Source: Pseudomonadota bacterium
GTDB taxonomy: Bacteria; Pseudomonadota; Gammaproteobacteria; Burkholderiales; Casimicrobiaceae
Assembly: GCA_018241765.1 (NCBI GenBank)
Contig: JAFEDD010000005.1
Location: 1 to 64,000 of the forward strand
Length of the DNA: 64,000 bases
Direction: 5' to 3'
Position 1 is the stretch's first letter; each line of letters starts with the position of its first letter. The position numbers were made by a program, and so were the translations under genes. Below the pieces are notes generated by a model. The model saw only the letters and a program-made list of their open reading frames with translations, had not been told where the DNA came from and made no database searches. Shown one piece after another: positions 1-64,000 of this stretch.

Positions 1-551
1 CGGGCGCGAGCTGCACGGTGACGTACACGCTGTGTGCACCGGCGCCGAACAACACCATCTGCGACACGGCCACCCTGACGGTCACGGCGGCATCGCCTCC
101 GGACCTCACGCCAACGTTTACGTTCGGCAGCACGTCCTACACCGTTGGCCAGACACGTGAAGTGATCATCAACATCAATGAGATCAACAACGTAACCACC
201 TACGGTCCGGTGTCGTTCTTCGTGCCGCTGCCAAATGGCGTTGCGTTTGACGATTACGTATTCAACCCGACGCAAACTTCCGCGACGACCTTGCCGGGCA
301 ATCCGCCGGTCGACAACGTCAACTGGTCGGTCACCAATACGGGGCTCGGCCTGTTGTTCGCACTCAACGATGCCTCTCCAGGCGTGCCATTGACCATTCC
401 TGCCGGTGGTCGCAGACGAATCGTTATTCAAACGACGGCGCGCGACCCGGGCGGAAAGGGTGCGATCACCGTGAATATCGTGGCCAATTCAGGTGGCGAA
501 GTGCGTACCAACAACAACGTCGTCGTGTTGTTGACATCAGTGCAGCGGTAA
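1..551 (+). CDS. C-terminal part of a secreted DUF11-type surface protein (5' end outside window)
   Basis: The reading frame is open from the window edge (first full codon at base 3) and ends in TAA at base 551, so only about 182 C-terminal residues are visible. They are Thr/Asn/Val-rich and β-sandwich-like. The first stretch (TLCAPAPNNTICDTATLTVT) matches the ends of cadherin-like or DUF11 modules in the next gene (for example its TICSTLVPTACDSATATISV region). A last module follows with an NNNVVVLL strand just before the stop. No transmembrane anchor or sorting tail is seen at the C-terminus, unlike the downstream paralogue. It lies 15 bp upstream of that paralogue in the same orientation, so the two are probably co-transcribed. 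Exact function is unknown; an exported adhesin or matrix protein is the likely class. Confidence 0.75.
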   Translation, partial: GASCTVTYTLCAPAPNNTICDTATLTVTAASPPDLTPTFTFGSTSYTVGQTREVIININEINNVTTYGPVSFFVPLPNGVAFDDYVFNPTQTSATTLPGNPPVDNVNWSVTNTGLGLLFALNDASPGVPLTIPAGGRRRIVIQTTARDPGGKGAITVNIVANSGGEVRTNNNVVVLLTSVQR

Positions 552-566
552 GCGGAACGATCGACC

Positions 567-3500
567 ATGAACATCATGAATTACCTGGCCTCTCTCCGTA
601 CCGTTGCTGGCGGGATCAAACGACTGGCGACGCGCGCTTTGTTCGCGAGCGCCGCGTGCCTGATGGTTGCGCAGGCTCATGCGCAGTTTGCCGATCCGGC
701 CTTGTCCACGGCAGCGTTCTATCCCATTCGCACGCCGATCGGGACAACGGCGGAACTGCGTTTCACCTTTGCGAACTCCGGGAGTACACCCATTCCTGCC
801 AATTCCATTGAATTGGCCGTGTGTCCCGCGTTCAATTACTACACCTCGGCGGGCGCGCCGTTTGGCGCGCTGGCGAGTTCGTTTACCTGGACCCCACCGG
901 GCCCCGGGGACGACGATTGTTGGCGCGGCGTGAACAACGTCGCCATTGCTGCGTTCGGCGGCGGGCAAATCCGCATCACCTACAACGCGAATGCAATCAC
1001 GTCAGGGCCGGAACTCACGAATATCAACGTCCAGTTGATCGCCAACTTTACGGCGTTCGAAAACGCCTCCGGCAACGACAACCTGCAGCCCGAACTCGAA
1101 ATTGGGCCACTGCCCAACCTGGTCGTCGCGAAGACCGCGAGCGTCGCGACGGCTCCTGCGGGCGGAAGCTATACCTATACGCTCAACGTCAGCAACTCGG
1201 GGCCGGGCGCCTCGGCGGCCAATACGGTCATCACCGACAACGTGCCGGCAGGCGTCAACATCACCGGCCTCACCAACGGCGCGGGCTGGCTCTGCACGCC
1301 GACGAGTGCCACGGGGCCGGCGACAATCACATGTACACGCGCCGCCGGGGTTCTCGCCGGGGTGAGCAACCAACTCGTCGCGACGCTCAACGCGACCAAG
1401 ACGGTTGGCGGATCCGTCACGAACGTCGCCACGGTGACGAGCGGTGACCCTGGATGTACGGTTGCGACACCGCCCGCTCGCTGCGTCGGAACAGCTATCG
1501 TGGATGATGCCTTGCCGAACCTGAGTGTGAACAAGACGGCCAGCGTGGCCAGCGCCGCGCAGGGAAGCAGCTTCACCTACACGATCAACGTGAGCAACAG
1601 CGGCCCGGTCGCCAGTGCCGCCAACACCGTCGTCACGGACAACGTCCCCGCCGGGGTCACCATCACCGGGCTCAGCAACGGCACGGGCTGGACCTGCACG
1701 CCGAGCACGCTGACGGGGCCGGGCAACATCAGCTGCACCAACGCCACGGGGGTCGCGGCCGGCGCCAGCAACCAGCCGGTGGTCACGTTGAACGCCACCA
1801 AGACCTCGACGAGCAGTGTGGCCAACACCGCGAGCGTCACCAGTGGGGATCCGGCCTGCGTCGCCCCGCTGCCCGCACGCTGCACCAGCACCGTCACGGT
1901 CACCGACAGCAGCCAGCCGAACCTGAGTGTGAACAAGACGGCCAGCGTGGCCAGCGCCGCGCAGGGAAGCAGCTTCACCTACACGATCGTGGCCAGCAAC
2001 AGCGGCCCGGTCGCCAGTGCCGCCAACACCGTCGTCACGGACAACGTCCCCGCCGGGGTCACCATCACCGGCCTCACCAACGGCACGGGCTGGACCTGCA
2101 CGCCGAGCACGCTGACGGGGCCGGGCAACATCAGCTGCACCAACGCCACGGGGGTCGCGGCCGGCGCCAGCAACCAGCCGGTGGTCACGTTGAACGCCAC
2201 CAAGACCTCGACGAGCAGTGTGGCCAACACCGCGAGCGTCACCAGTGGGGATCCGGCCTGCGTCGCCCCGCTGCCCGCACGCTGCACCAGCACCGTCACG
2301 GTCACCGACGACAGCACACCCGACATGACGAGCACCGTGGCCTGCACGCCGAGTCCGGCGAACGTGGGTGCGACGGTCTCGTGCGCGGTGACCTGCACCA
2401 ACATCGGTCCGGTCGCGGCACTCGGTGCGACCTGCCAGGTGAGCAACGCGGCGTCGTTGCCGGCAGGTGCGACGGTGGTTTGCCCGAATGCGGCGAACCC
2501 GGTCGACGTGGCGCCTGGGGCTACGCTGGGTTGCAGCGTGCTGTTCAGCTCGCCGACGGCGGGTACGGTTACCGTGAACTCGACGACGGCTGCGAGCAAC
2601 GAGCCGGCGGCGGCGACGGGCAACAACAACGGCACGACGAATGTGCAGATTGTGGCGGCACCGAGCACGGCGGACATGGTCAGCACGGTGAGTTGCACGC
2701 CGTCGCCCGGCACCGTCGGCTCGCCGGTGACCTGTACGGCGATTTGCACGAACGCTGGCGCCGTCACGGCGACGGCGGCGACGTGTTCCATCAACACCAG
2801 CGGCCTGCCGGGAGCGCCGACCGCGAGCTGTTCGCCCAGCGGGTCCGTCGTGCCCGGTGGAACGCTCGGCTGCACGGTCACGTTCACGCCGACCGTGGCG
2901 ACGCCGGTCACCGTGCCGGCGACCACGAGCGCGACGAATGACGGCAATCCGAGCAACAACGACTCGAGCACGACGGTGCCCATCAACAGCACGCCGAGCG
3001 GCAGCACGGCGGACATGACCAGCACCGTTGCCTGCACGCCGAACCCGGCCAATGCCGGCGCGACCGTGACCTGCACGGTCACCTGCACGAACGTTGGCAC
3101 GGCAGCGGCGAACAACGCCTTCTGCTCGGTGCCGAACGCGACGAGCCTGCCGGGTAGCCCGACGCCGAGTTGCTCGGCCAACGGCAGCGTCGCCGCAGGG
3201 GCGTCGCTCAGTTGCACGGTGAGCTTCGTGGCGACGGGTACGCTGATTCCGGTCGAGGGCGGCACCGGCGCTGACAACGACAGCAACGGCGGCAGCGATC
3301 CGAGGGCGGGCAACAACGCGTCCGTCACGCCGGTCGTCGTCAACAACGTTGCCGACATGACCGCGTCGTTCAGCAACATGCCGAGCGTCGTCGCGCCGGG
3401 GCAGACATACACCGGGCTCACGCTGGTGTGCCGCAACATCGGTCAGGCGACCGCCACGGCGGCAACCTGTGCACCAAGCGCCGATGTCGGCACCGTGAGC

Positions 3501-5168
3501 AACATCAGTTGCACGCCAACGCCGCCGGCGTCGGTCAACGCCAATGCCAACATCACCTGCACGTTCGACTACACCGCGCCGCCCAACCCGGCGAGCAGCG
3601 ATGTGACGCCAACGGCGGTCAACTTCAGCGGCAGCACCGGTGCAGTCAACGATGGCAACGCCAGCAACAACACGGCGACCGCCAACGCCGACATCATCGA
3701 CGCGGTCAACGACACGGGCAGCGTGGGTTCGACCACGGGCGGCACGATCGCGATCCTGACCAACGACCAGTTGGGCGCCACGGTGAACCCGAGCGTCGGC
3801 GTCGGCGGCATCACCGCCCCGACCATCGTGGCCGGGCCGGGTACGACGCTGCCGGGGGCGAGCATCAACGCGAGCAACCAGGTCGTCGTGCCGCCAGGAA
3901 CGACGCCGGGCACCTACACGGTCGAATACCGCATCTGTGCGCAGGCGGCGCCGACGGTGTGCGACACCGCCCTCGTCACCATCACGGTGACCGACAGCAG
4001 TGCCGACATGGTGAGCGCCATCACGTTGCCGGCCGTCGGCGCGCCCGGCAGCACCGTGACGGGCACGATCGTGTGCACCAACAACGGGCCGGCCGCGGCG
4101 ACCAACGCCACTTGCAGCGCAAGCGGTGCGGGCGTGATGACGGGCAGCTGTACGGCCAGCAGCGGCACGGCGGCGAGCCTGCCGGTTGGCGCCACGCTGA
4201 CCTGCCCGGTCGTCGTCTCGATGCCTGGCACCCCCGGTGGCAGCAATACGCCGGAGACGGCCGTCACGGTCAGTGGCACGACGAGTGCGACGAACGAGAT
4301 CGTGACCGGCAACAACGGCAGCAGCGCCACGGTGGCGATCATCGACGCGCTCGACGACAACCTGGGCACGATCGGTGGCGGCGTTGGCGGCACCACGGCA
4401 GTCTCCGTGCTCGGCAACGACACGGTGGGCGCCGTCGGAGCAACGCTCGGCGGGTCGCCCAACGTCACGCTGACACCGGGGACGGTGGCGACACCGCCTG
4501 CGACCGGCAGCATCGTGATGAACGCGAACGGCACCATCACCGTCGCGCCGGGCACCACGCCGGGCGTCTACACGATCGGCTACACGATCTGCTCGACGCT
4601 GGTGCCGACTGCGTGCGACAGCGCCACGGCGACGATTTCGGTCGCAGCGCAAACGCCGCGTCTGGTCGTTCGCAAGTCGGCGACGGTGACGGGCGCCGCG
4701 GTGAACACGACGTTCGACTTCATCATCACGGTGAGCAACACCGGGCCGGTCGCGAGCGCGAGTCCGACCACGATCGTCGACACCTTGCCGGTTGGCGTGA
4801 CGGTCACGGCGATCAACGCCGGAGCTGGCTTCACCTGCGTACCGAGCTCGCCGCTGCCGTTGGCCGGCGATGGCAGCGCGTCGACCGTGACCTGCACGTC
4901 GACAGCGGGTGTGGCGGCGGGTACGCTGGATGCGATGGTGGTCACGCTCACCGTCGTGAAGACCGGCACCAATGTGCTCGCGAACACGGCACGTGCCACC
5001 ACGGGCGACGGTGGTTGCCCGGTTGAGAATCGCTGCTCCGACACGGTGACGATCAGTGACACGACGGCAGTGGCCATCCCGGTCACGCCGTGGTGGATGA
5101 TCACGCTGCTGCTCGCGGCGTTGGCGGCCTTTGCGTTGCGTCGTCGCGGCGGCGCAGCACACGGCTGA
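567..5168 (+). CDS. Large secreted DUF11-repeat surface protein with IPTL-like C-terminal tail
   Basis: A 1533-residue exported protein. Residues 1-39 look like a signal peptide, with a hydrophobic stretch (ALFASAACLMVAQ) and an AHA-Q cleavage site. The body is a string of DUF11-type β-sandwich modules, recognisable by repeated NLxVxKTASV, SNSGPxASAANT and DNVPAGV motifs. Two of them (residues about 317-450 and 451-584) are nearly identical. Further CTPSPA..GATVSCxVTCTN modules and two DxxGT..GGT cadherin-like modules follow. The last 30 residues (IPVTPWW, a hydrophobic helix, then RRRGG) have the layout of IPTL-CTERM sorting signals, although the core motif is IPVT rather than IPTL. The family is cell-surface or matrix associated; ligand unknown. 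A strong intrinsic terminator follows at 5211. Confidence 0.85.
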   Translation: MNIMNYLASLRTVAGGIKRLATRALFASAACLMVAQAHAQFADPALSTAAFYPIRTPIGTTAELRFTFANSGSTPIPANSIELAVCPAFNYYTSAGAPFGALASSFTWTPPGPGDDDCWRGVNNVAIAAFGGGQIRITYNANAITSGPELTNINVQLIANFTAFENASGNDNLQPELEIGPLPNLVVAKTASVATAPAGGSYTYTLNVSNSGPGASAANTVITDNVPAGVNITGLTNGAGWLCTPTSATGPATITCTRAAGVLAGVSNQLVATLNATKTVGGSVTNVATVTSGDPGCTVATPPARCVGTAIVDDALPNLSVNKTASVASAAQGSSFTYTINVSNSGPVASAANTVVTDNVPAGVTITGLSNGTGWTCTPSTLTGPGNISCTNATGVAAGASNQPVVTLNATKTSTSSVANTASVTSGDPACVAPLPARCTSTVTVTDSSQPNLSVNKTASVASAAQGSSFTYTIVASNSGPVASAANTVVTDNVPAGVTITGLTNGTGWTCTPSTLTGPGNISCTNATGVAAGASNQPVVTLNATKTSTSSVANTASVTSGDPACVAPLPARCTSTVTVTDDSTPDMTSTVACTPSPANVGATVSCAVTCTNIGPVAALGATCQVSNAASLPAGATVVCPNAANPVDVAPGATLGCSVLFSSPTAGTVTVNSTTAASNEPAAATGNNNGTTNVQIVAAPSTADMVSTVSCTPSPGTVGSPVTCTAICTNAGAVTATAATCSINTSGLPGAPTASCSPSGSVVPGGTLGCTVTFTPTVATPVTVPATTSATNDGNPSNNDSSTTVPINSTPSGSTADMTSTVACTPNPANAGATVTCTVTCTNVGTAAANNAFCSVPNATSLPGSPTPSCSANGSVAAGASLSCTVSFVATGTLIPVEGGTGADNDSNGGSDPRAGNNASVTPVVVNNVADMTASFSNMPSVVAPGQTYTGLTLVCRNIGQATATAATCAPSADVGTVSNISCTPTPPASVNANANITCTFDYTAPPNPASSDVTPTAVNFSGSTGAVNDGNASNNTATANADIIDAVNDTGSVGSTTGGTIAILTNDQLGATVNPSVGVGGITAPTIVAGPGTTLPGASINASNQVVVPPGTTPGTYTVEYRICAQAAPTVCDTALVTITVTDSSADMVSAITLPAVGAPGSTVTGTIVCTNNGPAAATNATCSASGAGVMTGSCTASSGTAASLPVGATLTCPVVVSMPGTPGGSNTPETAVTVSGTTSATNEIVTGNNGSSATVAIIDALDDNLGTIGGGVGGTTAVSVLGNDTVGAVGATLGGSPNVTLTPGTVATPPATGSIVMNANGTITVAPGTTPGVYTIGYTICSTLVPTACDSATATISVAAQTPRLVVRKSATVTGAAVNTTFDFIITVSNTGPVASASPTTIVDTLPVGVTVTAINAGAGFTCVPSSPLPLAGDGSASTVTCTSTAGVAAGTLDAMVVTLTVVKTGTNVLANTARATTGDGGCPVENRCSDTVTISDTTAVAIPVTPWWMITLLLAALAAFALRRRGGAAHG
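1515..2318 (+). repeat. Two near-identical 402-bp tandem repeats inside the DUF11 gene
   Basis: The segment starting at 1515 (CCGAACCTGAGTGTGAACAA) recurs 402 bp later at 1917 with almost complete nucleotide identity through to about 2318. Each unit encodes one 134-residue DUF11 module. Such high identity, compared with the diverged neighbouring modules, indicates recent duplication or gene conversion. Confidence 0.85.
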
Positions 5169-5210
5169 CCGCGCGCGCCTCACGCGAGTGAGGCTTCGCT
5201 GAGGCGGAGC

Positions 5211-5241
5211 GAGGCCGGGGGTGACCCCGGCCTCTTTTTTT
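5211..5241 (+). terminator. Intrinsic terminator after the surface-protein genes
   Basis: A perfect 10-bp stem (GAGGCCGGGG with CCCCGGCCTC) closes a GTGA loop and is followed by seven T residues. A second hairpin (GCCTCAC-GCGA-GTGAGGC, 5177-5194) lies just upstream. The position, 43 bp after the stop codon of the DUF11 gene, fits transcription termination. Confidence 0.9.
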
Positions 5242-5435
5242 CCCCGGCGCCGTCGCCGTGTGCGGCCGATGACGGGCGCCGATGCGCACCGATCGGCACC
5301 GATGCGCGGCACCGAGCCGGCGAGCCGCCGCGGTTGCCGCATGACGACGCCGGGCTCGCTGCGAGACCGACCTCGCACGCACCGTAAAATACGACCCCTT
5401 CGACACGCACACCATCGCCGCAAGGCACGAGCACC

Positions 5436-6573
5436 ATGACCGCCGCCGAACTCGTCCACGAACTGACTCCCGCCATCACCGCCGCCCGCGAGAAGGTGGA
5501 TGAGCTTCGGGGGTTACTTTGACTACGAAAAAAAGTCCCACCGCCTGCTCGAACTGAACGCCGAGCTGGAAAACCCGAAGATTTGGGAAGACCCGACCCG
5601 TGCGCGCGAACTCGGCCGCGAGCAGCGCATGGTGGGCGACATCGTCGCGCGTCTCGATGCGCTCGGCGCCGAAGCGCAGGGCGCCGGTGAACTGCTGGAA
5701 CTCGCCGAACTCGAGGGCGACGAGCCGACGCTGCGAAGCCTCAAACACGACGTCGAGCGCCTGACAGCCGCGCTCGCCGACCTCGAGTTCAAGCGCATGT
5801 TTTCCGGCGAGCAGGACGAGGCGAACTGCTTCCTCGACATCAACGCCGGCTCGGGGGGCACCGAAGCGCAGGATTGGGCGCAGATGCTCTTTCGCATGTA
5901 CTGCCGCTATGGTGAGCGTCGGGGCCTCAAGGTCGACGTGCTCGAAGAATCCGAAGGCGATGTGGCCGGGCTGAAGAGCGCGTCGATCAAGCTTTCGGGT
6001 GACTACGCCTATGGCTATCTGCGCACCGAGACGGGCATCCATCGCCTCGTGCGCAAGAGCCCGTTCGACAGCAACGCGCGGCGGCACACGTCGTTCGCGT
6101 CGGTGTTTGTCTACCCCGAGGTCGACGATTCGATCGAAATCGAGATCAACCCGTCGGACGTCCGCACCGACACTTATCGAGCGAGCGGGGCCGGCGGTCA
6201 GCACATCAACAAGACCGACTCCGCCGTGCGCCTGACGCACATTCCGACCGGCATCGTCGTGCAGTGCCAGGACGGGCGCAGCCAGCACAGCAACCGCGAG
6301 GTCGCGTGGAAGCGACTGCGCTCGCGCCTCTACGAGCACGAAATGCGAAAGCGCATGGAGGCGCAGCAAAAACTCGAAGACAGCAAGAGCGACATCGGCT
6401 GGGGCCACCAGATCCGAAGTTACGTGCTCGACCAATCGCGCATCAAGGACCTGCGCACCGGCTATGAGGTGGGCAACACGCAGGCGGTGCTCGACGGCGA
6501 TCTCGATGGCTTCATCGAGGCGTCGTTGAAAGCTGGCGCCGACCTTGCGGCGGGCGGCGACGCCGACGAATGA
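5436..6573 (+). CDS. prfB: Peptide chain release factor 2, expressed through a programmed +1 frameshift
   Basis: RF2 recognises UGA and UAA stop codons and triggers peptide release. Translation starts at ATG 5436 ([12 protein letters not shown]) and runs 28 codons to CTT (5517-5519), followed by an in-frame TGA at 5520-5522. Reading T-skipped at 5520 continues as [12 protein letters not shown] to the TGA at 6571-6573, giving about 378 residues. The slip site has the classic layout: a Shine-Dalgarno-like CGGGGG at 5508-5513, three bases, then CTTTGAC. The second-frame product carries the SPF motif ([12 protein letters not shown]) for UGA/UAA recognition and the catalytic GGQ motif ([11 protein letters not shown]). 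High cellular RF2 favours termination at the TGA, giving autoregulation, as established for this family. Confidence 0.97.
5508..5523 (+). promoter_or_regulatory. prfB programmed +1 frameshift site
   Basis: CGG GGG TTA CTT TGA C: an internal Shine-Dalgarno-like purine run, a 3-nt spacer, the slippery CTT and an in-frame TGA stop followed by C. The downstream RF2 sequence is only accessible in the +1 frame. This matches the known autoregulatory frameshift site of bacterial prfB. Confidence 0.95.
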
Positions 6574-6647
6574 GCGACAGCACGAAGGCCGTTCGCGCCA
6601 TCGACATCCCGCCCACCTGAACCGAGACGAACGCCACTCCGATCACC

Positions 6648-7238
6648 ATGCCCGCCATCGACCAACCGCGCCTGCTCGATCTGCCGCCCCGACTCGTGGG
6701 CGAACGGATCGTGCTGCGTCCCTATGCGCCGGGCGACGGCACGCTCTTGTTTGCCGCGTTGGAGGAAGACCGCGCCGATCTGTGCCGCTGGATGGCGTGG
6801 CCGGCGACGCAACATCGGACGCTCGACGAGGCCGAGTCCTACGTGCGCAACCTGGCCGGCAAATGGCTCACCCGCGACGCGCTGATTCTCGGCATCTTTT
6901 CGCCGGACGGGCGGACGCTCTACGGTGGCACCGGCTTTCACGGCTTTGACTGGAAAGTGCCGTCGCTCGAAATGGGCTGGTTCCTGCGCAAGAGCGCGCG
7001 CGGTCGCGGCATCGCCACCGAAGCGCTTCGGCTGTGCTGCCGGCTTGCGTTCGAGCACATCGGCGCCAATCGCGTGTGGGGCACGATCGACGTGCTGAAC
7101 GAACCCAGCTGGCGGCTTGCCGAGCGCGCCGGCTTCACGCGCGAGGCGCACCTGCGCGGCGAATGCCGCGACCACCACGGCACGCTGCGCGACACCTTCG
7201 TCTACGCGATGCTCGCGCGCGAGTGGAATTCGACCTGA
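6648..7238 (+). CDS. GNAT-family N-acetyltransferase (RimJ/RimL-like)
   Basis: A 196-residue protein of the RimJ/RimL acetyltransferase type, which transfers acetyl from acetyl-CoA to an amino group, often a protein N-terminus or a small metabolite. Visible features: N-terminal RIVLRPYAPGD, the central EMGWFLRKSARGRGIATEAL segment containing the R-G-R-G-I-A acetyl-CoA-binding loop, and a C-terminal VLNEPSWRLAERAGFTREA motif typical of the family. It lies 74 bp after prfB in the same direction, so it may share transcription. The substrate cannot be told from sequence. Confidence 0.9.
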   Translation: MPAIDQPRLLDLPPRLVGERIVLRPYAPGDGTLLFAALEEDRADLCRWMAWPATQHRTLDEAESYVRNLAGKWLTRDALILGIFSPDGRTLYGGTGFHGFDWKVPSLEMGWFLRKSARGRGIATEALRLCCRLAFEHIGANRVWGTIDVLNEPSWRLAERAGFTREAHLRGECRDHHGTLRDTFVYAMLAREWNST

Positions 7239-7239
7239 C

Positions 7240-7357
7240 AGCTTTTTGCTGAAAGACCCATCCACAACGGGCTTCCAGCGTTGAAAAGGCGAAAGTCGAC
7301 TCCATGGCTTTCCGCGCTCCAAGCCCGTCATGGATGGGCTTGTCGAAGCAAAGCTGT
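7240..7357 (+). repeat. ERIC-like palindromic repeat, copy A
   Basis: One of five ~120-bp copies in the window of an imperfect palindrome. It opens with AGCTTTTTGCTGAAAG, carries a central GTCGACT, then AAGCCCGTCATGGATG, and closes with a GCAAAGCT-type inverted end. The left half contains CATCCACAACGGGCTT, the inverse of the right-half motif, so the whole unit could fold as a long hairpin. It occupies most of the gap between the acetyltransferase and the TRAP permease genes, at the end of both. Confidence 0.85.
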
Positions 7358-7396
7358 TTGCTCCGAAGATGCGTGCGCGGCCGCCGTCCTTCGCGC

Positions 7397-8872
7397 TCAG
7401 CCGCCCTTGGCGTAGACGATGTCGCGCAGGAACAGCGAGATCGGCGGCACATAGGTGATGATCATCAGGCAGGTGAGCACGACCAGCACGAACGGCAGCA
7501 GTTGCGAAATGATGCGGTCGAGCGAAATGCGCGCGACGGTGCAGGCCGCGAACAGATTGACGCCGAAGGGCGGTGTGATCATGCCGAGCGCCAGATTCAC
7601 CACCATGATGATGCCGAAGTGCACGGCATCGATGCCGAAGTGCGTGGCGACCGGCGCGAGGATCGGCGCCAGCACGATGATCGCGGCGCTCGTCTCGATG
7701 AACATGCCGATGACGAACAGCGCCGCGTTGACACCGAGCAGAAAGAGCATCGGGCTTTGCAACCATTCCTTCAGGAACTGCCCGATCGCATCGGGAACGC
7801 CGGCGCGCGTGACGAGGTAGGCGAAGAGCCCCGCGTTGGCGATGATGAACATGATGACCGCCGACGACAGCGCACTCTTGCGAAACACCGCGACGAGATC
7901 GCGCAGCGCGATCTCACGGTACACCACCATGCCGACGAAGAGCGCGTAGACCACCGCCACGGCGGACGCTTCGGTGGGGGTGAACACGCCGCCATAGATG
8001 CCGCCCAGGATGATGACGGGCATCATCAGCGCGTAGGCGGCGCGGTCATTGAGCCGTGCGCGCAGTGCGGGGATCAGCGACAGCACGACGAAGTAGAGCG
8101 CGAAGGCCGTGATGCCGACGAGGTCCGTGTAGCGATCGAGCGTGCGCTCGTCGTGGTTCGCCGCGAAGAGCAGCGGGCCGATGACGCGGTTGCCGAGCCA
8201 CAGCGCGACGATGCCGCCGGCGATCAGCGCGAGGTCCGCCAACGCCGTCATCGCCGGCAGTTTGCCGACGCCGTCGTCGCGCCCCCAGCCGCGACGCTTG
8301 CAGAGCACGAAGACATAGAGCATCAGCCCGCCGCCGATCAACAGGCCCGGCCCGAAGCCCGCGATGAACAGCTCGCCGATCGAAATTTCCGCCGACACGC
8401 CGTAGAGAATCATCGGGATCGATGGCGGGATGATGACCCCGAGTTCGGCACTGGTCGCCTGCAGTGCCGCCGCCCAGTGCGTCGGGTAGCCGTGCTTGAT
8501 CAGCGCCGGAATCAGGATCGCGCCAATGGCGAAGGTGGTGGCCACCGATGAGCCCGACACGGCCGCGAAGATCATGCAGGTCAGCACGCAGGTCATCGGC
8601 AGGCCGCCCTGCACGCCGCCGACCAGACTCTTCGCGAAATCGACCAGTCGCCGCGAGATGCCGCCGGTTTCCATCAGATTGCCGGCAAGGATGAAGAAGG
8701 GGATCGCCGCCAGCGGAAACTTGTTGATGGCGGAGAACATCTCCTTCACCGACACCAGCATGTTCAGCTTGCCGACGCTGATGCCGAGCACGGCGGCGAG
8801 GCCGATCGAGACGGCCACCGAGACGGTGAGTGCAAAGCACAGCACCATCGTGACGAGCATGACACCGGACAT
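7397..8872 (-). CDS. dctM: TRAP transporter large permease (DctM)
   Basis: The 12-TM channel subunit of a tripartite ATP-independent periplasmic transporter, importing an organic acid with a sodium gradient. The 491-residue sequence is membrane-spanning throughout. It carries family signatures such as AIPFFILAGNLMETGGIS, TCMIFAAVSGSSVATTFAIG, ELGVIIPPSIPMILYG and GGIYGGVFTPTEASAVAVVYA, and ends LPFVLVVLTCLMIITYVPPI. Canonical DctM is about 425 residues; the extra 60 or so lie between about residues 230 and 300 and include two added hydrophobic stretches, forming an unusually large mid-protein insertion. It follows the small permease by 15 bp, so translation is probably coupled. Confidence 0.95.
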   Translation of the reverse strand: MSGVMLVTMVLCFALTVSVAVSIGLAAVLGISVGKLNMLVSVKEMFSAINKFPLAAIPFFILAGNLMETGGISRRLVDFAKSLVGGVQGGLPMTCVLTCMIFAAVSGSSVATTFAIGAILIPALIKHGYPTHWAAALQATSAELGVIIPPSIPMILYGVSAEISIGELFIAGFGPGLLIGGGLMLYVFVLCKRRGWGRDDGVGKLPAMTALADLALIAGGIVALWLGNRVIGPLLFAANHDERTLDRYTDLVGITAFALYFVVLSLIPALRARLNDRAAYALMMPVIILGGIYGGVFTPTEASAVAVVYALFVGMVVYREIALRDLVAVFRKSALSSAVIMFIIANAGLFAYLVTRAGVPDAIGQFLKEWLQSPMLFLLGVNAALFVIGMFIETSAAIIVLAPILAPVATHFGIDAVHFGIIMVVNLALGMITPPFGVNLFAACTVARISLDRIISQLLPFVLVVLTCLMIITYVPPISLFLRDIVYAKGG

Positions 8873-8887
8873 GATCTGGGCCCCGCG

Positions 8888-9382
8888 TTATTGCGCGACC
8901 TCGAGTTCGAGGCGTCGCGGGTCGAGGAAGTTGGCGATGATGCCGAGCACGGCGAAGCCACTGCCCACCGGCATCGCCAGGTAGGCCCAGAACATCGAAT
9001 GGCTCTCCAGCCCGATCATCGTCTGCACGCGACCGCGCAGCGCGTAGTCCCAGCCGATCACGATGATGAGCCCGATCAGCAGCAGCGAGGCGATCATGAC
9101 GAGGGCGTCGAGCACGCGCCGCCAGCGCGCGTTGGCCATGCGGTGCAGCACGTCCACGCTCACCATCGCACCTTGCCGAAACGCCATCGGGATGGCGAGG
9201 AACACCATCCAGATCAGCGAGAAGCGGATCAGCACCTCGGTCCACTCGGCGGGCGCTTCGAGGATGAAGCGCATGATGATCTGAAAGACGCCGAGCGCCG
9301 AGGCGAGCGCAAGCATCGCGCAGGCGGCGTACATCGACACCGCCGTCGTGAACCGCTCGAAGCGCAGAAATGCCTGCTTCAT
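8888..9382 (-). CDS. dctQ: TRAP transporter small permease (DctQ)
   Basis: The 4-TM small membrane subunit that couples the periplasmic binding protein to DctM. It is 164 residues with four hydrophobic segments. The motif EWTEVLIRFSLIWMVFLAIP and the following RQGAMVSVDVL are typical of DctQ. It sits between dctP (111 bp upstream) and dctM (15 bp downstream) on the same strand, the usual dctPQM order. Confidence 0.93.
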   Translation of the reverse strand: MKQAFLRFERFTTAVSMYAACAMLALASALGVFQIIMRFILEAPAEWTEVLIRFSLIWMVFLAIPMAFRQGAMVSVDVLHRMANARWRRVLDALVMIASLLLIGLIIVIGWDYALRGRVQTMIGLESHSMFWAYLAMPVGSGFAVLGIIANFLDPRRLELEVAQ

Positions 9383-9493
9383 GCTCTCCCCTTGCGCCCT
9401 GGACGTCGTGCGTCGTGTCGGGCCGCCGTCACCCTCACCCTTGCGCGATTTGCCCGCCGTGCGCCGGCGGTGTCCGATGGCGCTGGCTCAGGT

Positions 9494-10468
9494 TTACTTG
9501 TAGTTGCGGATGCGATCGATGTTCGCCTTGCCGAACTGCTTCTCGAATTCGGCGTTGACCGGCGCCAGCGCGGCGACGAACTTCGCCTTGTCCACTTCCG
9601 CCACCTGCATGCCCTTCGAGCGCAACTCCGCCACGCCTTTCGCATCGTCCTCGTCGACGCGTGCGCGGTTCGCCTTCACGGCAACCTTCGCGGCATCGAG
9701 GAACGCCTGCTTGTCGGCCGCCGAGAGCTTGTCGAAGGCGGCCTTGTTCATCAGGAACACCGCCGGCGAATAGACGTGCCCGGTCAGCGCGAGGTACTTC
9801 TGCACCTGATCGAACTTGGCCGACATGATGACCGACAGCGGGTTTTCCTGCCCGTCCACGGTGCCCTGCTGCAAGGCCGTGAACACCTCGGGAAACGCCA
9901 TCGGCGTCGTCACGATGCCAAAGCCCTTGTAGGCCGCGATGTGCACCGGGTTTTCCATCGTGCGCATCTTCAGGCCCTTCAGGTCGTCGGGCACGTTGAC
10001 CGGACGCTTGTTGTTGGTCATGTGGCGCACGCCGTTTTCGGCCCACGCCAGCGCCTTCATGCCCTTGCTGTCGAATTTGGTCAGCATCTCCTGACCGATC
10101 GGCCCGTCGAGCACGGCGCGGGCATGCGCCTTGTCGCGGAACAGGAACGGGATGTCGAGGATGCGCACTTCGGGCACGAAGTTCGGCACCGGCCCGGTCG
10201 AGGTGAAGGTCAGCTCCTGCGTGCCCAGTTGCACCGCTTCGATCGACTCGCGCTCGCCGCCCAGCGCACCGGAGTAGAACGGTTGCACCTTGATGCGTCC
10301 GTTGGTGCGCATCTCCACTTCCTTGGCGAAGGTGTCGATGGCTACGCCCTGATGCGAGTTCTGCGCCACCGAGATGCTGATCTTCATGTTGGTCTGGGCG
10401 CTGGCGGCGCCAGCGACGACGAGGGCGGCGGCCAACGCGCCGGCCATGGCGAGGGTCTTCGGTTTCAT
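9494..10468 (-). CDS. dctP: TRAP transporter periplasmic substrate-binding protein (DctP)
   Basis: The solute receptor of the TRAP system, 324 residues. The start at 10468 is chosen because it gives a proper signal peptide (MKPKTLAMAGALAAALVVAGAASA) and is preceded by GGGAGAG. DctP-family features are visible: SVAQNSHQGVAIDTFAKEV near the N-terminus, an RILDIPFLFRD segment, a PNDL-like VPDDLKGLKMRTMENP with the conserved Arg that binds the substrate carboxylate, and TVDGQENPLSVI. Ligand specificity (a dicarboxylate, sugar acid or similar carboxylate) is not resolvable from sequence. It is the promoter-proximal gene of the dctPQM operon. Confidence 0.94.
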   Translation of the reverse strand: MKPKTLAMAGALAAALVVAGAASAQTNMKISISVAQNSHQGVAIDTFAKEVEMRTNGRIKVQPFYSGALGGERESIEAVQLGTQELTFTSTGPVPNFVPEVRILDIPFLFRDKAHARAVLDGPIGQEMLTKFDSKGMKALAWAENGVRHMTNNKRPVNVPDDLKGLKMRTMENPVHIAAYKGFGIVTTPMAFPEVFTALQQGTVDGQENPLSVIMSAKFDQVQKYLALTGHVYSPAVFLMNKAAFDKLSAADKQAFLDAAKVAVKANRARVDEDDAKGVAELRSKGMQVAEVDKAKFVAALAPVNAEFEKQFGKANIDRIRNYK

Positions 10469-10586
10469 CGTTGCGCTCTCCCTGAGTGGGTCGAAATGAG
10501 GTGCGAAGCGTAACCCAAGCCGGTGGCGGTCGGAGGGGCGTGCTCGCCGTACACTGCGCATCCCTTTGCGCCTCCCCATCGTCACC

Positions 10587-10940
10587 ATGTCGACGCTTCC
10601 CGTTTGGGCATGGACGGCCGGTCTGCTCGTGCTGTCCAACGTGTTCATGACTTTCGCTTGGTACGGTCACCTGAAAAACCTTGCGAGCAAGCCGTGGTGG
10701 ATCGCCGCGTTGGTCAGTTGGGGCATCGCGCTCTTCGAATACCTGCTGCAGGTGCCCGCCAATCGCATCGGGGCCTCGACCTATTCCATCGCGCAACTGA
10801 AGATCATGCAGGAGGTCATCACGCTCACGGTGTTCGTGCCGTTTGCGGTGCTCTACATGAAGCAGCCGGTGAAGCTCGATTTTCTGTGGGCGGGCCTGTG
10901 TCTTCTCGGTGCCGTGTACTTCGTGTTTCGCGATGGCTGA
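10587..10940 (+). CDS. DMT-superfamily small membrane protein (DUF486)
   Basis: A 117-residue integral membrane protein with four predicted helices. The signature WYGHLKNLASKPWWIAALVSWGIALFEYLLQVPANRIG and the later YSIAQLKIMQEVITLTVF are characteristic of DUF486 proteins. These are grouped with drug/metabolite transporters but have no assigned substrate. The start at 10587 (MSTLPVW) is preferred over an in-frame alternative at 10566 because it places the first helix at the N-terminus. It diverges from the dctPQM operon. An ERIC-like repeat follows it. Confidence 0.88.
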   Translation: MSTLPVWAWTAGLLVLSNVFMTFAWYGHLKNLASKPWWIAALVSWGIALFEYLLQVPANRIGASTYSIAQLKIMQEVITLTVFVPFAVLYMKQPVKLDFLWAGLCLLGAVYFVFRDG

Positions 10941-10969
10941 GCGGGCCTGCGGCATCGGCGAGATACGTA

Positions 10970-11088
10970 CAACTTTTTGCTGACAGGCGTATCCATGAAG
11001 GGCTTCGCGCGTAAAATGGCTAAAAGTCGACAATCGATGAAATCAAGCGTCAAGCCCGTTGCAGACGTCATTTGAACAAAAAGTTGTT
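10970..11088 (+). repeat. ERIC-like palindromic repeat, copy B
   Basis: It begins CAACTTTTTGCTGACAGG and ends GAACAAAAAGTTG, giving clear inverted ends. It has the internal AAGTCGACAATCG and AAGCCCGTTGCAGACG shared with copies A and C-E. It lies between the DUF486 gene and the ECF sigma factor, on the sigma factor's upstream side. Confidence 0.88.
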
Positions 11089-11178
11089 GGCATTTTGGGT
11101 TGGTTCTGTGCTGTTCTGACGCGCGATCACCATGCCAACGACATGAGCGCGGCGCATGTCTCTCCTATACTGCCTCGC

Positions 11179-11880
11179 ATGAGCACCGACGCGACGATGA
11201 CCGGGCCGACGGCCGAGACTTGGCTCGACGCCTTTCACGATGCGGCGCCACGGCTCGCCGAGCCGCTCGCGCGCTTCGCCTGCGGCGACGAAGCCCAAGC
11301 GCGCGCCGTCGTCGCCGAACTGACGCCGCAGATCTACGCCGAACTCAAGCGCGTCGCGCGCTCGCAGTTGCGTCACGAACGCGCCGATCACACGCTGCAG
11401 AGCACCGCGCTGGTCAACGAAGCCTACGCCCGCATGAGCGACGCGACGGGCCTGATGCCCGCCGATCGCGGGCACTTCTTTCGCCTCGCGGCGCGCGTCA
11501 TGCGCCACGTTCTGGTCGATCATGCCCGTGCGCGGCGCGCGCAGAAGCGCGGCGGCGACGTTCACATCACGCGGCTCGACCGCACCGTCACCGGCCTCGC
11601 GGAGCGCCTCGGGCGCGACCTGCCCGCGCCCGACGCCAGCGCCGAAGCCAGCACCGCGTTCGAGCGCGAGATGGACTTCATCGCCCTCGATGCCGCGCTC
11701 GATCGCCTGCACGGACTCAGCCCGCGCCAGGCCGAGATCGTGCAGCTGCGTTTCTTCACCGAACTCTCCATCGAGGCGACCGCCGAGACGCTCGGCATCT
11801 CGATTGCCACCGTCAAGCGCGACTGGGCCGTTGCGCGCCTCTATTTGCAGCGCGAACTGATCGCGGCGCGCGATGGCTGA
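11179..11880 (+). CDS. ECF-family RNA polymerase sigma factor
   Basis: A sigma-70-like factor that redirects RNA polymerase to a target regulon. From ATG 11179 it has 233 residues. Region 2 lies around ELKRVARSQLRHERADHTLQ ... ALVNEAYARM, with the FFRLAARVMRHVLVDHARAR segment. Region 4 is the helix-turn-helix LSPRQAEIVQLRFFTELSIEATAETLGISIATVKRDWAVARLYL. This is the subgroup regularly encoded beside Ser/Thr kinases. Here its stop overlaps the kinase start by 8 bp (ATGGCTGA), implying coupled translation and a phosphorylation-controlled switch (inference). No anti-sigma gene is present. A TATACT box 7 bp before the ATG suggests a leaderless message; a longer start at 11143 is possible. Confidence 0.9.
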   Translation: MSTDATMTGPTAETWLDAFHDAAPRLAEPLARFACGDEAQARAVVAELTPQIYAELKRVARSQLRHERADHTLQSTALVNEAYARMSDATGLMPADRGHFFRLAARVMRHVLVDHARARRAQKRGGDVHITRLDRTVTGLAERLGRDLPAPDASAEASTAFEREMDFIALDAALDRLHGLSPRQAEIVQLRFFTELSIEATAETLGISIATVKRDWAVARLYLQRELIAARDG

Positions 11881-14554
11881 ACCCCCCGGCGCGGCCCGAC
11901 GCGACGGCGATGGCAGCGTGACCCCCGAGCGCTGGCAGCGCATCAGCGACATCGTGGCCGACGCGCTCGCCATCGGCGACCTTCGGGCGCGCGCCGAGTT
12001 CGTGCGTGACGCGGTCGCTGACGACACGGCGATGCTCAAGGAGATCGACGCTCTGCTCGTGCATGCCGAGACGCCCGCGCCCACGCTCACGCCGGAGGCG
12101 CTGGCCCACGGCATTCGAATGACGCTGGGGGAGGCGGCACTGGCCACGGCCGTCGCGGATCAGGAATCGGCCACCCAGGCGCGCTGGATCGGTCGCCGCG
12201 TCGGCGCCTGGCGCATCACCGAAGCCATCGCCAGCGGCGGCATGGGCAGCGTGTGGAAGGCCGTGCGCGCCGACGATGCCTATCGGCAGACGGTCGCCAT
12301 CAAGGTCGTGCGCGCGGCGCTCGCCGATGAGGCGCTGGTGCGCCGATTCCTTGCCGAGCGGCAACTGCTGGCCACGCTCGAACACCCCAACATCGCGCGG
12401 CTCCTTGATGGCGGACAGCTCGACGACGGCACGCCCTACCTCGTGCTCGAATACATCGAAGGCCAGCCGATCGATGCCTGGTGCGATGCGCACGAACTCG
12501 GCATCGATCGCCGACTCGATCTCTTCGTTGCCGTCTGTGGCGCCGTGCACTACGCGCACCAGCGGCTCATCGTGCACCGCGACCTGAAGCCCGGCAATAT
12601 CCTCGTCGACGCCGAAGGGCGCGTGAAGCTGCTCGACTTCGGCATCGCGCGACTGCTCGACGCGGACGCGCTCGACCCGGGCGGGCGCGTCCCCGCCGCC
12701 GCGCCCACCGAAGCCAATGCGATGACGCCGGCCTATGCGAGCCCCGAGCAGATCAAGGGGCAGCCCATCACCACCGCGAGCGACGTCTACGCGCTCGGTG
12801 TGCTGCTCTATCGACTGCTGACCGGCCACAGCCCCTATCGCAGCAAGCCCGGCGAACCGCTCACGCTGGCGCGCGAGATTGCCGAAACCGAACCGACGCG
12901 ACCGAGCACGGCGCTTGCGCGGTCGGCGACCCACACCGCGCAGCGCTCGCGGGCGCGCGCGCTGCGCGGCGATCTCGACAACATCGTGCTGAAAGCGATG
13001 CAGAAAGCGCCCGAGCGGCGCTACGCCTCGGTCGAACAACTCGCCGACGACGTCCGTCGCTATCGCGACCACCTGCCGGTGCGCGCGCGCCCCGATTCCT
13101 GGCGCTACCGCTCGTGGAAGTTCGTCATGCGCAACCGCTGGGCGGTGGTGGCGGCCGCGCTCGCGGTCGTCGGCGTCACCACGGCGCTGATCATCGCCGT
13201 GGTGCAGGAACGCGAGGCCCGTCTCGCGCAGGCGCGCGCCGAGCGGCATCTCGGTGAAGTGCGCGCGCTGGCCAACGATTTCATCTTCAAGCTGCTGCCG
13301 CCACTGCAACGCATCGGCGGCACCCGCGCCGTGCAGCGCGACATGCTCGACACCAGCGCGCGCTACCTTGCCGCCATCGCGAACGAGCGCGATGTCGCAC
13401 CGGAGATCGCGCTCGAAGCGGCGCGCGCGTTCACCGCGCTCGCGCAATTGGGCGCCCGCGATCTCGTCGCCGCCCGCGTTCAGGCCGACTGGCTGCGCGA
13501 CGCACTGAAGCTGATCGCTGCGGCGCGCGCGCGTGGCGCGGACGAGCGCCTCGCCGTGCGCCGCGAACTCACCGCACGCACGGCGCTTGCATCGGTCGCC
13601 GTCAACGCCGGCGATGCGTCCGAAGCGCTCCGGCAGCGTGCCGCCGCGGTCGCGCTGGCACGCGCGCATGCCGAACCGGCGGACGACATCGCACTGCAAC
13701 TGGCGCGCGCCGATGCCCTCATCGAGGCGGCGCGACTTCCGGTGCTCTCGATTGCCGCGAACGAGCGCTGGCCTCTTGCCGCGGAGGCGCTCGCCATCCA
13801 GCGCGCGCTGGCGGCTCGTCCGATCCCGGCGACCGACGCCGCCGACGTCGACGAGCGGCACGCCGTGGTGGCGCTCTACGCCGCGATCGTCGCGAGCGAA
13901 AGCGCCCCGCCGACGCTCCCTGCGGGCACCGCGCGGAGCCTCGCCGATGAATCCGTCGCCTTGTTCGCCGCGCGCAACGCCAGCCACGCGAACGAACCCC
14001 ACACGCTCGGCAACCTGGCCTTTGCCACCTCGATGGCGGCGCAACTGGCGCGCGAAGCGGGCGACATGAGCGCTGCGCGGCAGGGTTTCGCCGATGCCCG
14101 ACGGCACGCGGCGGCACTCGCCCGCATCGAGCCCGACTTTCCCCAGGCACGGTTGAACGCGGTGGCAGCGGCGATCGCCGAACTCGAAATGGAGCTTCAT
14201 GCGCAGGCTGAGCCGCGCGTGCTGTTGCGGATGGTCGACGCCCTGCGTGATGACATGGCGCAACTGCCCGCTTCGCTGCGCGACGAGCGTCCGGGGCGCG
14301 TGGTGCAGTTCGCGTTGGCGTTGGGCAGCGCCGAGACCAACTGGCGGCTGTGTCAGGCGAACGAAGCGCCGCCGGCCGCCGAGTGCGAACGGCGTCTGCG
14401 CGACGCGCTCACGTCGTTTCGTGAAGCCAATCGCATGCTGCCGAGCGTCGCCGATGCCATCGCGGCGGGCAGCGAGGCGACGCTCGAACTGCTGCGCACG
14501 GGGGAAGCGCGCACCGAGGCGGCGCTCGCGCGCAACGCGGCGCGGCGCCGCTGA
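11873..14554 (+). CDS. Membrane-anchored Ser/Thr protein kinase (PknB-like) with large sensor region
   Basis: An 893-residue Hanks-type kinase. The catalytic domain spans about residues 110-400: glycine loop SGGMGSVWKA (121-130), VAIK lysine at 144, catalytic loop HRDLKPGN (235-242), DFG at 255-257 and a truncated activation segment leading to YASPEQ (288-293). One transmembrane helix (about 423-444, WAVVAAALAVVGVTTALIIAVV) is followed by about 450 Ala/Arg-rich helical residues resembling degenerate TPR repeats, presumably periplasmic. It overlaps the ECF sigma gene by 8 bp, so the kinase probably controls that sigma factor in response to an extracytoplasmic signal. The signal itself is unknown. 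Confidence 0.92.
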   Translation: MAEPPGAARRDGDGSVTPERWQRISDIVADALAIGDLRARAEFVRDAVADDTAMLKEIDALLVHAETPAPTLTPEALAHGIRMTLGEAALATAVADQESATQARWIGRRVGAWRITEAIASGGMGSVWKAVRADDAYRQTVAIKVVRAALADEALVRRFLAERQLLATLEHPNIARLLDGGQLDDGTPYLVLEYIEGQPIDAWCDAHELGIDRRLDLFVAVCGAVHYAHQRLIVHRDLKPGNILVDAEGRVKLLDFGIARLLDADALDPGGRVPAAAPTEANAMTPAYASPEQIKGQPITTASDVYALGVLLYRLLTGHSPYRSKPGEPLTLAREIAETEPTRPSTALARSATHTAQRSRARALRGDLDNIVLKAMQKAPERRYASVEQLADDVRRYRDHLPVRARPDSWRYRSWKFVMRNRWAVVAAALAVVGVTTALIIAVVQEREARLAQARAERHLGEVRALANDFIFKLLPPLQRIGGTRAVQRDMLDTSARYLAAIANERDVAPEIALEAARAFTALAQLGARDLVAARVQADWLRDALKLIAAARARGADERLAVRRELTARTALASVAVNAGDASEALRQRAAAVALARAHAEPADDIALQLARADALIEAARLPVLSIAANERWPLAAEALAIQRALAARPIPATDAADVDERHAVVALYAAIVASESAPPTLPAGTARSLADESVALFAARNASHANEPHTLGNLAFATSMAAQLAREAGDMSAARQGFADARRHAAALARIEPDFPQARLNAVAAAIAELEMELHAQAEPRVLLRMVDALRDDMAQLPASLRDERPGRVVQFALALGSAETNWRLCQANEAPPAAECERRLRDALTSFREANRMLPSVADAIAAGSEATLELLRTGEARTEAALARNAARRR

Positions 14555-14568
14555 ACGTCGACGGCCTC

Positions 14569-15831
14569 TCAGCGCGCGCGCGTCATCGCGTCGAAGAATT
14601 CCTTGTTGTTCTTCGTCTCGCGCATGTGCTTCTGCAGCTTCTCCATTGCCTCGATTTCATCCATCTCGGAGAAGAGTTTGCGCAGGATCCACGTCTTTTG
14701 CAGCACCGAGGGCTCGAGCAGCAGTTCTTCGCGGCGGGTGCCCGAGCGGCCGATGTTGATGGCCGGGTAGACGCGCTTTTCGGCCATGCGGCGATCCATG
14801 TGGATTTCCATGTTGCCGGTGCCCTTGAATTCTTCGTAGATCACATCGTCCATGCGGCTGCCGGTGTCGATCAGCGCGGTGGCGATGATGGTGAGGCTGC
14901 CGCCTTCCTCGATGTTGCGCGCCGCGCCGAAGAAGCGCTTCGGGCGTTGCAGCGCGTTGGCCTCGACGCCACCGGTCAGCACCTTGCCGGAGGAGGGCAT
15001 CACGGTGTTGTAGGCGCGGGCGAGGCGGGTGATCGAATCGAGCAGGATCACCACGTCCTTCTTGTGCTCGACCAGCCGCTTTGCCTTCTCGATGACCATC
15101 TCGGCCACCTGCACGTGGCGCGTCGCCGGCTCGTCGAAGGTGGAGGCGACGACTTCGCCGCGCACGGTGCGCTGCATGTCGGTCACCTCCTCGGGGCGCT
15201 CGTCGATCAGGAGCACGATCAGCACCACGTCGGGGTGATTGCTGGCGATGGCGTGTGCGACGTGTTGCAGCATCACCGTCTTGCCGGATTTCGGCGGCGC
15301 CACCAAGAGGCCGCGCTGGCCCTTGCCGATCGGGGCGACGATGTCGATGACGCGGCCGGTGATGTTCTCCTCGGCCTTGATGTCGCGCTCGAGCTTCAGC
15401 GGCTCGTCGGGGAAGAGCGGCGTCAGGTTCTCGAACAGCACCTTGTTCTTGCCCGCCTCCGGCGGGAAGCCGTTGACGCTGTCGAGCTTGGTCAGCGCGA
15501 AGTAGCGCTCGCCTTCTTTCGGCGTGCGGATTTCGCCCTCGATCGAGTCGCCGGTGTGCAGGTTGAAGCGGCGGATCTGTGAGGGTGAGATGTAGATGTC
15601 GTCGGTGCCCGCCAGGTAGCTCGCCTCGGGCGAGCGCAGGAAGCCGAAGCCGTCGGGCAGCACTTCGAGCACGCCGGAGCCGCGGATGCTCTCGCCCTTC
15701 TTGGCCTGCTGCTTGAGCAGGGCGAAGATCAGGTCGTGCTTGCGGAAGCGGTTCGCGTTTTCCAGCTCATTGGCGGTCGCGATTTCGAGCAGCTCGGCTG
15801 CGGATTTGGCTTTGAGTTCAGCGAGGTTCAT
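14569..15831 (-). CDS. rho: Transcription termination factor Rho
   Basis: A hexameric RNA helicase that terminates transcription. The start at 15831 ([18 protein letters not shown]) gives 420 residues, the normal size. Order: N-terminal helix bundle, cold-shock-like RNA-binding domain ([29 protein letters not shown]), then the ATPase core with Walker A ([15 protein letters not shown]), Walker B ([13 protein letters not shown]), Q-loop and the R-loop region ([11 protein letters not shown]). It lies downstream of trxA on the same strand, the conserved trxA-rho order of many proteobacteria. It converges with the kinase gene, 14 bp apart. Confidence 0.98.
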
Positions 15832-16038
15832 GCGGTGGGAGGAAAGGGCCGCTCTCGGGCGGCGGGTTGGGCGACTCGACGCCAGCATGCGGCGGAGCGC
15901 TCCGATGGAGATTCGGGGTGCGTACGAGACGGGCGACTTGCGCGAGCGCGCGGCGTGTCTTCTGCCTGGGTCGGGAAGGGGATTTGCTGCGCCCCGCGAG
16001 GACCGCGGGGCGACTACCGGGGGGTAATTGTGACGGTC

Positions 16039-16365
16039 TTAGACGTTGCTGTCAACAAAGGCAGTCAATTGCGCCTTCGACAGCGCGCCGACCTTCTGCG
16101 CGGCAACCTCGCCATTTTTGAACAGCAGCAGCGTCGGAATGCCACGGATGCCGTATTTGGCGGCCACTTCGCGGTTGTCGTCGACGTCGACCTTGGCGAT
16201 GCGGACTTTGCCCGCGTGCGACTGCGCGACCTCTTCGAGCACCGGCGCGATCATCTTGCACGGACCGCACCACTCGGCCCAGAAGTCGACCAGCACGGGC
16301 ATGTCGGACTTCAGAACGTCGTCATTGAAGGTGGCGTCGGTGACGTGGGTGATCAGTTCGCTCAT
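16039..16365 (-). CDS. trxA: Thioredoxin
   Basis: A 108-residue cytosolic dithiol oxidoreductase. It has the canonical active site [10 protein letters not shown] (Cys about residues 33 and 36), the cis-Pro loop [14 protein letters not shown] and the terminal helix. It is encoded about 200 bp upstream of rho in the same direction and diverges from the two cytochrome c genes. Confidence 0.97.
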
Positions 16366-16475
16366 GGCACGAAGGCTCCGGCACGAAAAAAAGGGAGAGA
16401 AGACAGGATGTTAGTTGAAGTCGCCGCGCGCCGTTGCAAGTCGCCCACGGCGAGCTCGGGTATATCCGCGTCCGC

Positions 16476-16503
16476 TTTGCGCTCGCGCAAATCCCTTTAT
16501 AAT
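16476..16503 (+). promoter_or_regulatory. Candidate sigma-70 promoter for the cytochrome c pair
   Basis: A perfect TATAAT at 16498-16503 with TTTGCG 16 bp upstream (16476-16481) fits a -10/-35 pair. It lies 44 bp before the ATG of the first cytochrome gene, in the 182-bp divergent region between trxA and the cytochromes. Confidence 0.6.
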
Positions 16504-16547
16504 TGATTGGATTAGTCCCGAAGAAACCATAACCAGTGCAACAAGCC

Positions 16548-16883
16548 ATGAAACGCCTTGCGTTCAATGTCAGCGTGGTCGCCGCAGCGGCCTTTTTGCT
16601 GGGTGCCGGGGGTGCGGCCGCCCAGGTTCAGGGGGATGCCAAGGCTGGCGCCCAAAAGGTGCAGATGTGCCAGGGCTGCCACGGCATCGAGGGGTGGCGC
16701 ACCGCGTTCCCCGAGGTCTACCGCGTGCCGCGCATCGCGGGCCAGCATTCGACGTACTTCGTCAATGCACTGAAGGAATACAAGTCCGGCGACCGCAAGC
16801 ATCCGAGCATGCGCGGCATCGCGGCGTCGCTGAGCGAGCAGGACATGGCGGATCTCGCCGCCTACTACGCGGAGGGCAAATAG
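16548..16883 (+). CDS. Periplasmic cytochrome c (class I, single heme)
   Basis: A 111-residue exported electron carrier. The start at 16548 gives a signal peptide (MKRLAFNVSVVAAAAFLLGAGGAAA). The heme attachment motif CQGCH follows, and a distal Met probably lies in KHPSMRGIAASL. The motifs IAGQHSTYFVNALKEYKSGDRKHPSM and DLAAYYAE are typical of cytochrome c553/c4-like proteins. Its stop (TAG) is directly abutted by the ATG of a second cytochrome, so the two form an operon. Likely role is electron transfer to a terminal oxidase or another respiratory enzyme (inference). Confidence 0.92.
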   Translation: MKRLAFNVSVVAAAAFLLGAGGAAAQVQGDAKAGAQKVQMCQGCHGIEGWRTAFPEVYRVPRIAGQHSTYFVNALKEYKSGDRKHPSMRGIAASLSEQDMADLAAYYAEGK

Positions 16884-17204
16884 ATGAAGCGCATCCTCAT
16901 CGCGCTTGCCGCGCTCGGCATGGTGACTACGGCCGCGGCGGCAGACATCAAGGCCGGAGGCGCCAAGGCCGCTGAAATCTGCGCCGCCTGTCACGGCGCC
17001 GATGGCAACAGCACGGACCCGAACAACCCGCGTCTGGCCGGGCAGTACCCCGATTACCTCGCCAAGGCGTTGCGCGACTACCAATCCGGTGCCCGCGTCA
17101 ACGCCATCATGAGCGGCTTCGCCAAGCCGCTGACCAAGGCCGAGATCGAGAACCTCGCGGCGTACTTCGCGGCGCAGAAATCTTCGCTCGCCACCAAACG
17201 CTGA
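16884..17204 (+). CDS. Periplasmic cytochrome c (class I, single heme), second of pair
   Basis: A 106-residue cytochrome with signal peptide (MKRILIALAALGMVTTAAAA), heme motif CAACH and a downstream AIMSGFAKPLTKAEIENLAAYFA segment that supplies the Met ligand. It starts at the base after the stop of the first cytochrome and is paralogous to it. The pair resembles the two halves of a diheme cytochrome c4 encoded as separate genes. A Rho-independent terminator follows at 17238. Confidence 0.92.
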   Translation: MKRILIALAALGMVTTAAAADIKAGGAKAAEICAACHGADGNSTDPNNPRLAGQYPDYLAKALRDYQSGARVNAIMSGFAKPLTKAEIENLAAYFAAQKSSLATKR

Positions 17205-17237
17205 GCCACGTCCGCACCGGGCTGGCCCGATCAGAAG

Positions 17238-17265
17238 CGCGCTGCCACGGCAGCGCGTTTTCTTT
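17238..17265 (+). terminator. Intrinsic terminator after the cytochrome c operon
   Basis: A perfect 9-bp stem (CGCGCTGCC with GGCAGCGCG) with a 2-base AC apex is followed by TTTTCTTT. It lies 34 bp after the second cytochrome stop codon. Confidence 0.85.
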
Positions 17266-17398
17266 GATGGGCAACGAGCGCGCCGCTTCGCCACCCCATG
17301 GTGTTGCGCGCCGCGCCGCGCGCCCCGACCGACACCCCTTGGCCGCGCCGCCGCGCGGCGCGGTGACCGCCGTCAGGCGCGCCTAATAAAATCGGTCC

Positions 17399-19774
<2,376 letters not shown>

Positions 19775-19843
19775 GCGCTGCGTCGCGCCCGTCGTCCGAT
19801 TGTCCGACTGTCTGATTGCTTCGCGCCGGAACCCATTGCCATC

Positions 19844-20467
19844 ATGAAATCGTTCTTCGCCCTGATCACCGCCGCCCTGCTGCCCGCCGCAGCGCACGCG
19901 CAGAGCGCCGCGAACGCGCTCACCGATTTCCGCAGCTACACGCGCGACCTGCAAACGCTGTCGGGCCAGTTCAGCCAGGAAGTGCGCGACAAGAGCGGCC
20001 GCGTCAGCCGGCAGTCGGCGGGCACCTTCGCAATCGCGCGGCCCGGCAAATTTCGCTTCGCCTACGACAAGCCCTACAAACAGACCATCGTCAGCGACGG
20101 CACCACGGTCTGGCTCTACGACGAGGACCTGAACCAGGTCACCATCCGAAAGCTCGGCGACACGCTCTCCGAGCAGCCGCTCGCGTTGCTGCTTGACCCG
20201 GCGGCGGCCGATCGCCTGTTCGATCTGAAACTGCTGCCACCGTCGGGTTCGATCGGCTTCATCGAAGCGCAGCCGAAGAAGGCCGACGCCGCGTTCACCG
20301 ATCTGCGCGTCGCGATGGTCGCGCTGCAACCGCAGGAAATCACCTGGCGCGACGCGCTTCAGAACGTCAACACGCTGCGCTTCGGCGACATCCAGAAGAA
20401 CGCGAAACTCGCGCCCGACGCCTTCGCGTTCGTGCCGCCCAAAGGCGCCGACGTGCTGCGCCAGTAG
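19844..20467 (+). CDS. lolA: Outer-membrane lipoprotein carrier protein LolA
   Basis: A periplasmic chaperone that shuttles lipoproteins from LolCDE to the outer-membrane receptor LolB. It has 207 residues with a signal peptide (MKSFFALITAALLPAAAHA). The LolA fold is recognisable from LQTLSGQFSQEVRDKSGRVSRQSAGTFAIARPGKFRFAYDKPYKQTIVSDGTTVWLYDEDLNQVTIR. It lies 69 bp after ftsK. The ftsK-lolA-rarA order is conserved in proteobacteria; here two minus-strand genes intervene before rarA. Confidence 0.95.
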   Translation: MKSFFALITAALLPAAAHAQSAANALTDFRSYTRDLQTLSGQFSQEVRDKSGRVSRQSAGTFAIARPGKFRFAYDKPYKQTIVSDGTTVWLYDEDLNQVTIRKLGDTLSEQPLALLLDPAAADRLFDLKLLPPSGSIGFIEAQPKKADAAFTDLRVAMVALQPQEITWRDALQNVNTLRFGDIQKNAKLAPDAFAFVPPKGADVLRQ

Positions 20468-20503
20468 CGCCGCCGCCGCTTCACGCCGACACCGGGAGGC
20501 GAA

Positions 20504-20622
20504 TAGCTTTTTGCTGAAAGCCGCATCCATGACAGGCTTGGCGCGTCATCTACTGCAAAGTCGACTATTGGCGAAATCGCGTCTGAAGCCCGTTATGGAC
20601 GCCGTTTCAACGAAAAGTTGAT
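20504..20622 (+). repeat. ERIC-like palindromic repeat, copy C
   Basis: It opens TAGCTTTTTGCTGAAAG and ends CGAAAAGTTGATG. It contains CATCCATGACAGGCTT on the left and AAGCCCGTTATGGACG on the right, which are inverse to each other, with AAGTCGACT between. It sits between the convergent lolA and diguanylate cyclase genes. Confidence 0.9.
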
Positions 20623-20640
20623 GCGCCTGCGTACAAGGAT

Positions 20641-22371
20641 TCAATCGGGGCGTTGCGCCTTGGCTTCGTACATGCGGGCATCGGCGGCACGGACCAGATC
20701 GTCGAGCGTCACGCCATCGTCGGGGCACCGCGCACCGCCGCACGAGGCGCCCGAGCGCAGCGTGACGTCGCCCACCGTGATCGGCTGCGCGAGGGCGGCG
20801 CTGAGCTGCCGCATGCGCGCATCGAGCGTCGCGGCGTCGTGCAGCCCCGGCAGCATCAGCACGAACTCGTCACCGCCGTAGCGACCGAGGATGTCCTCGT
20901 TGCGCAGCGTCGAGGCGATCCGCCTGGCGATGATCGCAAGCACGGCGTCCCCCACGGCGTGACCGTGCGCGTCGTTGATCGACTTGAAGCGGTCGAGGTC
21001 GATGAAAACGACGGCGAATGGCGCCCGCTCGCCAACGCTCTGATGTTCGCGGTACGCCGCCACCCGCTTCTCGAACGTCGTGCGCGTCAGCGCCCCGGTC
21101 AGCGGATCGACCAGCAAGCCCTCCTTGAAGTCCTCCATCGCCCGCGCGATGACGCCGAGTTCGTCGCGCCGACCGCGGAACAGGCGCTCCGGCGACTGCC
21201 CGCGCGCGAGCAGCCGGGTCGCCTCCGACAAGCGCTGCACGTCGCCGCTGATGCGGTGGGTGATCCACAGCCCGCTGGCGATGGCGAGCCCGATGGCCAC
21301 CAGCGCAATCAACACGTTCTGAATGATCGTGCGCTGCACATTGCCCATGTGATCGGCGCGCGGAATGGCGACCACCATCGTCCAGTCGAGCCCGGCGCCG
21401 TCGCGCTGCGCCGTCGCGCTCATGTGCACGCGGCCGTTCGGGCCGTCGAGGGAGTGGCGGGCGATCTCGATGCCGCGCACGACATCGAGCGAGCGCTCGC
21501 GCGGACTTTGCAGCGCGGCCCACGCCGCGCGCACCAGCGGGTTGCTGCTTTCGCTGGCATGCAGCCGCGTCGGCCGCCCGTTGTCGCTGCCGAACAACTG
21601 ATCTCCTCCGGAACTCGCGATCAGCGAACCATCGCGCTCGACGATGAAGGCGACGCCGGTGCGGCTCACCTGCAACCCGCGCACGAAGTCGGTCAGCGCG
21701 GTGAGTGCCACGTCGGTGGCCACCACGCCGCGCTGCACACGCTGCGGCGTGAACACCGGCTTCGCCAGCGTCACCGTGAGCGCCCGCGTGGTGTAGTCGA
21801 CATACACCGAAGACCACGTCAGCATGCCGCGCTGCGCCGCCTCCTTGAACCACGGTCGCACGCGCGGGTCGTAGCCGTCGCTGCGCAGCAGCCGGCTGCG
21901 CTCGCCCGGCCCCTCGGTGGCGAAGATCGAGCGCTGCGGCGCATTCGCTTCACGCCAGCGCACCTCGTAGTCGTGCTCGCTCTTGCGTTCGAGGCCGACG
22001 AACTCGCCCTCGTGCGAGCCGTAATAGATGTAGCTGCCCGCCGTCGGGAACAGATTCAGCGCGATCCACATGCGCCGCTCGAAGTCCCCGAGCGTCGCGG
22101 GCACGAGATCGGTTCGTCCCACGCCGTCGTTGCCGCTCGTGGCCAGTTCGGGCACGACGGCGTTCAGCATCACCGACGAGCTCGCCAGATGACGGCTCGT
22201 GGCCTGCGTCACCCGGTTGGAAATGTCGAGCAGCAGTTGCTCGGAGAGCTCGTCGACGGCGCGCAGGCCGGTCTGATACGACAGCAGCGAGATCGACGCC
22301 GCCACCAGAATGACGACGCCGACGAAGGGCACGAGCAACGCAGCGCGAAGCGAAGAAAACAGTCGTGGCAT
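20641..22371 (-). CDS. Membrane diguanylate cyclase with extracytoplasmic dCache-type sensor
   Basis: A 576-residue cyclic-di-GMP synthase. An N-terminal helix (LLVPFVGVVILVAASISLL) and a second helix (IIQNVLIALVAIGLAIASGLWI, about residues 345-370) bracket a periplasmic sensor of about 300 residues of Cache type. A HAMP-like segment follows, and then the GGDEF domain begins with DPLTGALTRTTFEKRV. The active site GGDEF is intact (RYGGDEFVLML), and the RxxD inhibitory site (RNED) is present five residues before it, so product feedback inhibition is expected. No EAL domain is seen. It is encoded between lolA and serA on the minus strand; its signal is unknown. Confidence 0.94.
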   Translation of the reverse strand: MPRLFSSLRAALLVPFVGVVILVAASISLLSYQTGLRAVDELSEQLLLDISNRVTQATSRHLASSSVMLNAVVPELATSGNDGVGRTDLVPATLGDFERRMWIALNLFPTAGSYIYYGSHEGEFVGLERKSEHDYEVRWREANAPQRSIFATEGPGERSRLLRSDGYDPRVRPWFKEAAQRGMLTWSSVYVDYTTRALTVTLAKPVFTPQRVQRGVVATDVALTALTDFVRGLQVSRTGVAFIVERDGSLIASSGGDQLFGSDNGRPTRLHASESSNPLVRAAWAALQSPRERSLDVVRGIEIARHSLDGPNGRVHMSATAQRDGAGLDWTMVVAIPRADHMGNVQRTIIQNVLIALVAIGLAIASGLWITHRISGDVQRLSEATRLLARGQSPERLFRGRRDELGVIARAMEDFKEGLLVDPLTGALTRTTFEKRVAAYREHQSVGERAPFAVVFIDLDRFKSINDAHGHAVGDAVLAIIARRIASTLRNEDILGRYGGDEFVLMLPGLHDAATLDARMRQLSAALAQPITVGDVTLRSGASCGGARCPDDGVTLDDLVRAADARMYEAKAQRPD

Positions 22372-22554
22372 GACGAGAGGGGCGTGGCTGGGCGGCGCGC
22401 CGCCGGATCGCGAGCGCTCGGGTGGCGTCGGCTGTCGCGGGCGTTCACATCACGCCGCATGGAGCGGCGCCGGATGCGCGCGAATGTGCAGCGCACGTTG
22501 TATCAGATCGCGCGGCGCCGCGCGGTCATGCCGTTCGCATATCGAAGCGGCGCA

Positions 22555-23784
22555 TCAAAAGAGCACGCGGCTGCGCAGCGTTCCCGGCACGCGCGCCAGC
22601 CGGTCGAGTGCCAGCTCGGAATAGGCGGCATCGATGTCGATGACGACATAGCCGATCTTCTCGTTGGTTTGCAGATACTGCGCGGCGACGTTGATGTTCG
22701 CCTCCGAAAAGATGCGGTTGATTTCGGAAAGCACGCCCGGCACATTGCGATGCACGTGCAGCAGCCGATGCTTGCCGGCATGGGCCGGCAGCGCCACTTC
22801 CGGGAAATTCACCGACGACGTGCTGGTGCCGTTGTCGCTGTACTTGATCAATTTCTCGGCCACCTCGACGCCGATGTTCGCCTGCGCCTCGATCGTCGAA
22901 CCGCCGATGTGCGGCGTCAGCAGCGCGTGATCGATGCCGCGCAGCTCCGACTCGAAGGTGTCCGTGTTGCCTTTCGGCTCCTGCGGGAACACATCGATCG
23001 CCGCGCCCAGCAGCCGCCGCTCGCGCAGCGCCTCCGCCAGCGGCTCGATCTCGACCACGCTGCCGCGCGAGGCGTTGATCAGCACCGCCGTGCGCTTCAT
23101 CATCGCCAGCTCCCGCGCCCCGATCAGCCAGCGCGTCGAGGGCAGCTCCGGCACGTGCAGCGACACCACGTCGCTGGTTGCCAGCAGTTCGTGCAGGTCG
23201 GGCAACTGCCTCGCATTGCCCAGCGGGAGCTTGGTCACCACGTCGTGGAACAGCACGTGCATGCCGAGCGCCTCGGCCAGCACACTGAGCTGCGTGCCGA
23301 TCGAGCCGTAGCCGACGATGCCAAGCGTCTTGCCGCGGATCTCGAAGGCATCGGTCGCTGATTTCAACCAGCCACCGCGGTGCGCCACGGCGCTCTTCTC
23401 GGGCACACCGCGCAGCAGCAGGATCGCCTCGGCCAGCACCAGTTCCGCCACCGAGCGCGTGTTCGAGAACGGCGCATTGAACACCGCGACGCCGTGCTCC
23501 CGCGCCGCGTCGAGATCGACCTGATTGGTGCCGATGCAAAAGCAGCCGACGGCCACCAGCTTGTGCGCGGCGGCGAATGCCTCCGACGTCAGTTGCGTGC
23601 GCGAACGGATGCCCACGAAATGCGCGTCCGCGATCTTCTCGTGCAGCGCGGCACCGCTCAATGCGCCCGGCAGCGATTCGATATTGCGATAGCCCGCGGC
23701 CCGCAACGCACGCAGCGCCGACTCGTGGACGCCCTCCAACAACACAAAGCGAATCTTGTCCTTGTCGAGAGAGGTTTGGCTCAT
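22555..23784 (-). CDS. serA: D-3-phosphoglycerate dehydrogenase (serine biosynthesis)
   Basis: It catalyses the first committed step of serine synthesis, 3-phosphoglycerate to 3-phosphohydroxypyruvate, using NAD. At 409 residues it matches the E. coli-type (short) enzyme. Seen: N-terminal KIRFVLLEGVHESALRALRAAGY, the NAD-binding GIVGYGSIGTQ, catalytic Arg in INASRGSVVE, the catalytic His in LLTPHIGGSTIEAQ and a C-terminal ACT domain (RNVPGVLSEINRIFSEANINVAAQYLQT) that binds serine for feedback inhibition. The gene is transcribed divergently from rarA. Confidence 0.95.
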   Translation of the reverse strand: MSQTSLDKDKIRFVLLEGVHESALRALRAAGYRNIESLPGALSGAALHEKIADAHFVGIRSRTQLTSEAFAAAHKLVAVGCFCIGTNQVDLDAAREHGVAVFNAPFSNTRSVAELVLAEAILLLRGVPEKSAVAHRGGWLKSATDAFEIRGKTLGIVGYGSIGTQLSVLAEALGMHVLFHDVVTKLPLGNARQLPDLHELLATSDVVSLHVPELPSTRWLIGARELAMMKRTAVLINASRGSVVEIEPLAEALRERRLLGAAIDVFPQEPKGNTDTFESELRGIDHALLTPHIGGSTIEAQANIGVEVAEKLIKYSDNGTSTSSVNFPEVALPAHAGKHRLLHVHRNVPGVLSEINRIFSEANINVAAQYLQTNEKIGYVVIDIDAAYSELALDRLARVPGTLRSRVLF

Positions 23785-23886
23785 GGTGCGAATTCGTGAC
23801 GGAAAACTTGCTCATTTTGGCCGGGCGACACACCATCCTCATCGCCGTCATGGCCTTTGCCGCTGCGCCACTAGAATGTCTGCGCC

Positions 23887-25182
23887 ATGGCGACCGTGCA
23901 TCCCGACTCCGCCGCGCCGCTGACGGCCCCGCTCGCCGAGCGCCTGCGTCCGCGCTCGCTCGCCGACGTCGTCGGGCAGCGCCACCTGCTCGGCGACGGC
24001 AAACCGCTCGCCAACGCCATCGCCGCGCGAGCGCTGCACTCGATGATTCTCTGGGGGCCGCCCGGCGTCGGCAAGACCACGCTGGCGCGGCTTCTGGCCG
24101 ACGCGCTGGACGTCGAAATCATCGCGCTGTCGGCCGTGATGGCCGGCATCAAGGACATTCGCGACGCCGTCGAACGCGCGCAGATGTCGCGCGACCAGTT
24201 CGGGCGGCGCACCCTCATCTTCGTCGACGAGGTCCATCGGTTCAACAAGAGCCAGCAGGACGCGTTTCTGCCGCACGTCGAATCAGGGCTCTTCACCTTC
24301 ATCGGCGCCACCACCGAGAACCCCTCGTTCGAAGTCAATTCGGCGCTGCTGTCACGGGCACAGGTCTATGTGCTCGAAGCGCTCGACCACGACGCGCTGG
24401 GCATCATGTTCGAGCGCGCGATGGCAATGCTCGGCGCCATCTACACGGTGGACGACGACGCGCGGCAATTGCTGATCGACTACGCCGACGGCGATGGTCG
24501 GCGCTTCCTCAATTCGCTCGAACAGCTCGACATCGCGGCGCACGCCAAGAAGGCACGCAGCATCGGTGTCGACTTCGTCAAGGGCGCGCTCACGCGCCCC
24601 CGTGCCCGCTTCGACAAGGGCGGCGAGCAGTTCTACGACCTCATCAGCGCCTTGCACAAAAGCGTGCGCGGCAGCGACCCCGACGCCGCACTGTACTGGT
24701 TTTGCCGCATGCTCGAAGGCGGCACCGATCCGCTCTACCTCGGTCGCCGCATGATTCGCATGGCGAGCGAAGACATCGGGCTCGCTGACCCGCGCGCGCT
24801 CGAAATCACGCTGAACGCCGTGGCCGCGTTCGAACGTCTGGGTTCTCCCGAAGGCGAACTCGCGCTGGCCGAAGCCTGCATCTTCCTCGCCGTCTCGGCC
24901 AAGAGCAACGCCGTCTACACCGCCTACAAAAAAGCACGCGTCGCTGCCGCCGAAAGCGGCACGCGTCCGGTGCCGCTGCGCCTGCGCAACGCCCCCACAA
25001 AGCTCATGAAGAGCCTGGGCTACGGCGAAGGCTACCGCTACGCGCACGATGAAGCCGGCGGCTTCGCGGCGGGCGAAACGTACTTCCCGGATGACATGAA
25101 GGTGCAGCGGTTCTACGAGCCGGTGGATCGCGGGCTTGAAGCCAGGATTCGGGAGAAACTCGACGCCCTGCGTAAGCTCTGA
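23887..25182 (+). CDS. rarA: Replication-associated recombination protein A (RarA/MgsA AAA+ ATPase)
   Basis: A clamp-loader-like ATPase acting at stalled replication forks. The 431-residue protein has an N-terminal PLAERLRPRSLADVVGQRHLLG, Walker A GPPGVGKTTLA, Walker B LIFVDEVHRF, sensor 1 GATTENPSFEVN and the C-terminal tetramerisation region ending GETYFPDDMKVQRFYEPVDRGLEARIREKL. A diverged second copy of this 3' end lies 3.8 kb downstream (28995-29120), so the chromosomal rarA end has been duplicated or replaced. A TAGAAT box lies 9 bp before the ATG. The usual downstream neighbour serS is 20.7 kb away. Confidence 0.96.
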   Translation: MATVHPDSAAPLTAPLAERLRPRSLADVVGQRHLLGDGKPLANAIAARALHSMILWGPPGVGKTTLARLLADALDVEIIALSAVMAGIKDIRDAVERAQMSRDQFGRRTLIFVDEVHRFNKSQQDAFLPHVESGLFTFIGATTENPSFEVNSALLSRAQVYVLEALDHDALGIMFERAMAMLGAIYTVDDDARQLLIDYADGDGRRFLNSLEQLDIAAHAKKARSIGVDFVKGALTRPRARFDKGGEQFYDLISALHKSVRGSDPDAALYWFCRMLEGGTDPLYLGRRMIRMASEDIGLADPRALEITLNAVAAFERLGSPEGELALAEACIFLAVSAKSNAVYTAYKKARVAAAESGTRPVPLRLRNAPTKLMKSLGYGEGYRYAHDEAGGFAAGETYFPDDMKVQRFYEPVDRGLEARIREKLDALRKL

Positions 25183-25276
25183 GCTGCGGCCCGTTTGCTC
25201 AAAGCACCGATCATCGGCATCGACTTGGGTAAGCGTAAGGTAAAATATCTCCTATTCGTCTTACTTTCGGTGTCGC

Positions 25277-25540
25277 ATGAATCTTTCGCGTCTTTCCAGC
25301 AAAGGTCAACTTGTCATTCCCAAAGCGGTGCGCGCGTGGCCGCCCGGTACTGAATTCTCAGTGATTCGCACCGATGATGGTTTGCTGTTGACTCCTGTTG
25401 CCACAATTAGCGCGACCACGGTTGATGCGGGTTTTGGCGTGCTTGCCGGGATCGCCCGCGCTCGCCAAAAACCTACGGGCGACGATGATGCGGCGCTGCT
25501 AGCTGCGCTGCGCAAGGACGACGAAGCTAGCAAGCGATGA
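25277..25540 (+). CDS. vapB: VapB-type antitoxin, AbrB/MazE-like DNA-binding domain (first pair)
   Basis: An 87-residue antitoxin. The N-terminal swapped-hairpin AbrB motif reads SRLSSKGQLVIPKAVR ... FSVIRTDDGLLLTPV; the C-terminal part (residues about 45-87, rich in Asp/Arg/Ala) should wrap the toxin. Its stop overlaps the toxin start (ATGA at 25537). GTAAG and CTTAC half-sites flank the presumed promoter at about 25235-25264, a plausible site for autorepression by the complex. It is the first gene after rarA, at the left end of the accessory module. Confidence 0.9.
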   Translation: MNLSRLSSKGQLVIPKAVRAWPPGTEFSVIRTDDGLLLTPVATISATTVDAGFGVLAGIARARQKPTGDDDAALLAALRKDDEASKR

Positions 25541-25932
25541 TCGCACTCGACACCAACGTCGTTCTGCGTTACCTGCTCAACGACGATGTGCGGCAGAGCC
25601 AAAGGGCACGCGCACTTCTGTCCAGCGGCGAGCGCTTCTCGCTACCCATCACCGTTGTGCTCGAAGTGGCTTGGGTGCTGCGCAGTTATGGTGCGGATGC
25701 AAACGCTGTGGCGCTCGGGCTGCGCACGCTACTGGGGCTGCCGGAGCTAGCCGTTCAGGAGCGCGACGCGGTCGTCCGCGCGCTCGCGTGGCAGGCGCAC
25801 GGCATGGACATTGCCGACGCGTTGCACTTGGCGCTTTCGCATCACAGTTCGCAGTTCAAAACGTTCGACAAGAATTTAGCCAAGGCGGCAAAGCGAGTTG
25901 CAGCAAAACCGATGGTCAGCGCACCCGATTAA
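25537..25932 (+). CDS. vapC: VapC-type PIN-domain ribonuclease toxin (first pair)
   Basis: A 131-residue PIN-domain toxin, expected to cleave RNA when not bound by its antitoxin. Acidic metal-binding residues are visible: Asp in MIALDTNVVLRYLLNDD, Glu in VVLEVAWVLR, and Asp in GMDIADALHLAL and TFDKNLAK. It overlaps the antitoxin by 4 bp. A palindromic element with 18-bp inverted repeats begins at the first base after its stop codon. Confidence 0.92.
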   Translation: MIALDTNVVLRYLLNDDVRQSQRARALLSSGERFSLPITVVLEVAWVLRSYGADANAVALGLRTLLGLPELAVQERDAVVRALAWQAHGMDIADALHLALSHHSSQFKTFDKNLAKAAKRVAAKPMVSAPD

Positions 25933-26112
25933 GGAAACGCTGAACAAGTCGCCGGCGCGCATCGCATCCGCGTTTTGGGCGCCGGCACGCATTCCGGTGC
26001 ATTGCTTCGTCGGAAATGCTCGCCATAGCTACGGCTACGGCTACGGCTACGGCTATGGCTGGGCTGTGCCGTCCTTCGCGCGCTGCATCGCCAGGACTTG
26101 TTCAGCGTTTCC
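25933..26112. mobile_element. MITE-like element with perfect 18-bp terminal inverted repeats
   Basis: GGAAACGCTGAACAAGTC (25933-25950) and its exact reverse complement (26095-26112) bound a 180-bp non-coding unit. The interior contains a hexamer tandem repeat (GCTACG x4 then GCTATG, 26028-26057). No transposase is encoded, so it would be a non-autonomous element. It directly abuts the vapC stop codon. An obvious target-site duplication is not seen at the ends. Confidence 0.75.
26028..26057 (+). repeat. Hexanucleotide microsatellite (GCTACG)n
   Basis: Four copies of GCTACG followed by one GCTATG, inside the 180-bp inverted-repeat element. Short tandem runs of this kind can change copy number by slippage. 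It lies about 190 bp upstream of the DUF1566 gene, outside any convincing gene. Confidence 0.8.
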
Positions 26113-26242
26113 CCTTGAAGGGTGGCTCGGTACACAGTCCGCGCCCGCAGGTTGGTTGCATACGCACTGTTGCGGACGCGCGGCTGAGCTTGCTAGACTC
26201 GCGCGCACCCTACAGCCATCCACCCCGACCGTGGCCCGCATC

Positions 26243-27085
26243 ATGCTCAGTCAGCTTGTTACCAACCGCGTAGTCCGCCGCGCCCCGGCGCTGCTCAGCG
26301 CCGCATGGGCGTTCATCGTGCTGCTGGCGGCACCGGGTATCCACGCCCAAACCCGCCCACTCAACGACACCGGGCAGACCCAGTGCTTTGATGCGACCAA
26401 TGCCCCCGTCGCGGTCACTCAAGCCAATTGCGGCGACAGCGCCGCCCGTCCGCGGCAAGACGCCCGCTACGGGCGCGACGCTCAGGCCGCTGCGGGCACG
26501 CTCAGCAAAATCGGCGCAGGCGCGGCAGGCTTTGATTTCACCAAAATCGCCAACAACGGCAGCACGCTGCCCGCCAGCGCCACACTCGGCAGCAACCCCG
26601 CCGACTGGGCCTGCACCAAAGACAACGTCACCGGCCTGATCTGGGAAGTCAAAACCACGAGCGGTCTGCGCGACGCCGCACACACCTACACCTGGTATTC
26701 GACCGACGCCACCACCAACGGCGGCAACGCAGGCACGGCGGGCACCGACACCTGCGGCGGCACACTCGCCGCCGCGCCGTACAACAACCAGTGCAACACA
26801 CGGAATTTCACCGCCGCCGTCAACGCGGCCATGCTCTGCGGCGCGAATGATTGGCGCATGCCCACAGAGAAAGAACTGCTCAGCATCGTGCATGCGGGGG
26901 CGGTCAACCCGAGCATCGATAGCGCTTACTTCCCAAATGCCCCGGTCGGGTACTGGTTTTGGACCCGCTCGACTTACGCGGCGAACCCGGCCTTCGCGTG
27001 GATTGTCGACTTCGACGTTGGCGTTTCCAATGCCGACCTTAAGAGCTACAACTACGCCGTCCGGTTGGTGCGTGGCGGACAGTAA
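26243..27085 (+). CDS. Secreted DUF1566 (Lcl C-terminal, C-type-lectin-fold) protein, candidate hypervariable target
   Basis: A 280-residue exported protein. The start at 26243 (GTG at 26231 is an alternative) yields a signal peptide ending IHA-Q. The C-terminal DUF1566 domain shows DNVTGLIWEVKT, NDWRMPTEKELLSIVHAG, YWFWTRSTYAANPAFAWIVDFD and the terminal NYAVRLVRGGQ, directly before the stop. The last 99 bp are a variable segment paired with one in the next gene (see findings): the two differ only at first and second codon positions, mostly where one copy has adenine. DUF1566 domains are known recipients of diversity-generating retroelements, and a C-terminal location is the standard one. 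Likely role is surface ligand binding. Confidence 0.85.
   Translation: MLSQLVTNRVVRRAPALLSAAWAFIVLLAAPGIHAQTRPLNDTGQTQCFDATNAPVAVTQANCGDSAARPRQDARYGRDAQAAAGTLSKIGAGAAGFDFTKIANNGSTLPASATLGSNPADWACTKDNVTGLIWEVKTTSGLRDAAHTYTWYSTDATTNGGNAGTAGTDTCGGTLAAAPYNNQCNTRNFTAAVNAAMLCGANDWRMPTEKELLSIVHAGAVNPSIDSAYFPNAPVGYWFWTRSTYAANPAFAWIVDFDVGVSNADLKSYNYAVRLVRGGQ
26984..27082 (+). other. Candidate DGR variable region VR1
   Basis: 33 codons at the 3' end of the first DUF1566 gene. Compared with 27712-27813 there are 14 base differences plus one codon indel. None is at a third codon position, and 13 involve an adenine in one of the two copies. The last 30 bp (TACGCCGTCCGG onward, 27053-27082) are identical in both, as expected of the invariant 3' portion next to an initiation-of-mutagenic-homing site. 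Confidence 0.6.
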
Positions 27086-27117
27086 TTTGACTCTTGGTCT
27101 GCATTGGCGAGGTCACT

Positions 27118-27216
27118 GTGGCTCGGTATGACCATCTGCCGATATGGCGTACTGCGATGGAGCTTGCCGTGGCTGTTGAATCCGCCGTGGCGCATTTTCC
27201 GCGCGCGCATCGCTAT
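27118..27216 (+). pseudogene. Avd-like / four-helix-bundle (23S rRNA IVP family) fragment
   Basis: A GTG start at 27118 opens MARYDHLPIWRTAMELAVAV, continuing ESAVAHFPRAHRY. This is the N-terminal helix of the four-helix-bundle family that includes the Avd accessory protein of diversity-generating retroelements (typical form: YDHLPI..A..L...... FPR.HRYTLG). The homology stops at Tyr 27216; the remaining ~80 residues are missing. The frame stays open and runs into the next DUF1566 gene. A purine-rich GGCGAGG precedes the start. It appears to be a truncated relic; a full-length Avd would be about 115 residues. Confidence 0.55.
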
Positions 27217-27261
27217 CCGCGCGTACTCAACTCAAACCTTAACCATCAAAAGGTCATCGCC

Positions 27262-28992
27262 ATGCCTGCCAGTCAATCTCTCGCGCGATCGGTGTCGCGT
27301 CGCTGCCTGCACGCCGCTGCAGCCGTCCTTGCCTCGTTGGCATTGACGCACGCCGCCTTTGCGGCCACCTGTTCCGGCAACCTTGGCGCGAGCACCACGC
27401 CGACCAGTGATTTTGTGGTGAACGCCAACGGCACGGTGACCCACACGCCCACAGGCCTGATGTGGAAGCAATGCAACGAAGGTTTGAGCGGTCCGGCTTG
27501 CGCCATCAGCACGGTGAGTCCTCAAGATTGGCCCACCGCATTGACCACCGCGCGCAACAGCACGTTTGCCGGATACACGGATTGGCGCTTGCCGACCAAA
27601 CAAGAGCTTGAGTCGCTGGTGGATAGCACCTGCTTCAGTCCCGCGATCAATGACACGGTGTTTCCGGCGACAGTTGCTGACTGGACGTGGACGAGCACAA
27701 CCTTCTTCGGCGACCCGGCCTTCGCGTGGGTTGTCGGCTTCAACGATGGCAATTCCCTTGCCGGCAATAAGAGCGGCAACCGCTACGCCGTCCGGTTGGT
27801 GCGTGGCGGACAGTCCTTTGACGCTTTGGCGGCGTTAGCCGCGCAGACCCTAACGTTTGGCGCAGCGCCGAGTGGTGTCGTGGCCGGTGGCTCGGCGACC
27901 GTTGCCGCGACGAGTGCCAGCCCGAATTCGGGCAACCCAATCAGCTACAGCAGCCTGACGCCCGCCGTGTGCAGCGTGAACGCGAGCACCGGTGCGGTCA
28001 GCGCACTGACGGCAGGCACCTGCACCATCGCCGCCGATCAGGCGGGCAATGCGAGCTACGCGGCGGCGGCGCAGGTGACGCAAAGCTTCACCATCATTTT
28101 GGCGGCGCAGACCCTAACGTTTGGCGCGGCGCCGAGTGGTGTCGTGGCCGGTGGCTCGGCGACCGTTGCCGCGACGAGTGCCAGCCCGAATTCGGGCAAC
28201 CCAATCAGCTACAGCAGTCTGACACCCGCCGTGTGCAGCGTGAACGCGAGCACCGGTGCGGTCAGCGCACTGACGGCAGGCACCTGCACCATCGCCGCCG
28301 ATCAGGCGGGCAATGCGAGCTACGCGGCGGCGGCGCAGGTGACGCAAAGCTTCACCATCATTTTGGCGGCGCAGACCCTAACGTTTGGCGCAGCGCCGAG
28401 TGGTGTCGTGGTCGGTGGCTCGGCGACCGTTGCCGCGACGAGCGCCAGCCCGAATTCGGGCAACCCAATCAGCTACAGCAGCCTGACACCCGCCGTGTGC
28501 AGCGTGAACGCGAGCACCGGTGCGGTCAGCGCACTGACGGCAGGTACCTGCACCATCGCCGCCGATCAGGCGGGCAATGCGAGCTACGCGGCGGCGGCGC
28601 AGGTGACGCAAAGCTTCACCATCATTTTGGCCGCGCAGACCCTAACGTTTGGCGCAGCGCCGAGTGCTGTCGTGGTCGGTGGCTCGGCGACCGTTGCCGC
28701 GACGAGTGCCAGCCCGAATTCGGGCAACCCAATCAGCTACAGCAGTCTGACACCCGCCGTGTGCAGCGTGAACGCGAGCACCGGTGCGGTCAGCGCACTG
28801 ACGGCAGGCACCTGCACCATCGCCGCCGATCAGGCGGGCAATGCGAGCTACGCGGCGGCGGCGCAGGTGACGCAAAGCTTCACCATCAGCGCGGCGGTCG
28901 TGCCTGCGCTTGACTGGCAGGCGTTGTTGGCGCTGGCGCTTTTGCTCGTTGTCGCCGGATCGATGCGCTTGCGTTTGCGTCGTCAGCGTTGA
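27262..28992 (+). CDS. Secreted DUF1566 protein with four identical Ig-like repeats and IPTL-like C-terminal tail
   Basis: A 576-residue exported protein starting at 27262 (preceded by AAAAGG). A signal peptide (MPASQSLARSVSRRCLHAAAAVLASLALTHAAFA) leads to a DUF1566 domain (HTPTGLMWKQCNEG, YTDWRLPTKQELESLVD, WTWTSTTFFGDPAFAWVV ... YAVRLVRGGQ). Four 88-residue repeats follow, each with AAQTLTFGAAPS, YSSLTPAVCSVN, GTCTIAADQAGNASYAAAAQVTQSFTI; similar modules occur in the kelch protein at 52092. The tail VPALDWQALLALALLLVV ... RLRLRRQR is IPTL-CTERM-like and probably a sorting or anchor signal. The variable segment 27712-27813 is internal rather than C-terminal, which is unusual for a retroelement target. 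Confidence 0.85.
   Translation: MPASQSLARSVSRRCLHAAAAVLASLALTHAAFAATCSGNLGASTTPTSDFVVNANGTVTHTPTGLMWKQCNEGLSGPACAISTVSPQDWPTALTTARNSTFAGYTDWRLPTKQELESLVDSTCFSPAINDTVFPATVADWTWTSTTFFGDPAFAWVVGFNDGNSLAGNKSGNRYAVRLVRGGQSFDALAALAAQTLTFGAAPSGVVAGGSATVAATSASPNSGNPISYSSLTPAVCSVNASTGAVSALTAGTCTIAADQAGNASYAAAAQVTQSFTIILAAQTLTFGAAPSGVVAGGSATVAATSASPNSGNPISYSSLTPAVCSVNASTGAVSALTAGTCTIAADQAGNASYAAAAQVTQSFTIILAAQTLTFGAAPSGVVVGGSATVAATSASPNSGNPISYSSLTPAVCSVNASTGAVSALTAGTCTIAADQAGNASYAAAAQVTQSFTIILAAQTLTFGAAPSAVVVGGSATVAATSASPNSGNPISYSSLTPAVCSVNASTGAVSALTAGTCTIAADQAGNASYAAAAQVTQSFTISAAVVPALDWQALLALALLLVVAGSMRLRLRRQR
27712..27813 (+). other. Candidate DGR variable region VR2
   Basis: 34 codons in the DUF1566 domain of the second gene, paired with VR1. 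Codon pairs (VR1/VR2) such as ATT/GTT, GAC/AAC, GTT/AAT, AAT/CTT, CTT/AAT and GAC/GGC are all explicable by changes at adenines of a shared AAT/AAC-rich template. Flanking codons are identical, including wobble positions. The 30-bp constant end is 27784-27813. Confidence 0.55.
27844..28899 (+). repeat. Four tandem 264-bp repeats within the second DUF1566 gene
   Basis: CAGACCCTAACGTTTGGCG recurs at 27844, 28108, 28372 and 28636, exactly 264 bp apart, with only scattered single-base differences among units. Each unit encodes 88 residues. The near identity points to recent expansion and makes copy-number change by recombination likely. Confidence 0.95.
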
Positions 28993-28994
28993 CG

Positions 28995-29120
28995 CAGGGC
29001 GAAACCTGCTTCCCCGACGGCATGAAGGTGCAGCGGTTCCATCAACCCGTCGATCGGGGTCTCGAAGCCCAGATTCGCGACAAACTCGCCCGACTGCGTG
29101 AGCGTGACGGTCAGGCCTGA
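28995..29120 (+). pseudogene. Diverged second copy of the rarA 3' end
   Basis: The frame at 28995-29120 encodes QGETCFPDGMKVQRFHQPVD, then RGLEAQIRDKLARLRERDGQA and a stop. This aligns with the C-terminus of RarA (GETYFPDDMKVQRFYEPVD...) ending at 25182. By hand about 80 of 102 aligned bases are identical. There is no similarity upstream of 28995. It is a remnant of a rarA gene, left when the 3.8-kb vapBC-DUF1566 module arrived or when the 3' end was replaced. Confidence 0.85.
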
Positions 29121-29136
29121 CGCTGCGTCGATCGGT

Positions 29137-30063
29137 GTGGTGCAAACGGCCGACGCGGCGCGGCGTGCCGGCAACCGGCGCGGCATCCTCGCCATGATGG
29201 GCGCCATGGCCTCGTTCGTCATCAACGATGCGCTGGTCAAATTTTCCAGCCAGAGCATGCCGGGCACGCAGCTCATCGTCGTGCGTGGCATCTTTGCGAT
29301 TGCCCTGCTCCTGGCCATTGCCGCGCGCATGGGGCTCTTGCGAGGGGCAGGGGCACGCATCGGTGACCTGCGGCAACGCACGCTCATCGTGCGCGCGCTG
29401 CTCGACGCTGCCGCCACCTTCACCTTCATCGTCTCGCTCTTCTACCTGCCGCTCGCCAACGCCACGGCCATCGGCATGGCCGCACCGCTCTTCATCTCGC
29501 TGCTCGCCGTGTTCTGGCTGCGAGAACGGGTCGGCGTGCTGCGCTGGCTGGTCATCGCGGTTGGCTTCATGGGCGTGCTCTGCGTCGTGCAGCCGCGCGG
29601 CGAAGGCTTCAACGGCTATTCGCTGCTGTGCCTTCTGAGCACTTTCATCGTCGCCTGCCGCGACCTCTACACCCGCCGCATCGACCCGGCCACGCCATCG
29701 ATCATCGTCACCATCGGCACCGCCATCGCCGTCACGCTCGGCGCGGCGCTGTTCGCGCCGTTTCAGACGTGGCAGCCGATCACCGCGTGGCAGGTGGCCA
29801 CGCTTGCCGCCGCCTCGGTGTTTTTGAGCAGCGGCTATCTGCTGCTGATTCGCTCGCTGCGGGCGGGCGACATTTCATTGATCGTGCCGTTTCGCTACTC
29901 GGCGCTCTTGCCCGCCGTCATCATCGGCTTCGTCGTCTGGGGCGACATCCCGAACGCGCTGGCGTGGGCCGGCATCGCGCTCCTGGTTGCCACCGGCCTC
30001 TACAGCGTGCTCTCGGAGCGAGAATCGGCACGCAACCGCGTGCTCGAATCGGCACCCGAATAG
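29137..30063 (+). CDS. EamA-domain (DMT superfamily) membrane transporter
   Basis: A ten-helix drug/metabolite-type transporter of about 308 residues made of two EamA repeats. The first runs from MMGAMASFVINDALVKFSSQSMPGTQLIVVRGIFAIALLLAIAAR to GFMGVLCVVQPRGEGFN; the second from LCLLSTFIVACRDLYTRRID to IPNALAWAGIALLVATGLY. The substrate is unknown. Start choice is uncertain: GTG codons at 29098, 29137 and 29140 are in frame. 29137 was preferred because 29098 lies inside the rarA remnant, whose stop is at 29120. This gene was therefore probably the original downstream neighbour of rarA. Confidence 0.85.
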   Translation: MVQTADAARRAGNRRGILAMMGAMASFVINDALVKFSSQSMPGTQLIVVRGIFAIALLLAIAARMGLLRGAGARIGDLRQRTLIVRALLDAAATFTFIVSLFYLPLANATAIGMAAPLFISLLAVFWLRERVGVLRWLVIAVGFMGVLCVVQPRGEGFNGYSLLCLLSTFIVACRDLYTRRIDPATPSIIVTIGTAIAVTLGAALFAPFQTWQPITAWQVATLAAASVFLSSGYLLLIRSLRAGDISLIVPFRYSALLPAVIIGFVVWGDIPNALAWAGIALLVATGLYSVLSERESARNRVLESAPE

Positions 30064-30081
30064 CCGCGCGATCCGTTCCAG

Positions 30082-30740
30082 GTAGGCGCGGGCTCGACCG
30101 CGCTTGGGTGCGTCCGATGACGCGTGGTGTGAGGTGCCACCGCCCGCGAGCGACGTCAAGCCGTCGCCTGCGACCGGTAGGCGCGGGCTTGACCGCGCTT
30201 GGGTGCGTCCGATTCCCGGTCGTGTGAGGCGCCACGGCCTGCAAGCGACGTCAAGCCGTCGCCTACAACCGGTAGGCGCGGGCTCGACCGCGCTTGGTTG
30301 CGTCCGATTCCCGGTCGTGTGAGGTGCCACCGCCCGCGAGCGACGTCAAGGCGTCGCCTACAACCGGTAGGCGCGGGCTTGACCGCGCTTGGGTGCGTCC
30401 GACGACGCGTGGTGTGGGTCGCCACGGCCCGCGAGCGACGTCAAGCCGTCGCCTACAACCGGTAGGCGCGGGCTTGACCGCGCTTGGTTGCGTCCGATTC
30501 CCGGTCGTGTGAGGTGCCACCGCCCGCGAGCGACGTCAAGCCGTCGCCTACAACCGGTAGGCGCGGGCTCGACCGCGCTTGGGTGCGTCCGATTCCCGGT
30601 CGTGTGAGGTGCCACGGCCCGCGAGCGACGTCAAGCCGTCGCCTACAACCGGTAGGCGCGGGCCCGAATCGCGGCGCCTCCGTTGAGGGTAGGCGCGGGC
30701 TTGACCGCGCTTGGTTGCGTCCGATGACGGGTCGCGCGGG
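30082..30740 (-). repeat. Tandem palindromic repeat array 1 (95-bp units)
   Basis: GTAGGCGCGGGCT recurs at 30082, 30177, 30272, 30367, 30462 and 30557 with a 95-bp period, then a 38-bp truncated unit at 30652 and a partial unit at 30690. Each unit begins GTAGGCGCGGGCTTGACCG and ends CGACGTCAAGCCGTCGCCTA, so the ends are inverted relative to each other and each arm is itself a hairpin. The unit is the reverse complement of those in arrays 2 and 3. It fills the 780-bp gap between the EamA gene and htpG. Confidence 0.95.
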
Positions 30741-30842
30741 GTGTCGCTTCTTGAAATTGAACGGGGCGCCCCGACGTCCTTCGCGTACCGTCAACACGCG
30801 AAGGCCGACTGGCGTCGGCTGGCGCACGCCTTCGTCACCATC

Positions 30843-32789
30843 ATGAGCAAACAAACCCTTTCCTTCCAGGCCGAAGTCGCCCAACTGCTGCATCTCGTCA
30901 CCCATTCGCTGTATTCGAACAAGGAGATCTTTCTGCGTGAGCTGATCTCCAATGCCTCTGACGCCTGCGACAAGCTGCGCTACGAGGCGCTGGCCGACGC
31001 GGCACTGTGGGAAGATCAACCGAACCTCGACGTGCGCGTCGCTTTCGACCGCGACGCCAAAACCCTCACCATCACCGACAACGGCATCGGCCTGTCGCAA
31101 CAGGAAGCCATCGACAACCTCGGTACCATCGCCAAGAGCGGCACGCGCGACTTCGTGAGCCGGCTCGAAGCGTCGCAGAAAGCGGATGCCAAAGAGCAGG
31201 GTGCGCTGATCGGGCAATTTGGTGTGGGCTTCTATTCCGGCTTCATCGTGGCCGACCGGATCACCGTCGAATCGCGCCGCGCTGGTCTCAAGCCCGATCA
31301 AGCCGTGCGTTGGGTGAGCGGCGGCACCGGCGAATTCGAGGTCGAGAGCATCACCCGTGACAAGCGCGGCACCAGCGTCATCCTGCATCTGCGCGACGAC
31401 GCGCTGGATTACGCGAGCGCGTGGCGCCTCAAGTCCATCATCGGCAAATATTCCGACCACATCTCGCTGCCGATCCTCATGCAGAAAGAGGAGTGGGACG
31501 CCGAGAAGAAAGAGAGCGTTCTCAAGGACGAGTGGGAGACGGTGAACAAGGCCAGCGCGCTGTGGTCGCGGCCCAAGAAGGACATCACCGCCGAGCAATA
31601 CACCGAGTTCTACAAGCAGATCAGCTACGACAGCGAAGCGCCGCTCGCGTGGAGCCACAACAAGGTGGAAGGCGCAACCGAATACACGCAACTGCTCTAC
31701 CTCCCGGCCAAGGCGCCGCACGATCTGTGGAACCGCGACAAGAAGGGCGGGCTCAAGCTCTACGTGAAGCGGGTGTTCATCATGGACGACGCCGAGGCGC
31801 TGATGCCCGTCTACCTGCGCTTCGTGAAGGGCGTGGTCGATTCGGCCGATCTGCCGCTCAATGTCTCGCGCGAACTGCTGCAGGAGAGCCGCGACGTGAA
31901 GGCGATCCGTGAGGGCAACACGCGCCGGGTGCTCACCATGCTCGACGATCTGGCATCGAGCGGTGACGACGCCGAGCGCGCGAAGTACGCCGACTTCTAC
32001 AAGGAGTTCGGCGCCGTGCTGAAGGAAGGTCTGGGCGAAGACTTCGGCAACCGCGAACGCCTCGCCAGGTTGCTGCGCTTCGCGTCGTCAGGCGTGTCGC
32101 GCGAGGGCAAGGAGGGCGCGGACCCGACCACCATCCTGCCCGGTGAAATGACCTCGCTTGCCGACTACAAGGCGCGCATGAAGGAGGGCCAGGAGGCCAT
32201 CTACTACATCACCGCCGACACCCTCGCTGCCGCGAGGAACAGTCCGCAACTCGAAGTCTTCCGCAAGAAGGGCATCGAAGTGCTGCTGATGACCGACCGC
32301 GTCGACGAATGGGCGTTGCAGTTCCTCCACGACTTCGATGGCACGCCGCTGCAATCGGTGGCCAGGGGCGCGGTCGATCTCGGCAAGCTGCAAGATGAAG
32401 CGGAGAAGAAAGCCGCCGAGGCCGCGGCCGAATCGTTCAAACCCGTGCTCGACCGGCTGCGCGACGCGCTGAAGGACCAAGCGCAGGATGTGCGCGTCAC
32501 CACCCGCCTCGTCGATTCGGCCGCCTGCCTCGTCGTCGAAGAAGGCGGCATGTCCACCCAGATGGCGCGCATGTTGAAGCAGGTCGGCCAGAACGTGCCC
32601 GACCAGAAGCCGATTCTCGAAGTCAATGCCGAACACGCGCTGGTGAAAAAGCTCGAAGCGTCCACCGCCGATGACGCGCGCTTCAACGACCTCGCGCACA
32701 TCCTCTTCGATCAGGCCATGCTCGCCGAAGGCGGTCTGCCCGACGACCCGGCTGCTTACGTGCGACGGGTGAATGCGCTGCTGGTGTAG
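30843..32789 (+). CDS. htpG: Molecular chaperone HtpG (Hsp90)
   Basis: A cytosolic ATP-dependent chaperone. The start at 30843 ([19 protein letters not shown]) gives 648 residues, close to the usual 630. The GHKL ATPase domain contains [45 protein letters not shown] and [15 protein letters not shown]; the middle domain has [31 protein letters not shown] and [17 protein letters not shown]; the C-terminal dimerisation domain ends ...[22 protein letters not shown]. The array of palindromic repeats ends about 100 bp before the start codon, so its transcripts or structures could affect the htpG leader (inference). Confidence 0.97.
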
Positions 32790-32966
32790 CGACCGCCGCG
32801 CCCGACCCCTTCGCAGCTAGGCGCCACCGCCCCTGCCGCACAGGGGTGACTGCCAACGGGCCATCCTATTGCCGGAAGTCTTACCTGCGAAGTAGGGGAG
32901 ATGTCGGCGAAGTCGACAGCGGAGTTGCCCCGTCCCGACTGCCGATCAAGTCCTTAGAATCGGCGC

Positions 32967-35747
32967 ATGACGCCTGAAGCCAAAGCCCGGTCGCTGATCG
33001 ACGCCAAACTCGAAGCGGCGGGCTGGTCCGTTCAGGGCATGAAGCAGCTCAACCTCGGCGCTGCGCCGGGCGTCGCCGTGCGCGAGTACCCGACCGACAC
33101 TGGTCCTGCGGACTACGTGCTGTTCGTCAATCGCAACGCGGTTGGTGTTATCGAGGCCAAGAAGGACAGCGTCGGCGAAAACCTCACGGAGACCGAAGCG
33201 CAAACCGAGCGCTATGCCAACGCCACGCTCAAGTGGCGCAAGGACAATGCTCCGCTGCGCTTTCTGTTCGAAGCCACCGGCCAGATCATCCGTTTCACCG
33301 ACGGCGCCGACCCGGTGCCGCGTTCGCGCGAAGTTTTCCACTTCTTCAAGCCGGAAACCCTGGCCGCGTGGCTCGCCCAGCCCAACACCCTGCGCCGCCG
33401 TCTGGCGGAGCAGATGCCTGCGCTGCCCGAGCGCAACCTGCGCGATTGCCAGATCAGCGCCGTCACCGGGCTGGAAAAATCCCTCGCCCTGAACAAGCCG
33501 CGCGCGCTCGTGCACATGGCCACCGGCGCAGGCAAGACCTTCACCGCCATCACCTCGGTCTATCGCCTGCTCAAGTTCGGCGGTGCCAGGCGCATCCTGT
33601 TTCTGGTCGACACCCGCAACCTCGGCAAACAGGCGCATCAGGAATTCATGGCCTACACGCCGCCCGATGACGCCCGCAAATTCACCGAGCTGTATAACGT
33701 GAAGCGCCTCGCCTCGCCCCATATCGATCCGCATTCGCAGGTATGCATCAGCACCATCCAGCGGATGTACTCGATCCTGAGCGGCGAGCCCATTGACGAA
33801 TCCGCCGAAGACATCTCGCTCAACGAAGTGCAGCAAACCGCCAGCCAAAGCAAGCTGGTGCGCTACAACCCCGCCGTGCCGGTGGAAACCTTCGATTTCA
33901 TTGTCATCGACGAATGCCACCGCAGCATCTACAACCTGTGGAAGCAGGTGCTCGATTACTTCGATGCCTTCCTGATTGGCCTCACCGCCACGCCGGACCG
34001 GCGCACCTTCGGTTTCTTCAACGAGAACATCGTTGCCGAATACTCCTACGAGCAATCGGTCGCCGATGGCGTCAACGTCGGCTACGACGTGTGGGAGATT
34101 GAAACCGACATCACCCGGATTGGCGCCGCCCTCAAGGCCAAAGAATGGGTGGATCACCGCGACCGCCAGACCCGCAAGAAACGCTGGGGGCAGACGGAAG
34201 ACGACACCGCCTACACCGGCAAGGAGCTCGACCGCTCGGTCGTGAACCCGAGCCAGATCCGGCAGGTGATCCTGGCCATGAAGACCGCCGTCGAAACGCA
34301 AATCTTCCCCACCCGCAAAGAAACGCCCAAGACCCTCATCTTCGCCAAGACCGACAGCCACGCCGACGACATCATCAACATCGTGCGCGAGGTGTATGGC
34401 CAGGGCAACGCCTTCTGCAAAAAAGTCACCTATCGCGCCGAAGAAGACGCCGACAGCATCCTCGCCAGCTTCCGCAACGACTACCACCCGCGCATCGCCG
34501 TCACCGTGGACATGATCGCTACCGGTACTGACGTGAAGCCGCTCGAAGTGCTGCTCTTCATGCGCGACGTGCGCAGCAGGGGCTACTACGAGCAGATGAA
34601 AGGCCGTGGCGTGCGAAGCCTTGATGGCGACAGTCTGAGGCGCGTCAGCAACAGCGCTGACGGCGCCAAAACCCGCTTCGTGTTGATCGACGCGGTGGGC
34701 GTAGAAAAATCCCTCAAGACAGAATGCCGCCCGCTGGAGAAGCAACCCGGCGTGCCGCTGAAAGACTTGCTGCAGGGCGTGGCCATCGGCAGCCGTGATG
34801 ACGACACCGTGCTCTCGCTCGCCAATCGTCTTGTTCGCCTGTCGAAGCAACTGGACGACAAGGCCAAGGCGCGTATCGAAAAGGTGAGCGGCGGCGCATC
34901 CGTGGCCGAGCTCGGCAAGGCGCTGATTGCCGCCCTCGACCCGGACGCCATTGTGCAAACCGCGCTGGCCACCGCCAGCATCAACGGCATCACACGTAGC
35001 GAAGACACGCTGCTGCCCGAGGAAATCGAAGCCGCCCGCGCGCTGCGCGTTGCCGCCGCCTGCGCGCCGTTCGACAAGCCGGAGCTGCGCGACGAGATTG
35101 AATCCGCCCGCCGCGAGCGTGAGCAGCTCATCGACCACATCAACCTCGATCAGGTTACCTTCTCCGGCTTCAGCGCGCAGGCCGAAGCGCAAGCCCGCAC
35201 CACCATCCAGACCTTCGCCGATTACATCCGGCAACACAAGAACGAAATCGCTGCGCTCGATTTTTTCTATCAGCAGCCCTACCAGCGCCGCGCGCTCACC
35301 TTCGCCATGATCGAAGAGTTGCACGACCATCTGGGCAAACCGCCGCTCATGCTCACCACCGAGCGGCTGTGGAGCGCCTATGCCCGCGTGCAGGCGGCAC
35401 AGGTCAAGGGCGCGGACCGCAAGCGCCAGCTCACCGATCTGGTGTCGCTCGTGCGCTTTGCGCTCGGGCTGGACGGCGAGCTGAAACCATTTGCCGACGA
35501 AGTCGACAAACGCTTTCAGGCCTGGATATTCCGGCACAACGCCCAGCGCGGCACCGCCTTCACGCCCGAGCAAACCGAATGGCTGCGGCTGATGAAGGAT
35601 CACATCGCCAGCTCATGCAGCATCAACCGCGACGACTTTGACTACGCCGAACTGGCCGACAAGGGCGGCTTGCAAAAGGCTTGGGGCCTGTTTGGCAAGG
35701 ACCTCGACGCCTTGATGGGCGAGATGAATTTGGAGTTGGTGGCGTGA
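32967..35747 (+). CDS. hsdR: Type I restriction enzyme, endonuclease/translocase subunit HsdR
   Basis: The motor and nuclease subunit of a type I restriction-modification complex, 926 residues. The N-terminal nuclease domain contains ADYVLFVNRNAVGVIEAKKD (PD-ExK-type core with Asp and the E-x-K). A superfamily 2 helicase motor follows with Walker A MATGAGKTFTAI (about residue 187), motif II DECHRSIYN, motif III TATPDRRTF and motif VI around MKGRGVRSLD. The C-terminal helical region is typical for binding the methyltransferase core. A TAGAAT box lies 6 bp before the ATG. It overlaps hsdS by 4 bp (GTGA). The preceding 177 bp after htpG hold no gene. Confidence 0.95.
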   Translation: MTPEAKARSLIDAKLEAAGWSVQGMKQLNLGAAPGVAVREYPTDTGPADYVLFVNRNAVGVIEAKKDSVGENLTETEAQTERYANATLKWRKDNAPLRFLFEATGQIIRFTDGADPVPRSREVFHFFKPETLAAWLAQPNTLRRRLAEQMPALPERNLRDCQISAVTGLEKSLALNKPRALVHMATGAGKTFTAITSVYRLLKFGGARRILFLVDTRNLGKQAHQEFMAYTPPDDARKFTELYNVKRLASPHIDPHSQVCISTIQRMYSILSGEPIDESAEDISLNEVQQTASQSKLVRYNPAVPVETFDFIVIDECHRSIYNLWKQVLDYFDAFLIGLTATPDRRTFGFFNENIVAEYSYEQSVADGVNVGYDVWEIETDITRIGAALKAKEWVDHRDRQTRKKRWGQTEDDTAYTGKELDRSVVNPSQIRQVILAMKTAVETQIFPTRKETPKTLIFAKTDSHADDIINIVREVYGQGNAFCKKVTYRAEEDADSILASFRNDYHPRIAVTVDMIATGTDVKPLEVLLFMRDVRSRGYYEQMKGRGVRSLDGDSLRRVSNSADGAKTRFVLIDAVGVEKSLKTECRPLEKQPGVPLKDLLQGVAIGSRDDDTVLSLANRLVRLSKQLDDKAKARIEKVSGGASVAELGKALIAALDPDAIVQTALATASINGITRSEDTLLPEEIEAARALRVAAACAPFDKPELRDEIESARREREQLIDHINLDQVTFSGFSAQAEAQARTTIQTFADYIRQHKNEIAALDFFYQQPYQRRALTFAMIEELHDHLGKPPLMLTTERLWSAYARVQAAQVKGADRKRQLTDLVSLVRFALGLDGELKPFADEVDKRFQAWIFRHNAQRGTAFTPEQTEWLRLMKDHIASSCSINRDDFDYAELADKGGLQKAWGLFGKDLDALMGEMNLELVA

Positions 35748-37375
35748 TTGACCTAACGCGGGTCCTCCCACCATCTTGGATTTTGATCGAACTAGGTGAG
35801 CTCGCAACGGTTCACTACGGGAAAGCCCTTGCTGCCGGTGTTAGAGCGTCAACTGGCAAAGTACCAGTGATTGGGTCAAGTGGTGTAGTTGGACACCATG
35901 ACGAAGCACTCGTCGATGGCCCCTGTTTGGTGGTTGGGCGCAAAGGTGCTGCGGGCTCCGTACACTTTGTCGGCGAATCGAGTTGGCCTATCGACACAGC
36001 TTACTTTGTTCAACCACCACCGGACATCGACCTCTTTTACCTGTCGCATTTGTTGAGCATCAGTCGGCTTGGGTTGCTCGATAAGTCCACTGCAATTCCG
36101 AGCTTGAGCAGGGACGATTTGTATAGGGTACGTGTGCCGATAGCCCCCCGCGCGGAACAAAGCCGCATCGTCGCCAAACTCGAAGAACTGCTCTCCGACC
36201 TCGATGCCGGGGTGGCCGAGCTCAACGCTGCGCAGAAGAAGCTCGCGCAATACCGCCAGTCGCTGCTGAAAGCCGCGGTGGAAGGCGCGCTCACGGCCGA
36301 GTGGCGCAAAGCGCGGCAGCAACGTAGCCCGGATGCTCGCATCCGGGTTCCTCAACCCGCCGAAGGCAAATCAGCCCCCTCCGGGGAGCATGTGCACGAG
36401 GACCCGGATGCGAGCATCCGGGCTACGGAAACGGATGAATCCGGCGCGCAACTGCTGCAACGCATCCTGCAAGAACGCCGCGCCCGCTGGGAAACCAAAC
36501 AACTCGCCAAGTTTGCGGAGCAGGGCAAAACCCCACCCAAAGACTGGCAAAGCAAATACCCCGAGCCCGTGCAGCCCGACACCACCGACTTGCCGGAATT
36601 GCCGGAGGGGTGGGTGTGGGCTAGTGGCGAGCAACTTTGCGAGTTCATTACGAAAGGAACGACTCCCCCAAAGGAATTGGATTCTGGTGCCGAAAGGACG
36701 ATCCCGTTTCTCCGGGTCACGAACTTGACTGATCGAGGCGAGCTAGATTTGGCCGACAAGGTTTTCGTGGCTCCAGAGACACATCAAGGCTTCTTGGCTC
36801 GCTCGACTGTTTATCCCAACGACGTCCTGATGAACATCGTTGGTCCGCCGCTCGGGCAGGTGTCCGTCGTACCGGAAACTTTCGACGAGTGGAATATCAA
36901 TCAAGCCATCGCGATTTTCCGTGCGGTTGAAGGCGTATTGCCATGGTTCATCTGTCGCTATTTGCTGTCTCCGGGCGCTCAGCGGTGGCTCAAGGCGCGA
37001 TCAAAAACGACGGCGGGGCAGACCAATTTGACGCTTGAAGTGTGCCGTGGACTACCGATCCCGCTGCCTCCGAAGGACGAGCAGCAAGCACTTCTCGCTA
37101 GCCTCGAAATGGCATTGAGTTCGCTCGAACATCAGAGTAATGCCATTGATCTCTGTCTCAAACAAGCCACCGCCCAACGCCAAAACATCCTGCGCGCCGC
37201 CTTCGCTGGTCAGCTCGTCCCGCAAGACCCGAACGACGAACCCGCCAGCGTGCTGCTGGCGCGCATCCGCGCGGAGCGGGCGGCGCGGGGGCTGGACAAA
37301 GGGGCCCGCGCACGCGGCGGCAGGAAGGTTGTGGATAACTTTGGCTTATCACATCCGAATTCGGAAAAGGTTTGA
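35744..37375 (+). CDS. hsdS: Type I restriction enzyme specificity subunit HsdS
   Basis: It selects the bipartite DNA target for the type I system. From GTG 35744 the protein has 543 residues: first target-recognition domain (about 1-150), a conserved helical spacer (IAPRAEQSRIVAKLEELLSDLDAGVAELNAAQKKLAQYRQSLLKAAVEGALT), a second target domain starting around ELPEGWVWASGEQL, and a C-terminal helical repeat (LPPKDEQQALLASLEMALSSLEHQ). The target domains, especially 35760-36130, are visibly more AT-rich than the surroundings, in line with their frequent exchange. A REP-like double hairpin (36324-36426) has inserted in frame after the first spacer and adds about 34 residues. Continuity of the frame implies a still functional protein. 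Confidence 0.94.
   Translation: MIDLTRVLPPSWILIELGELATVHYGKALAAGVRASTGKVPVIGSSGVVGHHDEALVDGPCLVVGRKGAAGSVHFVGESSWPIDTAYFVQPPPDIDLFYLSHLLSISRLGLLDKSTAIPSLSRDDLYRVRVPIAPRAEQSRIVAKLEELLSDLDAGVAELNAAQKKLAQYRQSLLKAAVEGALTAEWRKARQQRSPDARIRVPQPAEGKSAPSGEHVHEDPDASIRATETDESGAQLLQRILQERRARWETKQLAKFAEQGKTPPKDWQSKYPEPVQPDTTDLPELPEGWVWASGEQLCEFITKGTTPPKELDSGAERTIPFLRVTNLTDRGELDLADKVFVAPETHQGFLARSTVYPNDVLMNIVGPPLGQVSVVPETFDEWNINQAIAIFRAVEGVLPWFICRYLLSPGAQRWLKARSKTTAGQTNLTLEVCRGLPIPLPPKDEQQALLASLEMALSSLEHQSNAIDLCLKQATAQRQNILRAAFAGQLVPQDPNDEPASVLLARIRAERAARGLDKGARARGGRKVVDNFGLSHPNSEKV
36324..36426. repeat. REP-like inverted hairpin pair inserted in hsdS
   Basis: GTAGCCCGGATGCTCGCATC begins the left arm (36324) and GCGAGCATCCGGGCTAC ends the right arm (36426). 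Each arm is a hairpin of the form CCCGGATGC-NN-GCATCCGGG, and the two arms are mutually inverted around about 50 bp. The insertion keeps the hsdS frame open, encoding SPDARIRVPQ at the left and EDPDASIRAT at the right. Confidence 0.85.
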
Positions 37376-37391
37376 AAACCCATAAAAATCA

Positions 37392-38198
37392 ATGGGTTGC
37401 AATCACATGACACGGAAAAATTGGGTGGCTGAGGCACTGGATTGGCTGGCGGATAGCCTGGAGCCAGTCCCGCACGAAATCAATGAACTGGACTGGAAGG
37501 TGGCGATCACCGACCACAAGGATCGTCTGATCGAGCATTTGATTGCCTTTGCCAACTACCCAAACGGCGGCTGCCTGGTCTTTGGTGTCGACGACACTGG
37601 CAAGCCCGTCGGCATCTTGCAATCGGAGGTGGCAACCATCGCGAACACGCTGGCCAACGTCGGTCGCGACGCCATTGAGCCGCCGCTGGCGCTAGACCAC
37701 TCGGTGGCGGATTGCCGTGGCACACCGATCCTGCTGGTACGCATCCGGGAGCCTGGCAAAAAGCTGGATCGCTTGATTGGCACCACGCCGGAATCGAGGA
37801 ATGACAAGCTGGCGTCGTCATTTCGTCGCTATCGCATCTGCGAAGAGCGTGGCACGGGCTTTCAAAAGGCGGTGAAGGCAATTGAGCTGTTTGGTTTGCC
37901 GCCGCTGAAAATGACAGTACTGGACAATGCGTTTCGCGTGACGCTGTTCGCACCAAAGAAATTCTCCGACATGACGCTGGGCGAGCGCGTTGAGGCCACC
38001 TATCAGCACGCGGTGTTGCAGTATTTGTCCAGCGCTAGTTTGACCAATACATCACTGCGAAATCGCTTCAAGCTGCACGAAAAGTCCCGGAACCAGATTA
38101 CCAATTTGATTGGTGAGTCGGTCGCCGCTGGAAGGCTGAAGCGCAAAGACGAGGGCAGCGGCAACAAGTTTGCCGAGTACTGGCCGTACTGGGCGTAA
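37392..38198 (+). CDS. AlbA_2 (Schlafen-like) domain protein within the type I R-M locus
   Basis: A 268-residue protein. The N-terminal AlbA_2-type domain is indicated by DHKDRLIEHLIAFANYPNGGCLVFGVDDTGKPVGI, followed by an ATP-dependent-helicase-like C-terminal motif RYRICEERGTGFQKAVKAIE and a winged-helix segment (LSSASLTNTSLRNRFKLHEKSRNQITNLI). Typical COG2865 proteins are about 450 residues. Here the middle between LLVRIREPGKKLDR and ESRNDKLASSF is very short, suggesting an internal deletion of roughly 150 residues. It lies between hsdS (16 bp) and hsdM (11 bp) in the same direction. Genes of this family accompany type I systems, but their role is not settled; regulation of restriction or added defence are both possible. 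Confidence 0.8.
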   Translation: MGCNHMTRKNWVAEALDWLADSLEPVPHEINELDWKVAITDHKDRLIEHLIAFANYPNGGCLVFGVDDTGKPVGILQSEVATIANTLANVGRDAIEPPLALDHSVADCRGTPILLVRIREPGKKLDRLIGTTPESRNDKLASSFRRYRICEERGTGFQKAVKAIELFGLPPLKMTVLDNAFRVTLFAPKKFSDMTLGERVEATYQHAVLQYLSSASLTNTSLRNRFKLHEKSRNQITNLIGESVAAGRLKRKDEGSGNKFAEYWPYWA

Positions 38199-38209
38199 CG
38201 GGACCCTGA

Positions 38210-39688
38210 ATGAACACAAGCACACTGATCCAGAAAGTCTGGAATTTCTGCCACACCCTGCGCGACGACGGCGTGGGTTACGGCGACTATCTTGAGCAGC
38301 TTACTTATCTGCTGTTTCTGAAACTGGCGCATGAATACGCGCAGGAGCCGTACAACCGCGACACGCACATTCCCAAAGGCCATGACTGGCCGAGCCTGAC
38401 CGCCAGGGTCGGTGAACCGCTGGAGGCGCACTATCTCGCCACGCTGCACAAGCTGGGGCAGGAGCCTGGCATGCTGGGCGCGATTTTCTTCAAGGCGCAG
38501 AACAAGATTCAGGACCCTGCGAAACTGAGCCGCCTGGTGCAGATGATTGATGCCGAGAGCTGGATCAGCCTGGACGCCGATACCAAGGGCGATCTTTACG
38601 AGGGCCTGTTGCAGAAGAACGCCGAGGACACCAAAAGCGGCGCGGGCCAGTACTTCACGCCGCGCGCGTTGATCGAAGCGATGGTGGCCTGTGTACGGCC
38701 AGAGCCCATGAAAACCATTGCTGATCCGGCGTGCGGCACCGGCGGCTTTTTCTTGGGCGCGTACAACTGGCTGACGCGCCCGGAAGCCAGGCTGAACAAG
38801 GCACAGAAGGAATTTCTGCGCGACAGGACGTTTCACGGCAACGAGATCGTGCCCAACACGCGCCGCATGTGCCTGATGAATCTGTTTCTGCACAACGTGG
38901 GCGAGCTGGATGGTGAGCCGCTGGTAGAGCGCTCCGACGCCTTGATCACTGAGCCCAGGTTGAAAGTGGATTACGTGCTGGCCAATCCGCCGTTTGGCAA
39001 GAAGAGCAGCATGACCATCACCAACGAGGACGGTGAGGAGGACCGGGACGCGCTGACGTACGAACGGCAGGACTTCTGGGAAACCACGTCAAACAAGCAG
39101 CTCAATTTTTTGCAGCACATCGTGAGCATGCTGAAGGTGGGCGGCAAAGCCGCCGTTGTGCTGCCCGATAACGTGCTGTTTGAAGGCGGTGCGGGTGAAA
39201 AGATTCGCCGCAAGCTGCTGGAGAACTGCGATGTCCACACCATCCTGCGCCTGCCCACTGGCATTTTTTACGCGCAGGGGGTGAAGGCCAACGTAGTGTT
39301 CTTCGACAACGCGCCGAAGGACGGGCGGGTACACACCAAGGGCATCTGGTTCTATGACCTGCGCACCAATAAGCACTTTACGCTGAAGACGCGCCCACTC
39401 AAACTGGATGACCTGCAAGACTTCATCACGTGCTACCACGCGGATGACCGGCACGTGCGCACGGCCACCGAGCGCTTCAAGTTCTACAGTTACGACGAGC
39501 TCGTCGCCCGTGACAAAGCCAGCCTGGATATCTTCTGGCTCAAGGACGACAGTCTCGACAATCTCGACGACTTGCCGCCGCCCGATGTGCTGCAGCAGGA
39601 AATCATTGAGCATCTCGAGGCGGCGCTGGCGGCATTCCGCGATGTGGCGAGCGCGTTGCCAACGAGTTCGCAGCGCACCGCAGCTTGA
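38210..39688 (+). CDS. hsdM: Type I restriction enzyme, N6-adenine methyltransferase subunit HsdM
   Basis: It methylates adenine in the target chosen by HsdS and forms the HsdM2S1 core. The protein has 492 residues: N-terminal HsdM helical domain (LIQKVWNFCHTLRDDGVGYGDYLEQLTYLLFLKLAHE), AdoMet-binding motif I ADPACGTGGFFLGAYN (about residue 172) and the catalytic NPPFGKKS (about residue 260). A GGGA precedes the ATG. The locus order hsdR-hsdS-AlbA_2-hsdM is unusual compared with the common hsdM-hsdS-hsdR or hsdR-hsdM-hsdS. Confidence 0.96.
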   Translation: MNTSTLIQKVWNFCHTLRDDGVGYGDYLEQLTYLLFLKLAHEYAQEPYNRDTHIPKGHDWPSLTARVGEPLEAHYLATLHKLGQEPGMLGAIFFKAQNKIQDPAKLSRLVQMIDAESWISLDADTKGDLYEGLLQKNAEDTKSGAGQYFTPRALIEAMVACVRPEPMKTIADPACGTGGFFLGAYNWLTRPEARLNKAQKEFLRDRTFHGNEIVPNTRRMCLMNLFLHNVGELDGEPLVERSDALITEPRLKVDYVLANPPFGKKSSMTITNEDGEEDRDALTYERQDFWETTSNKQLNFLQHIVSMLKVGGKAAVVLPDNVLFEGGAGEKIRRKLLENCDVHTILRLPTGIFYAQGVKANVVFFDNAPKDGRVHTKGIWFYDLRTNKHFTLKTRPLKLDDLQDFITCYHADDRHVRTATERFKFYSYDELVARDKASLDIFWLKDDSLDNLDDLPPPDVLQQEIIEHLEAALAAFRDVASALPTSSQRTAA

Positions 39689-39697
39689 TGGAACGAA

Positions 39698-41278
39698 ATG
39701 CTGACCTTCACCAACCGTTTCCTGAACGCGCTCCCCGGCGACCCCAACCCGAGCAACCATTCGCGCCAGGTGCATGGGGCGTTCTGGTCGCGGGTGACGC
39801 CGGCGCGGGTGGCGGCACCTTCGCTGCTGCTCCATTCGCCCGAGGTGGCGGCGATGCTCGGGCTGAGTGAGGCGCAGATGCGTTCGCCCGAGATGCTGGC
39901 CGCGTTGTCGGGCAACGGCGTGCTGCCGGGCATGGACACTTACGCTACGGCCTACGCGGGCCACCAGTTCGGCAACTGGGCGGGGCAACTGGGCGATGGC
40001 CGCGCGATCATGCTGGGCGAAGTGTTGGCGCCGTCCGCCGAGCACTTCGAATGGCAACTGAAGGGCGCGGGGCCGACGCCGTTTTCGCGTCGCGCCGATG
40101 GTCGCGCGGTGCTGCGCTCCTCGATTCGCGAGTTCCTTTGCTCGGAGGCGATGCATCATCTGGGCGTGCCGACCACGCGCGCGCTGTCGCTCGTGCTGAC
40201 CGGCGAGCCGGTGGAGCGCGACATGTTCTACGACGGTCACCCCGAGCTGGAGCCGGGTGCGATCGTCTGCCGGGTGGCGCCGAGTTTCATCCGCTTCGGG
40301 CACTTCGAGCTGTTTGCCTCGCGCGGCGAGCATGCGCTGTTGCGGCAATTGATCGACTTCACGGTGACGCACTACTTCCCGGGCATCGCGGCGGCTCACG
40401 CGGATCCGCGTGAGCGGCTCTTGGCGTGGTATGCCGAGGTCTGCGCGCGCACGGCGCGGCTGATGGCGCGGTGGATGGGTGTGGGTTTCGTGCATGGCGT
40501 GATGAACACCGACAACCTCTCGATCCTCGGCCTCACGATCGACTACGGCCCCTACGGCTGGGTGGATGACTTCGACCCCGGCTGGACGCCCAACACCACC
40601 GATGCGCAGGGCAAGCGCTATGCCTTTGGCCGCCAGCCGGGCGTGGCGCAGTGGAATCTCGCGCGGCTCGGCGACGCGCTCGCCACGCTCGATGCGGTGC
40701 CGCCGGAGGCGCTGACCGATGCGCTGGCGCAGTTCGAGCGCACCTATGCCGCCGAGGCGAACGGCCTCTTTGCCGAGAAGTTCGGATTGCGTGCGGCGGT
40801 CGGCCACGGCGACGACGCGAGCGAAGCCCGCGCGATCATCGATGCGGCGTTTGCGCTTCTCGTGCAACATGAGATCGACATGACGATCTTCTTTCGCTCG
40901 CTGGCGAGCGCGACGACGGTTGCGGATCTGCGCGACGCGTTCTACCGCGACACGGAGTGGCATGAGGCGCGCGCCGCCTGGGCGGCGTGGTTCGAGCGCT
41001 ACGCCGCACTCGGCGCGCGCTTGCACGCCACGCCCGACGCGCGTGCCGAGCGTGCGGCGCGCATGAATGCCGTGAACCCGAAGTATGTGCTGCGCAACTA
41101 CCTCGCGCAGCAGGTCATCGACTCGGCGCACGCGGGCGATTACGCACCCATCGCGGAACTGCTCGATGTGATGCGCCGGCCCTATGAAGAGCAACCCGGT
41201 CGCGAGCGCTTCGCGCACAAGCGCCCGGATTGGGCGCGCACGAAGGCGGGCTGTTCGATGCTCTCGTGCAGCAGTTGA
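39698..41278 (+). CDS. selO: Protein adenylyltransferase SelO (YdiU family)
   Basis: A pseudokinase-fold enzyme that transfers AMP to Ser/Thr/Tyr residues, linked to redox stress. The 526-residue protein shows [85 protein letters not shown] (metal-binding NxxN/DYGP) and the late [15 protein letters not shown]. The C-terminus ends SMLSCSS, the bacterial Cys form of the position that is selenocysteine in animals. It starts 10 bp after hsdM but is not known to be part of R-M systems. It converges with the DUF3592 gene. Confidence 0.96.
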
Positions 41279-41297
41279 TGTCCACCCGCGCCGCGCG

Positions 41298-42140
41298 TCA
41301 GCTTTTGTCGAAATCGCTGCCGTGCCCGCCGAGGCCGCCGCGCCGGACGTTGCCGCGCACTCCGCGCGTCGCTTTGCCGGTGGAGGATGGACCATCGTCG
41401 GCCGTGCCCAGGTCACCGTCGCCGCGCAGCGTGGTGCTCACGGCGCTGGCCAGCACGAGCAGGCCGATCAGCACGAAGAGCCCGACGAAGGCGAGCGCGA
41501 ACCACTCGCGCGGCTCCTCGTCCCACAAGACGACGTTGACGGTGAACACGAAGCCACACCAGAACGCCGAAAACAGCCACATGAACGCGGCCGCGTGCAT
41601 GCGTCGGTAGTACGGCAGCGCGGCGAGCGCGCCGATGGCGCCAGCGATGCCGGCCAGCGTGAAGATGGCAAAGCCGATGCCGCCGAACACGCGGACCCAC
41701 AGTCGGGCCAGCGGCAACTCACGCGACAGCAAGGCGATTTCCGGGCGGCGCGGGCTCACCCACACGTCGACGCTCTGCGCGGCGGCGGCGGCCTTCGCCA
41801 TGCCATCCGAAATGCGGGCGTTCCACGGGTTGTCGATCGCCTCGTCGTCGAGCACGGAGAGGCGCTGCGTGTCGTACGTGCGTCCGCCGACCGTGTAGCG
41901 CGCGCTGTACCAAGTGAATGCGCCTTCGCCGTCGCGCCCCGTGTGCGCGACGACCTCACCGGGCACGCGCTGGTAGTCGCGGGCGAGCAGCGCGTTGCCG
42001 ACGGCGATCGAGACCGGCTTCAGCATGAAAAACCACCCCGCGAGCGCGAACACCACCGCCATCGCGGCCCACGACAGCACGGCCCACCGCGGCGCGCTTG
42101 CCGCGCTGACGCGTGACGGGGGGCGCTGGCGTGGGTTCAT
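41298..42140 (-). CDS. DUF3592 membrane protein
   Basis: From ATG 42140 (MNPRQRPPSRVS) the protein has 280 residues. One N-terminal helix (AVLSWAAMAVVFALAGWFFML), then an extracytoplasmic DUF3592 domain (QRVPGEVVAHTGRDGEGAFTWYSARYTVGGRTYDTQRLS ... VDVWVSPRRPEIALL), then three to four more helices and a Gly/Arg-rich C-terminal tail (RGVRGNVRRGGLGGHGSDFDKS). The function of DUF3592 is not established. A TATCAT box lies 9 bp before the ATG on the minus strand. The gene runs toward selO, with 19 bp between stops. Confidence 0.82.
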   Translation of the reverse strand: MNPRQRPPSRVSAASAPRWAVLSWAAMAVVFALAGWFFMLKPVSIAVGNALLARDYQRVPGEVVAHTGRDGEGAFTWYSARYTVGGRTYDTQRLSVLDDEAIDNPWNARISDGMAKAAAAAQSVDVWVSPRRPEIALLSRELPLARLWVRVFGGIGFAIFTLAGIAGAIGALAALPYYRRMHAAAFMWLFSAFWCGFVFTVNVVLWDEEPREWFALAFVGLFVLIGLLVLASAVSTTLRGDGDLGTADDGPSSTGKATRGVRGNVRRGGLGGHGSDFDKS

Positions 42141-42179
42141 CGTGGCGTGATGATACGCAACGACCCTCGCAATGCGATA

Positions 42180-42298
42180 TGGCTTTTCAAAAAAATGGCG
42201 TCCACAACAGGCTTGGAGCACGAAAACGCGGAATGTCGAGTTTCGCGCTTTTATGGCTCGAAGCCCGTCATGGATGCGGCTTTGCGCAAAAAGTTGAT
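42180..42298 (+). repeat. ERIC-like palindromic repeat, copy D
   Basis: It opens TGGCTTTTCAAAAAAATGGC, has AACAGGCTTGGAGCACG on the left, TGTCGAGTTTCGCG in the centre, AAGCCCGTCATGGATGCG on the right and closes GCGCAAAAAGTTGATG. It lies in the divergent gap between the DUF3592 and ABC-transporter genes. This copy is the most diverged at the left end. Confidence 0.85.
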
Positions 42299-42441
42299 GC
42301 GCGAACCTGACCGGGCTCGGGCGTGGTTCACGGGGCCAACGATAATGAGCGCCTTCGATTCGCCGCGCCCCGCGCCACGCTGCTGCGCTTCGGTGTTGCG
42401 GTCGGCTTGCCCGGTGCCCACTACCCTTGGAGACTCTGCCC

Positions 42442-43425
42442 ATGCGTTCGCGTCGCATCATGAAACGGCTGGCCGCCGCGTTGTTTGCCATCGGCGCCGT
42501 CGCTGCGCAGGCGCAGCAGAAGGTCGTGTTCCAGACCAACTGGTTTGCGCAGGCGGAGCACGGCGGGCTCTATCAGGCGCTGGCCGAGGGCACCTACCGC
42601 AAGCATGGCCTCGACGTCACGCTGCGCATGGGGGGCGCGCAGGTCAACGGGCTGCAACTGCTCGCGGTCGGTCAGGTCGACATGTGGATGGGCTTCGACA
42701 TCGTCAACTACAAGGCGTGGGAGCAGGGCGTGCCGGCGGTCAGCGTGGCGACGTTCTTCCAGAAGGACCCGACCGTCGTCATCGCCCATTCCGACGTGAA
42801 GCAGTTCGCCGATCTGAAGACCAAAACCGTGCTCGTCTCGGCCGACGGGCAAACCAACTGGTGGCCGTGGGCGAAGGCGAAGTACGGCTTGCGCGACGAG
42901 CAGACGCGGCCCTACACCTTCAACGTGCAACCCTTCGTCGCCAACCGCAATGTCGCGCAGCAGGGCTATCTGACCTCGGAGACGCTGGCCGTGCAAAAGG
43001 CGGGCGTGAAGGACGCCACCGTGTTTCTGCTGGCGGACCTCGGCTATCCGCCCTACACCGAGACGGTCACCGTGCTGCGCAAGACGATCGAGCAGCGGCC
43101 GGCGATGATCGAGGCGTTCCTGCGCGCGACGATGGAGGGCTGGCGCAGCTATCTCGCCAATCCGGCGCCGGGCAACGCGCTCATCAAGAAGGACAACCCC
43201 GCGATGAGCGATGAACTGCTGGCCTACGGGCTGCAGAAGATCAAGCAGATGGGGCTGGTCACCGGCGGCGACGCCGCGAAGCAGGGCATCGGCATCATCA
43301 CCGAGGCGCGCATGAAGCAGACCTGGGACATGATGGTCGCCAACAAGCTCATCGATCCGAGCAAGGTCAAGTTCCACGACGCGTGGGACGACCGCTTCGT
43401 GCGCGACCTGAAGGTGATGCCGTAG
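42442..43425 (+). CDS. ABC transporter periplasmic substrate-binding protein (NMT1/THI5-like, SsuA/TauA type)
   Basis: A 327-residue binding protein of the NMT1/THI5 superfamily, which binds nitrate, sulfonates, taurine or thiamine-precursor-like solutes. The signal peptide is MRSRRIMKRLAAALFAIGAVAAQA (start at 42442, alternative 42460). Family features: VVFQTNWFAQAEHGGLYQALAEGTYRKHGLDVTLRMGG, QLLAVGQVDMWMGFD and DLKTKTVLVSADGQTNWWPW. The ligand is not determinable. It is followed by its ATPase and permease genes in one operon. Confidence 0.9.
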   Translation: MRSRRIMKRLAAALFAIGAVAAQAQQKVVFQTNWFAQAEHGGLYQALAEGTYRKHGLDVTLRMGGAQVNGLQLLAVGQVDMWMGFDIVNYKAWEQGVPAVSVATFFQKDPTVVIAHSDVKQFADLKTKTVLVSADGQTNWWPWAKAKYGLRDEQTRPYTFNVQPFVANRNVAQQGYLTSETLAVQKAGVKDATVFLLADLGYPPYTETVTVLRKTIEQRPAMIEAFLRATMEGWRSYLANPAPGNALIKKDNPAMSDELLAYGLQKIKQMGLVTGGDAAKQGIGIITEARMKQTWDMMVANKLIDPSKVKFHDAWDDRFVRDLKVMP

Positions 43426-43436
43426 CGGAGCGCGAC

Positions 43437-44192
43437 GTGAGCGCCATCGAACTGCGCGCCGTCGAGAAGACGTGGGAAAACGGCGTGCAGGCGCTGCGCC
43501 CGCTCGATCTGCGTGTCGAGCGTGGCGAAATCGTCACCTTGCTCGGCCCTTCCGGTTGCGGCAAATCGAGTCTGCTCAACATCGTCGCCGGCCTCACCGA
43601 AGCCTCCGCCGGAGACGTCTCGGTGGGCCCCGATGAGCGCATCGGGTTCGTGTTCCAGCAGGCGACGCTGATGCCGTGGGCGCGGGTGGCGGCCAACGTG
43701 CGCCTGCCGCTCGACCTCGCCGGCGTGGCGCGCGCCGAGGCGAACGCGCGCGCGGCCGAGGCGTTGCGTCGCGTCGGGCTCGGTGCCTTCGCTGAAGTGT
43801 GGCCGCGCGAATTGTCCGGCGGCATGCAGATGCGCGCCTCCATCGCCCGTGCGCTGGTCACGGAACCGACGCTGCTGCTGATGGACGAACCCTTCGGCGC
43901 GCTCGACGAGATCACGCGCAACCGGCTCGACGATGAACTGCTGCGCGTGCGTCGCGAGCAGCAACTCACGGTGCTCTTCGTCACCCACTCGATTCACGAA
44001 GCCGTGTATCTGTCCGACCGCGTCGTCGTGATGGCGGCGCGGCCCGGCCGCGTGGTGGCCGAGGTCGCCATCACCACCGACGAGCCGCGCGACGACGCCT
44101 TCCGCGTCTCGACCACCTTTGCGCGCCATGCGCGCGACTTGCAGCAGGCGCTGCTCGCGGCGGCGCGCGACGCCGATGAGGCGCTGGCATGA
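43437..44192 (+). CDS. ABC transporter ATP-binding protein (SsuB/TauB-like)
   Basis: A 251-residue nucleotide-binding subunit. From GTG 43437 (MSAIELRAVEKTWENGV), 11 bp after the binding-protein stop, it carries Walker A GPSGCGKSSLLN, Q-loop FVFQQATLMPW, signature LSGGMQMR, Walker B LLLMDEPFGALDE and the switch His in FVTHSIHEAVYL. It drives import through the permease encoded next, whose start overlaps by 4 bp (ATGA). Confidence 0.94.
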   Translation: MSAIELRAVEKTWENGVQALRPLDLRVERGEIVTLLGPSGCGKSSLLNIVAGLTEASAGDVSVGPDERIGFVFQQATLMPWARVAANVRLPLDLAGVARAEANARAAEALRRVGLGAFAEVWPRELSGGMQMRASIARALVTEPTLLLMDEPFGALDEITRNRLDDELLRVRREQQLTVLFVTHSIHEAVYLSDRVVVMAARPGRVVAEVAITTDEPRDDAFRVSTTFARHARDLQQALLAAARDADEALA

Positions 44193-44959
44193 GGCGCGCG
44201 CTGCCCGGGCTCGTCGTCGCCATCGCCCTGCTTGCGCTGTGGCAGACGTGGGTGGTCGCCTTCGACATTCCGGTGTATCTGGTGCCGAGCCCGCTCACCG
44301 TGGCGCGCACGCTGGTGGCCGACGCCGCGCTGCTCGGCCGAGCGCTCTGGGTCACCGTGCAAGTCACGCTGCTCGCGCTGGCGGCGGCTGTGCTGCTCGG
44401 CGTGGCCATCGCGTTCGCCTTCGTGCAGAGCCGCTGGATCGAGGCGGCGCTGTTTCCCTACGTCGTGCTGCTGCAGGTGACGCCGATCGTCGCCATCGCG
44501 CCGCTCATCATCATCTGGGTGCAGAACCCGACGCTCTCGCTGGTCATCTGCGCCACCATCGTCGCCCTGTTTCCGATCATCGCCAACACCACGCTCGGGC
44601 TGCGCAGTGTCGATGCCGGCCTCGCGGATTACTTCCGCTTGCAGCGCGCCTCACGCTGGCAGACCTTGTGGCGCCTGCGCGTTCCCGGCGCCTTGCCGTA
44701 CTTCTTCGGCGGGCTGCGCATCGCCTCGGGGCTCGCGCTGATCGGCGCCGTGGTGGCTGAGTTCGTGGCCGGCACCGGCGGCACCGGCACCGGACTCGCC
44801 TACCAGATCCTGCAAGCGGGCTATCAGTTGAACATCGCGCGCATGTTCGCGGCGTTGACACTGATCGCGCTGACCGGTGTGCTGCTGTTCGTCGCCACCG
44901 ACCTCGTCACCCGCTGGGCGCTCGGCGGCTGGCACGAAAGCGAGCGCGTCGGGCGCTGA
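44189..44959 (+). CDS. ABC transporter permease (SsuC/TauC-like)
   Basis: A 256-residue, six-helix inner-membrane channel of the BPD_transp_1 family. It has the N-terminal LPGLVVAIALLALWQTWVVAFDIPVYLVPSPLTVARTL and the coupling EAA-loop region SVDAGLADYFRLQRASRWQTLWRLRVPGALPYFFGGLRIASGLALIGAVVAEF. It is the third gene of the operon and overlaps the ATPase gene by 4 bp. Confidence 0.93.
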   Translation: MRRALPGLVVAIALLALWQTWVVAFDIPVYLVPSPLTVARTLVADAALLGRALWVTVQVTLLALAAAVLLGVAIAFAFVQSRWIEAALFPYVVLLQVTPIVAIAPLIIIWVQNPTLSLVICATIVALFPIIANTTLGLRSVDAGLADYFRLQRASRWQTLWRLRVPGALPYFFGGLRIASGLALIGAVVAEFVAGTGGTGTGLAYQILQAGYQLNIARMFAALTLIALTGVLLFVATDLVTRWALGGWHESERVGR

Positions 44960-44984
44960 GCGACGCGGCGCTCCGTCGCACCGC

Positions 44985-45623
44985 TCAACGCGCAAGCGTC
45001 GTGTATTCGAGCGCCCAGTAATACGGCCACTCGCGAACGCGGGCGTCGCGGCCGCTTGTGGCAACGGCTTGCAGCAGCGCCTCGCGGCTCGGGAAGTTCT
45101 TCAGGACGCGGTGCTTGCTGCCATCGGAGAGCGTGCGCTCCTGCCACGTGTCGCCCGCCTCGTCGGGGGCCGACACCGGCGTGCTGCTGCCGGCAACATA
45201 GCGGTTGTCGAGCATGATCACCCGCGCGCCGGGCGCGAGCGCCGCGTGCAGACCGCTCAGGAACGCCGGCAGCCGCGCCTGCGGCACGTGCGACCACCAA
45301 AAACCCGCGAAGGCACCGTCGCAAGGCTCCGGTGGCGGCGTGATGGCCCAGGCGTCGCCGCTCGTGAAGTGGACGTTCGGCGGAAGCTGGCGGGCACGGG
45401 CGATGGCGAGCGTCTCCTCGGTCGCATCGAAGGCGTGGATCGCGCGGCAGCGCGGTGCGAGAAATTGCGTCCAGTAGCCGGTGCCGCACGCCACTTCGAG
45501 CACCGTGCGACCGGCCAGCGCACCCGGCAGCCATGCTTCGATCGCGCGCAGGTCGGCCTGCCGCTCCGGCTTCGCGTAGACGCGGTCGTATTCCTGGGCG
45601 CGGGCGGCGTAATACGCTTGCAT
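44985..45623 (-). CDS. Class I SAM-dependent methyltransferase
   Basis: A 212-residue AdoMet-dependent methyltransferase. Motif I is TVLEVACGTGYWTQFLAP, followed by the acidic loop HAFDATEETLAIAR and a later GDAWAITPPPEPCDGAFAGFWWSHV. The N-terminal MQAYYAARAQEYDRVYAKPERQADL is typical of small-molecule methyltransferases of the Methyltransf_11/25 type. The substrate is unknown. It converges with the ABC operon. Confidence 0.9.
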   Translation of the reverse strand: MQAYYAARAQEYDRVYAKPERQADLRAIEAWLPGALAGRTVLEVACGTGYWTQFLAPRCRAIHAFDATEETLAIARARQLPPNVHFTSGDAWAITPPPEPCDGAFAGFWWSHVPQARLPAFLSGLHAALAPGARVIMLDNRYVAGSSTPVSAPDEAGDTWQERTLSDGSKHRVLKNFPSREALLQAVATSGRDARVREWPYYWALEYTTLAR

Positions 45624-47225
<1,602 letters not shown>

Positions 47226-47247
47226 AAAGAGCGAGCAGACGCCAGCC

Positions 47248-48345
47248 TTGGAGCGCATCGATACCCTCGTCATCGGCGCCGGCGTCGTCGGCCTGGCCAT
47301 CGCCCGCGCGCTCGCGCGCGACGCTCGCGAGGTGATGGTGCTGGAAGCGGCGTCGGCCATCGGCACCGCCACCAGTTCGCGCAACAGCGAAGTCATCCAC
47401 GCCGGCATCTACTACCCGGCCGGATCGCTGAAGGCGCGGCTGTGCGTCGAAGGCAAGACGCTGCTCTACCGCTACTGCGAGGAGCACGGCATCGCGCATC
47501 GCCGCTGCGGCAAGCTGCTGGTGGCGACGTCGCAGCCCGAGCTCGCGCAGCTCGACGCCATCATCGCCCGCGCCGCGGCCAACGGCGTGCGTGACCTCGT
47601 GCGCCTCGGCGCCGCCGAAGCGCAGGCGATGGAGCCCGCGTTGCGGTGTGTGGGGGCGCTGCATTCGCCGAGCACCGGCATCATCGACAGCCATGCGCTG
47701 ATGCTCGCGTTGCAGGGGGACGTCGAGCACGCCGGTGGCCTCGTCGCGTTGCGCACGCCCGTGGCGGCGCTCGAAATCACCGCCGACGGCATCATCGTGC
47801 GCACCGAGGACGGCACCGAACTCATTGCGCAGCGCGTGGTCAACGCCGCCGGCCACGGCGCCCCCGGGCTCGCCGCCCGCACGCGGGGCCTGGATGCCGC
47901 GCGGGTGCCGCGCGCGTTCTTCGCCAAGGGCAGTTACTTCACGCTGGCGGGACGCTCGCCGTTCAGTCGGCTGATCTACCCGCTGCCGCAGCACGCGGGC
48001 CTCGGCGTGCACCTGACGATCGATCTCGGCGGGCAGGCGAAGTTCGGGCCCGACGTGCAGTGGGTCGCCACCGCCGAAGACCTGCTCGTCGACGCGCGCC
48101 GCGGCGACGCGTTCTACGCCGAAGTCCGCAACTACTGGCCGGCGCTGCCCGATGGCGCCTTGCAGCCCGGTTATGCCGGCATCCGCCCGAAGATTTCCGG
48201 TCCCGACGAGGCAGCCGCCGATTTTCTGATCGACGGGCCGGCGGCGCACGGCGTGCGCGGTCTGGTCAACCTGTTCGGCATCGAGTCCCCCGGCCTGACC
48301 AGTGCGCTCGCCATCGGCGCCCATGTCGCGGCGCTGTTGCGCTAG
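47248..48345 (+). CDS. lhgO: FAD-dependent oxidoreductase, L-2-hydroxyglutarate oxidase-like (DAO fold)
   Basis: A 365-residue flavoprotein that probably oxidises an L-2-hydroxy acid such as L-2-hydroxyglutarate. The Rossmann motif [16 protein letters not shown] starts near residue 8. [29 protein letters not shown] is diagnostic for the LhgO family, and the C-terminal [33 protein letters not shown] is the second FAD contact. It appears to start with TTG at 47248, 22 bp after serS, and the two are likely co-transcribed. The gene name is by family similarity only. Confidence 0.85.
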
Positions 48346-48448
48346 TGCAGGACTAGCACGGGCACGTTACAGGCTGTTACAGCGGCGCGTCACCGCACCC
48401 GCGTTGGTCTCACAATGCGCGCTGGACGGTGGCACGACGAGGTGCGGC

Positions 48449-50242
48449 ATGGCGGACGACGGCAAACTGGTGCGCAGTGAGCTCGAGCGCTTGCTCGGCA
48501 GCGAATTCCTGCGCCGCTCGCCGAGCCATCTGCGGCTGCTGCGCTATCTCGTCGAGCGGCGGCTGGCCGGCGACACCGGCGCGCTGCGCGAGATGGCGAT
48601 CGGCATCGAGGTGTTTCAGCGCAACCCGGCCACTTTCGACCCGAAGAACGACCCGATCGTGCGCGTCAATGCGAGCCGGCTGCGCGAGCGGCTGATGCGT
48701 CACTATGCGATGTTCGACACCCCGCCGCAGTTGCGCATCGAACTGCCGAAGGGACGCTACGTGCCGGAATTCATCGAGCTCGGCACGCGCACGCTGATGC
48801 CGCCGCGCTTTCTGGTGCTGCCGGTGGTCAGCGAACCGGCCGATGATGCGCTGGCGACGCTGCTGTTCGAGTCGATGATCGGCGAACTGCAAGCGCTGCT
48901 TCAGGTGCAGGTACTCGGTTCGCGCTCGGCGCGGGCGGTGGCCGACGATGAACCGCTCGACTCCGCGCGACGGCTGAACGCCCACGCCGTCCTCTCGTCG
49001 CGCCTGCTGCGCGTGGCGGCGACCGAAGGCGCGGCGACGGTGCCGACGCTGCACACCCTGCTGCTGTCGGCGCCGTACGGGCACATGCTGGCCAGTCATC
49101 GCTACGAACGCGCGGCGGGTGAGTCGGACGCGCGCTTCGTCGAGCGCGTGAGCCGCCTCGTGCGCGATGCAAGCATCGAGGCGCTGGTCGACTTGCTGCC
49201 CGGCGAGTACACGCCACCGGCGCAGCGCCGCGGTTTTCAGGGCGTCGACGGCGAAGCGGCCGACGCCTACGTGGCGGCGCGGCGCGAGAGCGCGCTCGGC
49301 ACGGCCGACGGCCACCGGCAGGCGCGACGGCTGCTGGAGGCGGCCATCGCGCGCTCGCCCGACTTCGCGATGGCGCATGCGGCGCTCGCCAGCACGCTCG
49401 GCAACCTCTCGATGTACGAGCAGATCACGCCGGAGGAAGCGTGGCGCCTGGGCAGCGCCGCCTCGCGCCGCGCGCTCGAACTCGACCCGCTGGAACCCGG
49501 CGCCTACCTGAATCTGGCCGGCGACAAGATCTACTACGAATACGACTTCGCCGCCGCCCGCGAGCTGTTGCGGCAGGCACTGACGCTCGCGCCGCGCCAA
49601 CCCGGCGTGCATCTCTTGCTCGGCACCATCGCCTCCTACGAGGCGCGGCTGGACGAAGCGTTGCAGCATCTCGACGCCGCCCAGGAGCTCGACCCGCTGT
49701 ACCCGGCGATCCGCGCCAACCGTGGCGTCGCCTGGCTCTTCTGCGGCCACTACACCGAAGCCGCCCGCGTGTTCTCCGAACTGCTTGCCCTGCACCCGCA
49801 GCGCAACGCCACGCGCGTATCGCTCGCCAACGCGCTGACGCTGCTCGGCGAGACTGACGCCGCGCAACGCGAGCTCGACGCCGTGCTCGAACGCGAGCCC
49901 GCCGATGCCGCCGCGCGGCTCGGTCTCGCCGTCCTCGCCGCCCGCGACGGACGCAAGCAGGAAGCGCGCAGCCGCATCGATGCCGTGCGCGCCGACAGCG
50001 GCATCGAGCGCACCAATCCCTCGGCGCTGGCCAGCGCGTATGCGCAACTGGGCGACGCGGCCGAAGCCATGCGCTGGCTCGCGCTCGCCGCCGAGTGCCA
50101 CGAAGGCGGGTTCGCCGAAGCGCAGGTCGACCCGCTGCTCGCCCCGCTCGCGCCGCTGCCCGAGTTCCGCACCCTGCTCGCCGCCCACGGCCTGCGCCCG
50201 CTGCACGCGAACGCCGCCACCAGCGCACCCGCGCGCGCGTGA
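48449..50242 (+). CDS. TPR-repeat protein with N-terminal DNA-binding-like domain
   Basis: A 597-residue protein starting MADDGKLVRSELERLLGSEF at 48449. Residues 1-110 hold a conserved module (RLLRYLVERRLAGDTGALREMAIGIEVFQRNPATFDPKNDPIVRVNASRLRERLMRHY) found N-terminal to adenylate-cyclase or TPR regions in other bacteria. It resembles a regulator N-domain but has no proven function. The middle (about 130-250) resembles a TolB-like region found in related proteins. TPR units cover about residues 290-560 (for example AAARELLRQALTLAPRQPGVHLLLGTIASYEARLDEALQHLDAAQELDPLYP). No signal peptide is present, so it is likely cytoplasmic and acts through protein contacts. Confidence 0.85.
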   Translation: MADDGKLVRSELERLLGSEFLRRSPSHLRLLRYLVERRLAGDTGALREMAIGIEVFQRNPATFDPKNDPIVRVNASRLRERLMRHYAMFDTPPQLRIELPKGRYVPEFIELGTRTLMPPRFLVLPVVSEPADDALATLLFESMIGELQALLQVQVLGSRSARAVADDEPLDSARRLNAHAVLSSRLLRVAATEGAATVPTLHTLLLSAPYGHMLASHRYERAAGESDARFVERVSRLVRDASIEALVDLLPGEYTPPAQRRGFQGVDGEAADAYVAARRESALGTADGHRQARRLLEAAIARSPDFAMAHAALASTLGNLSMYEQITPEEAWRLGSAASRRALELDPLEPGAYLNLAGDKIYYEYDFAAARELLRQALTLAPRQPGVHLLLGTIASYEARLDEALQHLDAAQELDPLYPAIRANRGVAWLFCGHYTEAARVFSELLALHPQRNATRVSLANALTLLGETDAAQRELDAVLEREPADAAARLGLAVLAARDGRKQEARSRIDAVRADSGIERTNPSALASAYAQLGDAAEAMRWLALAAECHEGGFAEAQVDPLLAPLAPLPEFRTLLAAHGLRPLHANAATSAPARA

Positions 50243-50262
50243 ACGGTCAGGAAAGTAGCAAG

Positions 50263-50381
50263 CAGCTTTTCGCTGGAACCCGCAACGGTAACGGGATTGG
50301 AGCCAAATTTGGCTTGAAGTCGATTGTCCGCAAAAACACGCTTGAAGCCCGTCATGGACGCCATTTGAGTGAAAAGCTGAT
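50263..50381 (+). repeat. ERIC-like palindromic repeat, copy E
   Basis: It opens CAGCTTTTCGCTGGAACC and closes GAGTGAAAAGCTGATG, with TTGAAGTCGATTGTCCGC in the middle and GAAGCCCGTCATGGACGCC in the right half. It lies directly between the TPR gene and repeat array 2. Confidence 0.88.
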
Positions 50382-50417
50382 GGTTTGGATGCGCGCTCGA
50401 GCCCGCGGTGACGCGCT

Positions 50418-51280
50418 GTAGGCGACGGCTTGACGTCGCTTTGGTGGCGCTGATCATCGCCACCGGTCATCGAAGGCAGCCAAGCGCGGTCAAGCCCGCG
50501 CCTACGTGCTGTACGCGACGGCTTGACGTCGCTTGCGTGCGGTTGTTCATCGCCGCTGGTTATCGAACGCAGCCAAGCGCGGTCAAGCCCGCGCCTACAT
50601 GTTGTGGGCGACGGCTTGACGTCGCTTTCGTGGTGCTGATCATCGTCAGCGGTCATCGAACGCAGCCAAGCGCGGTCGAGCCCGCGCCTACCAACTGTAG
50701 GCGACGGCTTGACGTCGCTTTCGTGGGGTTGTTCATCGCCGCTGGTTATTGAACGCAGCCAAGCGCGGTCAAGCCCGCGCCTACAACTTGTAGGCGACGG
50801 CTTGACGTCGCTTTCGTGGGGTTGGTTACCGCCACCGGTTATCGAACGCAGCCAAGCGCGGTCAAGCCCGTGCCTACGCGCTGTAGGCGACGGCTTGACG
50901 TCGCTTGCGTGGGGTTGGTCATCGCCAGCGGTCATCGAACGCAGCCAAGCGCGGTCAAGCCCGCGCCTACGTGTTGTAGGCGACGGCTTGACGTCGCTTG
51001 CGTGCGGTTGATCATCGCCGCCGGTCATCGAAGGCAGCCCAGCGCGGTCAAGCCCGCGCCTACAAGTTGTAGGCGACGGCTTGACGTCGCTTTCGTGGGG
51101 TTGTTCATCGCCGCTGGTCATCGAATGCGGCCAAGCGCGGTCAAGCCCGCGCCTACAAGTTGTAGGCGACGGCTTGACGTCGCTTGCGTGCGGTTGTTCA
51201 TCGCCGGCGGCCGTCGAACGGAGCCAAGCGCGGTCAAGCCCGCGCCTACAAGTTGTAGGCGACGGCTTGACGTCGCTTGC
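50418..51280 (+). repeat. Tandem palindromic repeat array 2 (93-bp units)
   Basis: GTAGGCGACGGCTTGACGTC (or a one-base variant) begins at 50418, 50511, 50604, 50697, 50790, 50883, 50976, 51069, 51162 and 51255, exactly 93 bp apart: nine full units and a partial tenth. Each unit ends GCGGTCAAGCCCGCGCCTAC, the inverse of its start. Arms are nearly invariant and the roughly 35-bp centre (...TTCATCGCCGCTGG...) varies. Because 93 is a multiple of three, several frames stay open on both strands, giving artefactual ORFs. No spacers are present, so it is not a CRISPR. Confidence 0.96.
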
Positions 51281-51401
51281 GTGCCGTCCATCATTGCCGC
51301 GACACCTCTTCAGCCCGTAGGGCAGGTCGCCGCCCCAGCGCTTCACATGCGCAGCCCCACTCACCGCCGTCAGCAGGTCTTGGTCGCAACCGTGTTACCC
51401 T

Positions 51402-51418
51402 CCTTACTCTGCGTAAGG
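51402..51418 (+). promoter_or_regulatory. Candidate operator: inverted repeat upstream of second vapB
   Basis: CCTTAC-TCTGC-GTAAGG, a perfect 6-bp inverted repeat, ends 9 bp before the vapB ATG and overlaps its ribosome binding site (AAGGAA). The first vapBC pair also has GTAAG/CTTAC half-sites in its upstream region. Autorepression by the VapBC complex at such a site is the usual arrangement; here it is inferred. Confidence 0.45.
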
Positions 51419-51427
51419 AACAAAACC

Positions 51428-51682
51428 ATGTCCGCCCACACCGCCACCATATCCAGCAAATGCCAGATCACGATCCCGGCCGCGGTTCGGGACGAGCTCG
51501 GGCTTGCGGCTGGCGACAAGATCGATTTCGTCCGTTCAGCCAACGGCTTTGAGATCGTGCCTCGCAGGCAGCCGGTGCTTGGCTTGCACGGCAAATATGC
51601 GCACCTCGTCAAACAGTCGCGCCGCGTTGATGAAATTGACACGGCGATCCGCACGCGCATGAAGAAGCGTTTCGGCGCATGA
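51428..51682 (+). CDS. vapB: VapB-type antitoxin, AbrB/MazE-like (second pair)
   Basis: An 84-residue antitoxin starting at ATG 51428, preceded by AAGGAA. The AbrB/MazE fold reads ATISSKCQITIPAAVRDELGLAAGDKIDFVRSANGFEIVPR. The C-terminal toxin-binding part (about residues 50-84) is basic (RTRMKKRFGA). It overlaps the toxin gene by 4 bp (ATGA at 51679). It is only distantly similar to the VapB at 25277, so the two pairs are not recent duplicates. Confidence 0.92.
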   Translation: MSAHTATISSKCQITIPAAVRDELGLAAGDKIDFVRSANGFEIVPRRQPVLGLHGKYAHLVKQSRRVDEIDTAIRTRMKKRFGA

Positions 51683-52077
51683 TCGGCATTGATACCAACG
51701 TCCTGCTGCGATTTTTGCTGGCGGACGACACACGGCAGTCGGCCCGGGCGCTGCGCTTCATGCGAGATGAAATTTCAGCGGCGCAACCCGGATACGTCAG
51801 TCTCGTCACCCTGCTTGAGGTGGTGTGGGTGTTGGACTCGCTTTACGAATTTGATGCCGGGCAGCAAATGGCGGTGGTTGAGGATTTGCTCGCCGTGGAG
51901 GCGCTTGAAATTGCGGAGTGCGCTGCGGTTGCGCGCGCCATTGCGGTTTCGCGCGACCGTAGTGCCGGCTTTCAGGATTGCCTGGTGGCGATACTGGGTG
52001 AGCGTGCGGGGTGCGTCGCTACCGTCACGTTCGACTCCAAGGCCGCGCGACGCGCTGGCATGACGCTGTTGCGCTAG
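51679..52077 (+). CDS. vapC: VapC-type PIN-domain ribonuclease toxin (second pair)
   Basis: A 132-residue PIN-domain toxin. Metal-binding acidic residues: Asp in MIGIDTNVLLRFLLADD, Glu in LVTLLEVVWVLDSLYEFDAG, Asp in SAGFQDCLVAIL and TFDSKAAR. Overlap with its antitoxin supports a co-translated operon. It ends 14 bp before the convergent kelch gene. Confidence 0.93.
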   Translation: MIGIDTNVLLRFLLADDTRQSARALRFMRDEISAAQPGYVSLVTLLEVVWVLDSLYEFDAGQQMAVVEDLLAVEALEIAECAAVARAIAVSRDRSAGFQDCLVAILGERAGCVATVTFDSKAARRAGMTLLR

Positions 52078-52091
52078 TGCAAGGGGATCAG

Positions 52092-55000
52092 CTACTGAAA
52101 CGACGTTCCGCACGTCGCGTTGAGGTTGTCGCGGAGGGTCGTCCACGGTGTCGCGATGCCGGTGCCCGCTGTGACCGCATTGCCGGTGATGCCGAGCATG
52201 GCGCGGGTAAGGATCAGGCCTTCCACGGTCGCCTGCAGCGGATTGACACCGTTCATGCGCAGGTCGCACACCACGGGAGCGGCATTGATGCGGAAACTGA
52301 GCGTCGCGGCGGCGGCGTTGTAGATGCCACTTCCTGCCTGAGTCGCCTGAATGGTGCAGGTGCCGACAGCAAGGCCGCTCACGGTGCCCGCGCTGATGGA
52401 GCACACCGATGGCGTCGTGCTGCTCAGCGTGACCGGCGTGAGGCCCTTGTCGGAGGTGGCCGTGAAGGTGCCAGTGCCGCCCACGGCGATGCTTGGCACC
52501 AGGCCGAACAGCAGCGTCTGGAAGCCGCCACCGATGCCAAAGCTCAGGCTGGCGCTGGCGGCAGCAACGTTGGCATTGCCAGCCTGATTGGCCTGGATGG
52601 TGCAGACGCCCGTGCTGATGCCGGTGACCGTGTTGCCGCTCACGCTGCACGTTGTCGGTGTCGTGCTGGTCAGCGTGACCGGAACCAGACCCTTGTCGGA
52701 CGTCGCGTTCAGACTGCCGTTGCCGCCGACGACCACCGCGGGCGTCGGGCCGAAGCTGATGGTCTGGCTGCCGATGCCGATGGTGATGCTCTGGGTCACC
52801 TGCGGTGCCGACGCGTACGTCGCATCCCCGCCCTGATTGGCGGCGATGACGCAGGTCCCGGTGGCGACGCCGGTCACGAGGCCGGAACTGGCGTTGACGG
52901 TGCAGGCCGGGCTGGCGGTGCTGAACGTCACCGCTAGGCCGGACGTTGCGGTGGCCGTGACCGTTCCGGTTCCACCGTAGGCGATGGTCGGTGCGGGGCC
53001 GAAGCTGATCGTCTGGGCGCTGACGCCGACGTACACCAGGGTGGCAGTGCTGGCGATGCCGTTGACGACGACCGAGAGTGCGTAGGGGCCACGTTGCAGA
53101 CTGGACAGTGGTGCGCTTTGGTAGGTGGTCGCGGACCGGGTGCTGCCAGTCGCCGGCGACGCCCAGACGACCTGTTCGCTGTCGAGGCGACGCAATTGCA
53201 GCAGCGGATAGTTGGTGGCGCTGTTATTGCTGCTACTGCCAGACGCTTCGCTGTCGCCCGTGAAGCCGGTGCCGGTCAACGTGACGCTACCGCCCGGCGG
53301 CAGCGGATTGGTCACCGTGGTGATCACCGGGCGGCGAGCGTCATCGATGCCGAAGTCTTCAAGGTAGAGCTCGGCGCTGTTGATGAGCGCGTTGCTGCCG
53401 CTTCCGGACGCGGCCAGCACCCTGCCGGAGGCAAGCAGTGTCGCGGTGTGGCCGGCGCGCGCGGCCGCGAGCGTCGTGGCGTTGCTCCAGCTGTTGCCGA
53501 TGGGGTCATAGAGCTCGACACTGTTCGACGCGGTGACGCCAGTCGTCCCGCCCACCATCAGCACTTTGCCCGAGGGCAGCAGCGTGGCCGTGTGAGCGTT
53601 GCGTGCACTCACGACTGGGCCCGCCGCTCCCCAGGTGTTGCTCACCGGGTCGTAGAGCTCAGCGCTCGACAGCGACCCGCTGGCGCCGAGGCCCGTCGCC
53701 GCCAGCACCTTGCCCGAGGGCAGCAGCGTCGCACTGTGCAGCGTGCGCGCCGCCGCGAGTGAGCCCGCCGCGGCCCAGGTATTGGCGACCGGGTCGTAGA
53801 GTTGGGCGCTGCTCAAGGGGGTGCCGCCGAGGTTGGCAGCGCCCCCGGCAACCAGCACCTTGCCCGAGGGCAGCAGGGTCGCGGTGTGCTGGTAGCGAGC
53901 CGTTGTCAGCGCGCCCGCGCCGCTCCAGGTGTTGCTGCCAGGGTCGTAGAGCTCCGCACTGTTCAAAATGATGCCACTGCTGCCCAGGCCCGCTGCAACC
54001 AGCACCTTGCCGGACGGCAGCAGCGTGGCGGTGTGCTGATAGCGCGCTGCGGCGAGCGATCCTGCGCTGCTCCAGGTGTTGCTGCCAGGGTCATACAGCT
54101 CCGCGCTGCTCAGGGCGCCGCCGCTGTTATTGCCCCCCACGACCAATACTTTGCCCGAGGCAAGCAGCGTCGCCGTGTGTGACGCGCGCGCGGCCGTGAG
54201 CGTACCGCCGCTGCTCCAGGCATTGCTGGCGGGGGAATAGAGTTCGGCGCTGGCCAGGATGCCGGCGTTGCCGCCGCCGGCGACCAGCACCTTGCCCGAG
54301 GGTAACAACGTCGCGGTATGTCCGCCGCGCGCGGTGGCGAGCGTACCGGCGCCGACCCAGGTGCTCCCGGCCGGGTCATAGATGTCAACACTGTTCAGCG
54401 AACTGCCGTACAGCGTCGCTGTACCGCCGGTGATCAGCAGTTTGCCGGAGGCCAGCAGGGTCGCAGCGTGAAGAAGGCGCGTGCTCGACAGATTGCCGCC
54501 GCTGCTCCAGGAATTCGCGGTCGGATCGTAGATCTCCGTGCTGGCTTGACCGAACCCGCCCGCGACCATGACTTTGCCTGAGGGCAGCAGCGTTGCCGTG
54601 TGGAACGCATGCGGGTCGGCGAGATTGCCGGCAGCCGTCCAGGTGTTGGTTGCGGGGTCGTAGAGCTGGGCGCTGGTCAGGATCGTGCTGCCGTTGGACC
54701 CCTCTCCGCTGGCCAGTAGCACCTTGCCCGTCGCCAGCAAGGTGGCGGTGTGCAGGCTGCGCGCCGTGGCGAAGCTCGCGCCTGCGCTCCAACTGTTGTT
54801 CGCGGGATCATAAAGCTCGGTGGTGGCGTAGGCCACACCGCTGAACTTGGTGGCGCCCCCGGCGATCATCACTTTGCCGGTGGGCAACAACGTGGCGGTG
54901 TGGTTGACGCGTGCCGTGGTCAAGCTCGGCGCCGCGCTCCAGCTGTTGCTCGCTGGGTCATAGAGCTCGGCGGTGTTGAATGCCGCACCACTGATGTCGG

Positions 55001-55511
55001 TGCCGCCGACGACCAGCACTTTGCCGGAAGGCAGCAGCGTGGCGGTGTGGTTGACACGCCCGGTGATCAGGTTGCCCGCACTGCTCCAGCCGTTGCTGAT
55101 GGGGTCATAGAGCTCTGCGCTGTTCACGATACCACTGGCACCGACGCCGGAAACGAGCAGCACCTTGCCGGAAGGCAGCAGCGTGGCGGTAGCCAAGGAG
55201 CGCGCCGTGGTGAGGTTGCCGCCACTGCTCCAGCTGTTGGTCGTCGGGTCATACAGTTCGGTGCTCGCGAGGGGGTTGGCCGCACCGGGGCCGCTGCGCC
55301 CGGCCACCAGCACCTTGCCTGACGGCAGCAGGGTGGCCGTGTGCCCCTGGCTCGCAGTCGCCATGCTGGCGGCCGTGCTCCATCCTGCGGCATTGCACGC
55401 TGAACTGACTGCCAACAATGTCCCGGCGAGCCAAGCAAGCCAGCGTGACGTTGATGTTCGGGGAAAGCGTGGAAGCGCTGCGAAAAGCGGCGCAAGGACG
55501 GAAACCAACAT
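52092..55511 (-). CDS. Large secreted kelch-repeat protein with Ig-like modules and dockerin-like C-terminus
   Basis: A 1139-residue exported protein. A signal-like hydrophobic segment (WLAWLAGTLLAVSSACNA) ends near residue 41. About 14 kelch-type repeats of 50-55 residues follow (to about residue 720), each with HTATLLPSGKVLVAGG and SAELYDPxSNTWS. Fourteen units would form two seven-bladed propellers. An IPT-like segment (RPVITTVTNPLPPGGSVTLTGTGFTGD) comes next, then three Ig-like modules (for example TISFGPAPTIAYGGTGTVTATA...GTCVIAANQGGDATYASAPQVTQSITI) related to those of the DUF1566 protein at 27262. The C-terminus (CDLRMNGVNPLQATVEGLILTRAMLGITG) resembles a degenerate dockerin-like repeat. 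Likely a surface carbohydrate- or protein-binding factor. Confidence 0.9.
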   Translation of the reverse strand: MLVSVLAPLFAALPRFPRTSTSRWLAWLAGTLLAVSSACNAAGWSTAASMATASQGHTATLLPSGKVLVAGRSGPGAANPLASTELYDPTTNSWSSGGNLTTARSLATATLLPSGKVLLVSGVGASGIVNSAELYDPISNGWSSAGNLITGRVNHTATLLPSGKVLVVGGTDISGAAFNTAELYDPASNSWSAAPSLTTARVNHTATLLPTGKVMIAGGATKFSGVAYATTELYDPANNSWSAGASFATARSLHTATLLATGKVLLASGEGSNGSTILTSAQLYDPATNTWTAAGNLADPHAFHTATLLPSGKVMVAGGFGQASTEIYDPTANSWSSGGNLSSTRLLHAATLLASGKLLITGGTATLYGSSLNSVDIYDPAGSTWVGAGTLATARGGHTATLLPSGKVLVAGGGNAGILASAELYSPASNAWSSGGTLTAARASHTATLLASGKVLVVGGNNSGGALSSAELYDPGSNTWSSAGSLAAARYQHTATLLPSGKVLVAAGLGSSGIILNSAELYDPGSNTWSGAGALTTARYQHTATLLPSGKVLVAGGAANLGGTPLSSAQLYDPVANTWAAAGSLAAARTLHSATLLPSGKVLAATGLGASGSLSSAELYDPVSNTWGAAGPVVSARNAHTATLLPSGKVLMVGGTTGVTASNSVELYDPIGNSWSNATTLAAARAGHTATLLASGRVLAASGSGSNALINSAELYLEDFGIDDARRPVITTVTNPLPPGGSVTLTGTGFTGDSEASGSSSNNSATNYPLLQLRRLDSEQVVWASPATGSTRSATTYQSAPLSSLQRGPYALSVVVNGIASTATLVYVGVSAQTISFGPAPTIAYGGTGTVTATATSGLAVTFSTASPACTVNASSGLVTGVATGTCVIAANQGGDATYASAPQVTQSITIGIGSQTISFGPTPAVVVGGNGSLNATSDKGLVPVTLTSTTPTTCSVSGNTVTGISTGVCTIQANQAGNANVAAASASLSFGIGGGFQTLLFGLVPSIAVGGTGTFTATSDKGLTPVTLSSTTPSVCSISAGTVSGLAVGTCTIQATQAGSGIYNAAAATLSFRINAAPVVCDLRMNGVNPLQATVEGLILTRAMLGITGNAVTAGTGIATPWTTLRDNLNATCGTSFQ

Positions 55512-55780
55512 GACCAGACCCCTCGAGTGCCGCGATTCGGCAAGGACGGGCTGGCATTTTTGTCGCGAAGGATGCGGGTGCGGGCCAACCCGCCCGTACC
55601 GCGCCTGATTCTATAAACAGAAATTGCTCAGCGGGTGAATTTTCAGGCTTCAAGCTGATGCCCGACGTCGCCGGCGAGTCTTGCCGGCGGTGACCCTGCT
55701 GAAGTGTTGTCGCCCCGGCGGTTCGGCGCTCTTGCTGTCGAGCGCCGCTCGCAGAGCGCGCCAGAACGGAGGAACCCCTG

Positions 55781-55979
55781 GCCGAAGCCGTCGCGCGGAA
55801 GTTCGCAACCTTCGTGGATTTCCATCCTTTCCATCTCGGCGAACATCGCAACCCGACTTGTCGCATGCCGCACTTCATCGGCACGTCCGTCGGTCTTTCG
55901 CTGCTGGTCGCGGCGTTTGTCACCACACTCTGGTGACTGGTTCCGTGGGCATCGTGCAGGGCTATGTGTGGGCGTGGGT
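55781..55979 (+). pseudogene. DUF962 (Mpo1/YGL010W-like) membrane protein relic, frameshifted and cut by repeat array 3
   Basis: One frame (55781-55936) reads EAVARKFATFVDFHPFHLGE, then HRNPTCRMPHFIGTSVGLSL and LVAAFVTTLW before a TGA, matching the DUF962 N-terminal helix region (FYPFYLxEHRNPxxRxLHFxGT). A second frame (55948-55980) continues with GIVQGYVWAWV, the next DUF962 motif (GYxxAWxGHFFxEKNRP). At that point the first unit of the 93-bp array begins. No ATG start is present, and the remaining third of the domain (HFFFEKNRPATF...) is not found after the array. Confidence 0.7.
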
Positions 55980-57466
55980 GAAGGCGACGGCTTGACGTCG
56001 CTTGCGTGCTGTGGGTCATCGCCACCGGTCATCGAACGTAGCCAAGCGCGGTCAAGCCCGCGCCTACGCGTTGTAGGCGACGGCTTGACGTCGCTTTCGT
56101 GGGGTTGTTCATCGCCGCTGGTTATTGAACGCAGCCAAGCGCGGTCAAGCCCGCGCCTACGCGTTGTAGGCGACGGCTTGACGTCGCTTGCGTGGGGTCG
56201 ATCATCGCCACCGGTCATCGAAGGCGGCCAAGCGCGGTCAAGCCCGCGCCTACAACTTGTAGGCGACGGCTTGACGTCGCTTTCGTGGGTTCGATCATCG
56301 CCCCCGGTCATCGAAGGCAGCCCAGCGCGGTCAAGCCCGCGCCTACAACTTGTAGGCGACGGCTTGACGTCGCTTGCGTGGGGTCGATCATCGCCACCGG
56401 TCATCGAAGGCAGCCCAGCGCGGTCAAGCCCGCGCCTACATGTTGTGGGCGACGGCTTGACGTCGCTTTCGTGGCGCTGATCATCGCCACCGGTCATCGA
56501 ACGCAGCCGAGCGCGGTCGAGCCCGTGCCTACAAGTTGTAGGCGACGGCTTGACGTCGCTTGCGTGCGGTTGATCATCGCCGCCGGTCATCGAAGGCAGC
56601 CCAGCGCGGTCAAGCCCGCGCCTACCAACTGTAGGCGACGGCTTGACGTCGCTTGCGTGCGGTTGATCATCGCCCCCGGTCATCGAACGCAGCCCAGCGC
56701 GGTCAAGCCCGCGCCTACGCGCTGTAGGCGACGGCTTGACGTCGCTTGCGTGCCGTTGGTCATCGCCCCCGGTCGTCGAAGGCAGCCAAGCGCGGTCAAG
56801 CCCGCGCCTACCAACTGTAGGCGACGGCTTGACGTCGCTTTCGTGCGGTTGATCATCGCCACCGGTCATCGAACGTAGCCAAGCGCGGTCAAGCCCGCGC
56901 CTACAAGTTGTAGGCGACGGCTTGACGTCGCTTGCGTGGGGTTGTTCATCGCCGCTGGTTATCGAACGCAGCCAAGCGCGGTCAAGCCCGCGCCTACAAG
57001 TTGCAGGCGACGGCTTGACGTCGCTTGCGTGCCGTTGGTCATCGCCACCGGTCATCGAAGGCAGCCAAGCGCGGTCAAGCCCGCGCCTACCGGGTGTAGG
57101 CGACGGCTTGACGTCGCTTGCGTGGGGTTGATCATCGCCACCGTTCATCGAAGGCAGCCAAGCGCGGTCGAGCCCGCGCCTACAAGTTGTGGGCGACGGC
57201 TTGACGTCGCTTGCGTGCGGTTGATCATCGTCGGCGGCCGTCGAACGGAGCCAAGCGCGGTCAAGCCCGCGCCTACAAGTTGTAGGCGACGGCTTGACGT
57301 CGCTTGCGTGCGGTTGTTCATCGCCGCTGGTTATTGAACGCAGCCAAGCGCGGTCAAGCCCGCGCCTACCGGTTGTAGGCGACGGCTTGACGTCGCTTGC
57401 GTGCGGTTGTTCATCGCCGCTGGTTATCGAACGCAGCCGAGCGCGGTCGAGCCCGCGCCTACCGGC
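55980..57466 (+). repeat. Tandem palindromic repeat array 3 (93-bp units)
   Basis: Sixteen units of exactly 93 bp. Unit starts are 55980 (variant GAAGGCGACGG), 56073, 56166, 56259, 56352, 56445, 56538, 56631, 56724, 56817, 56910, 57003, 57096, 57189, 57282 and 57375. Orientation is the same as array 2 and opposite to array 1. The unit begins with the hairpin GCGACGGCTTGACGTCGC and ends with GCGCGGTCAAGCCCGCGC. The variable centre alternates among a few versions (CATCGCCACCGGTCATCGAA, CATCGCCGCTGGTTATCGAA and similar), several shared with array 2. The array ends 65 bp before the next gene. Confidence 0.96.
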
Positions 57467-57530
57467 GGCTTTCCTGCCGTAACATCGTCGCCGTTGCGGG
57501 GTTGCCTCCCGCCTTCCCTTGGAGCGTGCC

Positions 57531-59180
57531 ATGTTGCGCCTCAGCGAACTCAAACTGCCGCTCGATCACGACGATGCGGCGTTGCCGGCGGCGATCTGCC
57601 GGCGCTTGGGCATCGGGCCCGAGGAATTGCTTGCCTTTCACATCGCGCGGCGCGGTTACGACGCGCGGCGCAAGAGCGACATTCAGCTGGTCTACACGAT
57701 CGACGTCGAACTGCCGGCGGCGCGCGAGCGCGCGCTGCGCAAGCGCTTGCAGCGCGACGGGCGCACCGGCCCGACACCCGACACCCGCTATCGGCCGGTG
57801 GCCACCGGAGGTGCATTGCCGGCCGGGGCGACGCGTCCGCTGGTGGTCGGCTTCGGGCCCTGCGGCATGCTGGCCGCGCTGATCCTCGCGCAGGCGGGGT
57901 TGCGGCCGATCATCGTCGAGCGCGGCAAGGTGGTGCGCGAGCGCACGCGCGACACCTGGGCGTTCTGGCGTCGGCGCGAACTCGACTGCGAATCGAACGT
58001 GCAGTTCGGCGAGGGCGGCGCCGGCACCTTCAGCGATGGCAAGCTCTACTCGCAGGTGCGCGACCCGCAGCACTACGGCCGCAAGGTGCTGGAGGAATTC
58101 GTGAAGGCGGGCGCGCCCGAGGAAATTCTCTACCTCAGCAAGCCGCACATCGGCACCTTCCGGCTGGTGAAGATGGTGGAGCACATGCGCGCGAGCATCG
58201 AGGCGCTGGGTGGCGAATTCCGCTTCCGCCATCGGGTGGAGGATCTGCTGCTCGAGGCGAACCCCGAGGGGGATGCGCGCCGTTCGCGGCGCGTTCGCGG
58301 CGTCGTGTTTGCCGACGGGACGACGCTCGCGGCCGATCACGTCATCCTCGCCGTCGGTCACAGCGCGCGCGACACCTTCGCGATGCTCGCGCGCCGCGCC
58401 GTGCAGATGACGCCGAAGCCGTTTTCGGTGGGCTTTCGCATCGAGCATCCGCAGAGCCTGATCGATCGCAGCCGCTTCGGTGAGCGCGGCGGTCACCCGC
58501 TGCTCGGCGCCGCCGACTACCGGCTGGTGCATCACGCGGGCAACGGCCGCGCCGTCTACAGCTTCTGCATGTGTCCGGGCGGCACCGTCGTCGCGGCCAG
58601 CTCGGAGGCGGGCGCCGTCGTCACCAACGGCATGAGCCAGTACTCGCGCGCCGAGCGCAACGCCAACTCGGCGATCGTCGTCGCCATCGATGCGGCCGAC
58701 TATGCCGATGCCGACCACGGCGTGCTCGCCGGCATCGCCTTCCAGCGCCGATGGGAACGCCGCGCGTTCGAATTGGGCGGCGGCAACTACGACGCGCCGG
58801 CGCAGTTGCTCGGTGACTTTCTTGCGGGACGCCCGTCGACCGCCCTCGGCAGCGTCGCTCCGAGCTTCAGGCCCGGCGTGCGGCTGACCGATCTGTCGAG
58901 CGCGCTGCCCGCCGAAGTGATCGCCTCGCTGCGCGAAGCGCTGCCCGCGTTCGAGCGGCAGTTGCCCGGTTTCGCACTGCCCGACGCGCTGCTGACCGGT
59001 GTCGAGACGCGAACCAGTTCGCCGCTGCGTGTCGAGCGCGATGGCGACGACTTGCAAAGCGTCAATATCGGCGGGCTCTATCCGGCGGGCGAGGGAGCGG
59101 GTTACGCCGGCGGCATCCTGTCGGCCGCGATCGACGGCATTCGCGTCGCCGAGGCGCTGGCGCGCGCCGTCGTGCGCTGA
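57531..59180 (+). CDS. Uncharacterised FAD-dependent dehydrogenase (COG2509 family)
   Basis: A 549-residue flavoprotein starting MLRLSELKLPLDHDDAAL at 57531 (GGAG precedes it). An N-terminal domain of about 85 residues (HIARRGYDARRKSDIQLVYTIDVEL) precedes the FAD-binding motif PLVVGFGPCGMLAALILAQAG. The conserved ESNVQFGEGGAGTFSDGKLYSQVRDP, HIGTFRLVKMVEHMR, RHRVEDLL and YSFCMCPGGTVVAASSEAGAVVTNGMS identify the COG2509 family, and the C-terminus carries GLYPAGEGAGYAGGILSAAIDG. The reaction is unknown for this family; the CxCPGG loop near FAD is conserved. Confidence 0.9.
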   Translation: MLRLSELKLPLDHDDAALPAAICRRLGIGPEELLAFHIARRGYDARRKSDIQLVYTIDVELPAARERALRKRLQRDGRTGPTPDTRYRPVATGGALPAGATRPLVVGFGPCGMLAALILAQAGLRPIIVERGKVVRERTRDTWAFWRRRELDCESNVQFGEGGAGTFSDGKLYSQVRDPQHYGRKVLEEFVKAGAPEEILYLSKPHIGTFRLVKMVEHMRASIEALGGEFRFRHRVEDLLLEANPEGDARRSRRVRGVVFADGTTLAADHVILAVGHSARDTFAMLARRAVQMTPKPFSVGFRIEHPQSLIDRSRFGERGGHPLLGAADYRLVHHAGNGRAVYSFCMCPGGTVVAASSEAGAVVTNGMSQYSRAERNANSAIVVAIDAADYADADHGVLAGIAFQRRWERRAFELGGGNYDAPAQLLGDFLAGRPSTALGSVAPSFRPGVRLTDLSSALPAEVIASLREALPAFERQLPGFALPDALLTGVETRTSSPLRVERDGDDLQSVNIGGLYPAGEGAGYAGGILSAAIDGIRVAEALARAVVR

Positions 59181-59235
59181 GCGGCCGTCGCGTGCAAGCG
59201 CGGTGCCGCGACGCCGAAGCGACTATGCTTCGATG

Positions 59236-60063
59236 ATGCCCGACGTCACTGCGCCCCCGTTCTCCCTCGTCATCATCGGTGACGAGATCCTCTCCGGCAA
59301 GCGCCAGGACAAGCACCTGCCGCGCGTCATCGAACTGCTCGCTGCGCGCGGGCTCGCGCTCGCCACCGCCGAGTACGTCGGCGACGACCGTCCGCGCATC
59401 GAGGCGGCGCTGCGGCGCGCGTTCGAGCGCTCGCGCGAGACCGGCGAGGTCGTCTTCGTGACCGGTGGCATCGGCGCGACGCCGGACGATCACACGCGGC
59501 AATGCGCTGCGGCGGCGCTCGGCGTGCCGCTCGCGCTGCACCCCGAGGCCGAGACGCTGATCCGCGAGCGCATGCGCAAGCTCGCGCAGGAGCAGGGCGT
59601 GCCCTATGAGCCCGATCGTGCCGACAACGTGCATCGGCTGAACATGGGCGTGTTCCCGCAAGGCGCCACGATCATCCCGAACCCGTACAACCAGATTCCC
59701 GGGTTTTCGGTGGGCGACGTGCATTTCATGCCGGGTTTTCCGGTCATGGCCTGGCCGATGATCGAAGGGCTGCTCGACGGTCGCTACGCGCACCTGCATC
59801 GGCGCGATGCCTATGTCGAGCGCTCGGTCATCGTGTTCGGCGCGATGGAGGCCGCGCTGACGCCGCTGATGGAAGCGGTGGAGCGCGATCATCCCGGCGT
59901 CAAGGTATTCAGCCTGCCCAGCGTCGATCATCCGCAGCACGGGCGTCACATCGACCTCGGCGTGAAGGGGGCGCCCGACGCCGTGGCACCGGCCTATGCG
60001 CAACTGCGCGAGGGGTTGACGGCGCTCGACGCCCGGCTCGGCCCGGAACTCACCCGCCCGTAG
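59236..60063 (+). CDS. CinA-type molybdopterin-binding domain protein
   Basis: A 275-residue protein of the competence/damage-inducible CinA N-terminal family, which shares the MoaB/MogA molybdopterin-binding fold. Seen: PFSLVIIGDEILSGKRQDKHLPRVIELLAARGL and VVFVTGGIGATPDDHTRQCAAAALGVPLALHPEAE. It lacks the C-terminal CinA deamidase (PncC) domain, so its exact activity is open; some relatives are nucleotide pyrophosphatases. ATGs at 59233 and 59236 are both possible; a TATGCT box 6 bp before 59236 favours a leaderless start there. It converges with the EF-G-like gene. Confidence 0.88.
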   Translation: MPDVTAPPFSLVIIGDEILSGKRQDKHLPRVIELLAARGLALATAEYVGDDRPRIEAALRRAFERSRETGEVVFVTGGIGATPDDHTRQCAAAALGVPLALHPEAETLIRERMRKLAQEQGVPYEPDRADNVHRLNMGVFPQGATIIPNPYNQIPGFSVGDVHFMPGFPVMAWPMIEGLLDGRYAHLHRRDAYVERSVIVFGAMEAALTPLMEAVERDHPGVKVFSLPSVDHPQHGRHIDLGVKGAPDAVAPAYAQLREGLTALDARLGPELTRP

Positions 60064-60106
60064 CGGCAGGCGCGTCACGCCGGTTGCGGCGGCGCGACGC
60101 GGGCGA

Positions 60107-62158
60107 TCAGTCGTCGATCTCGACCGCCTTGTATTTGCTCGCAAGGTCGTGCTGCACGGCGCCCGGTGCCTGCGCGTAGTGCGAAAACGCGACGCTGTAG
60201 GCGCCCTTGCCGCCGGTCAGCGATTTCAGCCGACCCTGATAGTTTTCGAGCTCCGCCAGCGGCGCCAGCGCGCTGATCGACACCGTGCCGGCGAGCCGCG
60301 TCTGCGTGCCCGTCACATGGCCGCGACGGCCGGCGAGGTCGCCGGTCAGATCCCCCATCGCGGCGTCCGGCGCCACCACTTCCACCGTCACCATCGGCTC
60401 CAGCAGAATCGGGCCGGACTTGCGGATCGCATCGATCATCGCCTTGCGGCCTGCGGTGACGAAGGCGATCTCCTTGCCGTCCACCGCGTGCGTCTTGCCG
60501 TCGTAGACGGTGACCCGGATGTCCTGCAGCGGAAAGCCCGCGATGACGCCCGAGGCGAGCGCCTGCCGCACGCCGCGCTCCACGGCGGGCATGAACACGC
60601 TGGGGATGGCGCCGCCCTTGACGATATCGACGAACTCGAAGCCGCCGCCGCGCGGCAGCGGTTCGACCCGCAGCATCACCTCGCCGAACTGCCCGGCGCC
60701 ACCGCTTTGCTTCTTGTGGCGGCAATGGCCCTCGGCATTGCCGGTGATCGTCTCGCGATAGGCGATCTGCGGCGGGCTCGTCGCGAGCTCCAGCTTGTAT
60801 TGCTGCTGCATGCGCGCGAGCTTCGAGCGCAGGTGCATTTCACCCAGGCCGCGGATGACCACCTCGTTGGTCGTCGGGTGCCGTTCGGTCTTGAACGACG
60901 GGTCTTCCAGTTCGAGCTTGTGCAGGATCTCGAACAGCCGCTGCTCGTCGCCCTTGCGCTTCGTCTCCACGGCGAGGCCCTGCATCGGCTGCGGAAATTC
61001 GAGCGCCTTGAGATGGATGTGATCCTCGTCGTGCGAGTCGTGCAGCACGCTGTCGAACTCGATCTCCTCGACCTTCGCCACGGCCCCGATGTCGCCCGGC
61101 ACGAGCTGCGGCACTTCGACGTAGTCCTTGCCGTGCAGTCGATAGAGATGCGCCACCTTGAAAGCGCGTTTGCCGCTGCCGACGAAGAGCTGCGAATCGC
61201 GGCGCACGGTGCCCTGGTGCACGCGGAACACGCCGAGCTTGCCCATGAACGGGTCGACGATCACCTGAAACACATGCGCCAGCACGTGCTTCTCCGCATC
61301 CGGCTCTGCCGCGAAGGCTTCATGCGTCTGGCCCGGCTCGCCGCGATAGAACGGCGGCGGGTTGCCCTCGGCCGGGTTCGGCGCCAGCCGGGCGATGGCG
61401 TCGAGCAGTTGCGGAATGCCGGCGCCGGTGCGCGCCGAGGTGAACAGGATCGGAATCAGATGCCCCGCGCGCAGCGCGCGCTCGAAGGGTTCGTGCAGCG
61501 CCTCGGGGCTCGGGTCGGCGCCATCTTCGAGATAGCGCGCCATCAAATCCTCGTCTTCCTCGACGATCTGGTCGATCAACGCGCGGTGCGCCGCCGCGAT
61601 CGAGGCGAAGTCGCTGTCGCCGCTGTCATGGCCGAGCAGCTCGACCACCTGCTGCCCGTGTTGCGTGGGCAGATCGAGCAGCAGGCATTCGCGCCCGAAG
61701 CGCTCGCGGATTTCCGCCACCAGAGCCGGCAGATCGATGTTGTCGGCGTCGATCTTGTTGATGACGATCATGCGGCACAGGCCACGCTCGCCGGCCAGAT
61801 GGAACATGCGTTCGGTGGCCAGCTCGATGCCGGTCTGCGCGTTGATCACCACCAGTGCGCAGTCGACGGCGGCCAAGGCGCCGATGGCCTGCCCCATGAA
61901 GTCCGGGTAGCCCGGGGTGTCGATCAGGTGCACCTGCGCACCGCCCCACGAAAAGCTCGCCATCGCCGCCTGCAGCGAGTGGCCGAACTCTTTCTCCAGA
62001 GGGTCGAAGTCGAGTGCCGTGTTGCCGCGCTCGACGCTGCCGCGGCTGTTGATGGCGCCGCTGGCCGCGAGCAGGCTCTCGGCCAGCGTGGTCTTGCCGG
62101 CCGCACCGTGACCCACCAGGGCCACGGTGCGGATCGAACTGCTCGCTGAATGTGTCAT
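60107..62158 (-). CDS. Elongation factor G-like GTPase (FusA2/EF-G-like)
   Basis: A 683-residue translation-factor-type GTPase starting MTHSASSSIRTVALVGHGAA at 62158, preceded by GGGGAA. G1 is GHGAAGKTTL, G3 is DTPGYPDF and G4 is NKID. The G3 motif has Tyr where canonical EF-G has the catalytic His (DTPGH), as in other EF-G-like paralogues, so its GTPase is probably slow or differently regulated. Domains II-V follow (for example FMGKLGVFRVHQGTVRRDSQL and HCRHKKQSGGAGQFGEVMLRVEP). It is not next to rpsL/rpsG/tuf, so it is a paralogue and not the main fusA. Its cellular role is unclear. Confidence 0.9.
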   Translation of the reverse strand: MTHSASSSIRTVALVGHGAAGKTTLAESLLAASGAINSRGSVERGNTALDFDPLEKEFGHSLQAAMASFSWGGAQVHLIDTPGYPDFMGQAIGALAAVDCALVVINAQTGIELATERMFHLAGERGLCRMIVINKIDADNIDLPALVAEIRERFGRECLLLDLPTQHGQQVVELLGHDSGDSDFASIAAAHRALIDQIVEEDEDLMARYLEDGADPSPEALHEPFERALRAGHLIPILFTSARTGAGIPQLLDAIARLAPNPAEGNPPPFYRGEPGQTHEAFAAEPDAEKHVLAHVFQVIVDPFMGKLGVFRVHQGTVRRDSQLFVGSGKRAFKVAHLYRLHGKDYVEVPQLVPGDIGAVAKVEEIEFDSVLHDSHDEDHIHLKALEFPQPMQGLAVETKRKGDEQRLFEILHKLELEDPSFKTERHPTTNEVVIRGLGEMHLRSKLARMQQQYKLELATSPPQIAYRETITGNAEGHCRHKKQSGGAGQFGEVMLRVEPLPRGGGFEFVDIVKGGAIPSVFMPAVERGVRQALASGVIAGFPLQDIRVTVYDGKTHAVDGKEIAFVTAGRKAMIDAIRKSGPILLEPMVTVEVVAPDAAMGDLTGDLAGRRGHVTGTQTRLAGTVSISALAPLAELENYQGRLKSLTGGKGAYSVAFSHYAQAPGAVQHDLASKYKAVEIDD

Positions 62159-62317
62159 GACGATTCCCCGCTGTGCTCGACAACAGGCAATCGCTGGGCA
62201 AGTCCTCGCGGACGGTGACATGCGGAGACTTGCTCAGCGCCTCCCTCGACCCATTGTAAAGACAGTTTTTGTGATGCGACAGCCCCGCGCTCGCACGCGA
62301 GCGACGCCGCGCTTGCG

Positions 62318-62323
62318 TACAAT
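62318..62323 (+). promoter_or_regulatory. Candidate -10 box for the manganese riboswitch transcript
   Basis: TACAAT, 7 bp before the expected 5' end of the riboswitch (about 62331). A convincing -35 box is not obvious in the GC-rich sequence upstream. Confidence 0.45.
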
Positions 62324-62329
62324 GCGCGG

Positions 62330-62520
62330 GTCATTGGGGAGTAGCCGCCCGTGCGCGCCGTGTCATGGCGCTGGCAACGGGGCTCGCGTCAACACACTTG
62401 GCCGATCGGCCATGGCGCGTGCGATGCTCGCGGCGTTCGTCGCTCGCGGCATGTCTGGCAAGACCTTTGACTGCGAAGCCTCCGCACGCGCCGGGGAAGC
62501 CTCGCAGTCAATGGTTCAGC
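62330..62520 (+). ncRNA. yybP-ykoY (manganese-sensing) riboswitch
   Basis: The two invariant blocks of the yybP-ykoY aptamer are present in order: GGGGAGTAG (62336-62344) and GTCAACACACTTG (62388-62400), separated by GC-rich pairing segments. A downstream stem (TTGACTGCGAAGCC paired with GGAAGCCTCGCAGTCAA, 62467-62511) could be the expression platform. The element ends 24 bp before the ATG of a UPF0016 exporter, a known target of this riboswitch class, which turns on Mn2+ efflux when manganese is high. Confidence 0.93.
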
Positions 62521-62543
62521 TTCCGGCGCCGGACATCGCTCGC

Positions 62544-63122
62544 ATGGAAGCCTTCCTCATCGCAACCGGCATCGTCGCGCTCGCCGAAATCGGCGACAAG
62601 ACGCAGTTGCTCTCCTTCATCCTCGCCGCCAAATACCGCAAGCCGTGGCCGATCGTGCTCGGCATCCTGTTGGCGACACTCGTCAATCACGCCATTGCCG
62701 GCGCCGTTGGCGCGTGGCTGATGCGGCTGATCGGGCCGCAGGCGATGCGCTGGATTCTCGGCCTGGGCTTCATGGCGATGGCCGCGTGGATGCTGGTGCC
62801 CGACAAGATCGACGAGGACGAGGCCGGAGCGGGCATCGGCGCGCGGCTCGGCGTGTTCGGCCTGACCGTGGTCGCGTTCTTTCTGGCCGAGATGGGCGAC
62901 AAGACGCAGATCGCGACCGTCGCGCTGGCCGCGAAATTTCCCTCGCTCACCGCCGTCGTGCTCGGCACGACGGCGGGCATGATGCTCGCCAACGTACCGG
63001 CCGTGTTCATCGGCCACCGCCTCGCCGAGAAACTGCCGGTGCGTGCGGTGCACGTCGTCGCCGCGCTGATCTTTCTCGCGCTCGGGGTGCTGACGCTCGT
63101 CAGCGGCGGCGCGCTGGGGTAA
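62544..63122 (+). CDS. UPF0016/GDT1 family cation (Mn2+/Ca2+) exporter
   Basis: A 192-residue, six-helix membrane protein built from two inverted repeats, each with the family signature E-x-G-D-K-T: ALAEIGDKTQLLSFILAAKY near the N-terminus and FLAEMGDKTQIATVALAAKF in the second half. The acidic residues form the ion path. Bacterial members (MneA/Mnx types) export Mn2+. The start at 62544 places the first motif in helix 1. Expression is expected to depend on the upstream manganese riboswitch. Confidence 0.94.
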   Translation: MEAFLIATGIVALAEIGDKTQLLSFILAAKYRKPWPIVLGILLATLVNHAIAGAVGAWLMRLIGPQAMRWILGLGFMAMAAWMLVPDKIDEDEAGAGIGARLGVFGLTVVAFFLAEMGDKTQIATVALAAKFPSLTAVVLGTTAGMMLANVPAVFIGHRLAEKLPVRAVHVVAALIFLALGVLTLVSGGALG

Positions 63123-63126
63123 GGCG

Positions 63127-63879
63127 CTACACCGACATGCCGCCCGAGACTTCGATGACGGCGCCGTTGATGTAGCTTGCTTCGTCGCTGGCGAGGAAGG
63201 CGTAGACGTTGGCGATTTCCTCGGGGGTGCCGAGGCGGTGCAGCGGCACGCGGTGCTTCATCTCGTCGAGCACGTTGGCGGGGATGGTGTCCAGGATGTG
63301 GGTGGCGATGAAGCCCGGCGCCACGGCGTTGACGCGCACGCCCTTGGGCCCGAGTTCGCGGCTCCAGGTCTTGGTGAAGCCGATGACGCCGAACTTGCTG
63401 GCGGCGTAGTTGGTCTGGCCGAAGTTGCCGTAAATGCCGACGACGGAGGAGGCGTTGAGGATGACGCCGGCGCCCTGCGCGACCATCACGTCGGCCACCG
63501 CCTGCGAAGCGTGGAAGACGCCGCGCAGGTTGACGTCGATGACGCGGTCGAACTGTTCGAGCGTCATCTTTTGCAGGCGCGCGTCTTTCGTGATGCCGGC
63601 GTTGTTGACCAGCACGTCGATGCGGCCGAATTCGGCCTTGATCTGCGCGACCACGCGATCGATGCCGGCGCGGTCGGTCACGTCGAGCGCGTAGCCGACC
63701 GCCTTGGCACCGAGCGCTTGGCATTGCTGCGCTGCGGCGTCGACGGCCGCCTGCTGGAGGTCGCAGAGCACGACGATGGCGCCTTCGCGGGCGAATTTCA
63801 GGGCGGTGGCGAGGCCGATGCCTTGCGCGGCACCGGTGATCAGGGAGACTTTGCCAGCGAGGCGTTGCGCGGGATTCAT
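63127..63879 (-). CDS. SDR-family 3-oxoacyl reductase (FabG/PhaB-like)
   Basis: A 250-residue short-chain dehydrogenase starting [20 protein letters not shown] at 63879. NADPH-binding [16 protein letters not shown] ([14 protein letters not shown]) and the catalytic Ser-Tyr-Lys set in [23 protein letters not shown] are intact. The C-terminus ([16 protein letters not shown]) is FabG-like. The sequence fits a 3-ketoacyl-ACP or acetoacetyl-CoA reductase; fatty-acid versus polyhydroxybutyrate roles cannot be separated without genomic context. It converges with the exporter gene, 4 bp between stops. Confidence 0.92.
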
Positions 63880-64000
63880 GACGATGCGGGGTGCGGCGTG
63901 CGAGCGCCGGGATGCGAAAGACAATCGCGCAGTGTAGCGGGCGTGGCGTCGTTCTTGCTGCGGCGCATCAAAATCGCATCATCCGCGGCCGAATCCAGGC

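Follow-up and report, generated by a model that had tools for sequence, protein, structure and literature searches.

Adjacent DUF1566/Lcl_C genes in a Casimicrobiaceae genome as the probable remains of a core-deleted diversity-generating retroelement

Genes that carry the marks of a diversity-generating retroelement (DGR) but stand apart from its machinery have been described in several organisms. In the parts of the Treponema denticola report on which we draw, target genes of isolates without reverse transcriptase (RT) and template are called core-DGR remnants, and both gains and losses are proposed (PMC4891356). For Thiohalocapsa PB-PSB1, the sections consulted describe loci with missing or pseudogenised machinery, several of which are still diversified, and explore action in trans (PMC10907252). 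RT-less fragments of target and variable region (VR) in Nanoarchaeota (PMC4372165) and the cyanobacterial gene all3226 (PMC7517822) are likewise VR-bearing with no RT on site, and the passages used here read such cases as fossils, as remote targets, or as the outcome of removal of part of the element after variant selection. DUF1566 is given as the commonest DGR target domain in the portion of PMC6642488 that we cite.

DGR remnants without an RT are therefore already in print, and the graded series of core loss reported below is the newer part of this work. In the excerpts searched of the openly licensed literature (including PMC8867640 and PMC8144416), we found neither a series of stubs of the accessory gene avd nor a clock based on VR divergence. 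The window, that is, the whole stretch of 64,000 nucleotides that was analysed, corresponds to C55:1-64000; the draft genome comprises 76 contigs, totals 3.24 Mb and is 90% complete. We propose that a locus in this window is probably a core-deleted DGR with two targets, now frozen or nearly so.

Two target genes and the footprint in their variable regions

The genome has four Lcl_C matches, arranged as two pairs on C55 and C6. The features of the C55 pair are collected in Table 1. The interval marked in the first-pass annotation, 26243-27813, starts at an ATG of target 1 and stops within target 2, whose frame continues to 28992. Target 1 shows 42-57% identity to eight target-1 proteins from other loci, and PADLOC assigned target 1 to no family. 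The Ig-like repeats of target 2, each of 264 bp, correspond to the Pfam domains Big-like (PF22359) and Big_2 (PF02368).

Table 1. Coordinates of the locus within the window, with the intact cassette used for comparison
Feature	Position	Strand	Description
Target 1	26243..27085	+	280 aa, C-terminal DUF1566/Lcl_C domain, VR at C-terminus; Pfam PF07603 98.5 bits (cut-off 34.9)
VR1	26984..27082	+	14 bases unlike VR2, 13 involving A and 0 at third codon positions
Invariant 3' end of VR1	27053..27083	+	31 bases identical to 27784-27814
avd stub	27118..27219	+	first 34 codons of DGR accessory gene, GTG start, remainder missing
Putative deletion junction and target 2 leader	27220..27261	+	place where an intact cassette, by comparison with G041, would have the 3' part of avd, the template repeat and the RT
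Target 2	27262..28992	+	576 aa: Lcl_C, four Ig-like repeats, hydrophobic C-terminus; Pfam PF07603 115.9 bits
VR2	27712..27813	+	differences as for VR1; its variable codons fall on AAY codons in the templates of intact cassettes
Invariant 3' end of VR2	27784..27814	+	31 bases identical to 27053-27083
G041:C9	record JACPUX010000001.1		intact cassette

A structural model of the target 2 Lcl_C domain, built from 39 sequences (pLDDT 95), has a C-type-lectin fold. Its best PDB match is the C-terminal domain of Legionella Lcl (8q4e, E 1.3e-4, TM 0.63); C-type lectins rank next, more weakly, with E above 0.001. The locus thus presents the fold of a DGR target, with the VR at the end of the domain. Both targets are likely surface or secreted binding proteins.

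When VR1 (33 codons) and VR2 (34 codons) were compared codon by codon, seven differences fell at position 1, seven at position 2 and none at position 3, and A was present in one copy at 13 of the 14. The VRs are also separated by one codon indel, best placed before codon 24; with the next two placements, A is found in 15/15 and 16/16 differences. If differences were spread evenly over codon positions, finding none of 14 at the third would have a probability of 0.003. As a control, the upstream parts of the same two Lcl_C domains showed 38, 32 and 48 differences at positions 1, 2 and 3 over 76 aligned codons, and by this comparison they read as ordinary distant paralogues. The share of A at positions 1 and 2 was 13/14 in the VRs versus 40/70 upstream (p = 0.005).

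The shared VR end amounts to 31 identical bases, as is found at the invariant 3' end of DGR variable regions. At up to 3 mismatches it matches only these two places in the window, with 0.00 matches expected from 100 shuffles, and we take its location to be that of the DGR initiation-of-homing sequence. The counts of the first-pass annotation (14 base differences, 13 of them with adenine and none at a third position) were reproduced exactly, as were its single codon indel, its common 3' end and its statement that the genes differ in the ordinary way just 5' of the segment.

Intact cassettes in relatives and an avd stub between the targets

We derived a template peptide from the window's two segments and searched 64 genomes of the family with it; 11 gave matches. 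One match, in a genome from another genus (G041), adjoins an RT, and the cassette there reads target 1 - avd - template - RT - target 2. The RT is of the SQ type, with the motifs IGNLTSQ and YVDD; the two VRs differ from the template at A only (8/8 and 12/12); and the avd has matches, each scoring under the curated cut-off, to NCBIfam DivGenRetAVD (E 2.5e-11) and to Pfam bAvd (E 2e-8). The comparison was extended to six further cassettes that have both a template and an RT (L194, L207, L217, L237, L243 and L245). Summed over these seven intact cassettes and their 14 VRs, with the decayed L236 left out, the template has A at 213 of 219 VR differences.

The templates of the intact cassettes read A-W-N/I-V-N-F-N-N-G-N, as inferred for the window. 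Variable codons of the window fall on AAY codons of the seven templates in 8 to 10 of 9 to 11 aligned cases (p from 5e-3 to 8e-7, the templates being interrelated). The window's own template is missing, and adenine-restricted change is thus seen indirectly, from the comparison of the VRs with each other and with related templates. This agrees with the earlier proposal that all differences can be derived from one AAY-rich template altered at A.

With the G041 avd as tblastn query, the window gave a match at 27118-27249 (52% identity, E 1.2e-10), in which the likeness is clear over 34 codons. It is the sole avd match in the genome at E <= 0.1, and what is present of the accessory gene is this 34-codon stub only. 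The stub starts 32 bp past the stop of target 1, compared with 8-85 bp in the seven intact cassettes. Run alone against curated Pfam models, it gave no significant match (PF05635, E 0.21). Because the match lies between the targets, the window reads target 1 - avd stub - target 2, which indicates that the core once lay in cis and was deleted there. In G041 about 2.6 kb separates the two Lcl_C domains; in the window the exact breakpoint would lie within 27220-27261.

Further stubs came out of the same G041 search: G011, G022 and G004 each have one, that of G004 containing a stop codon, and weaker stubs lie in G006 and G008. One avd profile was seeded with four stubs, and its scores for those stubs are therefore circular; the independent evidence for stubs comes from the single-query G041 search and from a profile made of five full-length avd proteins only. 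Taken together, the finding within the family of a template adjoining an SQ-type RT, the coincidence with AAY codons and the avd stub support the claim of a DGR footprint without a visible RT.

We suggest the following course of events. The ancestral cassette would have had the order target 1 - avd - template repeat - RT - target 2. One AAY-rich template would have rewritten the C-terminal VR of both lectin-like proteins, altering template adenines only; the footprint is observed directly, and rewriting is its presumed cause. Most of avd, the template and the RT would then have been lost in a deletion, presumably a single event, that began within avd and reached almost to the start of target 2, in keeping with the stub and the absence that we observe. 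Both target frames remained open and would now be fully or almost frozen in the state left by the last rewriting.

Two explanations that dispense with this deletion were weighed. Adjacent paralogues could convert one another and lectin loops can undergo diversifying selection, so that gene conversion between the paralogues, then strong selection on surface residues, might be invoked with no DGR at all. Conversion, however, would level the variable codons too, whereas the changes are confined to positions 1 and 2 of codons that are AAY in related templates, with the third letters kept, and an avd stub stands between the genes; we give this account almost no credence. The second is that the core was dropped from a draft in 76 contigs, VRs and template being repeats. 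Here the junction falls 34 codons into avd and not in those repeats, stubs at other loci break off at different points of avd, one of them with a stop codon, and the records of two named strains, Thiobaca trueperi DSM 13587 and Thiocystis violacea DSM 208, show partial cores too, all of which makes an assembly artefact very improbable. Deletion of the core in cis is the reading that we retain.

Search for a core in the genome and its sister species

The first-pass annotation had called for a genome search for an AAY-type template next to a DGR-type RT, and this search found neither in the 90%-complete assembly. No match to the RVT_1 profile was obtained in it, and the RT of the sister DGRs (G001/G012) gave none in the genome at E <= 0.01. 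With the G041 RT as query at E <= 10, no credible RT appeared; two weak, stop-containing matches (E 0.014 and 0.25) were set aside as noise. A search of the genome with VR DNA at E <= 10 found no third copy of the segment and no template, and a template-peptide search of the same 90%-complete assembly found no template repeat. The locus therefore shows what is expected of a DGR remnant: footprinted targets, neither RT nor template found, and a trace of the core in cis.

The earlier remark that no RT is visible, leaving action in trans, a distant cassette or a fossil, was correct. Because the avd stub shows a past core in cis, a fossil is favored over a distant cassette, with rewriting in trans as the less likely alternative. 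Since the assembly is 90% complete, a core elsewhere in the genome could be missing from it.

Lcl_C genes were found in 12 of the 17 genomes of the genus, this one included. Lcl_C ends were compared over 42 codons in 1596 pairings, and the four lowest third-position divergences belonged to three pairs of G011 and to the window pair. The three G011 pairs have 1 to 3 third-position differences versus 18 to 23 at positions 1 and 2. This genome is 98% complete and has three footprinted genes; a search of it with its own VR returned the three VRs and one 26-base chance match, with no template, and a regular-expression scan found no SQ motif in the two G011 RTs that were fetched. Among the fetched RT loci of the genus, scanned in the same way (L067, L102 and L103 gave no row), only those of G001 and G012 had the motif, and these are the two with strong matches to the sister DGR RT.

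The sister DGRs of G001 and G012 (L068 and L069) were rejected as servers of the window targets, their RT being unmatched in the genome at E <= 0.01 and the gene next to L068, read by eye, presumably encoding a formylglycine-generating-enzyme domain. G004:C151:28775-28898 was rejected as a template, since it appears to be the final part of a broken Lcl_C gene, with codons substituted. Viral contigs gave no match to an exact 24-base VR end, and in five stretches hairpins after the VR showed no clear excess over shuffles.

G004:C160 and G006:C556 were compared for rewriting after loss in cis; their spacers align end to end, which points to one junction in common. At AAY-type columns of target 1, 22 of 26 sites at positions 1 and 2 differ, versus 5 of 13 third positions (p 0.008); for target 2 the figures are 15/26 and 7/13 (p 1.0).

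Graded core loss and comparison with known systems

A scan of one genome per species (84,980 species) with nine target-1 protein queries gave 173 loci, of which the best 80 were taken and run against profiles for avd (five full-length proteins), RT and Lcl_C. Several stages are seen among these best 80 of 173. Some cassettes are intact, as in Ectothiorhodospira haloalkaliphila, and others have a truncated RT (L179, L236); L182 combines an avd stub and a fragment of the RT; L190, L200 and L242 keep avd but have no RT; the rest are avd stubs and bare pairs; the records of the two DSM strains named above are among those with partial cores. For the bare pairs without a footprint, a former core is an assumption of the classification.

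VR divergence was tried at 85 loci and measured for 74 target pairs. Eleven loci without a full pair were dropped (L177, L196, L204, L217, L227, L234, L235, L241, L244, L075 and L084), among them the intact L217, whose target-2 domain matched in two pieces, L241, which is cut by a contig end, and the stubs L204 and L075. Median third-position divergence of the VRs was 0.01 for intact cassettes (n=6), 0.03 with a partial RT (n=3), 0.00 for avd without RT (n=3), 0.09 for avd stubs (n=9, of which two calls are weak, L226 at 13 bits and L229 at 19 bits) and 0.58 for bare pairs (n=53, counting L083, a stub by two avd searches). The class of core loss is correlated with this divergence (Spearman 0.69, p 8e-12, 74 pairs), and the upstream control shows no significant trend (Spearman 0.18, p 0.13). 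Scars differ from bare pairs (p 6e-7) and intact cassettes from scars (p 0.025); several loci share a genome or genus, so that all these p-values overstate independence. Exceptions to the trend are L182, with its RT fragment (0.39), L190 (0.25), L187 (0.29) and five bare pairs at about 0.10 or less. The window itself stands at 0.00 in 33 codons, with a 95% upper bound of 0.087 per site. A value of zero is also compatible with rewriting that is still going on.

After loss of the core in cis, the two targets might still be rewritten in trans by a core located on a different replicon or in the tenth of the genome that the assembly lacks. We consider this unlikely, while giving it real weight. The lack of third-position differences between the window VRs would fit it, and trans activity is reported in Thiohalocapsa in the sections consulted of PMC10907252. 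A Gallionella genome (G101) offers one clear case of rewriting in trans: the pair L187:4020-4918, which has no core, fits the template of L245, located on a different contig. Template A underlies 19/19 and 17/18 of its differences at positions 1 and 2, and third positions differ only 1 and 3 times; the upstream parts of the pair are unlike the L245 targets at 12/81 and 16/92 third positions. The second L187 pair (6325-8984, with an avd stub) is unlike that template, with 13 third-position differences each. At L236 the VRs agree mutually (1 third-position difference) but not with the adjoining template remnant (13 each), which also speaks for a source elsewhere.

Against action in trans stand the searches of the 90%-complete assembly, which found neither RT nor template, and the 98%-complete G011, which has three footprinted genes yet no SQ-type RT or template match. 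A search with the G041 RT of the 38 genomes behind 42 of the best 80 loci (completeness of the 38 not stated) gave matches in 16. Of 17 core-less pairs with divergence of 0.15 or less, our genome included, 14 sit in genomes without an RT match; the other three (L179, L236 and L216) are in genomes with RT fragments only. Zero third-position differences in 33 codons indicate that the loss or the last rewriting was recent, and targets frozen by a very recent loss of the core are most likely.

A broader proposal, on which we are evenly divided, is that the paired Lcl_C genes seen across Pseudomonadota are what remains of hit-and-run DGRs, whose engine would have been deleted repeatedly in separate lineages while chosen variants of two surface receptors were kept. 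VR third-position divergence would then be a clock since the last rewriting, and the window would be among the freshest losses. The usual route to DGRs is their RT; because footprinted targets often have no RT adjacent to them, nor elsewhere in the genomes searched, RT-based surveys would miss them. For paired DUF1566 genes, a codon-by-codon comparison of their ends, together with a look for an avd stub between them, is a simple test. The graded series makes the duration of diversification, and the fixation of variants by loss of the engine, testable from sequence alone.

In the parts of the T. denticola report considered here, the remnants are like the window in that targets are left without RT and template; unlike the present case, they lie within one species, and those parts describe neither an avd stub nor a graded series (PMC4891356). 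Thiohalocapsa PB-PSB1, as far as the sections consulted go, keeps complete loci of each class in one genome (PMC10907252), whereas the window genome shows no core. The nanoarchaeal fragments and all3226 are, in the passages used, single cases with no stub-bearing series, and the nanoarchaeal targets come from another family. Compared with the intact DUF1566/Lcl_C DGRs (G041:C9, L194, L207, L217, L237, L243 and L245), the window is without template, RT and most of avd, but it has the same two target types in the same order, and shares with them the VR at the Lcl_C end, the adenine-directed differences, the invariant 3' end and the position of the avd start.

Repeats and neighbouring genes in the window

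The gene for target 2 contains four tandem units that encode its Ig-like repeats, and their near-identity points to recent tandem growth. These units are listed with the other repeats of the window and the gene pair beside target 1 in the table below.

Repeats in the window and the gene pair beside target 1
Feature	Position	Remarks
MazE-like antitoxin and PIN-domain gene pair	25277-25932	adjoins the upstream side of target 1
GCTACG hexamer array, 5.5 copies	26028-26060	
Four tandem 264-bp units	27841-28888	98% matches; encode Ig-like repeats of target 2
95-bp tandem unit, ~6 copies	30081-30667	90% matches

Other target pairs and DGRs in the same genome and in sister species

The window's own genome carries another target 1 - target 2 pair, located on a different contig (G000:C6; L013:3010-6755). 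In this pair, the gene for an IS200-like (Y1) transposase sits between the two targets, and target 2 ends in an IPTL-CTERM sorting domain. The third-position divergence between its two VRs is 0.36, and by this measure we judge the pair to be older.

Two sister species have one deletion junction in common (L075, G004:C160, and L083, G006:C556), and the avd stub that lies at this shared junction is decaying. When the two loci were compared for change since the junction, an excess was observed at positions 1 and 2 of VR codons in target 1, and no excess was seen in target 2.

Other DGRs, with an RT of the SQ type (IGNLTSQ), are also present in sister species (L068, G001:C194, and L069, G012:C17). 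The repeats near them are 126 and 122 bp long, with identities of 85% and 83%, respectively. Separately, a broken Lcl_C gene has left an orphan end piece that includes a VR-like stretch at L108:1500-1630 (G004:C151:28775-28898), not beside any of the Lcl_C genes listed for that genome. We also note that the title of record CALQLA020000046.1 (L211), Bordetella parapertussis, looks wrong; the record apparently corresponds to G020:C46, from a genome of the window's family.

Probable rewriting by a template elsewhere

An intact DGR of Gallionella sp. (JAUYJO01), L245, lies on a different contig from a target pair that lacks a core (L187:4020-4918). The pair agrees with the L245 template at nearly all sites other than adenines, and on this sequence agreement it is likely a case of rewriting in trans. 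In Halochromatium sp. A10 (L236), the two VRs differ from each other at 1 third position, and each differs from the adjoining template remnant at 13, as though the VRs had been written from a different template.
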